This document shows, piece by piece, positions 1-64,000 of a stretch of DNA of 64,000 nucleotides. The DNA is taken from assembly GCF_023277745.1 (NCBI RefSeq), contig NZ_CP086322.1:7998001-8062000 (forward strand), read 5' to 3'. Under the pieces are notes generated by a model that had not been told where the DNA came from, did no database searches, and saw nothing but the letters and a program-made list of their open reading frames with translations. Origin of the DNA: Streptomyces halobius (lineage in GTDB: Bacteria > Actinomycetota > Actinomycetes > Streptomycetales > Streptomycetaceae). Position 1 is the stretch's first letter; every line of letters begins with the position of its first letter. The position numbers and the translations under genes are program-made.

Positions 1-125
1 AACTTGCCCTCCAACGGCTGCGCTGCCTGTACCAACTGGTGGATCAACGTCCCCAGCTCCGTGCTCGACCCCTGCGACTTCGACCTCAGGGTTGCAAGCG
101 TCTGCGCTCCCATATCGAACTTCAT
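1..125 (-). CDS. WXG100-family (ESAT-6-like) protein, N-terminal part
   Basis: The minus strand from the ATG at 125-123 reads MKFDMGAQTLATLRSKSQGS and continues in an amphipathic, Gln/Ser/Leu-rich helix to the window edge. This resembles the first helix of small WXG100 substrates of type VII secretion systems, which fold as helical hairpins and are exported as dimers. The Trp-x-Gly turn would lie beyond the window, so the family call rests on the helix character and on being the last visible gene of a T7SS operon. The gene is cut by the window boundary. It is transcribed in the same direction as eccC and eccD. Confidence 0.6.
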   Translation of the reverse strand, partial: MKFDMGAQTLATLRSKSQGSSTELGTLIHQLVQAAQPLEGK

Positions 126-312
126 CGGGTTCCCCCACCGGACTTGACGATCAAATGTACGGTCATGCCTATCAACTGCGGATCATTGCTGCAATCCGCA
201 TTCCCAATGCTATGACGAAGGTGTGACAGCGGCTCAGTGTCGTCTGCGTCCCCTGGCCACCGCGCTGTGTTTGGTACGGAGGCCACAGGTCGGCCCCCCG
301 GTCCGGGAGCTC

Positions 313-1731
313 TCAGGCGCCTTTCAGATGTCGCATTAGGCGCTCGAAGTCCTGCCAGCCCGACAGGTCCAACGGGTCGCCCGGCAGCGGGTAGTACATC
401 GCAGGGCGGGTTTTCGGGCCGAGGGGGACAGGCGGCTGGGACAGCGGCGTGTTCCGGGCGCGGTCGCCGGGTATCTGACGGACCTCCTCCGCGCCGAGCA
501 CGAAGGCCAGCGGGACACCGGGTCCCTCGAAGCGGGGCGGCACCGCCAGGTCCCGGCGGGCTTTGCGGACCTGGACGAGCATCGACACAAGGCGGTGGCG
601 GGTGGCGAGCACCTCCGCGGCCCTGGGCAAGGAGTCCACCGGCGGCTCCTCGTCGGGGCCGTAGCCGAACATCAGCGTGACGTACTTCTCCACGCCCGCC
701 TTCGTCCGGCTGACGCGCACCGTGGCAAGGCCCGGCTTCTCCGGGCTGCCGACTACCACGAACCAGGTCGGCTCGGGCGCCCTCTCGTAGGCGATGTCGG
801 TCATCTGGCGCAGTGACCAGGGGAGGTTGGCGGGCTCGGCGGTACCCCAGCCGGCCGGGGGCTCGCCGGTCAGTTCGCGCCATATCGACTCCAGTGCGCC
901 GCCAAGGACCAGACGCTCGTCTGCGGGGTGGGCCGTGCGGAACGTCACAGCGAGCTGACGCTCTCCGGTGTCCGTGACTTCCTGGTAGGAGGCGGCCACC
1001 GGGGTGCGGGGGTCGTCAGCGGTCGCGTCGGCCGCCGCTACCGGTGCGAACATGCCGTCCTGCCAGCGCAGTACGGCTCCGGACTGTCCGTCGTAGTAGC
1101 CGTCCCGCTCGTCGCGTACGACCCAGCGGCAGGGCCAGTTGCTCAGGCTGTGGAGTACGGCCGGGGAGAGTGTGGTTCCCGGTGGGGTGACGATCTGCAG
1201 GCCCAGTTCGGCGCCTGCGGCGGTGCGGAATGCGTCCTGGAGCCAGGCTGTCATGGCGACCACCGGGCGGTCCTGGATGATGACGGCGACCTTGTCGGTG
1301 AGAACGTCGACGGCGGGCTGGTCGGCGGCGGGCGTGGGCGCGATGCTCATACCGTCGGTCTTCACCACGGCCAGGGACTGCGCGGCCTGTGGCGGCCAGG
1401 CGGAGCCATCGGCCAAAGCGGCCAGCCGGGCCGCGAAGGTACCCGCGAGGCGTTCGGCTTCTTCGACACCGGTGGTGGCGCGGGCCTCGGTCCACCAGTA
1501 CGGAACCGGCGGCTCCGTGGCTCCCAGCAGTCGCTTGGCCTCGCCGGCGACTTGCACGAGCAGTGGTGACTCGACGGATACCAGTGGTCGGCCCTCGTCG
1601 TCGCACAGGCGCATGACGGCACCTTCGCCTGCGGTGTCGACCAGCTTGTCGGGGCCTCCGGAGAGCAGGCCCGCGAGCATGGTCGATGGGCCGGGCATGC
1701 GCTGGGTGAGGGCGATGACGTCCTTGGTCAT
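313..1731 (-). CDS. T7SS-associated DUF6177-like protein
   Basis: A 472-residue soluble protein starting MTKDVIALTQRMPGP. The ATG at 1731 is preferred over one 10 codons upstream because AAGGA lies about 9 bases before it. No signal peptide or membrane segment is visible. I recall proteins of this type (DUF6177) next to EccC in Streptomyces T7SS clusters; their biochemical role is unknown to me. It lies 82 bp downstream of eccC on the same strand and upstream of a WXG100 gene, so it may help with substrate handling or be an accessory of the secretion ATPase. The family name is tentative; that it is a coding gene is clear from codon structure over its whole length. Confidence 0.6.
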   Translation of the reverse strand: MTKDVIALTQRMPGPSTMLAGLLSGGPDKLVDTAGEGAVMRLCDDEGRPLVSVESPLLVQVAGEAKRLLGATEPPVPYWWTEARATTGVEEAERLAGTFAARLAALADGSAWPPQAAQSLAVVKTDGMSIAPTPAADQPAVDVLTDKVAVIIQDRPVVAMTAWLQDAFRTAAGAELGLQIVTPPGTTLSPAVLHSLSNWPCRWVVRDERDGYYDGQSGAVLRWQDGMFAPVAAADATADDPRTPVAASYQEVTDTGERQLAVTFRTAHPADERLVLGGALESIWRELTGEPPAGWGTAEPANLPWSLRQMTDIAYERAPEPTWFVVVGSPEKPGLATVRVSRTKAGVEKYVTLMFGYGPDEEPPVDSLPRAAEVLATRHRLVSMLVQVRKARRDLAVPPRFEGPGVPLAFVLGAEEVRQIPGDRARNTPLSQPPVPLGPKTRPAMYYPLPGDPLDLSGWQDFERLMRHLKGA

Positions 1732-1813
1732 GGGTCGTCGGTCCTTCGTCGTTCGTGGCATGGAAGCCGTACGTGTCGTGAAGCTGGCGTGTGCGGAAGC
1801 GGTCGCCAGTGGG

Positions 1814-4800
1814 TCACTGCGGGGAGAACACAGTCTGGATCAGGCGGTTGGGCGTGCCCCTGCGGATGAGGACACCGCGGCCCGGCGGCTGCTGGGAGGC
1901 GTACACCCCGGGGAACAGCTGGCCTTCGCCGCGGTCACCTGCCATGAGGAGGGCTGAGGATCCCGTCTCGCGCAGGCCCTGGACGAGGGGTTCGTAGATG
2001 CCGCGGGAGGCGCCTGCGACGCGGCGCGTCAGGACGAAGTGCAGGCCGATGTCGACCGCGGAGGGGATGTAGGGCAGGAAGGGGGCCAGGGGTTCCTGGC
2101 CGGCGGTGGTGAGCACGTCGTAGTCGTCGACGAGGACGACGATCCGCGGTCCGCCGCCCCAACTGCCCTGCTCCAGATCCTGGAGGCCGGCGGCATCATC
2201 GGGCAGCCGCTGCTCCAGCACGGTGGCGATACCGGTGGCTAGGCCCGCGCACAGCTTGGCGTTGTACGCGTAGCCGCCGTTGAACTCCTTGGGGATCGCG
2301 CCGCGCAGGCTTCGTCGGGGGTCCATGACGGCGAAGACCAGCTCGTCCTCGCTGTAACGCTCGATGAGGGCGTGGGCGATGGTCTTAAGGAGGTTGGTCT
2401 TGCCGCATTCGCTGTCGCCCATGATCAGCAGATGCTGGTCATGCTGGAACAGGTCGAGCAGCACGGGTTCGAGCCTCGTTTGGTCCAGGCCGATTGGTAC
2501 TCGCTGGGGTTCGGCGGCTGGGCCTGGCAGGAGGTGGGGCTCCAGGACGTGTGGCAGCACGCGTACCGGCTGGGCGACCTCGCCGCTCCAGGTGGCGCGA
2601 ACCGTCTTGGCTGCTCGCTCCAGGACCGCGCCGAGGTCTGCGGTGTCGGCGAGGGAGTCCGTGCGGGGAAGTGCGACCTGCGCGAAGAGTTTGCTGTCAG
2701 TCAGGACGCGGCCGGGCTCGTCGGGCGAGAGGGTCTTGGCGAGGTTGTGGTCGATGCTGGATTCACTGGGGTCGTTGAGCCGTAGCTCGATTCGGGTGCC
2801 GAAGTTCGACTGGACGGCGATACGGACGTCGTTCCAGCGGAGCATGCTCGCGACGACGTGGATGCCGTAACCGCTGCCGCGTTTGAGGATGTCGGCGATG
2901 TCGTCGTCGAGGTCCTCGAAGTCGTCGCGCAGTGCGCCGAAGCCGTCGATGACGAGGACGATCTCGGCGCCAGCTGCGGCAGCCGGCCCGCGGCGTGGAG
3001 GGTACGCAGCTGCTCGACGGAGTCGATGCCGTGCTGGCGGAAGAGGTCCTCCCGGGCGGCGAGCATGGTGCGTACTTCGTCGACGGTGCGGGCGGCGCGT
3101 TCGCGGTCGGCGCGGCCTGCGATGCCGCCGACGTGTGGCAGCCCCGACAGGGCAGCCAGTCCTCCGCCGACCAGATCGAGGCCGTAGACACCGACCTCCT
3201 GCGGGGTATGGGTCAGCGCGAGGGAGAGGACGAGGGTGCGCAGGAGGGTGGTCTTGCCGGACTGGGGGCCGCCGATGACGGCGGCGTGGCCGCCCGCCAC
3301 TGTCAGGTCGAGGTACCACTGGCCCTGCCACTGCCTGGCCGGATCGTCGAGCAGACCGAGCGGGACCTCCAGCGGGCCGCGCCGCTGGGAGAGTTGGACA
3401 CCGCGCGGGCCGACGTCCAGGGGGCCTGCGACCGTGTCCAGGGCTATCGCATCGGGCAGCGGGGGTAGCCAGATGCGGCGCACCGGACCGGCAGCGTGGG
3501 TCAGCTGCTCGACCATGACGCCCAGCTCGGTCGGCCCCATCTCGCGGCGCCGCACCGTAGGCTCCTGCGCGTGCGCATCCTCCTCCGCGGAACGGGTGTT
3601 GAGGGCGTCATAGGGGAGAGCGAGCGGCCCGCTGTCCTCGTCCTCCGGGCGTTGCACGGGGCCGCGGTAGGCGCCCGAGACATAGCTTGCCTTGAAGCGG
3701 TCGTAGTGGCTGGTGTCGACCTTGAGGTAGCCGAATCCCGGCAGGGGCGGCAGGTGGAAGGCGTCCGTGGTGTCCAGGACCGTACGGGATTCATCGGCGG
3801 AGAAAGTCCGCAGGCCCAGCCGGTAGGACAGGTAGGTGTCCAGACCCTTGAGCTTGCCGCCCTCGATGCGCTGACTGGACAGCAGCAGATGCACCCCAAT
3901 CGAGCGGCCGATACGACCAATGGACAAAAACAGGTCGATGAAGTCCGGCTTGGCGGTGAGCAGCTCGCCGAACTCGTCGATGACGACGAACAGATGCGGC
4001 AGCGCCTCCAGATCGGGACGTTTCTCGGCGCGTAGCGCGGCGTAGTCACCGATGTCGGCGATGTTGCCCGCGTCCTTGAGGACCTGCTGGCGGCGCTTGA
4101 CCTCACCGGCCAGCGAGGCGTGGACGCGCTCGACCAGGCCGGCCTGGTTCTCCAGGTTGGTGATGACACCGGCGACGTGCGGCAGGTCGGCGAATGGCGC
4201 GAAGGTCGCACCGCCCTTGTAGTCGATGAGGACCAGGGCGAGATCCCCGGGCGGGTGGGTGGCCACCAGGGCGAGGACGAGGGTGCGCAGGAGTTCCGAC
4301 TTCCCGGAGCCGGTTGCGCCCACACACAGGCCATGCGGGCCCATGCCGAGCTCGGAGGACTCCTTCAGGTCCAGCAACACCGGCTCGTGGGAGTCGTTGA
4401 TGCCGATGGGGACGCGCAGGAAGGCACGTTCGCCGCGCGGCGCCCACAGGCGCGACACGTCAAGCTGCGCCATGTCGTCGATGCCGAGCAGCTCGGCGAA
4501 GTCGACCGGTCCGGTCAGGGGGGCGTCCGCCAGCGACTCGGCGGACAGACGCAGCGGCGCCAGCATCCGGGCCAGGCCCTCGGCGAACGCGGTGCCGACC
4601 TCATCCACGGTGCCGTGGGCGCTGACCGGCTCCTGCTCGCGCAGGTCCTCGATGACCACCTTGTCGCCGTCGACGGTGATCCGGACGCTGATCTGCCCTG
4701 GCTCTTGGACCCGCTGTTCGAGCAGGTGCAGGACACTGACCCCCATCTCCCGTAGCCCGACCGCCTCGTCGGGACGCGGCAGGTCCACGGCGTCTTCTCC

Positions 4801-5784
4801 GTGGCCGTCGGCGACCACGAGCAGCCGGGACGTCATCGACAGCGCGTCATTGCCGGACAGGCCACGCCGCACCTCGGCCGCATAGGAGGCACGGCGGCGC
4901 AGTTCAGGGCCGAGCTGCCGGGCCAGCTGGGGCGCGGAGGGGGCGATACGGCGGGCGGCGACGGGCCCGTCGAACTGCTCTGTGTCGAGCAGATGCGGCA
5001 TCCACTTGGCCCACTCCCATTCCGTGAGCCGATCCCCAGGCACCGCGAGCCCCACTGCCACGTCATCGGGGGCATGCAGGGCAGCAGCCTGGATGAGCAA
5101 GGCGCGCACAACGCGCAGACAGTCCTCGCGAGGGCCGATGACGCTGACATTGCCGACGCGGTCAAGCGGAACGGTAAGGGGGAGTTCGGTTCCGGTGCGG
5201 AAGCGCGCCATCAGCGCCGACGCCTCATTGAGCATGAAACGGTCAGGCGGAGTAAGAACTGACGACCCCTGCTCGGCGATCTGCAGATCCCGTACGGGCA
5301 TCTCGCCAGTACCGACCCGCACACGCAGGAAGTCGCCATCGACCCGGCGGCGCTCCCATAGGCGAGCCGGATCACGCACGATGTCATAGAGAGCGGGAGG
5401 CGGCGGGTTGAGGACATCGGCGCGCTCGCGCCGCTCGCGTTCCTCGGCAGCGAGCTCCTCGCGCAAGTCCTCTAGATAGGCGAGGTACGCCTCGCGTTGG
5501 GTGCGGCGGGTGCGCTGGGCCTTGCCGCGCTGCGAGAAGACGAGGACGACGGAGCCGATGACGGTGACGACGAGGATGATCGCGCCGAGCGCGGCGAACT
5601 GACTGTTGCGCACTACCGTCATCATCACCACGGACGACATGACACCGGCGACCGGCAGCAGCGACATCGCGATGTTGCCCGCCTTCCCCTCGGGGAGGTT
5701 GGGCGGGGCCTCGATGACGCGCGCCTCGGAGGCGGCCGGAGGACGGGTGGTCCGGGCCGGGCGGTGTATCAGTCGGGTACTCAT
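1814..5784 (-). pseudogene. eccC: EccC, FtsK/SpoIIIE-type T7SS ATPase, with a frameshift
   Basis: EccC is the membrane-bound motor of type VII secretion. The 5' frame starts MSTRLIHRPARTT, has hydrophobic segments near residues 40-85, and carries Walker A motifs GATGSGKSE (about residue 490) and GGPQSGKTT (about 840). The frame is lost at about 2966-2973, just before the Walker B strand of the second ATPase domain. Translation resumes in another frame as EIVLVIDGFG and runs through a third, divergent Walker A (GDSECGKTN) to the stop at 1814. Adding one base gives a continuous protein of about 1,320 residues with the three ATPase domains expected of EccC. It lies 35 bp downstream of the ParA-like gene. 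The lesion is either a real inactivation or a sequencing error; everything around it looks conserved. Confidence 0.9.
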
Positions 5785-5819
5785 CGTCGTCCGTCATTCA
5801 CGATCGGGCTCGGCATCGG

Positions 5820-6998
5820 TCAGTGACGCTTCTGGGAGAGGGAGAGCTGGAAAACGTCCGCGGCGAGGCGGGCAGCGGCTTCCCTGGTCGGGTGAGCCAG
5901 CAACTCCGTATGGACTGCGCCACCGGCCGCCAAATGCCGGTCATACGGCAGAACCTGGACGCTTGCCCCGGTGGACTTGAGCCCCTGGGCAGCTGCGTCA
6001 AGATCGAGCCCGGAGTTGGGCACCAATTCGGTGAGCACGACGACCGTGCCGGCGATCACATGCCGGGGGAGCCCCTGCATCCACTGCAGCACCGCATACG
6101 TACTGGTGACGCCCTCCGGCGTGGCGGGCGCGGTCAGAACACGGCCATGCGCGGCGGCGAGCGCGACCCGCGCGACCTCGGCGGGCAACGTCTCGCAGTC
6201 GATGATCATCACACCGAAGTAGCGGCGCAGCGCCACCACGGCCCGCTCATACGCCCGACTGTCCAGCATCACACCGATCTGCCCCTGGCTCGCAGGCAGC
6301 AACCAGGCATTGTCGGGAAGCTGGACGAGATAGCCGGTGACATCGAGCAGCGACATGTCCGCCTTGACGATGTCCGCGATATCGCTGGTCGTCCAGCGCC
6401 GGCTCCCGGCGCCGAGCCGCAGCGGCAGCGAGCCGAGCGCCGGATCGGCCTCCAAGAACAGGACCGGATCCTGCCGGTAGTGCGCATACGTGGTTCCCAG
6501 CAGCGCGGCAACAGTCGACTTGCCGGACCCGCCCCGGATGGAGGTGATGGCGATCTGCCGACCCGTCGTCACCGGCTGCTGCAGCACCGCAGCGGTGCGG
6601 GTGATCTCGGCGACCTCGCGCGCGGCTGACGAGGAGAGCGTACGGCGCAGGGCACGTGTGGCACGCGCCGCGAAGGACTCGCCGTGCCGCGGCTTGCTGC
6701 GTAGCGCACCCGCCAGGCCCTCGTCCACCACAGGGCGGGAGCCGGGAGCGCTCTGGGGCTGAGGACCCGGGGCATACGCGGCCGGGGCCTGCTGCTCCTG
6801 CCCCTGATACGGGTAGCCGGCCTGCTGTGGCGCGCCACCGCCATGTGCGGCGTCCGGCGTCTGGGTGCCCTGCGAAGACAGCTCCGGACGCGACGCGGAG
6901 GCGCTGTAAGCCTGCCCACTGGGGCCCTGAGCCCCCTGCTGGGCGCCGCTCCTCAGGTCGCGCAGCACATCACCCTGCCAGCCGTCTCCGTTCGGCAT
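5820..6998 (-). CDS. ParA/MinD-like ATPase of the T7SS cluster
   Basis: A 392-residue protein with a Gln/Pro/Ala-rich disordered N-terminus (about residues 1-115) and a C-terminal SIMIBI-class ATPase domain. The P-loop reads IRGGSGKSTVAALLG, and FLEADPALGSLPLRLG and IIDCETLPAEVA follow in the expected order for Walker A' and B regions. Such MinD-like proteins (EspI-like) are known in actinobacterial ESX loci and are thought to regulate or position the apparatus. A good ribosome site (GAGGAG) precedes the ATG by 5 bases. It sits between eccD (62 bp upstream) and eccC (35 bp downstream), so it is almost certainly co-transcribed with both. Confidence 0.8.
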   Translation of the reverse strand: MPNGDGWQGDVLRDLRSGAQQGAQGPSGQAYSASASRPELSSQGTQTPDAAHGGGAPQQAGYPYQGQEQQAPAAYAPGPQPQSAPGSRPVVDEGLAGALRSKPRHGESFAARATRALRRTLSSSAAREVAEITRTAAVLQQPVTTGRQIAITSIRGGSGKSTVAALLGTTYAHYRQDPVLFLEADPALGSLPLRLGAGSRRWTTSDIADIVKADMSLLDVTGYLVQLPDNAWLLPASQGQIGVMLDSRAYERAVVALRRYFGVMIIDCETLPAEVARVALAAAHGRVLTAPATPEGVTSTYAVLQWMQGLPRHVIAGTVVVLTELVPNSGLDLDAAAQGLKSTGASVQVLPYDRHLAAGGAVHTELLAHPTREAAARLAADVFQLSLSQKRH

Positions 6999-7060
6999 AC
7001 CCGCTCCTCACCCCCAACCTGCTGCCCCGCCCGGAGCGCCGGCACATCGACTCAGAACTG

Positions 7061-8416
7061 TCAGAACTGGTTGAGCAACTGCCCATACACACCGAACACA
7101 CCAAAGGCGAGCGGGAAGAGCCCCACCATGCCGACGGACTCGACCAGATCGCCCATGCGCCGCAGCCGCACCTGCACATGCTCGGGCACCTGCACCGCCA
7201 AAACGACCAACGGCAGCACCGCGGCCGCACACAGCACAGCCAGCGGTCCGACACCCTCCGCATGCTCCGTCCACCACATCACCAGGCGCACCACAAGGCA
7301 CGCCGCGGCAGCCAAGAGCGCAACAACCTCAGCGACCAGCGGGAACGCTCGCGCTCTCGACACCAGCACCACGACAACGAGCGCCGCCAGCACCACGGTC
7401 CATACGGTCGGCGTCTCGGCCAGCGTGAGCAGCCAGCCAGCGCCGGCTGCCGATACCGCAGTGACGATCGTCGAGAGGGCAAGGCCGCGGTGCGTCGCCG
7501 CAAGCGCAGTGCCCACCTGGTGACGGCTGACAGAGACGCCGCCCGAGCGGCTGTCATCGAGCGCGGTGAGCCCCGACGCCATCAGAGCCAGCCGCGGCAG
7601 CACACCGAGCACCACCAAAGAGAAGACCGCCATCACGGCACCGAGCCGGGCCGGATCCCCCTGAACCGCGGCAACCGCCTGCCACACAATGGCGAACACG
7701 GCAGTGGTCACCGCACCAACCAGCCCACCCTTGCCCAGCGGAGAGAAGTACCCAAGGAACACAAGCGCCACGACCAGCGCGCCCGCCACGGCAGCGAGCC
7801 GCGCGGTGCCCGGCCAGCCGAACGCATCGGCAGCCGTCCACGCCGCCAGAACACCAAGCCCGCCAGCAGCGACCAAGAGCGCGGTCGCCAGCCCCCGATT
7901 TCCCTTCCCAACCTTGGCGACGAGCGCACCGGCCGCCAGGAGCACAGGCGATACAGCTGACAGCGCACCGACCAGGGCGCCCAGCGGGAACTCACGGCGG
8001 CCGAGCAGCGCGGCGATCACGGCGAAGGCGACGGTCGCCACCCCCGCACTGGCCCGGCGCGCAGCAGGACGCCAGCGCCAAGCCCGCAAGTCGAGGTCGT
8101 CAGCCACCTGGTCCGTGACGTCGTGCACAACGGGAGCCGGCGGCGCAGAATGCGTCGTCACGAGCCGGAGCACAGCGCCGTCAGATATCCCCGCTGACGC
8201 CAGCGTGCTGTCGTGCGGCAGGACAGATCCGTCAGACGTCATCAACTGCCGAGCTACCGGCCGCGATCCGGTCCGATCACCCAGCAACGGCAGGACATCT
8301 GGAATCAGCTGCCCTATCGGCGTATCGGAGAGCAGGACGACATCGGCCCGGCGCCGCTCGCCGACCAACGTCACTCGGCTCAGTTGCGCCCGGGAACTCA
8401 CTGCTCTACTCACCAC
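7061..8416 (-). CDS. eccD: EccD, T7SS membrane channel component
   Basis: A 451-residue protein. Residues 1-100 form a ubiquitin-like YukD domain (LSRVTLVGERRRADVVLLSD, then IGQLIPDVLPLLGD). The rest has about ten to eleven hydrophobic helices, for example ASAGVATVAFAVIAALLG. That is the EccD architecture, in which the soluble domain contacts EccC and the helices form the membrane vestibule. The start is a GTG at 8416, or the adjacent GTG at 8413; both overlap the stop of a tiny upstream reading frame (8410-8469), suggesting translational coupling. It is followed at 62 bp by the ParA-like gene. Confidence 0.88.
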   Translation of the reverse strand: MVSRAVSSRAQLSRVTLVGERRRADVVLLSDTPIGQLIPDVLPLLGDRTGSRPVARQLMTSDGSVLPHDSTLASAGISDGAVLRLVTTHSAPPAPVVHDVTDQVADDLDLRAWRWRPAARRASAGVATVAFAVIAALLGRREFPLGALVGALSAVSPVLLAAGALVAKVGKGNRGLATALLVAAGGLGVLAAWTAADAFGWPGTARLAAVAGALVVALVFLGYFSPLGKGGLVGAVTTAVFAIVWQAVAAVQGDPARLGAVMAVFSLVVLGVLPRLALMASGLTALDDSRSGGVSVSRHQVGTALAATHRGLALSTIVTAVSAAGAGWLLTLAETPTVWTVVLAALVVVVLVSRARAFPLVAEVVALLAAAACLVVRLVMWWTEHAEGVGPLAVLCAAAVLPLVVLAVQVPEHVQVRLRRMGDLVESVGMVGLFPLAFGVFGVYGQLLNQF

Positions 8417-8469
8417 TTACCGGAACCTATCATCGCGGTGTTGACGAACTCCTTGGCCAAGCTGGACAT
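8410..8469 (-). CDS. possible 19-residue leader ORF overlapping eccD start
   Basis: A short frame starts at the ATG at 8469-8467, preceded by GGTGGAAGC, and encodes MSSLAKEFVNTAMIGSGKW. Its TGA (8412-8410) overlaps the tandem GTG start codons of eccD. The overlap geometry suits translational coupling of a small peptide to EccD, but a frame this short can arise by chance. No family is recognised. Confidence 0.35.
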   Translation of the reverse strand: MSSLAKEFVNTAMIGSGKW

Positions 8470-8576
8470 GCTTCCACCCTGGCCCCGGGTCAGGGAACCC
8501 TCTTCCCGCCACGGGGAGCTCTTCGCGCATTCCCCAGGAATGCCGCACACTCTGTCCGAATCCGATCCGCGAACTT

Positions 8577-8870
8577 CTAGGATTTCGCCGACCTCGTCGG
8601 TTGCTCGTACTGCTGCACCTGACGCTGCTGCCTCTCCTGCTCAGCCTTCTGCGTCGCCAGCGTGTGCTGTAGGAACGACCACCCCACGCACCCCGCGCAC
8701 AGGACAGCCGTGATCGCGATCCCCGCGAAAACCTTCCCCAGCCGCTCGTCCGCAGTGCGACGCCCCCGCTGTGCACCGAACAACAGGGCATCCCGCAACC
8801 TGCGTCGGCGAACTGCCACCGACTCCAGCAGCTGACTGTCGTAATCCCGCACCATTTCCTCGCCCGTCAC
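8577..8870 (-). CDS. small single-span membrane protein at head of T7SS operon
   Basis: About 97 residues from a GTG at 8870 (VTGEEMVRDYDSQLLESVAV); the in-frame ATG at 8855 is an alternative start. A basic cytoplasmic stretch (RRRRLRDALLFGAQRGRRT) is followed by one membrane helix (VFAGIAITAVLCAGCVGWSF) and a polar Gln/Lys/Glu-rich tail. This layout (cytoplasmic basic region, one helix, extracytoplasmic coil) fits an accessory membrane component of the secretion machinery, but I cannot name the family. It is the first gene of the minus-strand T7SS run, 160 bp upstream of eccD. Confidence 0.55.
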   Translation of the reverse strand: MTGEEMVRDYDSQLLESVAVRRRRLRDALLFGAQRGRRTADERLGKVFAGIAITAVLCAGCVGWSFLQHTLATQKAEQERQQRQVQQYEQPTRSAKS

Positions 8871-9270
8871 CTCAGTCGCCCGCCGCCTCAGCCACGGCGG
8901 ATGAACCCTGACCACCGGTGGCCACGCGTCGACCGTCACCCCGAGGTCTCCAGCATGATGGCGCACTTTCGAGTCTTCCGCCGCGCAGTCGGCTCGCCGA
9001 GCACACGGTCCTCCCGGGACAGCGGCCAGTTGATCGCTCCGCCCCACACGCGGAAGCTGTCGGCTACGGCCTGGCCACAGATCCCGCGCAGGGACGTCCT
9101 GCCTTGTCCCGCTGCGCATTATGCGTGGCGTGAGTAACGGCCTCGACCAGTACGACCTCCATCCAGCACTCTGCCGCCAGACCATCAACTCCTCGTGGGC
9201 ATCTGTTCCTGTCTCGGCTGGTCAACCAAAGGTGATGCGACGGCCGTAATGAGAACTACCCTTGCGGCTT
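8871..9270. other. gene-free stretch between T7SS and restriction gene
   Basis: About 400 bp separating the divergent T7SS operon and the plus-strand nuclease gene. No convincing frame, repeat or structural RNA is seen. It presumably holds both promoters; I could not identify clear -10/-35 boxes. Confidence 0.4.
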
Positions 9271-10191
9271 ATGGATTGGCTTGATCGGGTAGCGAAGCTG
9301 AGACGGTGGACGAACAACGACGTCCGGGCTCCGCACAAGCCGTTGCTGCTGCTGTACGCCCTCGGCAGCTATCAACGGGATGCCGACAGCGAACTGCGGT
9401 ACAGCGCGGTTGAGGATGAGCTCAAGCGATTGCTTGCCGAGTACGGACCATCGCACCCGACGACGCCCGCATACCCCTTCCACCACCTCGCCAGCGATGG
9501 AGTGTGGGAGGTCAGGACCGACCAGGGGCCGGGGAGCCCCGGCAGCGGAGTCCGGGTCCTTCGCTCCAGCGGAGCCATCGGCCGGCTTGCGCCCGGCCTG
9601 CGGGCTGCGCTCGCAGTCGAGCCGTCGCTGCTGGGTCGGCTCGTCAGAGTGCTGCTGGACACCCACTTCCCGCCGTCCCTGCACGTGGATCTGTGCGAAG
9701 CCGTCGGTCTCGACATGGAGCTTGCCGAGACCGGGGCCGTTAACGGCGCGGAGGTCGCAGCCCGACGGCAACGTGATCGACGGATGCGTGAACTCATACT
9801 CACCGCCTATGAGTTCCAGTGTGCGTTCTGTGGTTACGACGGGGCGCTCGGCGCAAGCACGGTCGGGCTGGAGGCCGCGCATGTGCGCTGGTGGTCACAC
9901 GACGGGCCGGACGAGGTCGACAACGGCCTGTGCCTGTGCTCGCTGCACCACAAGCTCTTCGACAAAGGGGTCATGGGCCTCGGAGGCGACCACCGCATCC
10001 TTGTCTCCCAACGTTTCGTTGGCCGTAGCTCGGCCAGCCGACAGCACGTGCTTGCCCTCGCTGGCCGGCCGGTCATCGGCCCGCAGCCGGGCGTCCCACC
10101 GGTCGCGAGACAACACCGCGAGTGGCACGTTCGGCAGGTCTTCCACGGCAAACCCCGGACACCCGTGGGCAGGCCCGTGCACCCCACGTGA
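9271..10191 (+). CDS. Phosphorothioate-DNA-binding HNH restriction endonuclease (type IV, ScoMcrA/SprMcrA-like)
   Basis: A 306-residue protein (MDWLDRVAKLRRW). The N-terminal region has RAPHKPLLLLYALG and YPFHHLASDGVWEV, characteristic of the sulfur-binding domain that recognises phosphorothioate (Dnd-modified) DNA. The C-terminal third is an HNH nuclease: CAFCGYDG, then LEAAHVRWWSHDGPD, then CSLHHKLFDKG, with paired cysteines and the catalytic histidine. This is the shorter McrA architecture in which the protein cleaves invading phosphorothioated DNA. The ATG at 9271 is preferred over a TTG three codons upstream. No dnd modification genes lie nearby, as expected for a type IV enzyme. It sits next to an integrase and attachment-like site, consistent with a defence gene carried by a mobile element. 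Confidence 0.82.
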   Translation: MDWLDRVAKLRRWTNNDVRAPHKPLLLLYALGSYQRDADSELRYSAVEDELKRLLAEYGPSHPTTPAYPFHHLASDGVWEVRTDQGPGSPGSGVRVLRSSGAIGRLAPGLRAALAVEPSLLGRLVRVLLDTHFPPSLHVDLCEAVGLDMELAETGAVNGAEVAARRQRDRRMRELILTAYEFQCAFCGYDGALGASTVGLEAAHVRWWSHDGPDEVDNGLCLCSLHHKLFDKGVMGLGGDHRILVSQRFVGRSSASRQHVLALAGRPVIGPQPGVPPVARQHREWHVRQVFHGKPRTPVGRPVHPT

Positions 10192-10420
10192 CAGGAGGTT
10201 CACCATGCCTGAGCGGACGGCAGCACATGCCGGTTCGCACGAGATCGTGGACCACGTCACAACGCTCTGACCTGCGTCATCAAGCAGCTGATAGCCGCAC
10301 CAGCCAACACGATCACCCCACGATTCGTGGCACCGGTCTCAGGCCCGGATTCCGCCAGGGCGATGGGGCGATCAAGACGTTCCCAACGGGCTGTCGATCA
10401 CGCTGGCGACGCAGTTTTCC
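10192..10420. other. gene-free DNA flanking the attachment region
   Basis: No reading frame with convincing codon structure. It leads into the phased GGGGACTT repeats and the att-like site. Confidence 0.35.
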
Positions 10421-10473
10421 GGGGACTTCCTGGGGACTTTTCGGGGACTTTCAAGCCTGTCCCGGGGACTTTT
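10421..10473 (+). repeat. Helically phased direct repeats GGGGACTT(T/C)(T/C)
   Basis: Four direct copies of GGGGACTT plus pyrimidines start at 10421, 10432, 10443 and 10464, with spacings of 11, 11 and 21 bp (one, one and two helical turns). This phasing is typical of arrays bound cooperatively on one DNA face, such as integrase arm-type or excisionase sites. They lie about 80 bp from the att-like core and differ in sequence from the repeats on its other side. Confidence 0.6.
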
Positions 10474-10501
10474 CGGGGCCTTCCCGCCGGGTAAGCAGGG
10501 A

Positions 10502-10546
10502 AGGCCCTGACAGCGCTGAAAGAAGCAAACGCGCTGGTCAGGGCCT
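10502..10546. terminator. Stem-loop terminator next to the serine-lyase gene tail
   Basis: AGGCCCTGACAGCGC and GCGCTGGTCAGGGCCT pair as a 15-bp stem with one bulged C and a 14-base A-rich loop, with TTTCC after the right arm. It lies 6 bp beyond the stop codon of the sdaA-like tail and looks like the natural terminator of that gene. Confidence 0.65.
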
Positions 10547-10552
10547 GTTTCC

Positions 10553-10614
10553 TCAGCACTCGATGATGTTCACCGCGAGCCCGCCCCGCGCCGTCTCCTT
10601 GTACTTGACGTTCA
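10553..10614 (-). other. 3' fragment of an L-serine ammonia-lyase gene, probable att core
   Basis: Read on the minus strand this segment encodes NVKYKETARGGLAVNIIEC followed by TGA, which matches my knowledge of the conserved C-terminus of bacterial L-serine dehydratase (SdaA). Nothing upstream in that frame belongs to SdaA: the fragment starts exactly at the excisionase stop codon. A short 3' gene end lying against xis/int genes is the classic sign of a site-specific element that targets and rebuilds the 3' end of a host gene. The complete sdaA is not in this window. Confidence 0.6.
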
Positions 10615-10785
10615 TGCGGCCTCTCGTTCGCGGCAGTTGTTCTCCATCCATCGATTTATCTCGCTCGGCAGGAATCGTAGCTGTTGCCCCACACGGAAGC
10701 TGGGGATGGCCTCCTTCTCGTGATTGTCGTAAACCCAGGAGACGGGCTTCCCGAGAAAGTCTGCCAGGGTCGGCACGGTCCACAT
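10612..10785 (-). CDS. xis: Excisionase-like small winged-helix protein
   Basis: A 57-residue protein, MWTVPTLADFLGKPVSWVYD and onward, ending CREREAA. It has the MerR/Xis-type helix-turn-helix pattern: TLADFLGKPVSWVY as the helix-turn-helix, AIPSFRVGQQLRFLPSEINRWM as wing and last helix. Such proteins bend DNA at attachment sites to favour excision by the adjacent tyrosine integrase. Its stop codon overlaps the start of the sdaA-like tail. The ATG at 10785 is the likely start; an in-frame upstream extension lacks coding character. Confidence 0.7.
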   Translation of the reverse strand: MWTVPTLADFLGKPVSWVYDNHEKEAIPSFRVGQQLRFLPSEINRWMENNCREREAA

Positions 10786-11004
10786 CGGTTGGTTCACAGC
10801 GATCCATTTCCGTAGGTAGGGAGTGCGACACGATAAGGACGCATTCCGGCCGTACCAAACGGCTCCGCAGACCACTGCCGGCACTCGCGGGTCGTCATGG
10901 TGACTCCTGGGGGGGCAACCCACCAGAGTTGTCCGCTGGCGCGTTGTGAGGAGCGGGCGTGTCCGGCCGCGGCGTGTCGGCGCACGCACGCCCGTCAACG
11001 CCGA

Positions 11005-11290
11005 AACTCAGCACCGATTCAGCACAACGCCCCCGACCGGACCGGAATGGACGGCAGCGGAAGTCAGCACGAACTCAGCACGGCCCAGCTTGTGCTCGTT
11101 CGGAGCGAACCAGCGCAAGCCGTTGACCTGCACGTTTGCCACCCCGTCCCGCGTCTGCTAATGCCCCGCATCCCAGTTCGAGAACATCTGGCTGCGGACG
11201 AAGCGCTACGATGAAAAAGGCCAGGTCACGAGCGGTACGGGAGGCGTCTGCTACCTCTACTTCCCGGCTAAGCCAGCACCAACTCAGCAC
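11005..11290 (+). repeat. Three pairs of 11-bp-spaced AACTCAGCAC repeats
   Basis: Ten-base motifs of consensus AANTCAGCAC occur as tandem pairs exactly 11 bp apart: 11005/11016, 11061/11072 and 11270/11281. The last pair overlaps the final codons of the integrase gene. Position between int and the att-like core, and the strict one-turn spacing, fit arm-type binding sites for the integrase. Binding itself is inferred. Confidence 0.6.
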
Positions 11291-12428
11291 CGCGCACTCG
11301 CGGAGCTGGGAATCCGCTGAGCATGTGTACCCCGAAGGTGGCCTCGATGACCTGACGGCAGCGGTCACTGCCGTCGAGGGTGAGATGGCCGTACCGGTCC
11401 ACCGTGATCTTGATCGAGCTGTGGCCCATCCACCGCGACACCTCGTGGATGGGCACACCGTTGCTCAGGGTCACGGTGGCCCATTTGTGCCGGAGGTCGT
11501 GCGGGTTGTAGTCGGGAAGGCCGAGGCGTTTCAGTGCCCGGTCCCAGGACTTACGGAAAAGATCCCGGTAGGTCATGCCTCCAGCCTGATTCCGAATGGG
11601 CAGCCTTTCGGCAATCGGCTCCAGGGCGGCGGGCGCCGGTATATCGCGCCATTCGCCCTCTTTTCGATGCTTCAAGGGAGCGTAGAGGGCAACGTACTTG
11701 CCTGAGGAATTCTTGATACGCACAACCTGCCGCCGGCAACGCAACGTGCCGTCGACGATGTCCTCTGGAAAGACTCCCAGCGACTCGCCGATACGCAATC
11801 CACAGCACGCCATGAGCCACACAGCAGGCTCCAGGCGTGGTCCAATCTCTTTGGCCAAGGCTGAAATCTCGTCGAAGCTGGGAAGCGTCCTCTCATCCAC
11901 TTGCATGACGGGGTTGGCAGGCTTCTCAGCCTGCTTGACCGGATTCTCGCGGATCCTCTTGTGACGAGCCGCGTGAGAGAACATCCCCGACAGAGCAATG
12001 CGACGGGAATCTATCGTGTTGGGCATCGCGCCCTGCCGACGCCAGAGCGCGTACAGCTCCTCCACGTCGGCCGCAGTGACCTGGGAGATGGCCTTCTTAC
12101 CCAGCCGGGGGAGGACGTGAAGACGCATGATGCGCTCGTAGGACTCCTCCGTGCCGGCCGCCATGGGCTTCAGAGCGAGCCAGTCGGCCGCATAGCGCCG
12201 CACCGACACCTTGCCGGCAGAAGGATCGACGTAGCTGTTCTCCCGTTTGTCGTTCTCCATCTTGGTGGCGAAATCCACCGCGTCCTTCTTGCGGTCGAAC
12301 GACTTCTCACGCTGCCGAGCGCTACGCCCACCGGGCTCCCGGTACCGAACGAGCCATCGCTTGCCGGGCGCACCAACGCCTTTGTCTACTACCGTCGCCA
12401 AATCCGTGCCAATCCGTCCGAGCGTCAC
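11268..12428 (-). CDS. int: Tyrosine-recombinase integrase
   Basis: A 386-residue phage/ICE-type integrase. The N-terminal part (KRWLVRYREPGGRSARQREK) is an arm-binding AP2-like domain and is followed by a SAM-like core-binding domain. The catalytic domain shows the first Arg in LMACCGLRIGESLG, then HDLRHKWAT (His-x-x-Arg), RWMGHSS (His) and the nucleophile Tyr in ITVDRYGHL, so it looks catalytically complete. Start is GTG at 12428 with GGGAAG about 9 bases upstream. It lies upstream of xis on the same strand, with phased repeats between them, and was presumably responsible for insertion of the element carrying it. Confidence 0.88.
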   Translation of the reverse strand: MTLGRIGTDLATVVDKGVGAPGKRWLVRYREPGGRSARQREKSFDRKKDAVDFATKMENDKRENSYVDPSAGKVSVRRYAADWLALKPMAAGTEESYERIMRLHVLPRLGKKAISQVTAADVEELYALWRRQGAMPNTIDSRRIALSGMFSHAARHKRIRENPVKQAEKPANPVMQVDERTLPSFDEISALAKEIGPRLEPAVWLMACCGLRIGESLGVFPEDIVDGTLRCRRQVVRIKNSSGKYVALYAPLKHRKEGEWRDIPAPAALEPIAERLPIRNQAGGMTYRDLFRKSWDRALKRLGLPDYNPHDLRHKWATVTLSNGVPIHEVSRWMGHSSIKITVDRYGHLTLDGSDRCRQVIEATFGVHMLSGFPAPRVRGAELVLA

Positions 12429-12834
12429 CGACGAGTCTTCCCGCCAGGGTGTGTAGTTGTAGCTCGGAATTCCGGCCGCGCCAAATGTGGGCTCGGGTTG
12501 ATGATTTGGCTACGCGGCAACTTGAATGCCCTCGCTGGGCATCGCTCCATGCTCCGAAGGTTGCGCCGGGTCTTCCATCACCCCGTCGCAGAGCACGGCG
12601 CCGGTTTCAGGTATCTTTCCGACGGACTCGACCTTCAGTCTCCTGGGAATTAGGGTTCAGGCAATTCAGCTTTCACCGTGTCACGCGGGTCCCTCGATAC
12701 CCCGTCTCCGATACCTGAGCCCGGTCACCGATTTCCTGGCATTCTCTGGTCCCTTCTCCGTTTCCGGATGAGGTAAGCCATCAGACCCAAGAATCTCCCT
12801 CCAAATTCTTCCCGACTGAATCGGGGATACGACA
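12429..12834. other. Non-coding 3'-flank of group II intron A and int upstream region
   Basis: About 400 bp with noticeably lower G+C than the surroundings and no credible frame. Read on the minus strand it has many purine runs and GTGAAAG-type motifs reminiscent of structured RNA, for example around 12600-12760. I could not assign it to a known RNA. A short CCCGA/TCGGG hairpin lies just 3' of the intron junction (about 12810-12830). Confidence 0.35.
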
Positions 12835-12897
12835 GTGAGGTCGACCCGGAGCGCGGTGCTGGCCTCGCGGCCAGCCCGTTTCTCCGGGTCGCCTCCC

Positions 12898-12933
12898 GAA
12901 CCCGGCGTGCACCGCTAAGCGCACCGGGCTCTC
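12898..12933 (-). ncRNA. Domain V of group II intron A
   Basis: The 36-base catalytic hairpin has complementary arms GAGAGCCCGGTGCG and the matching C-rich strand ending GCCGGGTTC. It lies 27 bp downstream of the maturase stop, the usual position for domain V. Confidence 0.75.
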
Positions 12934-12960
12934 CACAAGTCCCGTGGGTTTGTGTTCACC

Positions 12961-14379
12961 TCATGCTGTGCTCGGCCACGGTGTCGGGATGCGTGTTCCC
13001 CGGTAGTAGTAGCGCTTGGCGCTTACCCTTGCCGGGTCGAACAACTCCACTCCATCCGCGGCGGGCCAGATGCCGTAGCGTCGGCGTAGTACCTTCCAAG
13101 GAACACGCCTGTGCTTGCGCTCCTGCCATCTGACGATCTCCTTCCAGAGATAGGCCCTCAGATAGCTGAATGTCGCATTCGAGCATCCGTACTTGAAGTA
13201 CGCGGTCCATCCCCGCAGCATCCGATTGAGCTGATGCAGCAGGTCTTCGAGCGGCAGGTTCGTGCTCCGCCGGCAGATCGTCTTCACCTTGGCCATGACG
13301 GCCACCAGGGCCTTCTTGGCCGGATAGACGTAGACGTACTGCTTGCCGGTGCCTCGTTTCCGGTGGCGCTGGATGCGCCAGCCGAGGAAATCAAGACCCT
13401 CGTCGACGTGGGTGATCAGAGTCTTCTCCGGAGAGAGGCGCAGGCCCATCGTGGACAAGACCCCTGCGAGCTCTTCCCGCAGGGCTTCGGCGTGCGCCTC
13501 GGTGCCCGAAACGAGCAAGCACCAGTCGTCTGCATACCGCACAAGGCGGTAGTTCGGCAGACCTTGTCGGCGTCGCTTGGCCCTTCCATACGGGCTGGCT
13601 CCGGGCCCACCTGGCCCTTGGGCGACATGGTCGTCCAAGACCGAGAGAGCCACGTTGCTCAGCAACGGGGAGAGAATCGATCCCTGCGGAGTTCCGGCAT
13701 CGGTATCCACCAGCGTGCCGTCCTCATCGAGGATGCCCGCCTTCAGAAACGCCTTCACCAGAGCCAGGATGCGTTTGTCTCCGATACGTTCCCGCACCCG
13801 GTCCATAAGGGCAGAGTGTGAGATTTCGTCGAAGCAGGCTTTGATGTCACCCTCAACAACCCACTCGTATGAGCGGGATGCGAAATGGTGCACCTCGGCC
13901 ACTGCATCGTGAGCCCGGCGGTTCGGACGGAACCCGTAGGAGCACGGGCGAAAATCCGTCTCGAAAATTGGCTCCAACACCAGTTTCAAGGACGCCTGGG
14001 CCACCCGGTCACGGATGGTCGCGATCCCCAGATAGCGGACCTTGCCGCCAGCCTTGGGAATCGCGCGTCGTCGCGCCGGAAGGGGACGGAAGGTGCGGGC
14101 CTTGAGATCTTCCCGCAGTTCCTTCAGAAACCCCTCCAGCCCACGCTCGGACTCAATGTAGTAGGCGGTTTCCCCGTCTACCCCTGCCGTGCGCGTGCCC
14201 TTGTTGTTCCGCACCCGATCCCAGGAAACCAGCAGAAAGCCTGGGTCGGCAACGAGGTTGTGCAGATCATCGAACCTGCGATGAGGGTCGTCATTGGCCC
14301 AACGGTGCAGCTTGGTCTGGATCTCCAGTACCCGGCGTTCCGCCTTGAGTAAGGCGTATTCCAGTTCGTCGGTATTCAC
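12961..14379 (-). CDS. Group II intron A maturase/reverse transcriptase (no endonuclease domain)
   Basis: A 472-residue protein from a GTG at 14379 with GGGAGG 6 bases upstream; a TTG one codon earlier is less likely. Reverse-transcriptase blocks are in order: RPLPARRRAIPKAGGKVRYL, CSYGFRPNRRAHDAV, GDIKACFDEISH, GTPQGSILSPLLSNVAL and the catalytic YADDWCLLVSG near residue 288. The X/maturase region contains LLHQLNRMLRGWTAYFKYG. It ends soon after RGTRIPTPWPS without an HNH endonuclease domain, so it would need another priming route. The protein splices and mobilises its host intron. Intron B lies immediately upstream of its ribosome site. Confidence 0.9.
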   Translation of the reverse strand: MNTDELEYALLKAERRVLEIQTKLHRWANDDPHRRFDDLHNLVADPGFLLVSWDRVRNNKGTRTAGVDGETAYYIESERGLEGFLKELREDLKARTFRPLPARRRAIPKAGGKVRYLGIATIRDRVAQASLKLVLEPIFETDFRPCSYGFRPNRRAHDAVAEVHHFASRSYEWVVEGDIKACFDEISHSALMDRVRERIGDKRILALVKAFLKAGILDEDGTLVDTDAGTPQGSILSPLLSNVALSVLDDHVAQGPGGPGASPYGRAKRRRQGLPNYRLVRYADDWCLLVSGTEAHAEALREELAGVLSTMGLRLSPEKTLITHVDEGLDFLGWRIQRHRKRGTGKQYVYVYPAKKALVAVMAKVKTICRRSTNLPLEDLLHQLNRMLRGWTAYFKYGCSNATFSYLRAYLWKEIVRWQERKHRRVPWKVLRRRYGIWPAADGVELFDPARVSAKRYYYRGTRIPTPWPSTA

Positions 14380-14486
14380 CAACGTCCTCCCGGCATTCCA
14401 GTGTCCGTACTGCTGACTTGCTGGCCCCGTGAAGTAGGCCGCCGGCGAGGTGCCCCAGCGGGGTCCTTTTCCGACGGCCCCTTCCC

Positions 14487-14523
14487 GAACCGGGCATGCG
14501 ACTTATCACCGCACCCGGCTCTC
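14487..14523 (-). ncRNA. Domain V of group II intron B
   Basis: A 37-base hairpin with arms GAGAGCCGGGTGCGG and GTCGCATGCCCGGTTC. The stop codon of the intron-encoded protein (TGA at 14508-14506) lies inside its 5' arm, so the coding region overlaps the ribozyme core. Confidence 0.75.
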
Positions 14524-15035
14524 CAGTGCCCAATTCCGCGAGCCCTGCCGGTCGGTGCGTCCATTGTGGATTTCACCGTGGCAGTCGCGGCAGACTACGA
14601 GGGTCTTGCGGCGACGTGATGCCATCCGCTGTGCCCACTCAGGCTGTTCAGCCTGATCCCGGGTAGGGAGATCTTCCAAACGTCGAATGTGATGCACTTC
14701 GACGTCTGTATGCGCTCGGCAGAGCTCGCAGCGACTGGACATGAGCCGGTCGATGAGCTCCGCTGGTCGCTGTCTCCATACAGCCGGGAGTTCGTCTCTG
14801 AGGATTACCCTCGTGGTCCTGCGCGCCAGAGGTACCCCGCCCCAACGGGCGACCAGCGGTCTCTTTCCGGCACGTTCGACTGTGACCTGTAGCCCTCTGC
14901 GAGGACCTCCAGGAGTTTGCCAAGTCGCCCGGAAACGGTTCCAGATCTTATTGACGCTGAGCTTGTTCTTGTGCCCCAGCGTCTTGAACCGCCCCGGGTG
15001 ATGTGGAGGCTCGATTCCATGTAAGGATCAGAGTC

Positions 15036-15362
15036 ATGGCACGTCCCTCCTCCTACCCGCCCGAGCTCCGCAAGCGTGCGGTGCGCATGGTCGCGGAGAT
15101 CCGCGGTGACTACCCGACCGAGACCGCCGCGATGAACGCGGTGATGCAGAAGCTGGGCATCGGCTCACGCGAGACGCTGCGCAAATGGGTCAAGCAGGAC
15201 GAGATCGACTCGGGCAGGCAGCCAGGGACGACCACCGAGGAGGCCGCACAGATCAAGGCCCTGAAGAAGGAGATCGCCGAGCTGAAGCGGGCGAACGAGA
15301 TCCTCAAGGCCGCGTCGACTTTCTTCGCGGCCGAGCTCGACCGGCCACACACACGCTCGTAG
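15036..15362 (+). CDS. IS3-family OrfA (transposase helix-turn-helix subunit)
   Basis: 108 residues from MARPSSYPPELRKRAVRMVA. It has an N-terminal helix-turn-helix (ETLRKWVKQDEIDSG) and a C-terminal leucine-zipper-like coil (IKALKKEIAELKRANEILK), the standard OrfA layout. It binds the element ends and dimerises. The end overlaps orfB, which lies in another frame, so the active transposase is expected to be an OrfAB frameshift fusion. Confidence 0.9.
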   Translation: MARPSSYPPELRKRAVRMVAEIRGDYPTETAAMNAVMQKLGIGSRETLRKWVKQDEIDSGRQPGTTTEEAAQIKALKKEIAELKRANEILKAASTFFAAELDRPHTRS

Positions 15363-16288
15363 CGTTCGTCGACGAGCACCGGGACCGCTTCGGCGGCGTC
15401 GAGCCGATCTGCACCGTGCTGTCCGCGCACGGTGTCAGCATCGCCCCCTCCACCTACTACGCGGCGAAGAAGCGTCAGGAGAAGCCCTCCGCCCGCGCGG
15501 TGCGCGACGAGGTGACAAAGGAGCTGATCACCGAGGCCTACGAGGCCAACTACCGTGTCTATGGTGCCCGGAAGGTCTGGCGGCAACTGCACCGCCAGGG
15601 CCACGCGGTGGCCCGCTGCACCGTCGAGCGGCTGATGCGCGAGCTGGGCATCGCCGGCGCCGTCCGCGGCAAGAAGGTCATCACCACCATCCCGGAGCCG
15701 ACGGCCGCGCGGGCGCCGGACCTGCTCGACCGCGACTTCGTCGCGAAGGCCCCGAACCGCACCTGGGTCGCGGACTTCACCCACGTGGCCGCCTGGAGTG
15801 GCACCGTCTACGTCGCCTTCGTCGTGGACACCTTCTCCCGCCGCATCGTCGGCTGGGCCGCAGCCACCACCAAACACACCCAACTCGTCCTGGACGCACT
15901 GGAGATGGCACTGTGGCAGCGCGACCGCGACGGCCACCGACCCGGCGCAGGAGAGCTGATACACCACTCCGACGCGGGCTCGCAGTACACATCGTTCACG
16001 CTCGCCGAGCACCTGGACGCGGCCGGCATCGCAGCCTCGATCGGCTCAGTCGGGGACGCGTATGACAACGCGCTCATGGAGTCCACGATCGGCCTGTTCA
16101 AGACCGAGGTGATCAAGCCCCGGCGGCCGTGGAAGACGCTGTCGCAGGTCGAGCTGGCCACCGCCGAGTGGGTCGACTGGTACAACCACAGCCGCCTCCA
16201 CGGTGAGCTCGGCCACATCCCGCCCGCCGAATACGAAGCCAGCCACTACCAAGCAACCACGAAACCCCAGGTCACAACCACCATCTGA
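15341..16288 (+). CDS. IS3-family OrfB (DDE transposase catalytic subunit)
   Basis: About 315 residues with an HTH_21-type region (RVYGARKVWRQLHRQGH) and an integrase core holding the DDE triad: Asp in WVADFTHVAAW, Asp in HHSDAGSQYTS, Glu in NALMESTIGLFKTE. It ends a few bases inside the right inverted repeat. There is no clear independent start codon; the coordinate marks the frame overlap with orfA and expression is probably by ribosomal frameshifting. Confidence 0.88.
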   Translation, partial: PATHTLVAFVDEHRDRFGGVEPICTVLSAHGVSIAPSTYYAAKKRQEKPSARAVRDEVTKELITEAYEANYRVYGARKVWRQLHRQGHAVARCTVERLMRELGIAGAVRGKKVITTIPEPTAARAPDLLDRDFVAKAPNRTWVADFTHVAAWSGTVYVAFVVDTFSRRIVGWAAATTKHTQLVLDALEMALWQRDRDGHRPGAGELIHHSDAGSQYTSFTLAEHLDAAGIAASIGSVGDAYDNALMESTIGLFKTEVIKPRRPWKTLSQVELATAEWVDWYNHSRLHGELGHIPPAEYEASHYQATTKPQVTTTI

Positions 16289-18670
16289 GCTCTCTACCGA
16301 ACCCGGGGCGGTTCATCTTGCCCAGAGACCGTTCCATGACGTACCTCAGCGAGCCGAGGCGGTGCCGGTTGTAGGCCAGCTGGTAATACTCTGCGATTCC
16401 CCGGAACTCCGCCTGGTACCGCGCCACGATCTGAAAGTTCGAGTCGTGGACACGTTCCAGTTTGGCGGCCGGTTTGCCGCGTCGCATGTAGGGCTTGCGC
16501 TTGGCGCGCACGACATCCATTGGCACCTTCAAGCCGATCTGTCCGTTGATGGACCTATGGCCGTGTCGGTTGCGTTTGGCGTCGTTGTGGTGGACCACGA
16601 TCTCGTAGCCGAGGAAACGAGCGGCTCGTGTCCGCCCATGGGTGATCAAGGTCTTCCGATCAGAGAGTTCCAGCTTCAAATGATTCCGCAGGAATCTCCC
16701 GATCAGTCCCTTGATGTTCTCGGCTTCCTGCCTCGTCCCGGAGAATCCGAGCAGCCAATCGTCCGCATAGCGGACGTAGTGCAGCCGCCGGAAACCTGAA
16801 TCGTTTGGGTCACGCGAGGGAAGTCGTTGCAGCTGATGGCGCAACTGCCGTGCTTCCTCCCGCCGTCCGCGCTTCTCCAGTTTCCAAGCTGCCTTGTGTA
16901 TCCGCATGTACGGCAGATACGGCTTGCGTCGGGCGCCCCGGTTGAAGACAGGCAAGAGCGTTGTCTCGACGTACTTGTCCAAGCGGTCCAGGTAGATGTT
17001 GGAGAGCAGTGGGCTCAGAACACCCCCTTGTGGCGCACCACTCAGTGTTTCGTGATAGCGCCATTCCTCCAAGTATCCAGCCTGGAATAGCCCGTCGATC
17101 AACCGTAGAAAACGGTTGTCGTGAATGTCTTCGGCTAAGATGGAGCGCAGTACCCCATGATCCAGCCGGTCGAAACACTGGGAGATGTCTCCCTCGACGA
17201 ACCACGTTACCCCGCCCCACGACTCGGAAACTTCCGCGAGTGCTGTGTGACAGCCCTTCCCTGGCCTGAAACCATGGGACCGATCGGAGAACTGCGGCTC
17301 GTAATACGCCTCCAGCAGAGAGCGGATCACTTCTTGCAGCAGCTTGTCCGACCACGAAGGCAGACCCAGAGGCCGGCGCTTCCCTGGTGTTCCTTTCTTC
17401 TCGATGTATACGCGCCGAACCGGGGTCCACCGATACCGCTCATGTCGCAAAGCATCGATGATCGTCTGAATTTTCTTCAGACTCATACCATCCACGGTCT
17501 CTTGGTTAGAACCGGGTGTCATAGAGCCATCGTTGCGGTAGATCTTGCCGTAGGCCCGCAAATACAACTCCGGGTTGAACAGGTGCCGGTACAGTCTCTC
17601 CAGTGGAAATCCTCTCTTGCCGCGTTCGTGGATGATCTCCATCAGGGCTTCGGCTCTCTGCATTACGCGTACCTTGCCTCTCCGGATATCGTGGACACCT
17701 GTGCCACTTGGCCCTGTAAGCGGCTCTCCCGCTCTCCTCGGTGGGGCGTTACTCCCACGACTACTATTGACACTCCGTCACCATAGGGCTCGCGCCCCTT
17801 AGGTGATCCCGAATTCCTCTTGCATTGGACGTATCGAGCGTGACGTAGGCGGCCTGTCCGTTCCCTTGAGTGAGCTCGTTGCTCACCGTCCACCAGCCGG
17901 AAGGGTTGGGGCGAAGCAAAGGGGATTCGCCTGATGCTGATGACTCCGCTCCGGGCGTTGTATGTCGGAGGATGCACATTTCCATCCCTGGGAACTTGGC
18001 TTCAAACAGTTTGGTCTTCGCCATATCACACGGACTTTGCGCGGCAGCGCCATAAACGCCTTCACAACGCTCCACGCTTTCCCGCCATGCTGTTGTCCCC
18101 TCGCGCTTTCGCGTCCAGGTAAGGCGGGTAGTCCAGAGGCTTCTCCTTCCGAACCTCTACTCTCTGCGAGAGTGATCCAACGCCGAGTTAGACGGCGCAA
18201 CTTCGCCATGTGCGGACCTCTCGTCCGCTCCGACTACTACGGGGCCTCCGCCCCATCCCGCACCTTCGACGGACGACGCATCTATCCCACAGCTCCGAAT
18301 GGCTTTCGGATCGCGGGAGCGATGCGGGATGGTTCCCGTGTTCACGGTGAATCGATCGATCAGTCCGGCATCCAGCTTTGCCCCGGCAGCATCGCCACGG
18401 TTACGCCGCAGGCTTTCGCCGTGGCCTCCCCACCGACACGCCAAGTCAGCTACGGAGTCATCCTGCCAAATCGGCAGACTGTGCACTGCAACCCGGCCCA
18501 TATCCACCAGATTTGAGCCGGTGCCACGCTTACGGAGCTTTACCACTGATTCCTCTCGTATGCCCTCTGATCTCGCTCGCCGGACCCGGCCCGTCTGGCA
18601 GTTCCGAGCCGTCCCGGCTTTGTCAGCGCTGCTTCCCGCCCTTCCCGGCGTCTCCCGGGTCGGACTGCGC

Positions 18671-19480
18671 TCAGCTCCCACCAGGCTGCTGCGACAGCCT
18701 GGCGAGGAGGTCTTGCACCTCCTTCGATTCACCGCGCCTCACGGCGCACAGGCGCCTCATGGCGCACTGGAAGCGGTCAGCGACCTGGAGAGCTGTCGGT
18801 GCCCCGGTTCTGGCGCCTTCAGCAAAGAACGGGGCACGATCGCGGCAGATCACCTCGATCTCCGGTCGTTCGCTGAGCCAGGCTGCGAGCGTCTCTGCTT
18901 CTCGGTCAGGCAACAGGTCCACGGGGCGGCCGGTCTCGACGTCGACCAGCACGGTTCCGTAGACCTGGCCCTTGCGCATGGCGTATTCGTCGACGCCGAC
19001 TACCCGCGGAGTCCGCGGCTGTGGCTCCGGGAGGGCGTCGACCAGCCGCAACACCGTGCTGCGGCTGACCGAGATCCCGAAGACGTCCGCGATGCGGGCG
19101 CCGGCCCGGCCGGCGAGAGCGAGGCCGACCTCGGCCAGTGCCGACCGCAGCCGTTCGGTCCACCGGCTGTAGCGGCGGGTCAGCCCCGGGACCTGCTTGG
19201 CGAACGTTCGCCGTTCGCATGAGGGATCCGTGCAGGCGAACCGCCGGACGTGCAGACACAGCACCACCCACCGCCCCGCGCTCGGAAGGTCGGCAGGAAA
19301 CCGCAGGTAGGAGCCGTGCACCCGGCTCGACCAGGCTCCACAGTCCGGACACAATGCGCCAGCTGACCGGCATCTGATCCCAATGCGGATCGCCTCGCCA
19401 TGGTCTTCCGCCGACACCACCGCGACCTCTGGAGCCGACAGGAACAACAGCTCCTCCAGCTGGAGCATGACCTCGTTCAC
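18671..19480 (-). pseudogene. ISL3-family transposase, truncated
   Basis: 269 codons. The N-terminal half of an ISL3 transposase is clear: zinc ribbon [17 protein letters not shown] with [36 protein letters not shown], and the first DDE Asp in [16 protein letters not shown]. After LQVADRFQ the normal catalytic C-terminal half (about 250 residues) is missing. A short tail [15 protein letters not shown] ends at a stop next to the presumed 5' edge of intron A. Two 18-bp near-identical tandem units (GCGCCTCA[C/T]GGCGCACAG-like, about 18736-18771) sit at the break. The protein is not expected to be active. Confidence 0.8.
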
Positions 19481-19609
19481 GGCCCAGAACTGTCAGCCAC
19501 AACATGCTCTTGGACGGCTGTTTTCGGGCGACCTCCTCAGAGCCATCGCCAAGATCAACAGTCACGCAGAGTGTGCGCTTCACAGGAATTGATCCAGAAC
19601 CACTACTCG

Positions 19610-20235
19610 TGAATAAAGCCACCGTCTCCGTCTTGGACGCTCTGGACCTTGACCGTGCTCACGTGGTGGGCATGTCCCTGGGCAGCACCCTTGCCCAGTT
19701 GTTGCTGTTGGGCCATCCCGAGCGACTGCGGAGCGCCACGCTGATGGGCGCCCGTGCCCTGGGCACCTTCGCTCCCGGCCCGGACACGCCGGACCTGCCC
19801 GGCCCCGACCGCCGGGTGTTCCGCGTGTTCGAGCAGATGGGCCAGGAACGCGACCGGGAGGCGGAGATCGCTTGGCGGGTGGAGAACTGGCGGCTGTTCA
19901 ACGGGGATGTGCTGGCCTTCGATCCGGAGGAGTTCCGCCGGATCGAGGAAAGAGCGATCGACCACAGCGGCTGCCACGAATTCCCCGTCACTCACTCCCG
20001 CCTGTCCCCGACGGGGCTTGACCGCGCGGCCGAACTGGGCAAGGCCAGCACACCAGCCCTGGTCATCGAGGGCCCCGAGGACCCTATCAACCCTCCGCCG
20101 CACGCCCGTTACCTGGCCGGTCTCATCCCCAACACCCAGCTGGTGACCGTCCCGGGCATGGGACACGCGCTCAGCTCCGCGGTCCTCACACCCGTGACCG
20201 AGGCAATCCTCGCCCACACCACACACCACCACTGA
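19610..20235 (+). pseudogene. Alpha/beta hydrolase, N-terminally truncated
   Basis: The frame encodes VSVLDALDLDRAHVVGMSLG and continues through a normal C-terminal half to PGMGHALSSAVL. The nucleophile elbow GMSLGS, an acidic residue in EGPEDPINPP and the catalytic His in GMGH are present. The first about 70 residues, including the oxyanion strand, are absent: the sequence upstream (19490-19605) is the left end of the ISL3 element. Disruption by that insertion is inferred. A GTG at 19610 could give a truncated product. Confidence 0.75.
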
Positions 20236-20311
20236 CCGGTACCGGCCGCGACGGGCCGGGCCGACGCAGAAACACCTCACAGCTCACGGGCCATCAGAAG
20301 GGAAAACCATC

Positions 20312-20742
20312 ATGACGAGCACGACCGCAGGTACGGGTACGCCTTCGATCTACCCCACCCTGCTGTGTTGGGACGCCCGCGCCGATCTCCGGCAGCTCAC
20401 CGAGGCGTTCGGCTTCACCCGGGCACGGTGTACGAAAGCAAGAAGGGCACGGTCATGCAGGCCGAACTCTCCTACGGCAACGGCACGGTGATGCTGGCCT
20501 CGAAGGGACAGCGTGGCCGGGGTGCCGTCGGAGAAGCGCTGGCCGACGCGGGGCCGGCATCCCTGTACATCGTCGTCGAGGACGTCGCCGCCCACTTCGA
20601 ACGCGCCGAGCGCGCCAGCGTCGAAATCCTTGTGCCCCTGAAGGAGACCTACGGGGCCCCGACCTATGTCGCCCGCGATGGGGAAGGCAACATCTGGACC
20701 TTCGGCACGTACATACCGGGGGCTCAGCCGACGGCCGACTGA
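20312..20742 (+). pseudogene. VOC/glyoxalase-like protein with a frameshift
   Basis: Starts at an ATG (20312) 27 bp after a GGGAAAACC region: MTSTTAGTGTPSIYPTLLCW, DARADLRQLTEAFGF. The frame breaks at about 20421 and resumes as GTVYESKKGTVMQAELSYGNG through IVVEDVAAHFERAE to a stop at 20742. Joined, it is a PhnB-like single-domain VOC protein of about 143 residues. VOC proteins bind metals or small molecules through paired beta-alpha-beta-beta-beta modules. It lies about 75 bp after the truncated hydrolase. A one- or two-base indel is the only defect. Confidence 0.7.
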
Positions 20743-20830
20743 GCTCTGCCCGCCCCTGTCGAAGATCTGCTCACTGTGACGCGCATCCGGTAGGCGCTTG
20801 GGCAGGAACATCGAACGGCGTCGGTGGTGG

Positions 20831-21808
20831 TTACTCGGAGGGCCGGGGCCCTGCGGCGCGGCGGAGCCGGTTGGCGATCGCGAGTCCCAGCCCCTCCTCC
20901 ACCGGCAAGGACGCGACGATGAGGTCGCACCCCTGCTGGTCGAGCTCGCGCAGGAACCCGTACAGCCCGTGCGCGTAGGCGGCCATCGAATCGGGGACCG
21001 CCACCACGGCGTGCGCCTTCACCGGAGCGTCGGCGAAGGAGGGGGGAAGAAAGACGCCCACCTGGTGCCCTAGATCCTGCGCGAGCTCCGCTTCGGCGAC
21101 GACCTTCTCGGGCTCGACGAGGACGACCCGCGCACGCGGCGCGTAGTGGGACGGGTGCTGGCCCGGCACCCGGACGCGGCTGGTCGAGTGGACCGCAAGC
21201 GGGCACCCCAGCACTGCTTCCAGATCCTCGCGCGTCACCCCGCCGGGCCGAAGGACGCTCAAGGTGTCGCCCGTGGCGTCGACGATGGTCGACTCGACGC
21301 CGACCTCGCAGGGTCCGCCGTCCAGCACGAAGTCGACGGCATCACCGAGCTCCGCACGGACGTGGTGCGCCGTTGTGGGGCTGACCGAGCCGAAGCGGTT
21401 GGCGGACGGGGCCGCGACACCGCCGCCGAAGGCCGCCAGCAGCGCGAGTGCGACGGGGTGGTCGGGCACGCGCACGGCCACCGTCTCCAGGCCACCGGTC
21501 GCCTCCAGGGGCACCCGGCGACCGCGCCGCAGGACCAGCGTCAGTGGCCCCGGCCAGAAACGTTCGGCCAACAGACGCGCACTTGTGGGCACGTTCCAGG
21601 CCCAGTCGCCCAGGTGCTCCGCGCCGCCGATGTGGACGATCAGCGGGTGGGAGGGCGGGCGCCCCTTGACCTGGAAGACGCGCGCGACCGCGGCGGAGTC
21701 CTCGGCGTCGGCGCCCAGACCGTAAACGGTTTCGGTCGGGAAGGCCACCAGACCCCCGGCGCGCAGCACACCGGCCGCCTTCTCGATGTCACTGGTTCTT
21801 GCCCTCAC
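20831..21808 (-). CDS. Sua5-type L-threonylcarbamoyladenylate synthase
   Basis: About 325 residues from a GTG at 21808 (VRARTSDIEKAAGVLRAGG). The YrdC domain has VAFPTETVYGLGADA, KGRPPSHPLIVHI, FWPGPLTLVL and APSANRFGSVSPTTA; a C-terminal Sua5 domain follows the HPSHYAPRARVVLV linker. The enzyme makes threonylcarbamoyl-AMP from Thr, bicarbonate and ATP for t6A37 modification of ANN-decoding tRNAs. Streptomyces usually have a shorter YrdC elsewhere, so this two-domain form in an accessory region may be an extra copy. An upstream in-frame extension to 22030 lacks coding character. Confidence 0.85.
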   Translation of the reverse strand: MRARTSDIEKAAGVLRAGGLVAFPTETVYGLGADAEDSAAVARVFQVKGRPPSHPLIVHIGGAEHLGDWAWNVPTSARLLAERFWPGPLTLVLRRGRRVPLEATGGLETVAVRVPDHPVALALLAAFGGGVAAPSANRFGSVSPTTAHHVRAELGDAVDFVLDGGPCEVGVESTIVDATGDTLSVLRPGGVTREDLEAVLGCPLAVHSTSRVRVPGQHPSHYAPRARVVLVEPEKVVAEAELAQDLGHQVGVFLPPSFADAPVKAHAVVAVPDSMAAYAHGLYGFLRELDQQGCDLIVASLPVEEGLGLAIANRLRRAAGPRPSE

Positions 21809-21992
21809 CCTCGCAATCCTCTCACTGTTCCGCTCTCCACATTCCGTGGTCTCGTCTGCGCATAACGACGAACCAAGGCCGACGGCACCGCGTGAGCGAA
21901 GGCCACATGAAAGCCGTCCCGGCGGCACCGGGAACACCGCCAGGACAGCCCAGCTCAGCGCAATACCCGCAGGCCCTACCCCGGCTGGCCGC

Positions 21993-22220
21993 TCACCGCC
22001 GCGCATCGCCTGGTGCGAGCCGACTGGCAACCCCGGCGATCGCCTCCGGCGACGGCTTGAAGTAGCGGCGGACGTTCTCCGCCTTCTTATGCAGCCAGGC
22101 GCCCTGCTCTCCGAGATGGGTCAGCCAATGTGCCGCAACTCATGCAGGTCCCAGCCCGTTCCGGGCCCGCGCACCGCGGTCTGCTCGTCCAGCAGCGCGC
22201 GGGCCTGCCCCTACGATAGG
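21993..22220 (-). pseudogene. Tyrosine-recombinase C-terminal remnant
   Basis: The minus strand encodes WDLHELRH (the His-x-x-Arg box) and, after a one- or two-base shift, [40 protein letters not shown] and a stop at 21993. The LRH box and the HLGE helix fit the end of a tyrosine recombinase of the actinobacterial tyrosine-recombinase/XerC type. Everything upstream of the box is missing. Confidence 0.65.
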
Positions 22221-22242
22221 CGGGCGGCCGACAGCGGGTTTT

Positions 22243-22884
22243 TCACCGTGCGGAGGCGGCAACCCTGCTCAGGCCATGAGAGGCGACCAGCTGCGCACTG
22301 CCGTCGGCCAGCCGGTAGGACAGACCCGCCACGGCAAGGCGACCGGCGGCCACCCGCTCGGCCAGGACGCGGGAGCGGTCCAGCAACAGGTCGACGGTGT
22401 GCCGGATGTGCTCGTGGAGAATCTCCTCGGCTTGGCCGCGTCCGGCGGCGCGGGCCGCCAGCACACTCGGCGTCACCCGCTCGACGACGTTACGGACGAA
22501 GCCGGCCGGCGCCCTGCCGCCGTCGGCGGCGGCGCAGGCAGCCGCGATGGCCCCGCACGAGTCATGGCCCAAGACCACAACCAGCGGGCAGTCCAGCACG
22601 CTCACCCCATACTCGATGCTGCCCAGCACCTCCGAACCGACCACATGCCCGGCCGTGCGGACCACGAACAGATCACCCAGTCCCCGGTCGAAGATGATCT
22701 CGGCGGCCAGCCGGGAATCGGAGCACCCGAACAGCACCGCGAAGGGACTCTGAGCCGGTGCGGTCTCGGCGCGGCGTGCAGCGTCCTGGTTGGGGTGCTC
22801 CAGCAAGCCGGTGACGAACCGCTGGTTGCCGTCCAGCAGCATCTCGAAGGCATCATCGGGAGTCGGCGTCAGTATCTCAGTCAT
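22243..22884 (-). CDS. Beta-class carbonic anhydrase
   Basis: 213 residues (MTEILTPTPDDAFEMLLDGN). The zinc site is complete: CSDSRLAAEIIFDRG supplies Cys and the Asp-Arg dyad, and GHDSCGA supplies His and the second Cys. RTAGHVVGSEVLGSIEYG is the conserved strand between them. It interconverts CO2 and bicarbonate in the cytoplasm. The ATG is 10 bp downstream of a small frame ending at 22894. Bicarbonate is a substrate of the Sua5 enzyme nearby, but no operon links the two. Confidence 0.9.
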   Translation of the reverse strand: MTEILTPTPDDAFEMLLDGNQRFVTGLLEHPNQDAARRAETAPAQSPFAVLFGCSDSRLAAEIIFDRGLGDLFVVRTAGHVVGSEVLGSIEYGVSVLDCPLVVVLGHDSCGAIAAACAAADGGRAPAGFVRNVVERVTPSVLAARAAGRGQAEEILHEHIRHTVDLLLDRSRVLAERVAAGRLAVAGLSYRLADGSAQLVASHGLSRVAASAR

Positions 22885-22893
22885 GGCCGCAGG

Positions 22894-23154
22894 CTACGGC
22901 CGGCCCAGGCCAGGTCCACGGACGGCGGCCGTCCGCACCTCCGCTGGCGGCACACCCAGACGCCGGGCGATGTCGCCCTCGACCCGCCTCCTCAGCGCAC
23001 TGCGGAGCTGCTCGCCCCACAACGGCACGCCCGCACCGCCTGGCCATGCGCCAGCCTCTTCGTCCCACGACGCCGTCACACACAACCCAACGATGCCCCG
23101 CGGGACAAGGGTGTACGCCGCGGGAGTGGATCTGCCGGGGACGGTGACGTCCAT
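22894..23154 (-). CDS. hypothetical small protein upstream of carbonic anhydrase
   Basis: An 86-codon frame from ATG 23154, MDVTVPGRSTPAAYTLVPRG, ending AEVRTAAVRGPGLGRP. The region GEQLRSALRRRVEGDIARRL is helix-like and has good actinobacterial codon bias. No ribosome site is evident and the family is not recognised. It could be a genuine small gene or the end of a degraded one. It would be co-transcribed with the carbonic anhydrase. Confidence 0.35.
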   Translation of the reverse strand: MDVTVPGRSTPAAYTLVPRGIVGLCVTASWDEEAGAWPGGAGVPLWGEQLRSALRRRVEGDIARRLGVPPAEVRTAAVRGPGLGRP

Positions 23155-23428
23155 GTGACGCCGAAACCAGCTGGGCCGGGTCAGGCGACCTGTCCGAAGC
23201 CGGCAGCAGCCGGGTCCTGCTCGCGCAGCGAGTTGAAGTCCACATCGAGCTTCGTGTCGTATGCCTCGGGCTGGATGCCGAGGTCGCATGCCGGCGAAGG
23301 AGCGTTGCACCCCACCTTGCTCCGTATCGTCGGCGCCGGACCCGTGCGCGGGAGAGCGACGAGCGACGGAGCGCCGATCACCTGCCGGTGTCCGCCGCGC
23401 GAGGCGGACACCGGTGGAGCCGTCATGG
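23155..23428. other. degraded coding DNA
   Basis: A minus-strand frame at 23181-23426 reads LGIQPEAYDTKLDVDFNSLR near its end, which looks like a real protein C-terminus, but nothing recognisable lies upstream. I take it as a gene remnant of unknown type. Confidence 0.3.
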
Positions 23429-25258
23429 TCAGACGGGCTGCGGAGTGGCGGCGGGGCCATGGTGGAGGGCGGTCAGGGCAGCCTCGTGGGTGACCCAGCC
23501 CAGGAGGCGCGTGCGGCTCTCGTCAAGGACAGGGAGACCGGTGCCTTCGGCCGTGGCGAGGGCGTCGAGCGTTTCGGGGAGCGGGGTGGCCGCGGTGACG
23601 GTTTTGGGGAGGTGGGCGATGGCGGCCACGGTGGTGGCGTCGCAGGTCCCGTAGGCCATGGTTTCGGCGACGCTGCGGGCGGTGGCGGTGCCCAGGTAGG
23701 TGCCGCCGGTGTCGAGGACCGGGAGGACTCCGTGCGGGGCTCGGGCGAGGGCCTCGGCGGCCTCGTCCAGCGGTGTGGTGGCCGTGAGGGGCGTGGGAAC
23801 GGGATTCATCACGGTGCCGGTGGTGATGCCGGCCAGCGGCGCGCCGGGCGGGGTCTCGTCGAGGTCGATGCCGCGGCGGCGCAGCTTGAGGGAGTAGATG
23901 GTGTCGCCGGTCAGGGCCCGGCTGACTCCGGTGGCCAGGACGATCGCGGTCATCAACGGGAGGATGATCGAGTACTCGCCGGTGAGCTCGAACATGATGA
24001 TGACGGCCGTGATGGGCGCGCGGGCGGCCCCGGCGAAGACGGCACCCATGCCGATCAGCCCGTAGGCGCCGACCGGGCCGGTGATGCCAGGGGCGAGGTG
24101 GTGGGCGGCCGCCCCGTACGCGGCGCCCAGCATGGTGCCGATGAACAGCGAGGGCGCGAAGACCCCGCCGGAGCCGCCGATGCCGATGGTCAGGCTGGTC
24201 GCGACGATCTTGGCGACGAGCAGCAGGATGAGGAAGCCGATGACGTATCTGCCCTCGATGGCGTTCTCCAGGACCGGGTAGCCGACGCCGTACATCTGCG
24301 GCAGGACCAGGAGCAGGGCGCCGAGCAGCAGTCCGCCGACCGCGGGGCGGGCCCACTCGGGCCAGCGCCAGGCGAAATCGCAGGCGTCCTCGATCCAGTA
24401 CAGGATGCGGGTGAAAGCGACGCCGACCGCGCCCGCGATGACGCCGAGCAGGGCGAAGAGCAGGTACTCGCTCAGGTGGTGAACGGTGAACGGGGGCAGC
24501 TGCAGGAACGGCGTGTTGCCGAAGGCCGCCCGGCCGATCACCGACGAAGTGACCGAGGCGAGGACGACCATGCCGAACGCCTCGGCGGTGAAGGCCCGCA
24601 GGATCAGCTCCATCGAGAAGAAGACCCCGGCGAGCGGTGCATTGAAGGTGGCGGCGATGCCGCCGGCGGCGCCGCCGGCGACCAGGATGCGCATCCGGTC
24701 CTCGGTGACCTTGCTGACGCGGCCCAGCGTGGAGCCGAGGGCCGAGCCGATCTGCACGATCGGGCCCTCGCGGCCGACCGAGCCGCCGCCGCCGATGCAC
24801 AGCGCGGAGGCCAGTGATTTCACGACGGCGACCTGGGGCGCGATGACCCCGCCCTTCCGGGCGACGGCGTACATGACCTCCGGTACGCCGTGGCCGCGGG
24901 CCTCGCGGGCGAAACGCTGCACCAGTGGCCCGTAGGCGAGGCCGGCGAGGACCGGGGCGAACAGCACGAACCAGTGGCCGAGCCACGGGACGTGCGGGTT
25001 GGCGGCGTGACCCGCGTCGGCGTAGTCGGCGTGGCCGGACAGCAGGCCGGTGAACGTCTCGATCAGCCAGCGGAAGGCGATCGCCCCGAGTCCGGCGCCG
25101 GCTCCCACGACCAGGGCCAGGACGAGGAGGCCGCCCTTGGCCTCGCGGAGGGCGGGCAGGGCGGCGGGTATGCCGCGGCGGGCCCGCAGCGGGGCGAGGG
25201 GAGGCGTCGGGGAGCTGGGTTGGGACCCTGGGGATGCGGGTTGAGACCGGTTCACCAT
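23429..25258 (-). CDS. ClC-type chloride channel/transporter with C-terminal CBS domains
   Basis: 609 residues from ATG 25258. The first about 40 residues are a Ser/Pro-rich tail, followed by a membrane domain with the ClC signatures GGGGSVGREGPIVQIGSALG (with the gating Glu in GREGP), GGAAGGIAATFNAPLAGVFF and GIGGSGGVFAPSLFIG. After about residue 455 there is a CBS pair: TVMNPVPTPLTATTPLDEAA and TVTAATPLPETLDALATAEG. ClC proteins move chloride, often in exchange for protons; CBS domains can bind nucleotides. The gene is divergent from a marR gene with a shared operator region. Confidence 0.92.
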   Translation of the reverse strand: MVNRSQPASPGSQPSSPTPPLAPLRARRGIPAALPALREAKGGLLVLALVVGAGAGLGAIAFRWLIETFTGLLSGHADYADAGHAANPHVPWLGHWFVLFAPVLAGLAYGPLVQRFAREARGHGVPEVMYAVARKGGVIAPQVAVVKSLASALCIGGGGSVGREGPIVQIGSALGSTLGRVSKVTEDRMRILVAGGAAGGIAATFNAPLAGVFFSMELILRAFTAEAFGMVVLASVTSSVIGRAAFGNTPFLQLPPFTVHHLSEYLLFALLGVIAGAVGVAFTRILYWIEDACDFAWRWPEWARPAVGGLLLGALLLVLPQMYGVGYPVLENAIEGRYVIGFLILLLVAKIVATSLTIGIGGSGGVFAPSLFIGTMLGAAYGAAAHHLAPGITGPVGAYGLIGMGAVFAGAARAPITAVIIMFELTGEYSIILPLMTAIVLATGVSRALTGDTIYSLKLRRRGIDLDETPPGAPLAGITTGTVMNPVPTPLTATTPLDEAAEALARAPHGVLPVLDTGGTYLGTATARSVAETMAYGTCDATTVAAIAHLPKTVTAATPLPETLDALATAEGTGLPVLDESRTRLLGWVTHEAALTALHHGPAATPQPV

Positions 25259-25260
25259 GT

Positions 25261-25295
25261 TTGCATTATGCAAGACCCTATTTTGCTGTGTGCAA
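25261..25295. promoter_or_regulatory. Probable MarR operator, two TTGC-N5-GCAA palindromes
   Basis: TTGCATTATGCAA (25261-25273) and TTGCTGTGTGCAA (25283-25295) are two copies of TTGCNNNNNGCAA, 22 bp apart (two helical turns), only 3 bp from the ClC start. The region is strikingly A+T-rich. MarR dimers bind such inverted repeats, so the downstream regulator probably controls the ClC gene and itself from here. Confidence 0.7.
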
Positions 25296-25355
25296 CTGAT
25301 GATCGATCCTTGAGGCAGCGGCCCGCAGTACAGGGGCGCGTAAGGAGGTAGAAAA

Positions 25356-25883
25356 GTGCACATGCCCAAGCGCGCACCCATCGCGGCCCATCCACACTCC
25401 ACAGACGACGACGCGCCGTCCGACGCCGCCGACGAGGTCGTCACCGCGGTCCTCACCGCATCCCGTCTCCTGGTGGCGGTCTCCGCCCGGTCGCTGGCCT
25501 CCGTCGAGGACACCCTGACGCTGCCCCAGTTCCGCATGCTGGTCGTCCTCGACAGCCGAGGCCCGATGAACATCTCCCGCCTCGGCGAGCACCTGGACGT
25601 CATCCCGTCCACGGCCATGCGCATGGTCGACCGCCTGGTGGCCGCCGGCATGCTGCAGCGCGAACCGAGCCCCGCCAACCGCCGCGAGACCCTCATCAGC
25701 CTCACCGGCGCCGGGCGCCGCGTGGTCCACGAGGCCACCGAACGGCGCCGGGCCGAGATCGCCCGCATCGTCGACGCCATGCCCCCCGCCCAGCGCGCCG
25801 GCCTCGTCAAAGCCCTGCAGGCATTCAGCGACGCCGGCGGCGAGCCGCTCGCCCGGGAGCCGCACACCGGCGCCGGCTGGTAA
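25356..25883 (+). CDS. MarR-family transcriptional regulator
   Basis: 175 residues from GTG 25356, with AAGGAGG 7 bases upstream. The winged helix-turn-helix is clear: LPQFRMLVVLDSRGPMNISR, LGEHLDVIPSTAMRMVDRLV (recognition helix), then the wing PSPANRRETLISLTGAGRRV. MarR proteins are dimeric repressors usually released by small phenolic or oxidant ligands. The divergent position and the paired palindromes indicate control of the ClC transporter. Confidence 0.9.
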   Translation: MHMPKRAPIAAHPHSTDDDAPSDAADEVVTAVLTASRLLVAVSARSLASVEDTLTLPQFRMLVVLDSRGPMNISRLGEHLDVIPSTAMRMVDRLVAAGMLQREPSPANRRETLISLTGAGRRVVHEATERRRAEIARIVDAMPPAQRAGLVKALQAFSDAGGEPLAREPHTGAGW

Positions 25884-25959
25884 CGGCACGAGGATGGCGC
25901 AGCGCGGAACGCGCCATCGCATGGCCGGATTCCTCGGGCGCGAGGGGCTGGGCGGTGGC

Positions 25960-26520
25960 CGTCAGACGGCGGCCGCTGACCTGTACGGCCACGGCGGGCG
26001 TCTGCGTACCACTGGGTGTGACCTGCCCGTGGAGATCCTGGGGCGGCTGCGCTCGGACCGCGTGATGCGTCGTCCCGCGACACGGACGACCGCGCTGCCG
26101 CAGGGCGGGAGGATCCCCAAGCACGGCCCGGAGTTCCGCCTGGCCAAGCCGCAGACCTGGGGCGAGCCGGACGAGGCCACCGTGCAGGCCACCGAACGCT
26201 ACGGACTGGCCCGCACCATGGCCTGGGACCACATCCATCCCCGGCTGCGGCACCTGTCCGCCTGGATCGACGACCAGGGCGAACTCCCCGTGCTCAACGG
26301 CACGTTGATCCGGCTCGGAGTCGACCACCTGCCCGGCGACGCCACCCCCGTTCCGGTCTGGCTGTGGTCCTCCAAGACCGGCCTGACCGGCACGGACGTC
26401 GACATCCGTTGGCAGGCATTCTTGCGCCGCTTCGACCTGGAACACACCTTCCGCATGATCAAGCAGACGCTCGGCACCGGGGCGCCATTCCGCGCCCTGG
26501 CGGCCACCACGATCCCCGCG
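25960..26520 (+). pseudogene. Transposase remnant (NF041680-like)
   Basis: The frame ADLYGHGGRLRTTGCDLPVE, RLRSDRVMRRPA, GEPDEATVQATERYG, VPVWLWSSKTGLTGTDVD and FLRRFDLEHTFRMIKQTLG matches the middle of a Streptomyces DDE transposase family as I remember it. It begins without the N-terminal domain and turns into unrelated sequence after KQTLG, so both ends are missing. Confidence 0.6.
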
Positions 26521-26664
26521 TCGAGCCCTCGAAGTACAAGAGTGTCAGTGGAGCGGAGCCTGGCAGGCCGGGCAGAAGCCGGGCATGACGAAGGCGCGCC
26601 CCCGCCCGCCGGCCCGAAGGCCAGCAGACAGGGAGGGGGAGGGGGCGCGGGCGGGGCTGGGTGA

Positions 26665-27067
26665 TTCGCCGGCCCGCGCCGATCGCGGATCCGCAGGCAC
26701 GGGGGAACCTTCGGACCCACAACCCTGCCGATGACCAGTCGGCACACCCTCTTCTGCGTGACCGACTACTGGCGTGTTACAGGGCCGGAAGGCCGGTGAA
26801 CATCTTGGGTTCTGGCCCTGCCGCGGGCATCCCGCCCATCGCTCACCGGATCACAGCTTCTACCGGCCGAAGCCAATCCACATTAACGAGCTGGCGCGGC
26901 AGAAGTTTCGGAGACTCGATTGAAACCACGCGTGGGAGTGAAGTCCTGTCGGATCGTCGCACTGCGGTGATCCGTGCGACATCATTCACGGGCCGAAGCC
27001 GTCGGCGAACGCGCTGTCCGCGATTCCGTGATGTCGGCGGCTCCATCTCTCTGTGGGGGTTTCTCAG
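26665..27067. other. gene-free region before the LAETG gene
   Basis: It holds one copy of a 31-bp repeat (26685-26715) and presumably the promoter of the downstream surface-protein gene. No frame or known RNA is seen. Confidence 0.4.
26685..26715 (+). repeat. 31-bp perfect repeat, copy 1
   Basis: Begins GCGGATCCGCAGGCAC and ends AACCTTCGGA; identical to 28212-28242. The two copies flank the LAETG-anchored protein gene and lie next to transposase remnants. Confidence 0.75.
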
Positions 27068-28093
27068 TTGCACACGAATGTATTTGGCCTGCCCGTACGC
27101 CCAGCAGCTCTCCTGGGCGCCTCAGCTATCGTGGTCGGCGGCGCACTCGCTGCCAGCCCGGCCTACGCCACGCCGGCGGACGAGCACGCCGGCTCCACCG
27201 GCAAGGCGACCGCCGTCGTTGCCCGCGCCGACCTCAACGTCTCCGTGAAGGACGTCGGCGACGTTGCGGTTAAGAAGTCTCTCAACGACGTGAGCGCGCC
27301 CGGGGATGCTGAGGAGACTCTGCTCACTGCGGAGGTGAACGGCGCGAACAAGGGTCGGCCCGTGAAGCTGGTCGAGGCCAAGGTCGCGCACTCCAGTGCC
27401 AAGGCGAACGCGCAGCGGTCGGTGGGCGAGGCCAAGCTCGTCGGAGTGCGGGCCTACGCGCCTGGGCTGTCTGTCAATCCGCTGCTGAGCGCCGACGTCC
27501 TGAAGGCCACGGCCTCCTGTGTGGCGGGTGAGAAGCCGGTCGCCAAGGCCGCACTGGCCGACAACGTGGCTGTCCTCGGCAAGCCGGTGGTCCTCAACGG
27601 GCCGGGCGACCAGCACGTCGAGGTGCCCGGCGTCGGCATGGTCGACCTTGTCCTGGAGGATGCGACCACGACGGACAGCACGGGGGCGGCCACCGCGCTT
27701 CGGCTGAAGTACACCGTGACGCCGGCCAAGCTGGGCGTGGCGAAGGCGTCCGGTGAGATCGTGCTCGCCGAGGCCACCTGCGCGATGCCGCACAACTCCG
27801 GTGCGTCCAGCGGTGGTTCGGGGAGCGATGGCGACTCCGACGATGGTGGTGCGGGCGAGGGCGGCGCGACCGACGACCAGTCTCCTGGTGGGTCCGCGGC
27901 TTCGAACGGTGCGGAGGGCGGTGACTCTGCGGGCAACCAGCCCGGCACGCAGACCGGTGACGACGGCGAGAACCTTGCCGAGACCGGTGGCAGCCCCACC
28001 ACCGCCGTCATCGGCGGTCTGGGTGCGGCTCTCGTCCTCGGCGGTGGGGCGATCTACATGATCCGTCGCCGCAGCACGACTCAAGGCAGCTGA
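27068..28093 (+). CDS. LAETG-anchored, sortase-dependent cell-wall protein (SCO1860-like)
   Basis: 341 residues from a TTG at 27068, preceded by GGGGG at 8 bases (a GTG at 27053 lacks a ribosome site). The signal peptide LLGASAIVVGGALAASPAYA is followed by a 180-residue exported domain rich in Val/Ala/Lys and a Gly/Ser/Asp-rich linker. At the C-terminus are LAETGG, a hydrophobic helix (AVIGGLGAALVLGGGAIYMI) and RRRS, a complete class E sortase sorting signal. It is therefore covalently attached to peptidoglycan. SCO1860 is the nearest family I recall; the function is unknown. A strong terminator follows at 28172. Confidence 0.85.
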   Translation: MHTNVFGLPVRPAALLGASAIVVGGALAASPAYATPADEHAGSTGKATAVVARADLNVSVKDVGDVAVKKSLNDVSAPGDAEETLLTAEVNGANKGRPVKLVEAKVAHSSAKANAQRSVGEAKLVGVRAYAPGLSVNPLLSADVLKATASCVAGEKPVAKAALADNVAVLGKPVVLNGPGDQHVEVPGVGMVDLVLEDATTTDSTGAATALRLKYTVTPAKLGVAKASGEIVLAEATCAMPHNSGASSGGSGSDGDSDDGGAGEGGATDDQSPGGSAASNGAEGGDSAGNQPGTQTGDDGENLAETGGSPTTAVIGGLGAALVLGGGAIYMIRRRSTTQGS

Positions 28094-28171
28094 GCGAGGC
28101 AGCCACTCGTAGCCACCCGGGGCCGTCGGATAGCGCTGCGGACGCCCCCAGGACTCCCCGGGCCTCACAAA

Positions 28172-28203
28172 GCGCCCCGCCCTGCCGTAGCAGGACGGGG
28201 CGC
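28172..28203. terminator. Terminator after LAETG gene
   Basis: GCGCCCCGCCCTGC and GCAGGACGGGGCGC pair with one mismatch around a CGTA loop, 79 bp after the stop codon. Confidence 0.7.
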
Positions 28204-28211
28204 GGTGGTGC

Positions 28212-28242
28212 GCGGATCCGCAGGCACGGGGGAACCTTCGGA
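28212..28242 (+). repeat. 31-bp perfect repeat, copy 2
   Basis: Identical to 26685-26715. The sequence after both copies also shares spaced matches (CCGATG followed by GGCAC). Confidence 0.75.
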
Positions 28243-28324
28243 TCCGCGGACGCCGATGTTGGCACCCCTCCCAGGGGCGATGAGGACCCCAGGGCCCCGG
28301 CGTTTGCCTCGGATGCCCGGTTGA

Positions 28325-28456
28325 TCATGTGATGCTGTAGCGGGCGAGGACGCGGTGGCGTTCGGTGTGGGCTCGGCGTCCGGCGGCGGTGTTGACGTAC
28401 CCGGCGAGCTTGAGCGCGCCGCGGACCAGGTCGCGGACGGCGGCGAGCACGGCCGG
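28325..28456 (-). pseudogene. C-terminal fragment of a probable transposase
   Basis: The minus strand encodes PAVLAAVRDLVRGALKLAGY, VNTAAGRRAHTERHRVLARY and SIT before a stop at 28325. The pattern is that of the last helix of actinobacterial IS transposases, but the family is not certain. Nothing in frame upstream of 28456 continues it. Confidence 0.4.
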
Positions 28457-28880
28457 TGTAGGGGGATCACCGAGATAAGCTCAAAAGGGCGACAGCGGCC
28501 AAGATCATTTACCCACGTACAGCCCGATTCGCCACTGGCGGTCCCCGCACACGGCCGTTGAACTCCCCACTGGCGGACAGCCGGAAACGCACGGTGACTG
28601 CGGATGGCCCGGTGGGCTCCTCACCCGCAGCGCAGCCCCGAGCGCCTCGCGCAGCTGACGGCCCGACTCCCGCGACTGGGCTCCAGAGCGCCCTGGTAGC
28701 GGCCCACTCCTGGTGGTGCGGGAGTGCGCTCAGGAATCAGCCCCGCTCACCTGACGGGGCAGCCCGGGCCGTCCGGGCCGGGGCAGGAACCGCCGTTGTG
28801 TTCCAGCCGGTTACGAAGCCGGGGTGCGGCGCGGCCGGGCACCCGGCCCGGTGCCGCACCCCGGCGCCGTCAGCCGTCGG
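28457..28880. other. gene-free G+C-rich stretch
   Basis: About 420 bp with no convincing gene. An inverted-repeat segment near 28830-28868 (GCGGCCGGGCACCCG and reverse) may end the minus-strand secreted-protein transcript. Confidence 0.35.
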
Positions 28881-29360
28881 TCACAGTGCGCGCAGGTAGT
28901 ACTTGGTGCGGAACCCTCTGCCGGTCGAGCAGTCCAAGGTGGACCGGGTGTTCGTGTAGGTGAAGCCGGACGGCACCGTACAGGCCCACAGGCGGGTCTT
29001 CGGGGTCTTCAGGTAGTACTTGGTGCGGAACCCTCTGCCGGTCGAGCAATCTAAGGTGGACCGGGTGTTCGTGTAGGTGAAGCCGGACGCGGTCGTACAC
29101 GCCCACAGGCCGTCCGTGGGCGGCTGCACGTAGTACTGGGTTCTGAAACCGCTGGTGGAGCAGTTCAGCGTGGAGCGGGTGTTCGTGTACACATAGCCGG
29201 ACGGAACCGTGCAGGACCAGAAGGCGGCGGCAGCGGCGCCCGACGAGGCGTCGGCCGCTGCGGCGTCCGGCGCGGCCGCAGCGGGGGCGACGGCGGCGCC
29301 GAGCAGAGCGAAGGCGCCCACGGTACCGGGCAGCAGCATCCGCAGTTTCGATCGCACCAT
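28881..29360 (-). CDS. Secreted protein of three tandem 39-residue repeats
   Basis: 159 residues from ATG 29360. A signal peptide (MLLPGTVGAFALLGAAVAPAAA) and an Ala-rich spacer are followed by three repeats. Each begins W-(S/A)-C-T, contains YTNTRSTL(N/D)CST and ends GFRT(Q/K)YY(V/L), with two conserved Cys per repeat. Repeats 2 and 3 are almost identical in DNA as well (117-bp period, 28896 and 29013), indicating recent duplication. The module resembles a small disulfide-bonded binding unit for the cell surface or extracellular space; I do not know the family. Confidence 0.75.
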   Translation of the reverse strand: MVRSKLRMLLPGTVGAFALLGAAVAPAAAAPDAAAADASSGAAAAAFWSCTVPSGYVYTNTRSTLNCSTSGFRTQYYVQPPTDGLWACTTASGFTYTNTRSTLDCSTGRGFRTKYYLKTPKTRLWACTVPSGFTYTNTRSTLDCSTGRGFRTKYYLRAL

Positions 29361-29757
29361 GAGGTGAGCACTCCTATTGGTCGTCCCACAGGCAGAACAA
29401 CGGGTGGGGGGCTCGGCCGGGGTCTGGCCCATCGCCCCGGCCGCCGCATCGTGCGCGCTCCGGAATAGTGTCAGTAGGGGTCCCGGGCGGCAACGCCGCC
29501 GACCAAGCGCCGCAATGATCCAGCCGTCTGAGGCCCAAGGTCCCTGGGCTTGGAGGACAACGTGCCCGCGCTGGTGGCCGTGTTGCTCGTGGCCTGGCCG
29601 GCGGCGCTGTTCCGGCTCGTGCCGGTCGTGCTGCCACTGCCAACACGGCGGGGCGACGCGAGGTCCGGGTGGAGCAACCCGGGCCATCAGCCGTGACGCC
29701 TTCGCGTACCCGCTCCGCCCGTCGCCGGGCCCGGTACGCGGCCTGCCTGCAGTTGTG
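29361..29757. other. gene-free region 3' of a group II intron remnant
   Basis: No supported frame. It presumably contains the promoter of the secreted repeat protein and DNA that was the 3' exon of the intron remnant. Confidence 0.35.
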
Positions 29758-29840
29758 GTCGGGTAGCCGGAGATCATTGCTGATCTCCGGCCCCCTCAGA
29801 ACCGGACGTGCAGCGTTAACCGCATCCGGCTCAAGCAAGC
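29758..29840 (-). mobile_element. Group II intron 3'-end remnant (domains V and VI)
   Basis: Domain V at 29799-29832 reads GAGCCGGATGCGGTTAACGC with a matching 3' arm GCACGTCCGGTTC, close to the bacterial consensus. Domain VI follows (GGCCGGAGATCAGCAATGAT region) and the end is CTACCCGAC at 29758. No maturase is attached: upstream DNA becomes a serine-recombinase fragment within about 95 bp, so only the 3' end survives. It differs from introns A, B and C. Confidence 0.7.
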
Positions 29841-29933
29841 CCCGAGCACGAACACCCTCGGTGAGACCGATCCGAGATCCGTCACGTTCAGCTACATGTC
29901 GGTTGGTTCGCTGTTCGTTAACGGCACCCCGAA

Positions 29934-30732
29934 TTGGAGAAGGCGCTGAAGCTGGCGTACGAGATCAAGGGGGCCGCCCCCGATCAGGAGGTCATCCTCA
30001 CCGTCCACGAGCTCAAGCGCCTCGCCCGCAACGCCGCAGAGCTGATGATCCTGTCCAACCAGCTCCAGACCGCCGGTGTCCAGCTCGAACTCCTCACCGG
30101 CCCCCTCATCGGCATCTACGACCCCAACGGCATGGGCGCAATGTTCTTCGCCGTCCTCGCCGTCGCCGCCCAGCTCGACCGCAACTACATCCGCGAGAAG
30201 ACTCTGGAGGGCCAGCACGCCGCCGCGAACAAGGGCAACCACGGCGGGCGGCCGAAGGTCATCGACGACGACATGCTGCTGTTCGCCCGCGCGCTCAAGG
30301 ACAAGGGCGTACCCGTCCCCGAAATCGCCAAGAAGTTGACGATCAAGACTGGGAAGAACGCCGGACAGCGTCCCTCCGTCGCCTCCGTCTACCGAGCGCT
30401 CGCGGACGCCGAGGAGGCCGACGCACCAGCCGGGCCGGAGATCGGCGCTCCGCGCCGGCCGACGCGGGTGGACCTCACCGGCCCCGGCAGCGGCACCGAC
30501 CGGGAGCTGATGGAACGGCTGACCCGGCAAGCTCTCACCGGGGACAACCAGGTCTTGGTCGACCTCGTCCGGCAGGCGAAGGACGGCACGAACAGCGCCG
30601 TGCTGGCCGATCTGGGCTGCCGGGGCGAAGACGGCTCGAACGATGTCGTGGCGGAGCTGCTGGCGCAGGCCCGGAAGGGGGGGAGTCGAATGATCCCGCC
30701 GCACCCCACGAACTGGACCGTGTGCGTTGTTG
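29934..30732 (+). pseudogene. Serine recombinase (resolvase/invertase) remnant
   Basis: The frame encodes EKALKLAYEIKGAAPDQ, ILTVHELKRLARNAAELMIL, LLTGPLIGIYDPNGMGAMFF and LAVAAQLDRNYIREKTLEGQ, the middle of a resolvase catalytic domain, then an HTH hinge HGGRPKVIDDDM. The N-terminal strand with the nucleophilic Ser (Y-x-R-V-S) is missing. The original C-terminus is lost where the frame runs into the convergent lipoprotein gene at about 30733. It is inactive as a recombinase. Confidence 0.75.
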
Positions 30733-31352
30733 CTACGGACAGGACTCCTCGGACTTCACAGCCGTCAAAGACACTGGCTGCCCCGTCAGCTCGGCTCCAG
30801 CTGCGGGTTTTTGGCTGCATACCTTCCAGTTCGACTCGACCAAGACGTTGCGGTCCTGACCGGAAGCATCTGTCACTGTGATGCTGGTGGAGGGATCGAG
30901 GGCAACCCGTGCGACCTTGACCGACTTGCCCTGGAAGTCGGGCATCTTCCCGGCTGCTTCGGTCGGCTCTCTTTGATCTTTCTCCGGGCACGTCTCATCG
31001 AGCTTGACAACCCCGAGACCAATTTCAGTGTCAGTCGCCCGCCTGCCCGGCCCTGGTGTCTGGAAGCAGACCTTCCACTCCCGGTCGAGTACCTGGTTCC
31101 TGCCGCGGCCGAGTGAGTTATGCGACGCCAGCGCGTAGAAGCCAGCGGCTTGAGCGGCGTCCTGGGCGCTCTGTAGCCCTTTGCCGACAAGGTTGGGAAG
31201 ATCCGCCGTCTTTGCCCTTCGGTGGTGGCCGGCGTTGTTGGCGGCGAGGATTCAGTTTTCGGTGGGGCTTCCTTGGAGCCGTCGTCCCCACACGCGGTGA
31301 GCGACAGAAGAGCAAAGGAGCTGAGTAGTGCGGTGACGGCATGGCGACGCAT
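30733..31352 (-). pseudogene. Lipoprotein with two PASTA-like domains, frameshifted
   Basis: From ATG 31352: signal MRRHAVTALLSSFALLSLTAC with lipobox L-T-A-C, then a Pro/Thr/Glu linker. The frame breaks at about 31213. In the next frame it continues TADLPNLVGKGLQSAQDAAQ, REWKVCFQTPGPG, GLGVVKLDETCP, and a second copy MPDFQGKSVKVARVAL, NWKVCSQKPAAGAELTG, ending KSEESCP. The paired W-K-V-C and E-(T/S)-C-P motifs are typical of small disulfide-containing PASTA-like modules in actinobacterial lipoproteins. One indel is the only defect. It overlaps the end of the recombinase remnant convergently. Confidence 0.65.
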
Positions 31353-31878
31353 GTGGTGATGGTGTCGATCGCACCGACCTCCGCCTGCCACACCCCCGCG
31401 TTGCCCCACGCCACGACGTGGCTGTTCGGCTGTATTCCGACGGGGGTGAGCGTCGCCGCGCCGTGGGCGCGCACCGCGCTGCCGATCAGGTTCAGGTGCC
31501 GCAGCCGGGCGCGCTCGGCCTCGTCGGGCCGGAAACAGGGCGCGGGCGGGCTTCGACGACGGCTTCAAGGTGGATGACCTGCGCGAGGGCGAGCACACGA
31601 TCGGCGACACGTGGTCCGCCATCGCGGAGCGCCTGGTCGCGGGGTCCGGCCCGATCGACGATGCGGTGCGGGCTCACACGCGGGAGCTGCATCCGTTGCC
31701 AGGGCGGTGTGAGTTCGATGAGTCCGGGTGGGTCCGGATGAGTCCGGGAGAACCAGTAGCGGTGCGTGATGCGCAGGACCGCGCGATGAGGCCGCCCCGG
31801 TGCCGGCATCCGGAGCGGCCTCGTGCAGGACGCGTCATGCCCTCCGCATCAGGCGCGGCGCGTCACGCTCCGGTTATC
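31353..31878. other. mosaic of unrecognised coding fragments
   Basis: A minus-strand stretch at about 31370-31535 reads RPDEAERARLRHLNLIGSAV and NSHVVAWGNAGVWQAEVGAI. A plus-strand stretch at about 31543-31790 reads VDDLREGEHTIGDTWSAIAE and PLPGRCEFDESGWVRMSPG. Both look like pieces of real proteins without starts or ends. I do not recognise either. Confidence 0.35.
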
Positions 31879-32463
31879 TCAGCAGTTGACGATGGAGCGG
31901 ACCGGGTCCCAGCTGCCGTTGGCGTCCCAGCTGTGGGCCGGGGGCGTCCGGTAGATCAGCGAGCCGCTGGGGTTGTACATGCGGGCCACCGTGCCGGTGG
32001 TCTGGTTGTTGTCCCAGGAGCCCCTGCCGCCCCAGGTGCTGAAGTAGTAGCGCTTGCAGGTGTACATGTCGACAGTGTCGCCCGAGAAGTTCGTGCTGCG
32101 GTAGGCGCACATGTGCTTGTAGTCGGCGCCGCCGCCCGCGCACGGGTTGTAGTACGGCGCGGCACCGGCCTCGGCGGCCAGGTCACGTGGGTTCTTCTCG
32201 CCGGGTACGGTCAGGTAGACCATGCCGCCGTCCAACTGGATCCGGTCGGGCGCCACCTGCTTGCCGCCCATGGTGTCCAGGTATCTCTTCACCTTCTCCT
32301 GGAGTGCGTCGGCCTGGCTCGCCGACAATCCGGCGGCCCGCGCCTGGGCCGTGAACCCGGCAGTCGTCGCCTCCTGGCCGGCCGAGGCCGGTCCGGCAGT
32401 CATGAGTGCCCCGAACAGTAAGAGCAGGCCGGCGGTCAGCAGCGCCGTAATCCTGGATCTCAT
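31879..32463 (-). CDS. Secreted peptidase inhibitor, I36 family
   Basis: 194 residues from ATG 32463. Signal peptide: MRSRITALLTAGLLLLFGAL ending GPASA. The propeptide-like middle (SASQADALQEKVKRYLDTMG, GGMVYLTVPGEKNPRD) is followed by a beta-gamma-crystallin-like I36 domain: CAYRSTNFSGDTVDMYTC, RGSWDNNQTTGTVARMYN, SWDPVRSIVNC, with paired cysteines. The I36 family includes Streptomyces metalloprotease inhibitors. It is divergent from the AraC regulator 157 bp away, which may control it. Confidence 0.82.
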   Translation of the reverse strand: MRSRITALLTAGLLLLFGALMTAGPASAGQEATTAGFTAQARAAGLSASQADALQEKVKRYLDTMGGKQVAPDRIQLDGGMVYLTVPGEKNPRDLAAEAGAAPYYNPCAGGGADYKHMCAYRSTNFSGDTVDMYTCKRYYFSTWGGRGSWDNNQTTGTVARMYNPSGSLIYRTPPAHSWDANGSWDPVRSIVNC

Positions 32464-32620
32464 GGACGTGTCTCCTCGTCGTTGCCGTGTGATGGCCGTG
32501 CGGTGACCGCGGGGTCCGCGGTGTCCGGCAGTCTCCTGGGGTTGGCCGACGGTGTCATTGACGATGCGTGCACCGTTCTTGTCACTATGAGCACGACATG
32601 GGGCATATGGCGGGAGGCAT

Positions 32621-33598
32621 GTGATAAATCGACTCGTATTACGCACCCAGGATCTCCCTCAGCGGGAGCGGTTCGACGGCTGGCTCGACCTGATCGACCG
32701 CGGCCTGACACCGGCCTGGCTGACCACGTCCCACGCGTCGGACTTCCGCGCGACCGCCTCGCTGCTGACGCTGGGCCCGGCGCGGTTCTCCGCACTGTCG
32801 CTCCCGCCCCTGCGGGCGGAGCGTGGCTGGTCGCTGATCCGCCGCGGCGATCCGGAGCTGTGGCAGCTGATGCTGGTCGTCAGCGGAGAAGTGGGGGTCG
32901 AACAGCACGGGAGGCGGGCGCTCGTGCGGCCCGGCGAGCTGGTGGTCTACGACACCTCGCATCCTTACCGGTCGCGGACGTTCACGAACCGGGGCGGCAC
33001 GGAGGTCGCCCTGCTCCATCTGCCCCGGCACGAGGCCCCGTTGCCCGACCGGGCCGTCCGGGCCCTGACCGCCCGACCGATCCCCACCGGGGCCGGGGCG
33101 GGAGCACTGCTCGGCCGCTACCTGGAGCAGCTCGCCGGACAGACCGGTGACGACTGGCCGGAACCCGACGCGGCCCGGCTCGGCTCGGCGGCCCGGGACC
33201 TCGCGATCGTCCTGCTGAGCGGGCTGGCCCGAGTGGACGGGCTGCTCGCCCCGGAGACGCGGGACACGGCCCTCCGGCTGCGGGTGGAGGGGTTCATAGC
33301 GGACAACCTGGCATCCGGCTGGCTCACCCCAGGAACCATCGCGGAGGCGCACGGCATCTCGGTCCGCCGTCTGCACCAGCTGTTCCACCAGGAGGGCCGT
33401 TCCGTCGCAGCGCTGGTGCGGTCCTCGCGGCTGGAGCGCTGCCGGGCCGACCTGGAGGAGCCGGGCCTCGCCCATCTGCCGGTGGCCGCCGTCGGCGCCC
33501 GCTGGGGGTTCCCGGACGCCGCCGTGTTCAGCCGGGCGTTCAAGGACACCTACGGGCGTCCGCCGGGTGCCTACCGCCGGCACGCACTGGGCACCTGA
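32621..33598 (+). CDS. AraC-family regulator with N-terminal cupin-like sensor domain
   Basis: 325 residues from GTG 32621 with GGGAGG 4 bases upstream. Residues about 1-190 form an AraC-binding-like sensor (LMLVVSGEVGVEQHGRRALV, RPGELVVYDTSHPYRS). Residues about 220-320 carry two helix-turn-helices: LTPGTIAEAHGISVRRLHQL and PVAAVGARWGFPDAAVFSRA, ending FKDTYGRPPGAYRR, the diagnostic AraC C-terminus. The ligand is unknown. It is divergent from the I36 inhibitor gene. Confidence 0.9.
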   Translation: MINRLVLRTQDLPQRERFDGWLDLIDRGLTPAWLTTSHASDFRATASLLTLGPARFSALSLPPLRAERGWSLIRRGDPELWQLMLVVSGEVGVEQHGRRALVRPGELVVYDTSHPYRSRTFTNRGGTEVALLHLPRHEAPLPDRAVRALTARPIPTGAGAGALLGRYLEQLAGQTGDDWPEPDAARLGSAARDLAIVLLSGLARVDGLLAPETRDTALRLRVEGFIADNLASGWLTPGTIAEAHGISVRRLHQLFHQEGRSVAALVRSSRLERCRADLEEPGLAHLPVAAVGARWGFPDAAVFSRAFKDTYGRPPGAYRRHALGT

Positions 33599-33708
33599 CT
33601 GTCAGCGGCGTCCCGTACTCCGTCAGCACGGTGGCGGGGACGGCGTACCAGCAGCGGCCGCCCGGGGGCCGAGGCGAGTCCGGCGGCCGCCGCCGGGAAG
33701 GATCCCCC

Positions 33709-34076
33709 TCACCACGCCACCGGCAACGCCAGCGGATACCGCCAGATCGACGTCGTGTTCCAGCGCACCTCCTCGGCCGGAACGGCCAGCCGCAACTCCG
33801 GGAACCGGGACAGCACGCTCCCCAGGGCCACCTGGAGTTGCATCGCCGCGAGCGGAGCGCCGAGGCAATGGTGCGAGCCCCAGCCGAACGTCATATGAGG
33901 CGGCGCCTTCCAGGTCAGGTCGAGTTCGTTGGAGCGCTCGAATTCGCGCTCGTCCCGGTTGGCGGTCGATCAGATACGAGACATGCACGATATCACCGGC
34001 CTTGATCGTGACGCTCAGCTCCACATCCTCCATGGCAACTCGCGGAATGCCCATCCCCTTACGGAGCACCGCCATG
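33709..34076 (-). pseudogene. Cytochrome P450 C-terminal remnant
   Basis: The minus strand reads MAVLRKGMGIPRVAMEDVEL and IKAGDIVHVSY, then after a small insertion at about 33966 continues NRDEREFERSNELDLTWKA and the haem-binding motif FGWGSHHCLGAPLAAMQLQ to a stop at 33709. The I-helix, ExxR and everything N-terminal are gone: the sequence meets an IS5-like fragment at about 34080. The Cys ligand remains but the protein cannot function. Confidence 0.82.
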
Positions 34077-34080
34077 CCCC

Positions 34081-34350
34081 CTAGGCCGTTTCGTTCAGAT
34101 CATCTGATCGTTGATTTGGGTGTGCCGTTGACTGACGCGCAGTGGGCGCGGATGGAGCCGTTGCTCCCGGACCCGACACCGAAGAGGGGCGCCCGGTGGC
34201 GGGATCACCGCGAGGTGATCGATGCGAACGCATTCAAGTTCCAGACCGGATCGCAGTGGTCCACCTGCCCGAGAAGTACGGCAACTGGCGAGGCATCTAC
34301 AACCGGCTGCGGATGTGGGCCGTCGACGGCACGTGGGAGCGGGTGTTCTC
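34081..34350 (+). pseudogene. IS5-family transposase N-terminal remnant
   Basis: Encodes LIVDLGVPLTDAQWARMEPL, LPDPTPKRGARWRDHREVID, then after a frameshift at about 34257 HLPEKYGNWRGIYNRLRMWA and GTWERVF. This is the DUF4096-type N-terminus of IS5-family transposases. The DDE domain is missing. The element seems to have cut off the P450 gene. Confidence 0.75.
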
Positions 34351-34467
34351 GGCACCGGTCACCCGCGCTAACAGGTCCTCATCCGGCGCAGCCCTGTGAG
34401 CTCACCGAAAACTGCGACGGGAAAAATGGGTTGGGGACGGCCTCTATTCTTCACTTAACATGTCCGC

Positions 34468-35133
34468 ATGAAGATCAACCGGATTGCGGCTGTCGTGGCC
34501 GCCGCCACGATTGCCCCTTCCCTCTTTCTTGCCGCCCCTGCCCTCGCCGCTGACACTCTCGCCAACAACACCCCGCGGACCGGCGCATCCGCACCGGCCG
34601 CCGTGACCGAGGAGATGCCCGTGGTGATGCGCTTCCACGACATGCCAAGCACCTTTACGGCGGGTGGTGACTGGTCGCAGTTCTCGCTTTCGATGGAGAA
34701 CGGCAACGACTACCCAATCAGCGACTTCTGGGCCTACCTCGTGTTCCGCACGAGCCACTCCACGCAGGAGCAACTCAAGCCCGGCGACGCCGAACTTGAG
34801 TACTTCGCGGGCGGAGAATGGCACCCCGTGGTGCTCCAGTTCGACGACCACCGTTTCTCCGCCCACGTCTGCCCGCAGGCGAACCCCATTCCCAGCGACG
34901 ACCCGAACTACCCCGAGTTCCGGAACTGTCCCGCGCGAATTGACACGGTGAAGCCAGGCGAGAATCACACCCTCAAGCTCCGGATGCGCTTCGCCGCGAG
35001 CGCGCCCGCGACCCGAGGCATGGTGATGGCGAACGACTACGTCAGCCACCCGAACAGCGACCTGCCGACGGTCTCCACCCCCAACAAGCACCGCTTCACT
35101 ATTCTCCCCGCCGAGAAGGCCGTACAGCCGTAA
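34468..35133 (+). CDS. Secreted protein of unknown function
   Basis: 221 residues from ATG 34468. A clear signal peptide (MKINRIAAVVAAATIAPSLF, then LAAPALA before ADT) is followed by a 190-residue exported domain. MPSTFTAGGDWSQFSLSMEN, SDFWAYLVFRTSH and ELEYFAGGEWHPVVLQFDD have alternating hydrophobics of a beta sandwich. Two cysteines (HVCPQA, FRNCPA) may form a disulfide. The tail lacks a sorting signal. It is the only complete gene between the P450 remnant and the IS cluster, and has lower G+C than its neighbours. The family is not recognised. Confidence 0.75.
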   Translation: MKINRIAAVVAAATIAPSLFLAAPALAADTLANNTPRTGASAPAAVTEEMPVVMRFHDMPSTFTAGGDWSQFSLSMENGNDYPISDFWAYLVFRTSHSTQEQLKPGDAELEYFAGGEWHPVVLQFDDHRFSAHVCPQANPIPSDDPNYPEFRNCPARIDTVKPGENHTLKLRMRFAASAPATRGMVMANDYVSHPNSDLPTVSTPNKHRFTILPAEKAVQP

Positions 35134-35193
35134 GGTACAGCCAGCAAGCTGCGTACTCAGGCGTGTTGGGAAGCCACGACAACGCTAAGTGCG

Positions 35194-35760
35194 CTAGTGA
35201 CGTGAGTCAGAGATTCGGTGGCAGTAGGCGGCGACTTTGTCGAGGATCTCGTCGGCGGTTTTGGTCCAGATGAACGGCCGTGGTTGGTCGTTCCAGTCGG
35301 CGAGCCAGGCTCGGATGTCGCGTTCGAGGGCCTGGACGGAATGGTGGACGCTGCGCTTGAGCTTCTTCTGCGTGAGTTCGGCGAACCACCGCTCGACCAG
35401 GTTCAGCCAGGACGCACTTGTCGGCGTGAAGTGCAGGTGGAAGCGCGGGTGCGCCAGTAGCCACTTCCTGACTGCGGGCGTCTTGTGGGTCGCGTAGTTG
35501 TCGAGGATCAGATGCACGCCGAGACCGGCCGGAACCTCCTTGTCGAGCGTGGCGAGGAACTTCTCGAACTCCACGGCCCGGTGCCGGCGGTGTAGGGATC
35601 CGATGACTTTTCCGGTTGCCACCTCCAGGGCGGCGAACAGGGTGGTGGTGCCGGCCCGGACGTAGTCGTGGCTGCGGCGTTCGGGGACGCCGGGCATCAT
35701 CGGCAGCACCGGCTGGGACCGGTCCAGGGCCTGGATCTGTTGGGTCGGGGACGGGGCGCC
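35194..35760 (-). pseudogene. IS630-family transposase, C-terminal half
   Basis: The minus strand encodes MPGVPERRSHDYVRAGTTTL, the strand HLILDNYATHKTPAV (second catalytic Asp), SASWLNLVERWFAELTQKKL (catalytic Glu in ERWF) and a normal end. Upstream of 35760 the sequence becomes the 3' end of group II intron C. The N-terminal half is not adjacent on the other side because another IS has removed it. Confidence 0.82.
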
Positions 35761-36645
35761 GTGCGGCCTCTCGGCTGTCGGTTTCCCCGTCCCCGCCCGC
35801 CGAACCCGGCGTGCGGGTCATCCCCGCACCGGGCTCTCCACGTGATCCGATGGGTTTCAGCTGACGAGTTCGGAGACGTGCCCGACGAACGCCGCGTCGT
35901 CGTGACCGGTCCGGCGGAAACGAGCTCCGGCCGGGTCGACCTCGTCGATGTTGAACGGCGTGGCGATCTGCGCTCCGCGGTAGCGGTAACGCTCCACGTG
36001 CATCTTCGCCGGGTTGTAGAGGACCAGGCCGTCCTCGCAGATCCGGTCGGCTCCGTAGTAGCGCCGCCGGATCTGTTTCCAGGCCATGTGGGGGTGCTTG
36101 CGGCGGATCCAGTAGATCACCCGCCACCAGGCATACCAGCCCAGGTAGGCGAAGGTTCTCTTCGATGCGCCGTAGCGGAAGTACGCAGCCCAGCCCCGCA
36201 GGATCGGGTTGATTTTCCGCAGCACGTCCAGCAACCGGAGCGAGACAGCTCCTGCTCCTGTGGCCTCCTTGATCTTGTGCATCACTCGCGCCAAGGCGTC
36301 CTTGGACGGGATCGTCAGCACCACCTGACGACCGTCACCTCTGCGCCTGCGCTGGATGCGAAAGCCGAGGAAGACGAAACCCTCGTCGATGTGTGTGAGG
36401 TGTGTCTTTTCAACCGAGAGGGTCATCTTCAGCCTGTTGGCCAGCAGCTCGCCGATCTCCGTGCGGATGGTCTCGGCGTCGGACCGGGTGCCGGAGACCA
36501 GCACCACAAAATCGTCGGCGAAACGCACCAGCCGGAAGTTCGGCAGCCCCTTGCGACGACGGTGCTGCCGCCGCCATCCAGGGCTCATGTCCCCTTCCCA
36601 GATCCGGGCGAAGTGCCGGTCCAGGACGGACAGATAGATGTTGGG
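35761..36645 (-). mobile_element. Group II intron C, 5'-truncated, inserted in IS630 transposase
   Basis: Domain V is at 35802-35838 (GAGAGCCCGGTGCGGGGA and a matching ACGCCGGGTTC arm). Domain VI and the 3' end GCCGCAC fall at 35761, exactly where IS630 coding sequence resumes. The maturase C-terminal half is present. The 5' two thirds of the intron are missing because an IS3-family element begins at about 36643. Confidence 0.75.
35857..36645 (-). pseudogene. Group II intron C maturase/RT, N-terminally truncated
   Basis: Reading from the IS junction: NIYLSVLDRHFARIWEGD, LPNFRLVRFADDFVVLVSG (catalytic F-A-D-D), then the X domain KINPILRGWAAYFRYGASKR and end RGAQIATPFNIDEVD. RT blocks 0-4 are missing. 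Like intron A its protein has no HNH domain. The protein cannot reverse-transcribe. Confidence 0.85.
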
Positions 36646-36704
36646 CTTGATCCGGTTTGACGGACATCCGAGATCAGGGGTTCAGCCCCGAGAGGATGTC
36701 CATC

Positions 36705-37013
36705 ATGGAGAGCATGGGGAAGAAGAAGCCTCGCCGTCGCCGCTCGTTCACGCCGGAGTTCAAGGCCGAGATCGTCGAGCTGTGCCGACGCGGTGACCGC
36801 TCGGTCGGTCAGATCGCCAAGGACTTCGACCTGACGGAGACCGCGGTGCGGGACTGGGTGAAGCAGGCCGAGGTCGACGCAGGCGAGCGCGACGGCCTGA
36901 CCAGCAGCGAACGCGAGGAACTTGCCGCGCTACGGCGGGAGAACCGCCGCTTGCGCGAGGACGTCGACATCCTCAAGCGTGCCACGGCTTTCTTCGCGTC
37001 AATGCCAAAGTGA
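36705..37013 (+). CDS. IS3-family OrfA
   Basis: 102 residues from ATG 36705 with GAGAGG 8 bases upstream: MESMGKKKPRRRRSFTPEFK, HTH SVGQIAKDFDLTETAVRDWV and coil EELAALRRENRRLREDVDIL. It is a complete OrfA of a different IS3 subgroup from the one at 15 kb. Its orfB does not follow directly: the normal overlap is replaced by about 260 bp of other DNA. Confidence 0.82.
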   Translation: MESMGKKKPRRRRSFTPEFKAEIVELCRRGDRSVGQIAKDFDLTETAVRDWVKQAEVDAGERDGLTSSEREELAALRRENRRLREDVDILKRATAFFASMPK

Positions 37014-37237
37014 GGGACGTCGGCGTGCTGGTGGTGCGAGAGTGGCAGGACCGGCGGGGTTGGCTCGCTTCTTTGCTGCCCCGTTTTTCGGTGGCTTGTC
37101 CTTGATGTGCCGCCCCGCCGGCCCGGTGTCCCTGCGGGTGGCTTGATAGGAGCGTGTCCCGCGAGCTCGATTGAGGCGTGCCCCCGCGGTGGACCGGCCA
37201 AGTTCCTCACTCGTCCCGGTGCTGCGGAGGCATGTGC

Positions 37238-37281
37238 ATGAAGGTTGTGGGTGTCGACGGTCACAAGAAGACCCACACGAG
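37238..37281 (+). pseudogene. IS110-family transposase N-terminal stub
   Basis: MKVVGVDGHKKTHT is the DEDD-transposase start, with the first catalytic Asp in VGVDGHK. After only 14 codons it fuses in frame to an IS3 OrfB fragment. Confidence 0.55.
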
Positions 37282-37642
37282 GTCGCGCGGCACCTACGGA
37301 GCCCCGCGCGTGCACGCCGTGCTCAACCGGGAGGGCTCCGGGTGCGGTCGCCGCCGCGTCGCCAGGCTGATGCGGGCGGCCGGGCTCCAGGGCCGGCACC
37401 GCCGCCGAAGGCACCTGACGACGATCCCCGATCCCAGGGCCGCTACCCGGCCGGACCTCATCGTCCGGGACTTCCAGCCCGACCCCACCGAGCTGGATGC
37501 CCGCTGGTGCGGCGACATCACCTACATCCCGACTGAGGAGGGCTGGCTCTACCTGGCCACTGTCATCGACATCGCCTCCCGCCGCGTGGTCGGCTGGGCG
37601 ACGGCCGACCATCTGCGGGCCGATCTGGTCGCCAATGCCCTC
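37282..37642 (+). pseudogene. IS3-family OrfB fragment
   Basis: Encodes SRGTYGAPRVHAVLNREG, HLTTIPDPRAATRPDLIV and the first DDE Asp in WCGDITYIPTEEGWLYLATV. It breaks off after DLVANAL where an IS5-family inverted repeat begins at 37643. Its N-terminus is replaced by the IS110 stub. Confidence 0.75.
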
Positions 37643-38542
37643 AGAGCTCGTAACAGGATCTTGCTGAGGTGTCCTGGTCGGGCGTGACCGATGTGATGAT
37701 CCGGCCGTTCGCGTCGTGTGACGACTCGGCCGTGGATCGTGGACGACGACTTGTGGGCGCGGATCGAACCGCTGCTCCCGCCCTGGCCGGCGCGGTCACC
37801 GGGGCCGAAGCCGGTGGACGACCGACTGTGCCTGCAAGGCATCTTGTACGTCCTGCACCAGGACATCGCCTGGCAACTCCTGCCCCTGGAGCTGGGGTTC
37901 GGCTCCGGACAGACGTGCTGGCGGCGCCTGGACCGCTGGCAGAAGGCCGGAGTCTTCGAGCAACTGCACCGCCTCCTGCTCGCCGAACTGAACGCGGCCG
38001 GCGAACTCGACTGGAGTCGCGCGTGCGTGGACGGCTCCCACGTTCGCGCGAAAAAAGGGGAGTCGCGACCGGTCCGTCGCCTGTCGACCGGCGGAAAACG
38101 GGCAGCAAACACCACCTGATCTGCGACGGCAAGGGCACCCCGCTGCGCGTCATCACGACCGCCGCCAACGTCAACGACATCACCCAGACTCTCCACCTCA
38201 TCGATGGCATCCCGCCCGTCGCCGGACGGCCCGGCCGGCCTCGACGCCGCCCCGAGTCCGTCCTGGGCGACAAGGCGTACGACTCCCGAGCCGTCCGCCG
38301 TGAACTGCGCAAACGCCGGATCATGCCGATGATCTCCTGTAAGGGCGCCCCGAACATCAAGGGCCTGGGCAAGCTCCGCTACGTCGTCGAGCAGACCTTC
38401 GCCCTGCTCCACCAGTTCAAACGCCTCGCTGTCCGATGGGAACGGCGCCTCGAACTCCACGACGCCTTCCTCTCGTTGGCCTGCAGCCTCATCTGCTGGA
38501 GACGGCTCAACAAGGCCGGATCATGATCGCGTTACGAGCTCT
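37643..38542 (+). mobile_element. Complete IS5-family insertion sequence (two-frame transposase)
   Basis: A 900-bp element with terminal inverted repeats AGAGCTCGTAAC at 37643-37654 and the complement at 38531-38542, extended by imperfect matches. It is inserted between an IS3 orfB fragment and an IS110 transposase 3' end. The transposase is encoded in two frames joined by a slippery run. Confidence 0.8.
37718..38526 (+). CDS. IS5-family transposase, expressed by -1 frameshift
   Basis: The first frame (37718-38119) encodes MTTRPWIVDDDLWARIEPLL, DIAWQLLPLELGFGSGQTCW and DWSRACVDGSHVRAKKG (first DDE Asp). The second frame, -1 relative to it, continues VDRRKTGSKHHLICDGKGTP, ESVLGDKAYDSRAVRRELRK (second Asp) and LRYVVEQTFALLHQFKRLAV (Glu) to 38526. 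The frames overlap at the run A6G4 (GCGAAAAAAGGGGAG, about 38046-38060), a classic slippery site. The layout matches the IS427-like IS5 subgroup, where the fusion is the active enzyme. Confidence 0.82.
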
Positions 38543-38865
38543 TGGTGCGTCGTTCCAGGTAGGCGCGGGTACGTCCGTCCCAGCGTATGTGCGTCATGAC
38601 GATGCGGTAGAGGGCGGCGTTGGCCTGCCGGTTGCCGCCGCGGTTGAAGGGGCGGCGCTGGGTCTTTCCGAAGAATTGTTCGACAGGGCTCGCCACGCAG
38701 CGCGGCGAAGGTTGCCTCGCTGGTGATCCGGTCGGGGTTGTCGCCCGCGGCGATGAGGAGGGCCGCGGCGCTGTCGGGCCCGATGCCGAGGAGTACGGCC
38801 TTGAGCTGGTTCGTCGCCTGGGTGCGGGCCTTGACCGCCGGTTCCTTGGCCAGTCTCCGAGTGCC
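38536..38865 (-). pseudogene. IS110-family transposase C-terminal remnant
   Basis: The minus strand encodes AVKARTQATNQLKAVLLGIG, PDSAAALLIAAGDNPDRITS and, after a shift, RQANAALYRIVMTHIRWDG with AYLERRTK, the Transposase_20 domain of IS110 elements. The last codons come from the IS5 inverted repeat, so IS5 inserted at the 3' end of this gene. Confidence 0.7.
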
Positions 38866-38937
38866 TCTATTTACGGGATGGTTCGTTCGTATTTGGCGTT
38901 AGCGCCGAATCCCACGTCCATCCTCAACGGCCACGTC

Positions 38938-39112
38938 CACGGAGGCGGCCCCACGCTGACAAGGGCTACGACTACGACCACCTGCGCAGGTGGCTCCGCA
39001 AGCGTGGCATCCGCCCTCGCCTCGCCCGGAAGGGCATCGAGTCCTCCACGCGGCTGGGCCGACATCGTTGGGTGGTTGAGCGAACCGTGCCCTACGGCGG
39101 CTGGCCGACGTA
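38938..39112 (+). pseudogene. IS5-family transposase C-terminal fragment
   Basis: Encodes RRPHADKGYDYDHLRRWLRK, RGIRPRLARKGIESSTRLGR and HRWVVERTV, with the second catalytic Asp (ADKGYD) and final Glu (VERT) of an IS5-type enzyme. Both flanks are unrelated. Confidence 0.65.
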
Positions 39113-39198
39113 ATCACATGCATCGAGGTTCGCGCCCTCGCGCGGCGGGACGCGGCCCTCAACATCACCAGCACCAAAAGAAACGGCGTCGAAATACA

Positions 39199-39496
39199 TG
39201 TCCGACTACCCCGAGAACGGTTCGACTCGCTGGCCCATGCCCGCGAGTGGTTCGCCACGTTCATCGCGTACTACAACCACGAGCACCGGCATTCGGGCAT
39301 CGCCTGGCACACACCGGCCAGCGTGCACTTCGGCACCGCCGAGGAGGTCCGCGACCAGCGGACCGTCACCCTCGCCGAGGCATACGCCCGCCACTCCGAA
39401 CGCTTCGGCCGCCACCCCCGACCACCCCGGATACCCCAGCAGGCATGGATCAACGACCCGGCCAAGTGCAGGGAACCCGCACCACAAATCTCATAG
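39199..39496 (+). pseudogene. IS3-family OrfB C-terminal fragment
   Basis: The third plus frame reads RERFDSLAHAREWFATFIAY, YNHEHRHSGIAWHTPASVHF, GTAEEVRDQRTVTLAEAYAR and ends PQIS. YNHEHRHSGI is the conserved C-terminal motif of IS3 OrfB. It marks the last mobile piece before ordinary chromosomal DNA. Confidence 0.75.
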
Positions 39497-39519
39497 CGTC
39501 ACGACTGTCTCACTGGACT

Positions 39520-39722
39520 TGAAATCTTCCGCCCTGCTGTTCTGCCTGCCGCAGTCCCACCCCGTCTCTCTGGAGACCTTCAACTACGCGCCCGTCGCCC
39601 TGCTCGTGGTGCTCGCGCTGGCCACCGTCTGGTGGGCGGTGGCCGGCCGGCGCTCGTACGAGATCCCGGCGCACCGCGGCGGCGACCGCGAACTGGCCAA
39701 GCTGGAACAGGAGATCGTCTGA
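39520..39722 (+). pseudogene. Amino-acid permease (APC-like), C-terminal stump
   Basis: Encodes SHPVSLETFNYAPVALLVVL, ALATVWWAVAGRRSYEIPAH and a polar cytoplasmic tail ending KLEQEIV: the last membrane helix of a 12-helix permease. The other about 430 residues have been removed by the IS cluster. The TGA overlaps the ATG of the next gene (ATGA), so the two once formed an operon in which a permease supplied the substrate of a glutamine-synthetase-like enzyme. Confidence 0.72.
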
Positions 39723-41202
39723 TGACGGCGGCATCCGGTCCGCTCGGCCTCGACGAGCTGCGGGCCGAGGTCGCGGCGGCCGTATCGACACCGTGCGCGC
39801 GGCGGTCACCGACGCGCAGGGCCGCCTCAAGGGCAAGCTCTACGACGCCGGTCACTTCCTCGACCGGATCGCGGGCGGCGGCGCCGAGATGTGCGCCTAC
39901 GTCCTGGCGACCGATGTCGAGATGCGCCCGCTGGACGGCTTCGGGCTCAGCTCCTGGTCGACCGGCTACCAGGACCTGTGCGTCCGGCCGGATCTGGGCA
40001 CGCTGCGGCGGCTGCCCTGGCTGCCCGGCACCGCGTTGGTGCACGCCGACGCGGTGGACCACGCGGGCCGCCCGGTCGAGATGGCGCCCCGGCAGCTGCT
40101 GCGCCGCGCCCTGGACCGGCTGGCCGGGCTGGGGCTGGCCGTCAAGGCGGGACTGGAGACCGAGTTCGTGGTCTACCAGGGCAGTTACGAGGAGGCCGCC
40201 GCTGCCGGTCACCAGGGCCTGCGCCCCCTCACCCAGGAGAACCTCGACTACGCGCTGGACCACCAGCCGGCCCAGGACGCCTATATGCGGGATCTGGCCA
40301 GAGCGCTGGCCGGTGCGGGTCTGCCGGTGGAGGCCGTCAAGACCGAGTCCGCGCCCGGCCAGGTGGAGGTCACCTTCCCGTACGGTGACGCGCTGGCGGC
40401 CTGCGACGGGCATCTGCTCTTCAAGCACGCGGCACGCACCGTCGGTGCCCGCGCCGGACTGGCCCCGACCTTCATGGCCGCCCCCGAGACCGGCCTGGCC
40501 AACGGCCTGCACCTGCATATCTCGCTGTGGCGGGACGACCGCCCGGTGCTGGCGGACCCAGAAGTCGGGCCCGGAGCGGTTTCCGAAACGGGTCCCGGAG
40601 CCGACGCCGAAACCAGCCCGGGAAGGGAAGCCGAAGCCGGTCCCGACGCCGGTCCCGCAGGCGTCGTCCCCGGTCATGGCCCCGCGTGGCCCTCCCCGCT
40701 CGCCCGCCACGCGATCGCCGGACTGCGCACCGGCCTTCCGGAGCTCGCCCCGCTCTACGCCCCGACCCCCAACTCCTACAAGCGGTTCCAGCCCGACTCC
40801 TTCGCGCCGACCGGTCTCACCTGGGGCATCGACAACCGCACCTGCGCCGTACGGGTCGTCGGCCACGGCGACGGGCTGCATCTGGAGGTCCGGGTGCCGG
40901 GCGCCGACGCCAACCCGTACCTGGCCCTGGCCGCCGCGCTGGCCGCCGCCACCGACGGCATCCGGGCCGGACTGGAGCCCCCCGCCCCGCACACCGGCAA
41001 CGCCTACCGGGCCCAGGATACGCCCCGGCTCCCCGCCACCCTGGACGAGGCGCTCGTCGCCTTCGGCCACAGCGCGGCGGCGCAGCAGGCGTTCGGTCCC
41101 GAGGTGGTGGAGCACTACACCCACCTCGGACGGATCGAGCGGGACGTCCAGCGGCGCACGGTCACCGACGCCGAGCGGCGGCGATGGTTCTCCCGGGCGT
41201 GA
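39722..41202 (+). pseudogene. Glutamine-synthetase-like (gamma-glutamyl ligase) protein with a frameshift
   Basis: The ATG overlaps the permease stop. MTAASGPLGLDELRAEVAA is followed at 39778-39780 by loss of one base; in the new frame GRIDTVRAAVTDAQGRLKGK continues to the stop at 41202. Catalytic features of GlnA-type ligases are present: AGLETEFVVY, SAPGQVEVTFPYG, GLANGLHLHISLW and the Arg-containing KRFQPDSFAPT with DNRTCAVRVVG. Between HISLW and the SPLARHA helix is an unusual Gly/Pro/Glu-rich insertion of about 45 residues. Genes of this class beside permeases usually glutamylate amines such as polyamines or ethanolamine rather than ammonia. Confidence 0.78.
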
Positions 41203-41313
41203 GGGGGCCCTGACGGTCCGCCGGCTCCGGAGGTGGAGGTCCGGCGCCCCGGGCCGGTCCTCCGTACCCCGCGACAAGGCGTCGCTGCTTCTCGGCTGAC
41301 CCGTCGCCGCCGC

Positions 41314-42012
41314 TCAGCCCAGCAGATCCAGTACCGGCCGCAGCCCGTCCGGCCGCCGGTCCACCGGCAGATGCTCCACGGGCATATAGGCGCAGCCCAG
41401 CGCCGTGGCACCGCCGTCCGCCGTCCGGTCGTCGCCCACCATCAGGACCTCGGACGGGGCGAGCCCCAACCCCTCGCAGGCCAGGGCGAAAAGCTCCGGG
41501 TCCGGCTTCTGAACGCCGTGTTCGTAGGACAGCACACAGCTGTCCACATAGCGGTCCAGGCCGTGGGCACGCAGCACCGGCCGCAGATCCCAGCCGATGT
41601 TGCTGAGCACACCGATACGGATACCGCGCCGGTGCAGTTCCGCCAGGACATCGGCGGTGTCCGGGTACGGGTGCCAGGCCGCCGCCGTCATATGGCGTTC
41701 GTAGAGGGCGTCGTACAACTCGGGCCGGGGGAGCGGGACTTGCCGGGACAGCGCGGTGTAGACCTCCCGGTGGCATGCCGCGTCGCGGTCGCGGATCTCC
41801 CACAGACCGGCCAGCTCGGCGGGGATCTCGACGGGCCGGGACCCGCCGGGCAGCGCTCCGGCCCGCTCCAGTTCGCCCGCCCGGCGGACGATCTCGGCCT
41901 CGTCCATGGCGGTGCCGGTCGCGGCAAGGACGGCCCGCAGCCAGGTCTCGGCCGGCTCGATACGCAGCAGCGTCCCGGAGAAGTCGAAGAGCACACCCTT
42001 GATCGTGGTCAT
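41314..42012 (-). CDS. HAD-superfamily hydrolase
   Basis: 232 residues (MTTIKGVLFDFSGTLLRIEP). Motif I is D-F-S-G-T: the nucleophilic Asp is present but the usual second Asp is Ser, seen in some dehalogenase- or phosphonatase-like members. Motif II is GVLSNIGWDL, motif III the Lys in GVQKPDPELF, motif IV MVGDDRTADGGA. The alpha-helical cap lies between residues 20 and 95. Substrate unknown; a small phosphorylated metabolite is likely. It is convergent with the glutamine-synthetase-like gene. Confidence 0.85.
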   Translation of the reverse strand: MTTIKGVLFDFSGTLLRIEPAETWLRAVLAATGTAMDEAEIVRRAGELERAGALPGGSRPVEIPAELAGLWEIRDRDAACHREVYTALSRQVPLPRPELYDALYERHMTAAAWHPYPDTADVLAELHRRGIRIGVLSNIGWDLRPVLRAHGLDRYVDSCVLSYEHGVQKPDPELFALACEGLGLAPSEVLMVGDDRTADGGATALGCAYMPVEHLPVDRRPDGLRPVLDLLG

Positions 42013-42075
42013 GCGATCATCGTGACGCGAGTGGGGCGCCCCTGTCTCGTACTCGGCGTGCGGCCGTCCGTCCCG

Positions 42076-42756
42076 TCAGCGGTGGCCGCCCGGGTGCTGC
42101 GGGCCCGAAGCCGCCACCCGTCGCCCATACGCCGTGTACCCGTACGCCGCCCCCGCGACCACCGCGCCGCCCAGCAACCAGCCGCCGACGACATCCGACG
42201 GCCAGTGGACGCCCAGGAATACCCGGGTGAAGCCGACCCCGGCGGCCGAGACCGCGACCATCGTGCCGGCCGTCCACCGCCACCACGGCCTTGCGCCGTG
42301 CAGCCTCAGCAGCCACAGCGCCAGCGCGCCCGCGACCAGCACCGACATCGCGTGTCCCGAGGGGAAGGCCGCATAGCGCGCGGTGTCCACGGGATCCGGC
42401 CACACGGGACGGCCCCGGCCGACCACCGCCTTCAGCCCCTGCTGCAGCGCCGTACCGGCGAGCGCGGTGGCCGCCACCCAGATCCCGAGCAGCCGTTCAC
42501 CACGCCGTACGAGCCACCACACCGCCCCCGCGAGCAGCGCGCGCATCGTCCACGGGTCCCACACCCAGTCACTGAGTACCCGGTTGCCCCGCGTCCATCG
42601 GGGCGCGGCGACGGCCGCCCGGTGCAGCCCACCGCTGACCGCCGCGTCCAGGGACATCAGCGGACTCCAGCGGGCGACGACGAGGACGAGGAGAAGCAAG
42701 GCGAGAGCGCTGGTCAGGGCAGCGATTTGGCGATGGCCGAGCCGCGCCGGAGCCAC
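42076..42756 (-). CDS. PAP2-family membrane phosphatase
   Basis: 226 residues with about six membrane helices. The three phosphatase motifs are K-AVVGRGRP, PSGHAMSV and TRVFLGVHWPSDVVGG, with both catalytic histidines. Members dephosphorylate lipid phosphates such as phosphatidate or undecaprenyl pyrophosphate at the outer face. It starts 10 bp after the M56 peptidase gene on the same strand, so the two are co-transcribed. Confidence 0.9.
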   Translation of the reverse strand: MAPARLGHRQIAALTSALALLLLVLVVARWSPLMSLDAAVSGGLHRAAVAAPRWTRGNRVLSDWVWDPWTMRALLAGAVWWLVRRGERLLGIWVAATALAGTALQQGLKAVVGRGRPVWPDPVDTARYAAFPSGHAMSVLVAGALALWLLRLHGARPWWRWTAGTMVAVSAAGVGFTRVFLGVHWPSDVVGGWLLGGAVVAGAAYGYTAYGRRVAASGPQHPGGHR

Positions 42757-42766
42757 CGCCGTCGCC

Positions 42767-43702
42767 CTACGCGAGCGCGCTCAGCCCCGGCACGAACGTC
42801 ACCAGCAGTGGCACCGCCGGGAGCAGCGCCGCATAGGCCGTCATCCGCAGTCGGCGGGCCGGGGTGAAGCGGGGTGCGGGTGCCAGCAGGCGGTTCACGC
42901 GCCGGGGGACCTCGGCGAGTTGGGTGGGGCAGGGGCCGAACACCCCACGGTCCTCGTTGAGCTCGACGAGCGCGAGGGCGATCGTCAGCCGGCCGAAGCG
43001 GCGTGAGGCCACATCGTCGGCGGCGAGTTCGACCAGCCGGTGCACCTGGTCGCGGAAGGCGGCGAAGACCGGGATCTGCGGGAAGCCGACGGCCAGCGCC
43101 GAGGCGCAGTGGAGCAGCAGGTCGTGCCGGGCGCGGGCGTGCCCCTGCTCATGGGCGATCAGCGCATCGAGCTGACGGCCTTTGAGCCTCCGCAAGGCCG
43201 CAGTGGTGACGACCAGTTGGGGCGAACCGCTGTGCAGCCGCCACGCCCGGGGGCGGTCGTCCTCCAGGAGGACCAGTCGTTCCTTCGAGGGCTCCTCACC
43301 GGGAAGTGCCGGGGAACGCCGCAGGAGGTCGGCCCGGCGCTGACGTCGCCGGGCACGGGCGGCCCGCACCTCACGGGTCAGTACGACGGCCGTCCAGGCA
43401 CCGCCGCCCGCCAGCAGGAGGGCCAGCACCCCTGCCCACGGCCCGTACTCCTGGAGCGCGTAGGCGTCGACGACGACCGGCGGGGCGAACCTGAACACCG
43501 GACTGCGGACGGCCTCCCAGGCGGCGGCCGCGCTCAGCGACATCGCGAGAACACAGCACAACAGCACACCGGCGACCACGCACTGCCACACCCAGAGAGC
43601 GAGAACCGGCTCGCGATCGGGCCAGTCGGCACGGGCCATCAGTCGCGGCGCCATGGCCGCGGCCAACACGCCGAGAATCATCAGCGCGACGGGGACCATC
43701 AT
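42767..43702 (-). CDS. M56-family (BlaR1-like) membrane metallopeptidase
   Basis: 311 residues (MMVPVALMILGVLAAAMAPR) with an N-terminal helix, two more near residues 35-60 and 85-110, and a final helix. The zinc site is ALIAHEQGHARARHD with a downstream ELAADDVASRR. M56 peptidases usually cleave BlaI/MecI-type repressors in response to cell-wall antibiotics and sit beside a blaI gene. No BlaI-like gene is in the neighbourhood: a DUF5134-like gene lies upstream and PAP2 downstream. Confidence 0.85.
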   Translation of the reverse strand: MMVPVALMILGVLAAAMAPRLMARADWPDREPVLALWVWQCVVAGVLLCCVLAMSLSAAAAWEAVRSPVFRFAPPVVVDAYALQEYGPWAGVLALLLAGGGAWTAVVLTREVRAARARRRQRRADLLRRSPALPGEEPSKERLVLLEDDRPRAWRLHSGSPQLVVTTAALRRLKGRQLDALIAHEQGHARARHDLLLHCASALAVGFPQIPVFAAFRDQVHRLVELAADDVASRRFGRLTIALALVELNEDRGVFGPCPTQLAEVPRRVNRLLAPAPRFTPARRLRMTAYAALLPAVPLLVTFVPGLSALA

Positions 43703-43829
43703 GCCGCCAGCCTATGAGCGCCCGGCTACCACTGGGTACGGCCACGCACGCGAAGTGATGTACGACACCCTCATGCGAGGCGTGAACCGCTCAAGCGGGC
43801 GAGGGCCCCGGGGCGGCGCCCGCACCGGC

Positions 43830-44447
43830 TCAGAGCACCAGCAGCATCGCGAACATCCCGATGCCCATCGCCAGCCGGCTCGCGCGCAGCACTTCCGGCC
43901 GTCGCGCGGTGCCGCTCCCGCTGGGTGCCACGGCTGTCGCCGACAGCGCACCCGTCGCCCTTGTCACCGTCGTGCTGGTCGTCGCGGTCGTCGCCGACGA
44001 GTCCGCCGATGCCAGCCGGATGCCGGTGGCGATGATGAACAGGCTGTAGTAGCCGAGCAGCAGGCCGGTCAGCAGGGGCACCCCGCCGGGCGCGGTGCCC
44101 CCGGCGTGTGCGGCGTGACCGGCGGGGCCCGCGGCCGGAGTGCCGGTCATCGTCAGTGCCATATAGACCATCGCCGCCGACCCCACCACAAGGTGCAGAT
44201 GGCGGTAGGCCAGGGCCCACAGACTGGCCACCCCGAAGACCGCGACGTACAGCCAGGGCGACCACGACGGCGGGGCCACGACGGTCGCGGGCACCGCCAT
44301 CACCGCCATGCCCAGCCCCATCAGCCCCTCCCCGCGCGCCTCCACCCGCTGCCCGGCGGTGCCGGGGCGGGCCCGTGCCAGGTAGTACCCGCCCGTCGCC
44401 GCAGACAACAGCATCAGCAGCCAGCCGACCCACGGCGGTCCGTGCAC
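43830..44447 (-). CDS. DUF5134-like membrane protein
   Basis: About 205 residues from a GTG at 44447 with GGGGG upstream. Five to six hydrophobic helices are visible, including VGWLLMLLSAATGGYYLARA and VPLLTGLLLGYYSLFIIATG. A central His-rich stretch (YRHLHLVVGSAAMVYMAL, GHAAHAGG) could bind metal or haem. This pattern fits DUF5134 proteins of actinobacteria, found near copper or M56 genes; the function is not established. An extension to 44579 is possible but has no ribosome site. Confidence 0.6.
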   Translation of the reverse strand: MHGPPWVGWLLMLLSAATGGYYLARARPGTAGQRVEARGEGLMGLGMAVMAVPATVVAPPSWSPWLYVAVFGVASLWALAYRHLHLVVGSAAMVYMALTMTGTPAAGPAGHAAHAGGTAPGGVPLLTGLLLGYYSLFIIATGIRLASADSSATTATTSTTVTRATGALSATAVAPSGSGTARRPEVLRASRLAMGIGMFAMLLVL

Positions 44448-44619
44448 GGAGCACCCCCACGCGCTCACCGTACGGCCGCGGCAGGCCACAGCCGTACGGG
44501 ACCCAGATCCCGTACGACGGCAGATTGCCCCGCGCATGCCGGGCACACGGGAGCGCACGGGCGCAACGGGGGAGCGCACACGGAGAAGCGCGGAGGGCCG
44601 GTGAGCGTGCGGGCGTCCG

Positions 44620-45006
44620 TCAGGGCCGGTAGCGCAGGGGATGGTCGGCGGGGACCTCGGTCACGGCGATCCGGTGACCGTCCGGGTCGGCGATCCACAT
44701 TTCGATCAGCCCCCAGGGCTCCCGCACCGGCGGCCGCAGTACTTCCACACCCCGGGCCAGCAGTTCCTCGTGCGCCGCCGCCGCGTCCGCCACCTGGAGC
44801 CACAACTGGAGCGTGCGGCCCGAGGGCTCCGTGGAGCGCCCGGAGACTTCCAGGAAGCCACCGCCCAGGAAGTAGACCGTGCCGCGCTCGGGCCCCGTAC
44901 CGAATTCCCGGTAGATCTCCAGTCCCAGCGCTTCGCCGTAGAAGGCACGCGACCGCTCCGGATCGGTCGGCCGCACCAGGACCCTGCTGCTCAGTACCTG
45001 CACCAT
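44620..45006 (-). CDS. VOC-family protein
   Basis: 128 residues (MVQVLSSRVLVRPTDPERSR). It has one complete VOC fold: FYGEALGLEIYREFG, RGTVYFLGGGFLEVSG, LQLWLQVADAAAAHEELLAR and WGLIEMWIADPDGHRIAVTE with the terminal metal-ligand Glu. Such proteins include glyoxalases, dioxygenases and antibiotic-binding proteins; the substrate cannot be inferred. The ATG at 45006 is used because the preceding DNA lacks coding character. Confidence 0.85.
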   Translation of the reverse strand: MVQVLSSRVLVRPTDPERSRAFYGEALGLEIYREFGTGPERGTVYFLGGGFLEVSGRSTEPSGRTLQLWLQVADAAAAHEELLARGVEVLRPPVREPWGLIEMWIADPDGHRIAVTEVPADHPLRYRP

Positions 45007-45341
45007 GCGACGGACCCTATGTCGCCGTCCCGCACGGGCGGCGGTGCCGGGTGGGATCGCGCGCCGTGTCGCCCAAGGGGCGGAGCGCGGGGCGCAGTCC
45101 ACGGAGCGAAAGGCCCTGACATGAAGGCCACACCACTTGTTAGCCTCCGTTCCGGCCCCATACCCGCCATAACGGCATCCCGTCACAACGGAATCCCGGT
45201 CTTCACGACATCCCAGCCATCACAACACCCGCTGTGACGGCCTGGGCTATTCCGTCATGACGCCATGGGGCCTGCGTCGTGCTTCCCCTTCCCTTCTTCC
45301 CATTGCCTTTCACTTCCACCGCCGAGAGGACCCCACGCACC

Positions 45342-45875
45342 ATGCCCACCAGCGAGCTGACCTTCCGCACCGCCACCGTCGCCGACATACCCGGGCTCGT
45401 CGAGCTCGTCGAGTCGGCGTACCGCGGGGACAGCAGCCGGGCCGGCTGGACGACGGAGGCGGATCTGCTGGAGGGGCAGCGCACCGACCCGGACGGTGTG
45501 GCAGCCGTGGTGCGCAACGAGGCGGGCCGGCTGCTGATAGCCGAGCGCGACGGCGAGCTGATCGCCTGCTGCCAGCTCGAACACCGCGGTGACCACGCCT
45601 ACTTCGGGATGTTCGCGGTCCGCCCGACGCTCCAGGGCGGCGGCCTCGGCAAGACGATCATCGCCGAGGCGGAGCGCACCGCGCTGGCCGCCTGGGGCAC
45701 GCGCGAGATGCGGATGACCGTCATCCGGCAACGCGAGGAACTGATCGCCTGGTACGAACGCCGCGGCTACCGGCGTACCGGGGAGCTCAGCCCGTTCCCG
45801 TACGGGGACGAGCGATTCGGCATCCCGCAGCGCGCTGACCTGGAGTTCGAACTGCTGGTGAAGCCGCTCGGGTAG
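45342..45875 (+). CDS. GNAT-family N-acetyltransferase
   Basis: 177 residues (MPTSELTFRTATVADIPGLV). Motif A is FGMFAVRPTLQGGGLGKTII (acetyl-CoA pyrophosphate loop Q-x-x-G-x-G/A), and RQREELIAWYERRGYRRTGE is motif B with the C-terminal Tyr. A GAGAGGA lies upstream. It acetylates an amine of unknown identity. It is convergent with the phosphodiesterase gene. Confidence 0.88.
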   Translation: MPTSELTFRTATVADIPGLVELVESAYRGDSSRAGWTTEADLLEGQRTDPDGVAAVVRNEAGRLLIAERDGELIACCQLEHRGDHAYFGMFAVRPTLQGGGLGKTIIAEAERTALAAWGTREMRMTVIRQREELIAWYERRGYRRTGELSPFPYGDERFGIPQRADLEFELLVKPLG

Positions 45876-45918
45876 GGCGGGCCCTCGCCCGCTCGGGCAG
45901 GCCGAGCCCTCGCTCACC

Positions 45919-46602
45919 TCACGCCGTAAAGCGCACCGCCCGCCGGATCTCCGGCAGATCGGTCACCACTCCGTCCAGGCCGAGGCCGCGCACCAGCCGG
46001 AGGTGATCGTGGGTGTTGACCGTCCAGCCCAGCACCTTGAGATGTGCGGCGTGCGCGCGCTCGACCAGTTCGAGGGTGAGCCTGCGGATGTTCAGCGAGA
46101 CCATGGTCGCGCCCACGGCCTGGGCGCGGTCGACGATGTCGGCGCCATAGCGGTCGCCGACCAGGGCGGTGCGCACACCGGGCAGCAGGGTGCGGATCGC
46201 GGCCAGCGCCTCGTCGTGGAAGGAGATCACATCGACCCGGCCGGTCAGATCGCGTGCCCGCATCACCGCCGCCAGTGTCTGCGCGGCCGCCACGTCCTTG
46301 ATCTCCGCCTGCAGCGGCGCACGGACCGCCTCGACGACCTCCTCGAAGACGGGGATCCGCTCGCCCCGCCCGGCGTCCAGCTCGCGCAGCTCGGCGAGGG
46401 TGCGTTCGGCGATCGGGCCGACGCCGTCGGTCGTCCGGTCCACATCCGCGTCGTGCATCACCACGAGGGCGCCGTCCTTGCTCAGATGCAGATCCAGTTC
46501 GATGACGTCGAGGCCCTCGCGTTCGGCGCGCACGAAGGAGCGCAGAGTGTTCTCCGGCTCCACGCCCATGACCCCGCGGTGGCCGATGGTGAGAAGGGAC
46601 AA
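45919..46602 (-). CDS. Glycerophosphodiester phosphodiesterase
   Basis: 227 residues from a TTG at 46602 (SLLTIGHRGVMGVEPENTLR) with GAGG 6 bases upstream. The TIM-barrel GDPD signature is complete: HRG, PENT, VIELDLHLSKDGALVVMHD with the metal ligands and catalytic His, then LQAEIKD. There is no signal peptide, so it acts in the cytoplasm, hydrolysing glycerophosphodiesters from lipid turnover to sn-glycerol 3-phosphate and an alcohol. Confidence 0.9.
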   Translation of the reverse strand: MSLLTIGHRGVMGVEPENTLRSFVRAEREGLDVIELDLHLSKDGALVVMHDADVDRTTDGVGPIAERTLAELRELDAGRGERIPVFEEVVEAVRAPLQAEIKDVAAAQTLAAVMRARDLTGRVDVISFHDEALAAIRTLLPGVRTALVGDRYGADIVDRAQAVGATMVSLNIRRLTLELVERAHAAHLKVLGWTVNTHDHLRLVRGLGLDGVVTDLPEIRRAVRFTA

Positions 46603-47449
46603 GGCTGCCTCGTTTCTGTCGGCTCGGTGATCTGTCGATTGTCGACAAACGGCTGCACGGTGAAACGGCGCACAGCCTAACGGGCCCTTGACGCGGCGAA
46701 CCGGTCGCCGCACGGGACCGCCGGTGTGTCCAGTACGGGTACCCGCCACATTCGCGGATCAGGCCGGATCACCCGTGTGTGGGCGCGTCCGGCTCCGCGC
46801 TGACGATGTGCGCTCTCCGCTCCGGGGCCGTATCTCTTGCCTCCATACCTGTCTCCTGCCTCTCCCTATACCTGTTCCTTGCCTCTCAAGACCTGACGGG
46901 CCGTCAACGGGGCATCCGGCTGACTTGTATAGCTTGTATAGGGAGTTCGACGGCAGGCGGCCCCGGAATGAAGCCCTCGCACCTGCCCGCCGTTCCTTCC
47001 GCGGCTGCGGCCCCGCCGGGTGGACGGGATTCGACCGGATCGGGGCCGTTGAACGCCGCTCCCCGACGTGGTAAGGCGCACGGGGCCTCCGCGCCGCCTT
47101 CGGCGCACGTGATCACACGGGCCGTGACCGCTCCGCATCACCACGGGTCGTGACCGCCCTGGGACTGTGGCGTGGCACACGCCACACGAATGCAGTACGC
47201 GCCGACGCCGGTGACCCAGGGTCCCCGTCCCCGGATGGTCCATAGCTCTCTCCCGCGGCCGCGGTTCTGCAGGAAGCGCGAGAAGTGTTGGCGGCAGTGA
47301 TAGGAAATGGCGCCTGCCCGTCCAGCGACAGGAAAAACACGCGTGACAATGGGGTGTGGGCAAAACAATTTTCACCGACCCCCCTTGAGTGGGCGATCCT
47401 CGGGTGGTTACCGTGGTCTCACAACACGATCTACCGCCGGAGGGCAGTC
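46603..47449. other. long gene-free intergenic region
   Basis: About 850 bp without a credible frame between divergent genes. It contains a tandem repeat of CTTGTATAG (about 46923-46940) in an A+T-richer patch, and pyrimidine-rich stretches (CTCCTGCCTCTCC) near 46845-46890. Promoters for the phosphodiesterase and the DUF6421 operon must lie here; I cannot place them exactly. Confidence 0.45.
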
Positions 47450-48847
47450 ATGACGGAAATTCTTTCGCCTGTGGGTGTCCCAGGAGGCACCACGACCGCG
47501 GAACGTGTGGTCGAGCATCCGGCGTGGCCCGTGCTCAAGGACGCCGTCGAGACCATCCGTCCGTGGCAGTCCAAGGACGGATCGATCGACCTGGCTGCGG
47601 AGGGCGCGCCGCGTGCCGATGCCGTACGCCGTGAGGTCGAGCGGATGATAACGGCCGTCGCGGAGCTCGCCCCGCTGCTCCCGCACGACGCCGCCTACCA
47701 CGAGGCGCTCGCCGCCGACCTGCGCCGCTGGGCCGACGACGGCTTCGGCGTACCGGACTTCCTCGACTCGCTGCTCGCCTTCCAGCCCGCCCAGCAGCGC
47801 GCCGACGGTCTCCAGCACCTCGTCCTGTTCCCCATGTACACCCAGAACGGCAACCCGGACCGCAACTTCGAGGCCGTCGTCCTGCGCATGGTCTGGCCGG
47901 ACTGGCTCGCCGAACTGGAGCGGACGCGCTACGACAACCCGCTCTTCTGCGGCATCGCCTTCGAGGACTTCACGGCGGGCTACGACACCAACTCCGCGGT
48001 GCTGTTCCCGGAGACCATCGCGGTACGCGAGGCCCCCGAACGGTTCACCTGGGGCGGCATCTTCTGCGACCGCGAGGCCGCCCGCTTCCGCCGGGTCAGC
48101 GAGGCCGCCGTCAAGACGCTCGGCCTCGACATCCCGTCGGACATCCGCGAGATGCTCGCCGACCAGGACCGTTGCCAGCAGGCGTTCGTCCTGTGGGACA
48201 TGGTGCACGACCGCACTCACAGCCACGGCGACCTGCCGTTCGACCCGTTCATGATCAAGCAGCGCCAGCCGTTCTGGATGTACGGACTGGAGGAGCTGCG
48301 CTGTGACCTCACCGCCTTCAAGGAGGCGGTCAAGCTGGAGGCGGAGGGCTACCCCCAGGCCCGTGACGTCCAGTTCGCGGTGATCTTCGACCGGATGTTC
48401 CGGTTCCCCGTCACCGGCGACCGGGTGCGCAATTATGACGGCCTCGGCGGACAGCTGCTCTTCGCGTACCTGCACAAGCACGACGTCGTACGCTGGACGG
48501 ACAACACTCTGCACATCGACTGGGAGCGTGCGCCCAAGGTCACCAACCAGCTGTGCGGCGAGATCGAAAAGCTGTACCGCGACGGCATCGACCGGCCCAA
48601 GCTGGTCCACTGGTTCGCCGCGTACGACCTCGTCTCGACCTATCTCGCACCGCACCCGGGTTCGGTCTGGGCCAAGGGCCCCGACGCCCTCGACCTGGAC
48701 CAGCCGCCGCGCAAGCTCGTGGACGACGTGCTTCCGGACGAGTTCCCCCTGAGCATGTTCTACGAGGCGCTCCGCAAGAAGCTGCGTACGGTGATCGCCT
48801 CCACCAAGGGCATCACGGCCGACAGCGACACCCTGGCGGCGGCGTGA
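47450..48847 (+). CDS. DUF6421-like protein
   Basis: 465 residues from ATG 47450 with GGAGGG upstream. It is a soluble, acidic, well-conserved-looking protein. PMYTQNGNPDRNFEAVVLRM, PETIAVREAPERFTWGGIFC, LWDMVHDRTHSHGDLPFDPF and FAVIFDRMFRFPVTGDRVRN are regions rich in His, Asp and Trp that could form a metal or substrate site (note the DRTHSHGD cluster). The name DUF6421 is from memory; the biochemical role is unknown. It is the first gene of an apparent operon with an SDR oxidoreductase (62 bp later) and a threonine aldolase. Confidence 0.7.
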   Translation: MTEILSPVGVPGGTTTAERVVEHPAWPVLKDAVETIRPWQSKDGSIDLAAEGAPRADAVRREVERMITAVAELAPLLPHDAAYHEALAADLRRWADDGFGVPDFLDSLLAFQPAQQRADGLQHLVLFPMYTQNGNPDRNFEAVVLRMVWPDWLAELERTRYDNPLFCGIAFEDFTAGYDTNSAVLFPETIAVREAPERFTWGGIFCDREAARFRRVSEAAVKTLGLDIPSDIREMLADQDRCQQAFVLWDMVHDRTHSHGDLPFDPFMIKQRQPFWMYGLEELRCDLTAFKEAVKLEAEGYPQARDVQFAVIFDRMFRFPVTGDRVRNYDGLGGQLLFAYLHKHDVVRWTDNTLHIDWERAPKVTNQLCGEIEKLYRDGIDRPKLVHWFAAYDLVSTYLAPHPGSVWAKGPDALDLDQPPRKLVDDVLPDEFPLSMFYEALRKKLRTVIASTKGITADSDTLAAA

Positions 48848-48909
48848 GGACCGACGCGAGCACCACCCAGCAGACGGCCGTCCAGGAGCAGGACGAGGAG
48901 GCGACGAAG

Positions 48910-49671
48910 ATGGTTACTTCGACGGGCGGCAAGGGGCCGCTGGAGGGCGCGGTCGTCGCGGTGGCCGGAGCGGCCGGCCCGGCCGGCCGGGCCACGCTGC
49001 TGCGGCTGGCCGAAGCGGGGGCCGTCGTGGTCGGCTCGGACGCCCATCCGGAGCGGCTCGCGGAAGCGGTGGACGCGGCCCGTTACGCCCATGGCGGCGC
49101 CACGGTCATAGGGGAGACGGTGGATCTCCTGGACCTGGACCAGGCCCGTGAGTGGGCGGCCCGCACGGAGAAGGAATTCGGCCGGATCGACGGTCTGGTG
49201 CACCTCGTGGGCGGCTGGCGCGGCTCGGCGACCTTCGGGGAGACCGACATCTCCGACTGGGACACACTGCACAAGCTGCTGATCCGCACCGTCCAGCACA
49301 CCTCGCTCGCCTTCCACGAACCTCTCCAGCGCAGCGGCAACGGCCGCTATGTGCTGATCAGCGCGGCCGGCGCGAGCAAACCCACGGCCGGGAACGCCGC
49401 CTATGCCGCTTCCAAGGCCGCGGCCGAGGCATGGACGCTGGCGCTGGCGGACGCGTTCCGCAAGGAGGGGGGCGAGGAGGGGCCACGCGCAGCGGCTGCG
49501 ATCCTGATCGTGAAGGCGCTCGTCAACGACCAGATGCGCGCCGAGCGACCGAATGCCAAGTTCGCGGGCTTCACGGACGTCACGGAGCTGGCCGAGGCCA
49601 TCGCCGGGGTTTGGAACAGGCCCGCCCAGGAAGTGAATGGAAAGCGTCTGTGGCTGACCCCCGAGCCGTGA
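48910..49671 (+). CDS. SDR-family NAD(P)-dependent oxidoreductase
   Basis: 253 residues from ATG 48910 with GAGGAGG upstream. Rossmann loop VVAVAGAAGPAGRATLLRLA is a variant of the T-G-x-x-x-G-x-G motif (here A-G-A-A-G-P-A-G). GLVHLVGGWRGSATF replaces the NAG strand. ISAAGASKPTAGNAAYAASK carries Ser, Tyr and Lys of the catalytic set. The substrate is unknown. The last 22 bases overlap the threonine-aldolase-like gene. Confidence 0.85.
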   Translation: MVTSTGGKGPLEGAVVAVAGAAGPAGRATLLRLAEAGAVVVGSDAHPERLAEAVDAARYAHGGATVIGETVDLLDLDQAREWAARTEKEFGRIDGLVHLVGGWRGSATFGETDISDWDTLHKLLIRTVQHTSLAFHEPLQRSGNGRYVLISAAGASKPTAGNAAYAASKAAAEAWTLALADAFRKEGGEEGPRAAAAILIVKALVNDQMRAERPNAKFAGFTDVTELAEAIAGVWNRPAQEVNGKRLWLTPEP

Positions 49672-50738
49672 CCGGAGAGAAAACCGACGCCCGGCAGCAC
49701 CATGACCCCCAGGTACGCGGCTTCGCGAGCGACAACTACGCGGGCGCCCACCCGGAGATCCTCGCCGCGCTCGCCCTCGCCAACGGCGGCCACCAAGTCG
49801 CCTACGGCGAGGACGACTACACCGCGCACCTCCAGCGGGTCATCCGCAGCCACTTCGGGCAGAGCGCCGAGGCGTTCCCGGTCTTCAACGGCACCGGTGC
49901 CAATGTCGTCGCGCTCCAGGCGGTCACCGACCGCTGGGGCGCGGTGATCGCCGCCGACACCGCACATATCCACGTCGACGAGTGCGGCGCGCCCGAGCGG
50001 GTCGGCGGGCTCAAACTGCTCACCGTACCGACCGAGGACGGCAAGCTCACCCCCGAGCTGATCGACCGCGAGGCGTACGGCTGGGACGACGAGCACCGTG
50101 CCATGCCGCAGGTCGTCTCGCTCGCCCAGAGCACCGAGCTCGGCACCGTCTACACGCCCGACGAGATCCGCGCCATCTGCGAACACGCCCATGAGCGCGG
50201 CATGCTGGTGCATCTCGACGGCGCGCGGATAGCCAACGCCGCCGCCACGCTCGACGTCCCGATGCGCGCCTTCACCAACGCCGTCGGGGTCGACATCCTC
50301 TCCTACGGCGGCACGAAGAACGGCGCGGTCTTCGGCGAGGCCGTGGTCGTCGTCAATCCCGACGCGGTCCGCGCGATGAAGCATCTGCGCAAGCTGTCCA
50401 TGCAGCTGGCCTCCAAGATGCGCTTCGTCTCCGTCCAGCTGGAGGCCCTCCTGGCCAAGGACCTGTGGCTGCGCAACGCCCGGCACGCCAACACCATGGC
50501 GCAGCGCCTGGCCGACGGCGTACGGAAGATCGACGGCGTCGAGATCCTCTACCCCGTGCAGTCCAACGCGGTCTTCGCCCGCCTGCCGCACGACGTGAGC
50601 GAGCGTCTCCAGAAGCGCTACCGCTTCTACTTCTGGGACGAACAGGCCGGCGATGTCCGCTGGATGTGCTCGTTCGACACGACGGAGGGGGACGTGGACG
50701 GGTTCCTTGAGGCGTTGCGGGAGGAGATGGGCCGCTGA
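49650..50738 (+). CDS. Low-specificity L-threonine aldolase-like PLP enzyme
   Basis: 362 residues from GTG 49650 with GGAAAG upstream, overlapping the SDR gene by 22 bp. FASDNYAGAHPEILAALALA is the typical start; VFNGTGANVVALQAV binds the cofactor phosphate; MLVHLDGARIANAAATL contains the PLP-pyridine Asp; SYGGTKNGAVFGEAVVV has the Schiff-base Lys. It cleaves threonine or other beta-hydroxy amino acids to glycine and an aldehyde. With an SDR and a DUF6421 protein in one operon it may process a modified beta-hydroxy amino acid. Confidence 0.88.
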   Translation: MADPRAVTGEKTDARQHHDPQVRGFASDNYAGAHPEILAALALANGGHQVAYGEDDYTAHLQRVIRSHFGQSAEAFPVFNGTGANVVALQAVTDRWGAVIAADTAHIHVDECGAPERVGGLKLLTVPTEDGKLTPELIDREAYGWDDEHRAMPQVVSLAQSTELGTVYTPDEIRAICEHAHERGMLVHLDGARIANAAATLDVPMRAFTNAVGVDILSYGGTKNGAVFGEAVVVVNPDAVRAMKHLRKLSMQLASKMRFVSVQLEALLAKDLWLRNARHANTMAQRLADGVRKIDGVEILYPVQSNAVFARLPHDVSERLQKRYRFYFWDEQAGDVRWMCSFDTTEGDVDGFLEALREEMGR

Positions 50739-50777
50739 GGCCCCACCCGCTGACGCCGACTGTGAGTGTGAATATCT

Positions 50778-50819
50778 ATGCGCCCGACTGAAAAATCATT
50801 GACCTTCGGTCGGGCGCAT
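50778..50819. promoter_or_regulatory. Perfect inverted repeat ahead of the transglutaminase-like gene
   Basis: ATGCGCCCGAC (50778-50788) and GTCGGGCGCAT (50809-50819) are exact complements around a 20-base A/T-richer loop. It lies 18 bp before the next start codon and 40 bp after the aldolase stop, so it may be a terminator, a 5'-UTR structure or an operator. Confidence 0.5.
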
Positions 50820-50836
50820 GGCTACGCTCCTCGCTC

Positions 50837-51511
50837 ATGGAGCTGACCCAGAACACCCCGGAAATATCCGCGTATTTGGCGTCGAGCGAAGCTATCGACC
50901 ATGAACATCCGCGCGTCCGGGCCGTCGCCGCGGCGCTGCGTGTCGATGCACCCGATGCATACGCATACGCGAAGACTGCCTTCGAGTTCGTTCGCGACGC
51001 CATTCCGCACTCGTACGACACCGGTGACCCGAGGGTCACCTGGTGTGCCTCGGACGTGCTGGAGCAGTGCACCGTTATCTGCTACGCCAAGGCCCATGCG
51101 CTGGTCGCCCTGTTGAGGGCGGAGGGGATTCCCGCCGCGCTGTGCTACCAGAAATTCGAGGTCGTGCACGGGCTGATCGCCGTCCGGCTCCCGGGGGAGG
51201 AGCGCTGGGTGCGGCAGGATCCGCGGGGGAACAAGGCCGGTGTCGATGCGCAGTTCCGGACCGATCGGGAGCAGCTCGCCTTCCCGGTCCGTCCTGAGTT
51301 CAATGAAGAGGACTGGCCGGTGCTATTTGCTGAACCGCACCCCGTCGTGCTCCCCTGCTTCCAGGAGGCCGTCGACGGGCCCATCTCTGGCGGACGCTCC
51401 CCACCACACTCCGAGGAACGGCACCCCCGTGACCCGCCACGCATGTCTCCGACGAGGTGCGCCGCTCGCACCCCGCTTCGGCAGGCACGCGGCTCGTACG
51501 GCCGCCGGTGA
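50837..51511 (+). CDS. Transglutaminase-like cysteine protease-fold protein
   Basis: 224 residues (MELTQNTPEISAYLASSEAI). The papain-like triad is visible: Cys in CTVICYAKAHALVALLRAEG, His in EVVHGLIAVRL and Asp in WVRQDPRGNK. Members act as peptidases or amidases, or are inactive scaffolds. The last about 40 residues are Pro/Arg-rich and look less conserved. A conspicuous hairpin precedes the gene. Confidence 0.82.
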   Translation: MELTQNTPEISAYLASSEAIDHEHPRVRAVAAALRVDAPDAYAYAKTAFEFVRDAIPHSYDTGDPRVTWCASDVLEQCTVICYAKAHALVALLRAEGIPAALCYQKFEVVHGLIAVRLPGEERWVRQDPRGNKAGVDAQFRTDREQLAFPVRPEFNEEDWPVLFAEPHPVVLPCFQEAVDGPISGGRSPPHSEERHPRDPPRMSPTRCAARTPLRQARGSYGRR

Positions 51512-51526
51512 GGAGGTCCGGGGCCC

Positions 51527-52243
51527 TCAGGCGGGTGCGCCGGGAGGCGCTGGGGCGGTGCCGCCGAGGTGGGCCGGCATCCACCAGGTGTCATCGGGAC
51601 CTTTGGGGCGTACGGGGTACGCGCGCTGCGCCGCCTCCAAGAGGTCCTGCACCCGGGCCCGCAGCCGGTCGGTGATCTTCTCGGCCTGCTCGGCCGGGTC
51701 GGCCGCCATCGGCTCGCCCACCCGGATCGTGATCGGGAAGTGATTGCGGCCCAGATCGCGCTTGTGGCCCTTGGTCCACAGCCGCTGGGTGCCCCACAGC
51801 GCCACCGGCAGCAGCGGCACGCCAGCCTCCTGCGCCAGCCGCGCCGCACCTGACTTGAAGTTCTTGAGGGTGAACGACTCGGAGATCGTCGCCTCGGGGA
51901 AGACGCCGATGATTTCGCCCGAACGCAGCGCGGACAGCGCGTGCTTATAGGCATGCATGCCCTGTGCGCGGTCCACGGGAATGTGCTTCATCGCGCGCAT
52001 CAGCGGCCCCGACACCTTGTGCCGGAAAACCGCTTCCTTCGCCATGAAGCGCACCAGCCGCTTGGCCGGCCGCGCCGTCAGACCGGCGAAGACGAAGTCC
52101 AGATACCCGATGTGATTGCTCACCAGAACCGCACCGCCTCGGCGCGGAATATGGTCCGTACCCGCTATGTCGAATTTCAGGTCCAGCGCCTTGAAGACGG
52201 TGCGGGCGGCACCGATCACCGGCGGATAGACGAACTCAGGCAT
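51527..52243 (-). CDS. 1-acyl-sn-glycerol-3-phosphate acyltransferase (PlsC-like)
   Basis: 238 residues (MPEFVYPPVIGAARTVFKAL). Motifs are VSNHIGYLDFVFAGL (N-H-x4-D catalytic His/Asp), RFMAKEAVFRH, and GVFPEATISES (a variant of the E-G-T-R motif). These are inner-membrane-associated enzymes adding an acyl chain to lysophosphatidate. It is convergent with the transglutaminase-like gene. Streptomyces have several paralogues, so this may be specialised. Confidence 0.88.
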   Translation of the reverse strand: MPEFVYPPVIGAARTVFKALDLKFDIAGTDHIPRRGGAVLVSNHIGYLDFVFAGLTARPAKRLVRFMAKEAVFRHKVSGPLMRAMKHIPVDRAQGMHAYKHALSALRSGEIIGVFPEATISESFTLKNFKSGAARLAQEAGVPLLPVALWGTQRLWTKGHKRDLGRNHFPITIRVGEPMAADPAEQAEKITDRLRARVQDLLEAAQRAYPVRPKGPDDTWWMPAHLGGTAPAPPGAPA

Positions 52244-52444
52244 GGCGGGGGACCTCTCCTCTGTGCCCGGGGAGGGTTCTCCCGGCGGAAACCTACGCGG
52301 CCGTAAGCGTGCGGCTCCGGGAGATCGTGCCCGATCACGGGCCCGGCGGCCAGTGCACAGGCCGCCAGGACCGGGAGATTCTCGTCACGTAGGGCTCATA
52401 TAAGGCTCACTTAAGGCTTACGTGCAACTCCTGTCGCGTTGACC

Positions 52445-52870
52445 TCACCCGCTCGCCCGCCGCAGCAGCACATACACCTCGCATCCGAGGCAGTATCCGA
52501 ACACGGCATTGAGAAAGGCCGCCGCGAGCGCGCAGCCGGTGGCCGCGAGCCCCAGCCATTCCGGCCCCGCGAAATAGCCCACCAGCCCGATCATCGTGAA
52601 GACCAGCCCGACGCCCTGGGCGAAGCGCGGCGGCGCGGCATCCTCGAACGCGGTCGGCGGCGCCAGCCGCGGGCGCACCGCCACCTTGAACAGCCAGGCG
52701 TACGGCGACCGCTGGACACCGGCCCCCGCCCCGACGGCGAAGACCAGCGCCTGGAACGCCAGCAGCCACCCGCTCCCACTGATCAGTACGGCGGCCAGCA
52801 CGACGCTCGTCAGCGCCGCCCCGAACCTCGGGCCCCGTACGTCGATACCGTCCGTGTCCTTGTCACTCAT
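52445..52870 (-). CDS. DUF4395-like membrane protein
   Basis: 141 residues from ATG 52870 (MSDKDTDGIDVRGPRFGAAL). Four hydrophobic helices and the conserved DVRGPRF start and FNAVFGYCLGCEVYVLL end mark the DUF4395 family, which often pairs with thioredoxin-like proteins. The two close cysteines (C-L-G-C) may be redox partners. It is divergent from the thioredoxin gene, which supports a shared role. Confidence 0.8.
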   Translation of the reverse strand: MSDKDTDGIDVRGPRFGAALTSVVLAAVLISGSGWLLAFQALVFAVGAGAGVQRSPYAWLFKVAVRPRLAPPTAFEDAAPPRFAQGVGLVFTMIGLVGYFAGPEWLGLAATGCALAAAFLNAVFGYCLGCEVYVLLRRASG

Positions 52871-53048
52871 GCCGAAGCCTCGCTCCGCTCGGCCTCGCAC
52901 TCGCGAGGCACGCACCTTTCCATGATTCTCCTCCAGCCTCCGGCCGGGGGACCCCCGTGCTGCGCTCGCTCATGGCTTCACTCTTCCGCAATCCGGGCCG
53001 CCGCCAACCCCGGGAATTCTTTCGGTCCCGTGAACGCTGCATCCGGAG

Positions 53049-53468
53049 ATGACCGGACTCATGGTGTGTATCGCGGTGCTGGCGGCGGCAAGCGTCTTCG
53101 GCGTGCTGTGGCGGCGCCGCGACGGGAGGCTGAAGGTGCGAGGGCGGGACGACGGAGCGCGGCTGGGGGCCGCCGAGATCGGCGCGGAACTGGGGGAGCG
53201 GGCCACCCTCGTGCAGTTCTCCAGCGCCTTCTGCCAGCCCTGCCGCGCCACCCGGCGCACCCTTGCCGAGGTCGCGCGGATGGTGGACGGGGTGGTGCAT
53301 GTCGAGATCGACGCCGAGGCCCGTCTGGAGCTCGTACGGAGCCTCAACATCCTGCGTACGCCCACGGTCCTGGTGCTCGACGCGGACGGCACGATCGTGC
53401 GGCGCGCCGCCGGTCAGCCACGCAAGGCGGACGTCATCGCCGCATTGGGCGCCGCGGTCCCTGACTGA
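53049..53468 (+). CDS. Membrane-anchored thioredoxin-like protein
   Basis: 139 residues from ATG 53049. An N-terminal helix (LMVCIAVLAAASVFGVLW) is followed by a thioredoxin fold with active site SSAFCQPCRATRR (C-Q-P-C), then VHVEIDAEARLELVRSLNIL and the cis-Pro RTPTVLVLD. It probably reduces or exchanges disulfides at the membrane together with the divergent DUF4395 protein. Confidence 0.88.
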   Translation: MTGLMVCIAVLAAASVFGVLWRRRDGRLKVRGRDDGARLGAAEIGAELGERATLVQFSSAFCQPCRATRRTLAEVARMVDGVVHVEIDAEARLELVRSLNILRTPTVLVLDADGTIVRRAAGQPRKADVIAALGAAVPD

Positions 53469-53711
53469 TCTCCCATCCGTGATTGATCTCCCAGATGGCG
53501 GGCGCCACTTGACGCTGTGGGTCACGCATCGTCACTCTGACGTTATGCGGCCTGGAACCCTTCTGTACGGACGCGCGCATGTCGACCTTCTGAGGACCGC
53601 CGGCGCGCGTTGTCCAAGCGTGTGAGCAGCGACGACATCAGCACCGCCGGCGGCCGCACCGCTGTCGGCGTGCCCGCCCGGCCTCGTACTCCACACCAGA
53701 AGGACAACTCC

Positions 53712-54221
53712 ATGACGGCCGCCTCGCCCGACCTCGGCACTCCGCGCACCGCCGGCCCCGATCTCCTGCGCTCCGTCTTCCGGCAGCACGCCGCGGGCGT
53801 CGCCGTGATCACCGCGCACGGCTCCCGCCCCGTCGGCTTCACCGCCACGTCCCTCACCTCCGTCGCCGCGGAGCCGCCGCTGCTCTCGTTCGGCATCGGC
53901 ACCGGCTCCTCCAGCTGGCCGGCCGTCGCCGAGGCCGAGCACGTCGGCGTCCACATACTCGGCGAGCACCAACGGGAGCTGGCCGCCACCTTCGCCCGCA
54001 GCGGCGCGGACCGCTTCGGCCCCGCCACCTCCTGGCGCACCGGCCCCGAGGGCGTGCCCCTGCTGGACGGGGTGCTGGCCTGGCTGGTCTGCAAGGTCGT
54101 GACGCGGGTTCCGGCCGGTGATCACCGGATCGTGCTCGCCCAGCCGGTCATCGGCGACCCCACCGGGCCGGGCCGGCCGCTCCTCTATCACCAGGGACGC
54201 TTCAACGCGTTGCGGGACTGA
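53712..54221 (+). CDS. Flavin reductase-like FMN-binding protein
   Basis: 169 residues from ATG 53712 with AAGGA upstream. FRQHAAGVAVITAHGSRPVG, FTATSLTSVAAEPPLLSFGI and HVGVHILGEHQRELAATFAR are the split-barrel flavin reductase pattern. Such enzymes reduce FMN or FAD with NAD(P)H for monooxygenases. It precedes etfBA but is separated by about 210 bp, so it is probably transcribed on its own. Confidence 0.88.
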   Translation: MTAASPDLGTPRTAGPDLLRSVFRQHAAGVAVITAHGSRPVGFTATSLTSVAAEPPLLSFGIGTGSSSWPAVAEAEHVGVHILGEHQRELAATFARSGADRFGPATSWRTGPEGVPLLDGVLAWLVCKVVTRVPAGDHRIVLAQPVIGDPTGPGRPLLYHQGRFNALRD

Positions 54222-54434
54222 CGGGTTCCCGTACGGCCTCGTCGTTCCCCGGTCGGGTCCGTTGGCAAGGTCACATTTCGTCAGCCTTGATTCAGGGCAC
54301 CAGACTGGATGTACTGGTGGGTAACATGAGCGTCGGCGCGGGGGAACCGCAACCGACCGGGAGCCGCCCCAACAGGCGCCTATGCTGCCAGCACAAGGCA
54401 GTTCTGAAGAGACGAAGCAGGTAGGAGAGCCGGC

Positions 54435-55220
54435 GTGAGCTTGAGGATCGTTGTCTGTGTGAAGTACGTGCCCGACGCCACCGGCGACCGGCACTTCGCC
54501 GAGGACCTGACCGTCGACCGCGACGACGTGGACGGCCTCCTGTCGGAGCTCGACGAGTACGCCGTCGAGCAGGCCCTGCAGATCAAGGAAGCGGCCGACG
54601 ACGCGGAGATCACGGTCCTGACCGTCGGTCCCGAGGACGCCAACGACGCGCTCCGCAAGGCGCTGTCGATGGGCGCCGACAAGGGTGTGCACGTCGAGGA
54701 CGACGACCTGCACGGCACCGACGCGCTGGGCACCTCGCTCGTGCTGGCCAAGGCCATCGAGAAGACCGGCTACGACCTGGTCGTCTGCGGTATGGCCTCC
54801 ACCGACGGCGGCATGGGCGTGCTGCCCGCGCTGCTCGCCGAGCGGCTGAACGTCCCCCAGGTGACCCAGCTCTCCGAGGTCGCCGTTGCCGACGGCAAGG
54901 TCACCGGCCGCCGTGACGGTGACACCGCCACCGAGCAGCTGGAGGCCGCGCTGCCGGCCGTCGTGTCCGTGACCGACCAGTCGGGCGAGGCGCGCTACCC
55001 GTCCTTCAAGGGCATCATGGCCGCGAAGAAGAAGCCGGTGGAGTCCCTGGAGCTGGACGACCTGGACGTCGAGGCGGACGAGGTCGGCCTGGAGGGCGCC
55101 TGGACCGCCGTCGACGAGGCGACCGAGCGCCCGGCCCGTACGGCGGGCACGATCGTCAAGGACGAGGGCGAGGGCGGCAAGCAGCTCGCCGAGTTCCTCG
55201 CGGGTCAGAAGTTCATCTGA
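54435..55220 (+). CDS. etfB: Electron transfer flavoprotein beta subunit
   Basis: 261 residues from GTG 54435 (SLRIVVCVKYVPDATGDRHF) with AGGAG upstream. The EtfB pattern is clear: DEYAVEQALQIKEA, ALSMGADKGVHVEDDDLHGT, DLVVCGMASTDGGMGVLPAL and ARYPSFKGIMAAKKKPVESL. It binds AMP and forms a heterodimer with EtfA, passing electrons from acyl-CoA dehydrogenases to ETF-quinone oxidoreductase. etfA follows after 81 bp. Confidence 0.95.
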   Translation: MSLRIVVCVKYVPDATGDRHFAEDLTVDRDDVDGLLSELDEYAVEQALQIKEAADDAEITVLTVGPEDANDALRKALSMGADKGVHVEDDDLHGTDALGTSLVLAKAIEKTGYDLVVCGMASTDGGMGVLPALLAERLNVPQVTQLSEVAVADGKVTGRRDGDTATEQLEAALPAVVSVTDQSGEARYPSFKGIMAAKKKPVESLELDDLDVEADEVGLEGAWTAVDEATERPARTAGTIVKDEGEGGKQLAEFLAGQKFI

Positions 55221-55301
55221 CGCAGCCTCACGGGCCGGACGTTCCGCCACGGCCCGTCCGCACCTCAACCGCCCTCATTCTTCCCGCAGGAGTGTCACCC
55301 C

Positions 55302-56264
<963 letters not shown>

Positions 56265-56303
56265 GGCCGTTGGGCTCCTGGGCAGCCGGGCCCGCAGTGG
56301 CAT

Positions 56304-56336
56304 GAGGCCCCGTACGCACCACGCGTACGGGGCCTC
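56304..56336. terminator. Bidirectional terminator between etfA and the DinB gene
   Basis: GAGGCCCCGTACGC (56304-56317) and its exact complement (56323-56336) form a 14-bp stem with a 5-base loop, between two convergent genes. Confidence 0.85.
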
Positions 56337-56366
56337 GTGCCGTGCTGGGCCGGCCGTGCTGGCTGG

Positions 56367-56885
56367 TCAGTCTTCGGTCGCGCCGTCGATCCGCTCGCGC
56401 AGCAGGTCCGCGTGGCCGTTGTGCCGGGCGTACTCCTCGATCATGTGGACGTAGATCCAGCGCAGGTTCAGCGTGCGGCCACGGCTGCTCTGGAAGGTCG
56501 CGTCCAGGTCGCCGTCCACCACCGCCGCGTCGCAGCGTTCGATCTCCGAGCGGAACGCGTCGAAGGCCGCCCTGGCTCCCGCAGGATCGACGTCGTCGAA
56601 ATCCGCGTCCACGTTCTCGTCGGTGATGTAGCGGCTCTCGATCCGCTCGCCGGCGAAGCGCTGCCGGAACCAGGCGCGCTCGACGTCCGTCATGTGGCGT
56701 ACCAGGCCCAGCAGGGTGAGGCTGGACGGCGGGGCGCTCGCCTCGGCCAGCTGGTCCGGGGCGAGCCCGGCGCACTTGGCGAGCAGGGTGTCGCGGTGCC
56801 AGTCGAGCCAGCCCTGCAGCATTTCCCGCTCGCCGGCTACCGTCGGGAGTTCTCGGCGCTCAATAGAGGGTGCGATCCACGTCAT
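56367..56885 (-). CDS. DinB/DUF664 family protein (probable mycothiol transferase)
   Basis: 172 residues from ATG 56885 (MTWIAPSIERRELPTVAGER). It has the DinB four-helix layout with metal-ligand histidines in LLGLVRHMTDVERAWF and WIYVHMIEEYARHNGHADLL. Actinobacterial members are often mycothiol-dependent S-transferases in detoxification. It is convergent with etfA. An upstream extension to 58526 is frame overlap only. Confidence 0.85.
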   Translation of the reverse strand: MTWIAPSIERRELPTVAGEREMLQGWLDWHRDTLLAKCAGLAPDQLAEASAPPSSLTLLGLVRHMTDVERAWFRQRFAGERIESRYITDENVDADFDDVDPAGARAAFDAFRSEIERCDAAVVDGDLDATFQSSRGRTLNLRWIYVHMIEEYARHNGHADLLRERIDGATED

Positions 56886-57179
56886 GAGGGCGAGTCTGAC
56901 GGCCTTGATCGCGGCGCGCCACGGAGTTATGCGGGTTGCGGCCCCGGGCCCCGGGCCCCGTGACCTGCGTCCTCGCGCGCGAGAGGGGTGTTGACCTCGC
57001 CACCCGGCACGGTTAACTTCGCTATACGGATTGTTGATTCCGTTGCACGGAAAACGTGAGCGCAACAGTCGCAACAAATCGCGGATGTGGCCAAGAGGCC
57101 GCGGAGGCGGCAACAGATCGCGGAAGCGGCAACAGGAAGAGCGCCCGAAGGCCGGGCGGACGCACCAGGAGGGTGTCGG

Positions 57180-58463
57180 ATGGGGCAGCAGGAGACCGTG
57201 GCGACGAGCCTCGCGCACACCGTACGCGAGGGAATCGGCGCCGCTCTCGCCGAGGTCGACGCCGATCTGGCGCGGCGCTACCCGGGCGACCCCGGTACCC
57301 GCCAGCCGGTCCACACCGTCTACGTTCCCGGCGATGTCTTCGCCGCGGACACCCTTCGCTCCTGGGGCGACCAGGCCCTCGCCGCCCTCGACGCACACGC
57401 CCCCGACGCCGGCGCGCTCGCCACCGTCCTCGGCATCTCCGACGAACTCGCCGGACCCGTCTACGACCGCGTCCGCGCCAAGCTGGAGCGCGAGCCGATC
57501 GAAGACCTGCGCGTCGACTTCGAGGACGGCTACGGCCCCCGCCCGGACGCTGAGGAGGACGAGGCCGCCGCCCGCGCCGCCGCACGGGTCGCCGCCGCGT
57601 TCCAGGACGGCACCGCCGCCCCGTACATGGGCATCCGGATGAAGTGCATGGAGGCCGCCGTCCGCGACCGCGGCATCCGCACCCTCGACATCTTCCTCAC
57701 CGGCCTGATGGAGGCCGGCGGCCTGCCCGACGGACTGGTACTGACGCTCCCCAAGGTCACCTACGCCGAGCAGGTCACCGCGATGGTCCGGCTGCTGGAG
57801 GCGTTCGAGAAGGCCCACGGCCTGGAGAGCGGCCGGATCGGCTTCGAGATCCAGATCGAGACCACCCAGTCGATCCTGGGTGCCGACGGCCGTGCCACCG
57901 TCGCCCGCATGATCGAGGCCGCGGAGGGGCGCGCCACGTCCCTGCACTACGGCACCTTCGACTACAGCGCCTCCTGCGGCGTCAGCGCCGCCCACCAGTC
58001 GCTGGACCACCCGGTGGCCGACCACGCCAAGGCCGTGATGCAGGTGGCCGCGGCGGGTACCGGCGTGCGGCTGTCCGACGGCTCGACCAATGTCCTGCCC
58101 GTCGGCGCCACCGCCCAGGTCCACGACGCCTGGCGGCTGCACCACGGCCTCGTCCGCCGGTCGCTGGCCCGTGCGTACTACCAGGGCTGGGACATGCACC
58201 CGGGCCACCTGCCCACCCGGTACGCGGCGGTCTACGCCTTCTACCGCGAGGGCCTGGAGCAGGCCGCCGCCCGGCTCGCGGCCTATGTCGCCAAGGCCGG
58301 CGGCGACGTCATGGACGAGCCCGCCACCGCCAAGGCGCTCAGCGGCTATTTGCTGCGCGGCCTCGACTGCGGGGCCGTCGACAGCGCCGAGGTCGAAGGG
58401 CTCACCGGACTGGGGCGTGCGGAACTGGATGCGCTGGCGGGGCGGCCTTCGAATGTGGGCTGA
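57180..58463 (+). CDS. DUF6986-like HpcH/HpaI-type aldolase or lyase
   Basis: 427 residues from ATG 57180 (GQQETVATSLAHTVREGIGA) with GGAGGG upstream. A citrate-lyase/HpcH-like barrel is indicated by DLRVDFEDGYGPRPDAEEDE (metal-binding Asp/Glu), PYMGIRMKCMEAAVRDRGIR, LTLPKVTYAEQVTAMVRLLE, IGFEIQIETTQSILGADGRA (with the key Glu) and LHYGTFDYSASCG. The family name is from memory. Enzymes of this fold make or break C-C bonds of 2-oxo acids or acyl-CoAs; the substrate is unknown. It is followed by a terminator at 58595. Confidence 0.75.
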   Translation: MGQQETVATSLAHTVREGIGAALAEVDADLARRYPGDPGTRQPVHTVYVPGDVFAADTLRSWGDQALAALDAHAPDAGALATVLGISDELAGPVYDRVRAKLEREPIEDLRVDFEDGYGPRPDAEEDEAAARAAARVAAAFQDGTAAPYMGIRMKCMEAAVRDRGIRTLDIFLTGLMEAGGLPDGLVLTLPKVTYAEQVTAMVRLLEAFEKAHGLESGRIGFEIQIETTQSILGADGRATVARMIEAAEGRATSLHYGTFDYSASCGVSAAHQSLDHPVADHAKAVMQVAAAGTGVRLSDGSTNVLPVGATAQVHDAWRLHHGLVRRSLARAYYQGWDMHPGHLPTRYAAVYAFYREGLEQAAARLAAYVAKAGGDVMDEPATAKALSGYLLRGLDCGAVDSAEVEGLTGLGRAELDALAGRPSNVG

Positions 58464-58999
58464 GGGCTGAGGGCGGGGGTGGGGATCTGAGGGTTGGGGA
58501 TCTGAGGGGGAGGACACGCCGCCCACGCGCCTTTTCCCGGCCGCTCACCCAGTCCTTTCCCCGTCGCCCGCCCGGGCCTTATTTGTTTTCCCCGCCGCCC
58601 ACCCCCCTTCGGGGGGTGGGCGGGTGTAGTGGCGCGGTTCTACGGGTGTGGTGGTACGGATTCAAGGCTGCAGTCGTGCGGTTCAAGGCTCTCGTCGTGC
58701 GGTTGTAGCGGCGTCAGGCCGTGCACCGTGGGGGCGGAGAGTGCGGTGAAGCCGATGGACGGGCCTTCGCCTGCGCCGCCGCGCCGGCCGTCCGCCGCCG
58801 CGTTCCCCGCCGCCTCCGGGGAAGCGGGCGCTCTGCGCGGGTCGGTGGTGGGAGCTGGTCGGCGGCGTTGTCAGTGGCGCGTGCGAGCATGGCTGTGGGT
58901 GGAGATCAGCACCGCAGCGGGGGGATCCGATGAGGTCAGGACGGGGGGCTGCCGCAAGGCAGTTGACGGTATGGAGGCGGTCGGCTCGATCGGTCGTCA
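58464..58999. other. gene-free region after the aldolase
   Basis: Contains a strong terminator and short repeats (CGTGCGGTT-like around 58640-58705). No credible gene. Confidence 0.45.
58595..58623. terminator. Strong hairpin terminator after the aldolase gene
   Basis: CCGCCCACCCCCC and GGGGGGTGGGCGG pair with a TTC loop, about 130 bp after the stop codon. Confidence 0.75.
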
Positions 59000-59083
59000 G
59001 CCGTACAGTGCGGAGCATCGGCCGTACGGTCCGGAGCGTGAGCCGTACGGTCCGGGGCGTCGGGCGGAGCGTCCGGGGCATGG
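59000..59083 (+). repeat. Four 21-bp tandem repeats
   Basis: Units begin at 59000, 59021, 59042 and 59063 with consensus GCCGTACGGTCCGGAGCGTG plus one base; the fourth is degenerate. Units 2 and 3 differ at two to three positions. They lie just beyond the 3' end of the LacI-like gene. Confidence 0.7.
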
Positions 59084-59121
59084 GCTGCCGCACGGCCGAA
59101 GTCGTGCGGCGTATGGTCCGA

Positions 59122-60162
59122 TCAGCTCTCGTGCGGGCGGATCTCGCCCGAGCCGCGGGCGATCAGACGGGTCGGGAGCTCCACCCGGCGCGGTGGTTCG
59201 GTGGCGCCCTCCAGGCGGCGGAAGAGGAGCCCGGCGGCCGTACGGCCCAGGCGGGCGGCGTCCTGGGCGACGACGGTGATCGCCGGGCGGACGAGATCGG
59301 CCAGCTCGAAGTCGTCGAAGCCCACCAGCGCGACGGGACGCGGGAGTTCGCGGAGGACGCGTACGACGGTGACGGTGACGCGGTTGTTCCCCGCGAAGAG
59401 CGCGGTGACCGGCTCGGGACGGTCCAGCATGGCCGTGGCGGCGGCTCGTACGCGGGCGGGATCGGTCGGGCCCAGCGACACCCAGGAGTCGTCGACGGGC
59501 AGTCCGGCGGCGGCCATCGCGGCGCGATAGCCGCGCAGCCGCTCCATCGCGGTGTGGATCCTCGGCTGGTCGCCGAGGAAACCGATCCGGCGGTGGCCGT
59601 GCGCGATGAGATGGGCGACCGCCTCCTGGGCGCCGCCGAAGCTGTCGGAGAGCACGACATCCGCGTCGATCCGGCCGGCCGGGCGGTCCACGAAGACGGT
59701 CGCGACACCGGCCGCGATCTCCGGCTCCAGGTAGCGGTGGTCATCGCCGGCCGGGATGACGACCAGCCCGTCCACCCGCCGGGCGCACAGCGCGAGCACC
59801 AACTCCTGTTCGCGGGCCGGGTCCTCGGCGCTGGAGCCATTGATCAGCAGCGCTCCGTGACGGCGTGCGACCTCCTCGACGGCACGGCTCAGCGGCCCGT
59901 AGAACGGGTCGGCGAGATCCTCCAGCACCAGTCCGATGCTCGCCGTACGGCCCTTGCGCAGGATCCGGGCCGAGTCGTTACGGCGGAATCCCAGTGCGGT
60001 GATGGCTTCCTGGACGCGGCGTTCGGTGTCCGGTGTGACGCCCGGCTCGCCGTTGACCACCCGCGAGACCGTCTTGAGGCCGACCCCGGCGCGCGACGCC
60101 ACATCCTTCATCGTGGGCCGGCTGCCATAGCGGCGGGAGGTGCCCCGGGCGGTGTCGGTCAC
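59122..60162 (-). CDS. LacI-family transcriptional regulator
   Basis: 346 residues from GTG 60162. The DNA-binding part is MKDVASRAGVGLKTVSRVVN, GEPGVTPDTERRVQEAITAL with the Leu-hinge region. The sugar-binding core has LVLEDLADPFYGPLSRAVEE, VDGLVVIPAGDDHRYLEPEI, VFVDRP and RPVALVGFDDFELADLVRPA. It probably represses the divergent ROK kinase gene and itself through the palindrome at 60248. The effector is probably a sugar or sugar phosphate. Confidence 0.9.
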   Translation of the reverse strand: MTDTARGTSRRYGSRPTMKDVASRAGVGLKTVSRVVNGEPGVTPDTERRVQEAITALGFRRNDSARILRKGRTASIGLVLEDLADPFYGPLSRAVEEVARRHGALLINGSSAEDPAREQELVLALCARRVDGLVVIPAGDDHRYLEPEIAAGVATVFVDRPAGRIDADVVLSDSFGGAQEAVAHLIAHGHRRIGFLGDQPRIHTAMERLRGYRAAMAAAGLPVDDSWVSLGPTDPARVRAAATAMLDRPEPVTALFAGNNRVTVTVVRVLRELPRPVALVGFDDFELADLVRPAITVVAQDAARLGRTAAGLLFRRLEGATEPPRRVELPTRLIARGSGEIRPHES

Positions 60163-60247
60163 GGTGCGCGGTCCTGTTTCTGTCGACGTCGGGCGGGGCG
60201 GCTGCGATCGGGTGCGGCTGTGGCTGTGGCGTCGAGCATAGCCTCTA

Positions 60248-60259
60248 GACAACGTTGTC
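60248..60259. promoter_or_regulatory. LacI-type operator palindrome
   Basis: GACAACGTTGTC is a perfect 12-bp palindrome with central CG, the standard LacI/GalR-family operator shape. It lies 86 bp upstream of the lacI-like start and 76 bp upstream of the ROK gene start. Confidence 0.75.
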
Positions 60260-60334
60260 AACTGACGGAAGACTGGCCTTCTCACGCCGGGCCGACACCC
60301 CCCGGCCCCGGGCCCACCAGGAGATTCCATACCG

Positions 60335-61288
60335 ATGCAGACGTACCTCAGCGCAGCTCTGGACATTGGCGGCACCAAGATCGCCGGCGCTCTGGTGGAC
60401 GCACACGGCAGGCTGGTCGTACGGGTCGCGCGGCCCACCCCCGCCGACAAGGACGGGGCGACGGTGATGCGCGCGGTGGCCGGGGTGGTCGCCGAACTGG
60501 CCGCGGCGCCCGAGTGGGACAGAGTGGCGGCCGTCGGCATCGGCAGTGCGGGTCCGGTGGACGCCTCGGCCGGCACCGTCAGCCCGGTCAACATTCCCGG
60601 CTGGCGTGACTTCCCGCTGGTGGCGGCGGTGCGGACGCTCGTCGGGGAGCGTCCGGTGGTGCTGGTCGGTGACGGCGTCGCGATGACAGCTGCCGAGCAC
60701 TGGCAGGGCGCCGCGCGCGGCCATGCCAACGCGCTGTGCCTGGTGGTCTCCACCGGGGTCGGCGGCGGACTGGTCCTCAACGGCCGGCTGCACCCGGGCC
60801 CCACCGGAAACGCCGGCCACATCGGGCACATAAGCGTCGACCTCGACGGTGACCCGTGCCCGTGCGGCGCCCGCGGCTGCGTCGAGCGGATCGCCAGCGG
60901 CCCCAATATCGCCCGCCGGGCGCTGGCGAACGGCTGGCGGCCGGGCCCCGACGGGGACACCAGTGCCGCCGCCGTCGCCGCCTCGGCGCACACCGGGGAC
61001 CCGCTCGCCATCCGTTCCTTCGAACGGGCCGCCCAGGCGCTGGCGGCCGGGATCGCCGCCACCGCGACGCTGGTCGAGATCGATATCGCGGTCATCGGCG
61101 GGGGAGTCGCGGGCGCCGGAGATCTCCTCTTCACCCCGTTGCGTTCGGCCCTGCGTGACTACGCGACGCTGTCGTTCGTGGCGGACCTGAGAGTCGTACC
61201 AGCTCAAATGGGGACGGACGCCGGAGTGGTGGGCGCCGCGGCCGCCGCGCAACAGTCCCGTCTCGATGCCTTCGTCCCGGTGCCCTGA
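60335..61288 (+). CDS. ROK-family sugar kinase (glucokinase-like)
   Basis: 317 residues (MQTYLSAALDIGGTKIAGAL). It has the ATP phosphate loop DIGGTK, the catalytic Asp in VLVGDGVAMTAAEHW, VVSTGVGGGLVLNGRL and the ROK zinc signature GHISVDLDGDPCPCGARGC with VERIASG. It phosphorylates a hexose such as glucose, an N-acetylhexosamine or similar. The absence of an HTH domain shows an enzyme rather than a ROK repressor. Control by the divergent LacI regulator is likely. Confidence 0.92.
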   Translation: MQTYLSAALDIGGTKIAGALVDAHGRLVVRVARPTPADKDGATVMRAVAGVVAELAAAPEWDRVAAVGIGSAGPVDASAGTVSPVNIPGWRDFPLVAAVRTLVGERPVVLVGDGVAMTAAEHWQGAARGHANALCLVVSTGVGGGLVLNGRLHPGPTGNAGHIGHISVDLDGDPCPCGARGCVERIASGPNIARRALANGWRPGPDGDTSAAAVAASAHTGDPLAIRSFERAAQALAAGIAATATLVEIDIAVIGGGVAGAGDLLFTPLRSALRDYATLSFVADLRVVPAQMGTDAGVVGAAAAAQQSRLDAFVPVP

Positions 61289-61374
61289 CGCCCCCGACCG
61301 ACCCCGCGCGACCTTAGGCTGTTGCCGACCACGGCACACGGGCAGCGGTACGGGTATCGAGGGGATCGGCGACG

Positions 61375-63852
61375 GTGACACCGGGGGAGCGTGACCAGCG
61401 GGGGGCGGACGAGGTGCGTGGGGCGAGCGGAGGGGACGGTCCCGGGGAGGCGGGCGGCGCGCCTGCGGCCTCGGCGTCACCGGCACAGGACGGCCCGCCG
61501 TCGCAAGGTGCTCCGCAAGGTGGTACGTCGGAGGACAGCCCTCCGCGGAACAGCCCTCCGCCGAACAACGCGTCGCAGAACAGCGCTCCGCAGGGCGGTG
61601 ACGCGAACGCTGCCGCTGGCGCGGGTGAGGCCGGTGGTGCGCCAGGTACCCCCAGCGCCCCGAGAACCCCCAGTGCGGCTGCCGCGAGCGGCCCCAAGCG
61701 GGGCAATGACGCCGATCTGACCGGGTGGCTGCTCGGCGGCCGGTACCGCGTGACCGGCCGGATCGGCCGCGGCGGTATGGGCGTGGTCTGCCGCGCCGTC
61801 GACGAGGTGCTCGGCCGCGAGGTCGCGCTGAAGGTCCTGCGCGCCTATACCGACGCCTCCGCCCCGGAGCTCGCCGATCTGCGTACCCGTATGCAGCGTG
61901 AAGCGCGGGCCGCGGCCCGTATCCGGCACTCCGGCGTGATCACCGTCCATGACGTCATCGACGAGGACGGACGGCCGGTCATCGTCATGGAGCTGGTGGA
62001 CGGCCCCTCGCTGGACGACGCCATCGCGCAGGGCGGCGCCCTCGAACCCCGGGAGATCGCCCGTATCGGCGCCCGCGTCATGGACGCGTTGGCCGCCGCT
62101 CACCACGTGGGCGTGCTGCACCGCGATGTGAAGCCGGGCAATGTGCTGCTGGACGGCTGGGGGCACCGACCAGGCCGTTCAGACTCTGGGGGAGGCCGGG
62201 TGGTGCTGACCGACTTCGGCATCGCCAGCATCGAGGCCCCGGGCGACGGCGCCACCACGAACATCACCCGCAGCGGCGAACTGGTCGGCTCGCTCGACTA
62301 TCTGCCGCCCGAGCGGGCCCAGGGCCAGGACCCGACGCCCGCCTCGGACATCTGGTCGCTGGGAATGACGCTGTATGCGGCCGTGGAGGGCGGCGGTGCG
62401 CCGTTCCGTCGTACGTCGGTGTGGTCGACGCTCACCGCGATCGTCACCGAGCCGCTGCCCGAGCCGCAACGTGCCGGGCCGCTGGCCCCCGTCCTGCACG
62501 CCCTGATGGCCAAGAATCCGGCCGACCGGCCGTCCGCCGCCCAGGCGCGGAGGCTGCTGGAGGCGGTGGCCGAGGGCCGGGATACGCAGGTGGCGCCGAC
62601 GCCCGGCACGCCGTATCTGCCCACCGCGACTGATCTCCGCGCGGTCACCCCGCCGCATCCGCCGCAGGAGATCGGGCAGCCAGGGGGCGGCCGGCAGGGG
62701 GTGGGCCATCCGGGGGCGGCCGCTCAGCCGCCCGGCGCCCAGGCGGCAGCGGCGGCCGGTGCCGCGCCCGACGGTCCGGTCAACGCGGGCGTGCCCCCGG
62801 CCAGTTGGCTGTCCGGGCCGGGTCCCCAGGGTGCACCGGCGCCCCGGCAGACCCCGCCCGCCCAGCACAACGCGCCGGGTGGTGAGCACAACACCCCGCC
62901 CGCGGCCACTCCAAGCTCCCCCAGCTCCCGCAACTCACCCCACGCGCATATCTCCCCCAACTCCCCCAGCTCTCCCGACTTTCCGGCAAACGCCCCCGCC
63001 TCCGGCCCCCTCCACGACCCGCCCGGCGTGGTGAGCGGCCCGGCCGTGGGCAGTACGGGCCCCCGTCCGTACCTCGGGGTCCCGTCCGAGCGGGACACCG
63101 CACGGCTGCCGGCCCGCCGTCGGCGTCGTGTGGCGCTGGCCGTCGCGGCGGTGCTCGCCGTGCTCGCGACCGGCGGCGGGGTGACGTACGCACTGGTCGG
63201 CGGGGACCCCGGCGGCGCCGTCGCGGAGGGCGGACGGCATGCCCCGGAGCCACCCGAGAGCCCGTCCAGGGCCGGCCGGCCCAGCGCATCGGCCGGCACG
63301 GACGACGACAAGGATGCGGGCAAGGGCAAGGAGAGCCCGTCACCCTCCGCATCGCAGCAGCCGTCGGGCGACGCGACCTCGAACGACCCCAAGCCCGGTG
63401 GCGCGGGCGGGAGTTCGGGCGAGCAGGACGGCGGCACGGACGCGGGTGGCACCACGGGCGGCGCGGACGGTGGCTCCTCCGGTGGTTCGGACGGCGGCAC
63501 CGGTACGTCCGGTGGCGGCAGCGGCGGCACCGGCTCGGGGGGCAGTGGCGGCGGCGACCCCAGCCCGAGCACGTCGTGTGTGGACATCGGCGGCGGTAGG
63601 ACCAACTGCGATGTGTGGCGCACCGCCACCTCGTACACCGCGTCCTTTCAGCAGGCCGGCACGCTGAACATGGGCACCAACTATTTCTACTGCCAGGCGA
63701 AGCTCGGCCGTCGCGAGACGTACGGGAAGTGGACGAACGTCTGGTGGGCCAAGACCGATGACGACAGCGGCAACTCCGGTGTCTACATCAGCGTCGTCTA
63801 CATCACCGGCGGCGAGAACGACCAGCCGGTCCCCGGGCTGCCTACCTGCTGA
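61375..63852 (+). CDS. Membrane Ser/Thr protein kinase with unusual extracellular domain
   Basis: 825 residues from GTG 61375. Residues 1-115 are Pro/Ala/Ser-rich. The PknB-type kinase domain (about 120-395) has GRIGRGGMGVV, the ATP Lys in VALKVLRAY, HRDVKPGNVLL near residue 248 and DFGIAS near 280. A long Pro/Gln/Ala linker follows, then one membrane helix (VALAVAAVLAVLATGGGVTY) near 585-605. Outside is a Gly/Ser/Asp-rich spacer and a final about 90-residue domain with SCVDIGGGRTNCDVW, GTNYFYCQAKLGRRE and GLPTC. The four cysteines suggest a disulfide-stabilised fold; it is not a PASTA domain. It probably senses a cell-surface signal. Confidence 0.88.
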   Translation: MTPGERDQRGADEVRGASGGDGPGEAGGAPAASASPAQDGPPSQGAPQGGTSEDSPPRNSPPPNNASQNSAPQGGDANAAAGAGEAGGAPGTPSAPRTPSAAAASGPKRGNDADLTGWLLGGRYRVTGRIGRGGMGVVCRAVDEVLGREVALKVLRAYTDASAPELADLRTRMQREARAAARIRHSGVITVHDVIDEDGRPVIVMELVDGPSLDDAIAQGGALEPREIARIGARVMDALAAAHHVGVLHRDVKPGNVLLDGWGHRPGRSDSGGGRVVLTDFGIASIEAPGDGATTNITRSGELVGSLDYLPPERAQGQDPTPASDIWSLGMTLYAAVEGGGAPFRRTSVWSTLTAIVTEPLPEPQRAGPLAPVLHALMAKNPADRPSAAQARRLLEAVAEGRDTQVAPTPGTPYLPTATDLRAVTPPHPPQEIGQPGGGRQGVGHPGAAAQPPGAQAAAAAGAAPDGPVNAGVPPASWLSGPGPQGAPAPRQTPPAQHNAPGGEHNTPPAATPSSPSSRNSPHAHISPNSPSSPDFPANAPASGPLHDPPGVVSGPAVGSTGPRPYLGVPSERDTARLPARRRRRVALAVAAVLAVLATGGGVTYALVGGDPGGAVAEGGRHAPEPPESPSRAGRPSASAGTDDDKDAGKGKESPSPSASQQPSGDATSNDPKPGGAGGSSGEQDGGTDAGGTTGGADGGSSGGSDGGTGTSGGGSGGTGSGGSGGGDPSPSTSCVDIGGGRTNCDVWRTATSYTASFQQAGTLNMGTNYFYCQAKLGRRETYGKWTNVWWAKTDDDSGNSGVYISVVYITGGENDQPVPGLPTC

Positions 63853-63901
63853 ACGACGCTTGGCGCGGTGCCTGCCGAACGACATCGGTGCCCGCTGAGA
63901 G

Positions 63902-63937
63902 ACGGGTGGGCGCGCGCCGGGACGCGGGCCCACCCGT
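63902..63937. terminator. Bidirectional terminator downstream of the kinase
   Basis: ACGGGTGGGC (63902-63911) pairs with GCCCACCCGT (63928-63937) around a G+C-rich 16-base loop, between the kinase and the convergent partial gene. Confidence 0.7.
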
Positions 63938-63972
63938 CGCACGGGGGCATCGCCAGGCGTGGGGGAGCCGGC

Positions 63973-64000
63973 TCAGCGCGAGGCGGCGACCCGGTAGACG
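63973..64000 (-). CDS. C-terminal end of an unidentified minus-strand gene
   Basis: The minus strand reads VYRVAASR and a TGA at 63975-63973, just beyond the terminator. Too short to identify; inferred as a gene end from the terminator and codon pattern. Confidence 0.35.

Follow-up and report, generated by a model that had tools for sequence, protein, structure and literature searches.

This locus raises the question of how mobile elements come to be stacked inside one another, and what decides where each of them lands. In the window, which is the whole stretch of 64,000 nucleotides analysed here from the 9.24-Mb, single-contig genome of Streptomyces halobius, an IS3-family insertion sequence (14985-16315) is enclosed by a group II intron, B (18200-14429), which is in turn enclosed by a second group II intron, A1 (18749-12835), the nest being read on the minus strand. 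The earlier note had described this nest of IS3 in B in A; it was confirmed and turned out to be one level deeper than claimed, as A1 itself interrupts another group II intron, C, between nucleotides 18 and 19 of the latter. The nesting itself, its exact junctions, empty sites, two sites reused across many hosts, the base-pair fit of introns to their sites, and a sister lineage were all observed, and they argue that stacked retrohoming of intron-targeting introns very probably built the nest.

Read downward from 19480 on the minus strand, the nest begins with the start of an ISL3-family transposase gene (18768-19480, by gene and profile matches), which is the 5' exon of C. After the TTCCA of this gene follow the first 18 nucleotides of C (GTGCGCCATGAGGCGCCT, 18750-18767), the 5' part of A1 (18201-18749), and B including IS3 (14429-18200; 5' TTGCGCC, 3' CTACTTCAC), delimited by its junctions and a match to RF00029. 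B ends at 14429, and from there A1 resumes (12835-14428) with the remainder of domain IV, including the maturase gene, and with domains V and VI. The continuation of C (12521-12834) is truncated at about 12521, where an integrase gene adjoins it. Judging by this truncation, the outer level is dead here. The segment that separates C from the integrase gene (12409-12518) recurs at 7898945-7899054 with 85% identity and is perhaps the attachment region of the element that shortened C. Elsewhere in the window, a domain V match (29758-29834, minus strand, RF00029, 54.4 bits), with no maturase recognised by eye nearby among open reading frames of at least 280 amino acids, probably belongs to an orphan 3' end from a further group II intron, and degenerate stretches resemble the end of A1 (35752-35857, 74%), its gene (36349-36549, 68%), and IS3 (37349-37599, 66%).

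The identity of C and the exact start of A1 follow from a comparison within the same genome. A similar second 18-mer directly precedes A1's own GTGCGCCGTGAGGCGCGG. In the L018 intron at 7.02 Mb, a like 18-mer continues straight into TGTCGTATCCCC, the sequence that follows A1 in the window, where the similarity to nucleotides 19-331 of the L018 intron amounts to 74% over 314 nucleotides; A1 thus lies between nucleotides 18 and 19 of C. A start of A1 at the first of the two tandem GTGCGCC motifs was rejected, as the first 18 nucleotides belong to the host C, and C is not an A-type intron itself, since it aligns poorly to A1, A2, and A3. The earlier note had placed the boundaries of A at 12835 and 18683, of which the former is exact and the latter falls 66 bases short of the true 5' end at 18749.

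Copies of A1 that lack B provide the empty state of the next level. In the same genome, 0.56 Mb from the window, both halves of A1 are joined at 8577393-8579506, with 1 mismatch in the 549 nucleotides before B and none in the 1594 after it. Five further B-less copies in three other genomes of the genus (two in G140, one in G352, two in G195) are 91-92% identical over all 2143 bases, and 24 more places are continuous through the B site at 68-74%; these counts from 392 evenly drawn genomes of the genus are lower bounds, as two candidates were scored per genome (A1 copy L125, the third in strain F001, came in addition). With B the junction reads GGCGAAG|TTGCGCC...CTTCAC|GGGGCCAG, and without it GGCGAAG|GGGGCCAG. 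The proposal that B and its insertion sequence separate the 5' RNA domains of A from its open reading frame, upstream of the presumed maturase ribosome site, thereby holds, and the region at 18.2-18.7 kb, which might have belonged to B or to a third intron, is part of A1, continuous with the 3' part in the B-less copies. A complete intron thus lies inside another whose continuous form is known, which makes the arrangement twintron-like.

Both inner introns carry features of their class, with one deviation. A1 has the ends GTGCGCC...CTCAC, i.e., a GUGYG 5' end and an AY 3' end, and pairs with its 5' exon through EBS1 and EBS2; its domain V (12895-12931) is a hairpin in the predicted fold that scores below the Rfam gathering threshold. 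Its maturase gene lies in domain IV (12961-14382, minus strand) as an open frame of 473 amino acids with a YADD motif (TIGR04416, 372.3 bits, cut-off 300), and its closest solved structure is 6me0, which we take to be that of TeI4h. For B, the covariance model RF00029 matches at 14429-14523 on the minus strand (54.4 bits, gathering score 40), with domain V at 14484-14521. Two domain V hairpins had been noticed earlier within a few bases of these positions (12898-12933 and 14487-14523), as had the two maturase genes and two GTAGTAGTC elements, which lie in A1 (18231-18246) and B (17757-17768). Of the two GUGYG 5' ends that had been sought, the one of A1 was found (GTGCG), whereas B starts with UUGCG in all seven copies. 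The B relative L054 has G where B has U and starts GTGCG; it is itself interrupted at nucleotide 327 by about 3.1 kb (2840-5930) with an open reading frame that looks like a transposase by eye. A first base other than the conserved G1, namely U, C, or A, was seen in the seven B copies, the hosts in L072 and L149, and L079, L092, L109, L100, and L122.

The maturase gene of B (TIGR04416 match at 16272-17663, minus strand) scores 252.7 bits, below the cut-off of 300, because it is cut by IS3 into a part before (16316-17663) and a part after the insertion (14506-14984), the latter with the HNH end (PF21368, 14506-14742, minus strand). IS3 itself lies on the plus strand with open reading frames at 15003-16288, ends at 14985 and 16315, and a 3-bp repeat, TCT, at 14982-14984 and 16316-16318; a 100% identical IS3 is found near both contig ends (20132-21463 and 9221296-9222626). 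Three uninterrupted B maturase genes exist in the same genome (L013, L014, and L015), each an open frame of 607 amino acids, and these could act in trans for the B broken by IS3. The maturase of B has Intron_maturas2 and HNH domains, and LtrA is its closest solved structure.

The position of A1 within C is not peculiar to this locus. Taken together, 24 of 27 copies of the A1 subfamily follow the 5' end of a group II intron, one follows a look-alike in a regulator gene, and two follow neither. Among the regions fetched (40 A-type regions of those located), all 12 copies of the subfamily, defined by at least 90% identity over the matched part, follow such an 18-mer, compared with none of 25 relatives at 65-76%. 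A scan for the A1 5' end in contigs of 84,980 species gave 17 matches, six of them already known; of the 11 new copies, eight follow an intron 5' end, L125 follows the look-alike, and L120 and L122 (Nonomuraea) follow neither. Plasmid records added four more copies, namely L135, L139, L149, and L137 from S. clavuligerus, in which the 18-mer is shortened. When equal exons are grouped, the 24 copies, which are not independent of each other, represent about 19 host sites, and those cut short reveal the 5' side only. Eleven complete copies have a 5' flank of this kind, and in 10 of them a significant match to group II domain I follows A1, in five starting exactly at nucleotide 19; L135 has no domain I match downstream of A1. 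For four filled sites a close uninterrupted host was found in another genome (L072/L109, L075/L104, L073/L077, and L126/L089). As L120 and L122 (the latter a remnant of about 90 nucleotides) are at unrelated sites and L125 is in a gene, the targeting is not absolute.

Those 5' exons that were identified belong to transposase genes, as would also be expected if the nest were a chance pile-up, i.e., random insertion in islands of mobile elements with accidental hits. Such accidents would not, however, strike the same nucleotide at about 19 A1 host sites and in seven of seven copies of B, against 0/25 and 0/15 among the respective relatives, and the probability left to this view is next to nil.

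The exon-binding loops of A1 fit the host 18-mer. For 27 A-type introns that do not belong to the A1 subfamily, the loops that align to TGGCGT and CGTGGC of A1 (within 18435-18444 and 18520-18533, respectively) reached score sums of 279 and 360 against their own 5' exons, compared with means of 108 and 188 (SD 18 and 17) in 300 exchanges of exons, none of which reached the observed sums; 9 of 53 rows had been dropped since the alignment failed at the loops. As pairing with the own exon is far above that with exchanged exons, the two loops are EBS1 and EBS2. In A1 they pair with host nucleotides 13-18 and 5-10, respectively, where GCCACG, GCCATG, and GCCGTG are all read by means of G-U pairs, and they fit 16 of 17 rows (three being repeats) with five or six of six pairs. 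L125 lies within an MmyB-like regulator gene (Pfam, 2.5e-42 across the joined flanks) at CTGCGCCACGAGACGTTG, where both loops form six of six pairs; a plain-gene site that fits both loops points to pairing, not shared ancestry, as the cause. For EBS1, A1's own 18-mer would give five of six pairs, as many as two of the host variants reach, and it begins none of the 24 hosts, which is at most a hint of self-avoidance.

A sister lineage with different guides was found in L136, L147, and L148. These introns are 83-86% identical to A1, differ from it in their loops, which fit a different 5' end, GTGCGACACGARGTCGC, and follow GTGCGACACGARGTCGCN in three of three cases. The loop at nucleotide 222, the same position as in A1, is CGTGTC and forms six of six pairs with host GACACG; the one at nucleotide 307 is TGCGAT in L136 and L147, likewise with six of six pairs, and has fewer in L148. 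The host 17-mer occurs 30 times in 150 genomes, compared with twice for a reversed control, and 7 of 15 places examined out of these 30 have a match to Rfam group II D1-D4-7 (RF02012) that begins 63-73 nucleotides after the first base of the 17-mer. Downstream of the sister intron in L136, an RF02012 match and 76% similarity (1.5e-76) to one such intron were found; downstream of L147 and L148, no clear match to a group II intron turned up. The sister lineage shows changed loops at a changed site, which indicates that the host was switched together with the loops.

B has a fixed site of its own. A scan for its 5' end (at most three mismatches, 392 genomes) gave six copies in three genomes, all at one site of other group II introns, and a plasmid remnant at the same site brings this to seven of seven copies that have a 5' end; among B-type relatives (20 B-type regions were fetched from a search that scored two candidates per genome and hence undercounts) the same 3' flank occurs in 0 of 15. 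A 114-nucleotide inner fragment of B with 90% identity was also found in G236, and a plasmid search for full B gave one remnant of 171 nucleotides among the matches looked at. B sits at the foot of a hairpin, presumably domain IVa, that lies between domain III and the host's maturase gene. The six bases that follow the site are exactly complementary, in 16 of 18 introns, to six bases that begin 46 nucleotides upstream (67-68 nucleotides in two introns), and six such sequence pairs occur (GGCCCC/GGGGCC, GTCGCC/GGCGAC, GGTCTC/GAGACC, GGCTCC/GGAGCC, GCCGCC/GGCGGC, and GCCGTC/GACGGC); two of the 18 have no exact complement. In the seven copies, the putative loops of B, assigned by eye, would pair with five or six of six bases of IBS1 and four to six of six of IBS2, the latter with only four in three hosts.

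Could the nest have arisen once and been copied whole, by a carrying insertion sequence or composite retrohoming, with gene conversion keeping B identical? Movement or duplication of whole units did occur for some copies, as L013 and L015 share an IS701-family 5' exon of about 440 nucleotides and the 3' side of A2 (98% over 1986 nucleotides). However, B is 99.95-100% identical among the hosts A1, A2, and A3, which are only 65-75% alike, so that B entered each separately; a B-less A1 exists, and in G186 the intron that B occupies codes for the same type of maturase as B does. We therefore assign a single origin a small probability. In L013 (own genome, 1.36 Mb), the IS701-family exon and 18 nucleotides of A2 precede a chimera in which B joins the 5' part of A1 to the 3' part of A2. 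This chimera matches what recombination between two copies of B would leave of a nest that had B in A1 as well as in A2, and apparently arose that way. It would also suit the view that the nests were built by homologous recombination between intron copies and not by reverse splicing. Filled and empty sites nevertheless differ by exactly one intron, and in L125 A1 occupies an ordinary gene, at a sequence that both loops fit, which makes that view very improbable.

Stacked retrohoming thus remains our preferred explanation, with reverse splicing, splicing, and a low cost of insertions being what we infer. First, C would have landed in the ISL3 transposase gene; A1, whose EBS1 and EBS2 fit the first 18 nucleotides of many group II introns, would then have reverse-spliced between nucleotides 18 and 19 of C; B, of another lineage with loops that seem to fit the foot of the hairpin preceding the maturase gene, would have reverse-spliced into A1; and IS3 would finally have entered the maturase gene of B. 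As each splicing intron restores its host, the insertions should cost little. Domain IV is dispensable for catalysis, and since B lies in the domain IV hairpin, A1 may splice with B still inside; the earlier claim that A splices only after B leaves is thus probably too strict. The departure of B would rebuild the hairpin. C, which is cut by A1 18 nucleotides from its 5' end, would need A1 removed first.

Going by where the examined copies lie, nearly always in introns and at one fixed position each, the lineages of both inner introns are parasites of parasites. We lean, by a modest degree, toward a further reading, in which A1 and its sister would be dedicated hyperparasites with loops matching the 5' ends of whole intron families, and B a second, independent one, giving a two-tier food chain of ribozymes. 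Tolerant G-U pairing would allow the 5' ends of the GTGCGCCRYGAGGCGCYN families (A1) or the GTGCGACACGARGTCGCN families (sister) to be read, which would open every member of these families to landing; B would be aimed at the hairpin ahead of the maturase gene, and a few changes of guide bases would suffice to switch a lineage's host. For mobile introns that home to the ends of other mobile introns, targets would be a renewable resource whose use is probably harmless, and the diagnostic signature GUGCG becomes a landing site. The filled and empty sites in several Streptomyces, together with two sister lineages with different guides and hosts, allow tests of whether ribozymes parasitise ribozymes, whether the splicing of nested introns is ordered, and how a lineage switches its host.

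Intron-into-intron homing is already known. Homing into intron open reading frames in Methanosarcina acetivorans was reportedly described by Dai and Zimmerly in 2003; in contrast, A1 homes to nucleotide 18 from the 5' end and B to a hairpin before the reading frame. The portions available of a review (PMC4424553) describe repeated site-specific homing of introns into introns in this archaeon, alike to the present case, with up to five nested, and insertion balanced by deletion through recombination between copies, similar to L013. The Trichodesmium twintron (Pfreundt and Hess 2015, PMC4649490) likewise consists of two distantly related group II introns with open reading frames; according to the available text, its inner intron lies in domain I, sequential splicing was shown, and it is one twintron in a host gene, with repeated targeting not described there. 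In the accessible parts of the open-licence PMC literature, subscription papers being outside the scope, neither a lineage that targets the 5' end of other group II introns nor a Streptomyces twintron was found; the pipeline of one study (PMC8919778) misses the outer introns of twintrons, as stated in its available section. The closest parallel is Thermosynechococcus elongatus, where, in the available portions of Mohr 2010 (PMC2882425), no homing to intron 5' ends is described, in contrast to A1, and the inner introns are ORF-less, whereas B encodes its own HNH maturase of 607 amino acids. According to the same portions, TeI3 likewise enters TeI4 at a fixed domain IV site, close to where the host maturase gene begins, TeI4h is active although its 5' base is U, one maturase gene is interrupted by an insertion sequence, and the inner copies are identical and the outer ones diverged, as here, for which separate entry was likewise argued.
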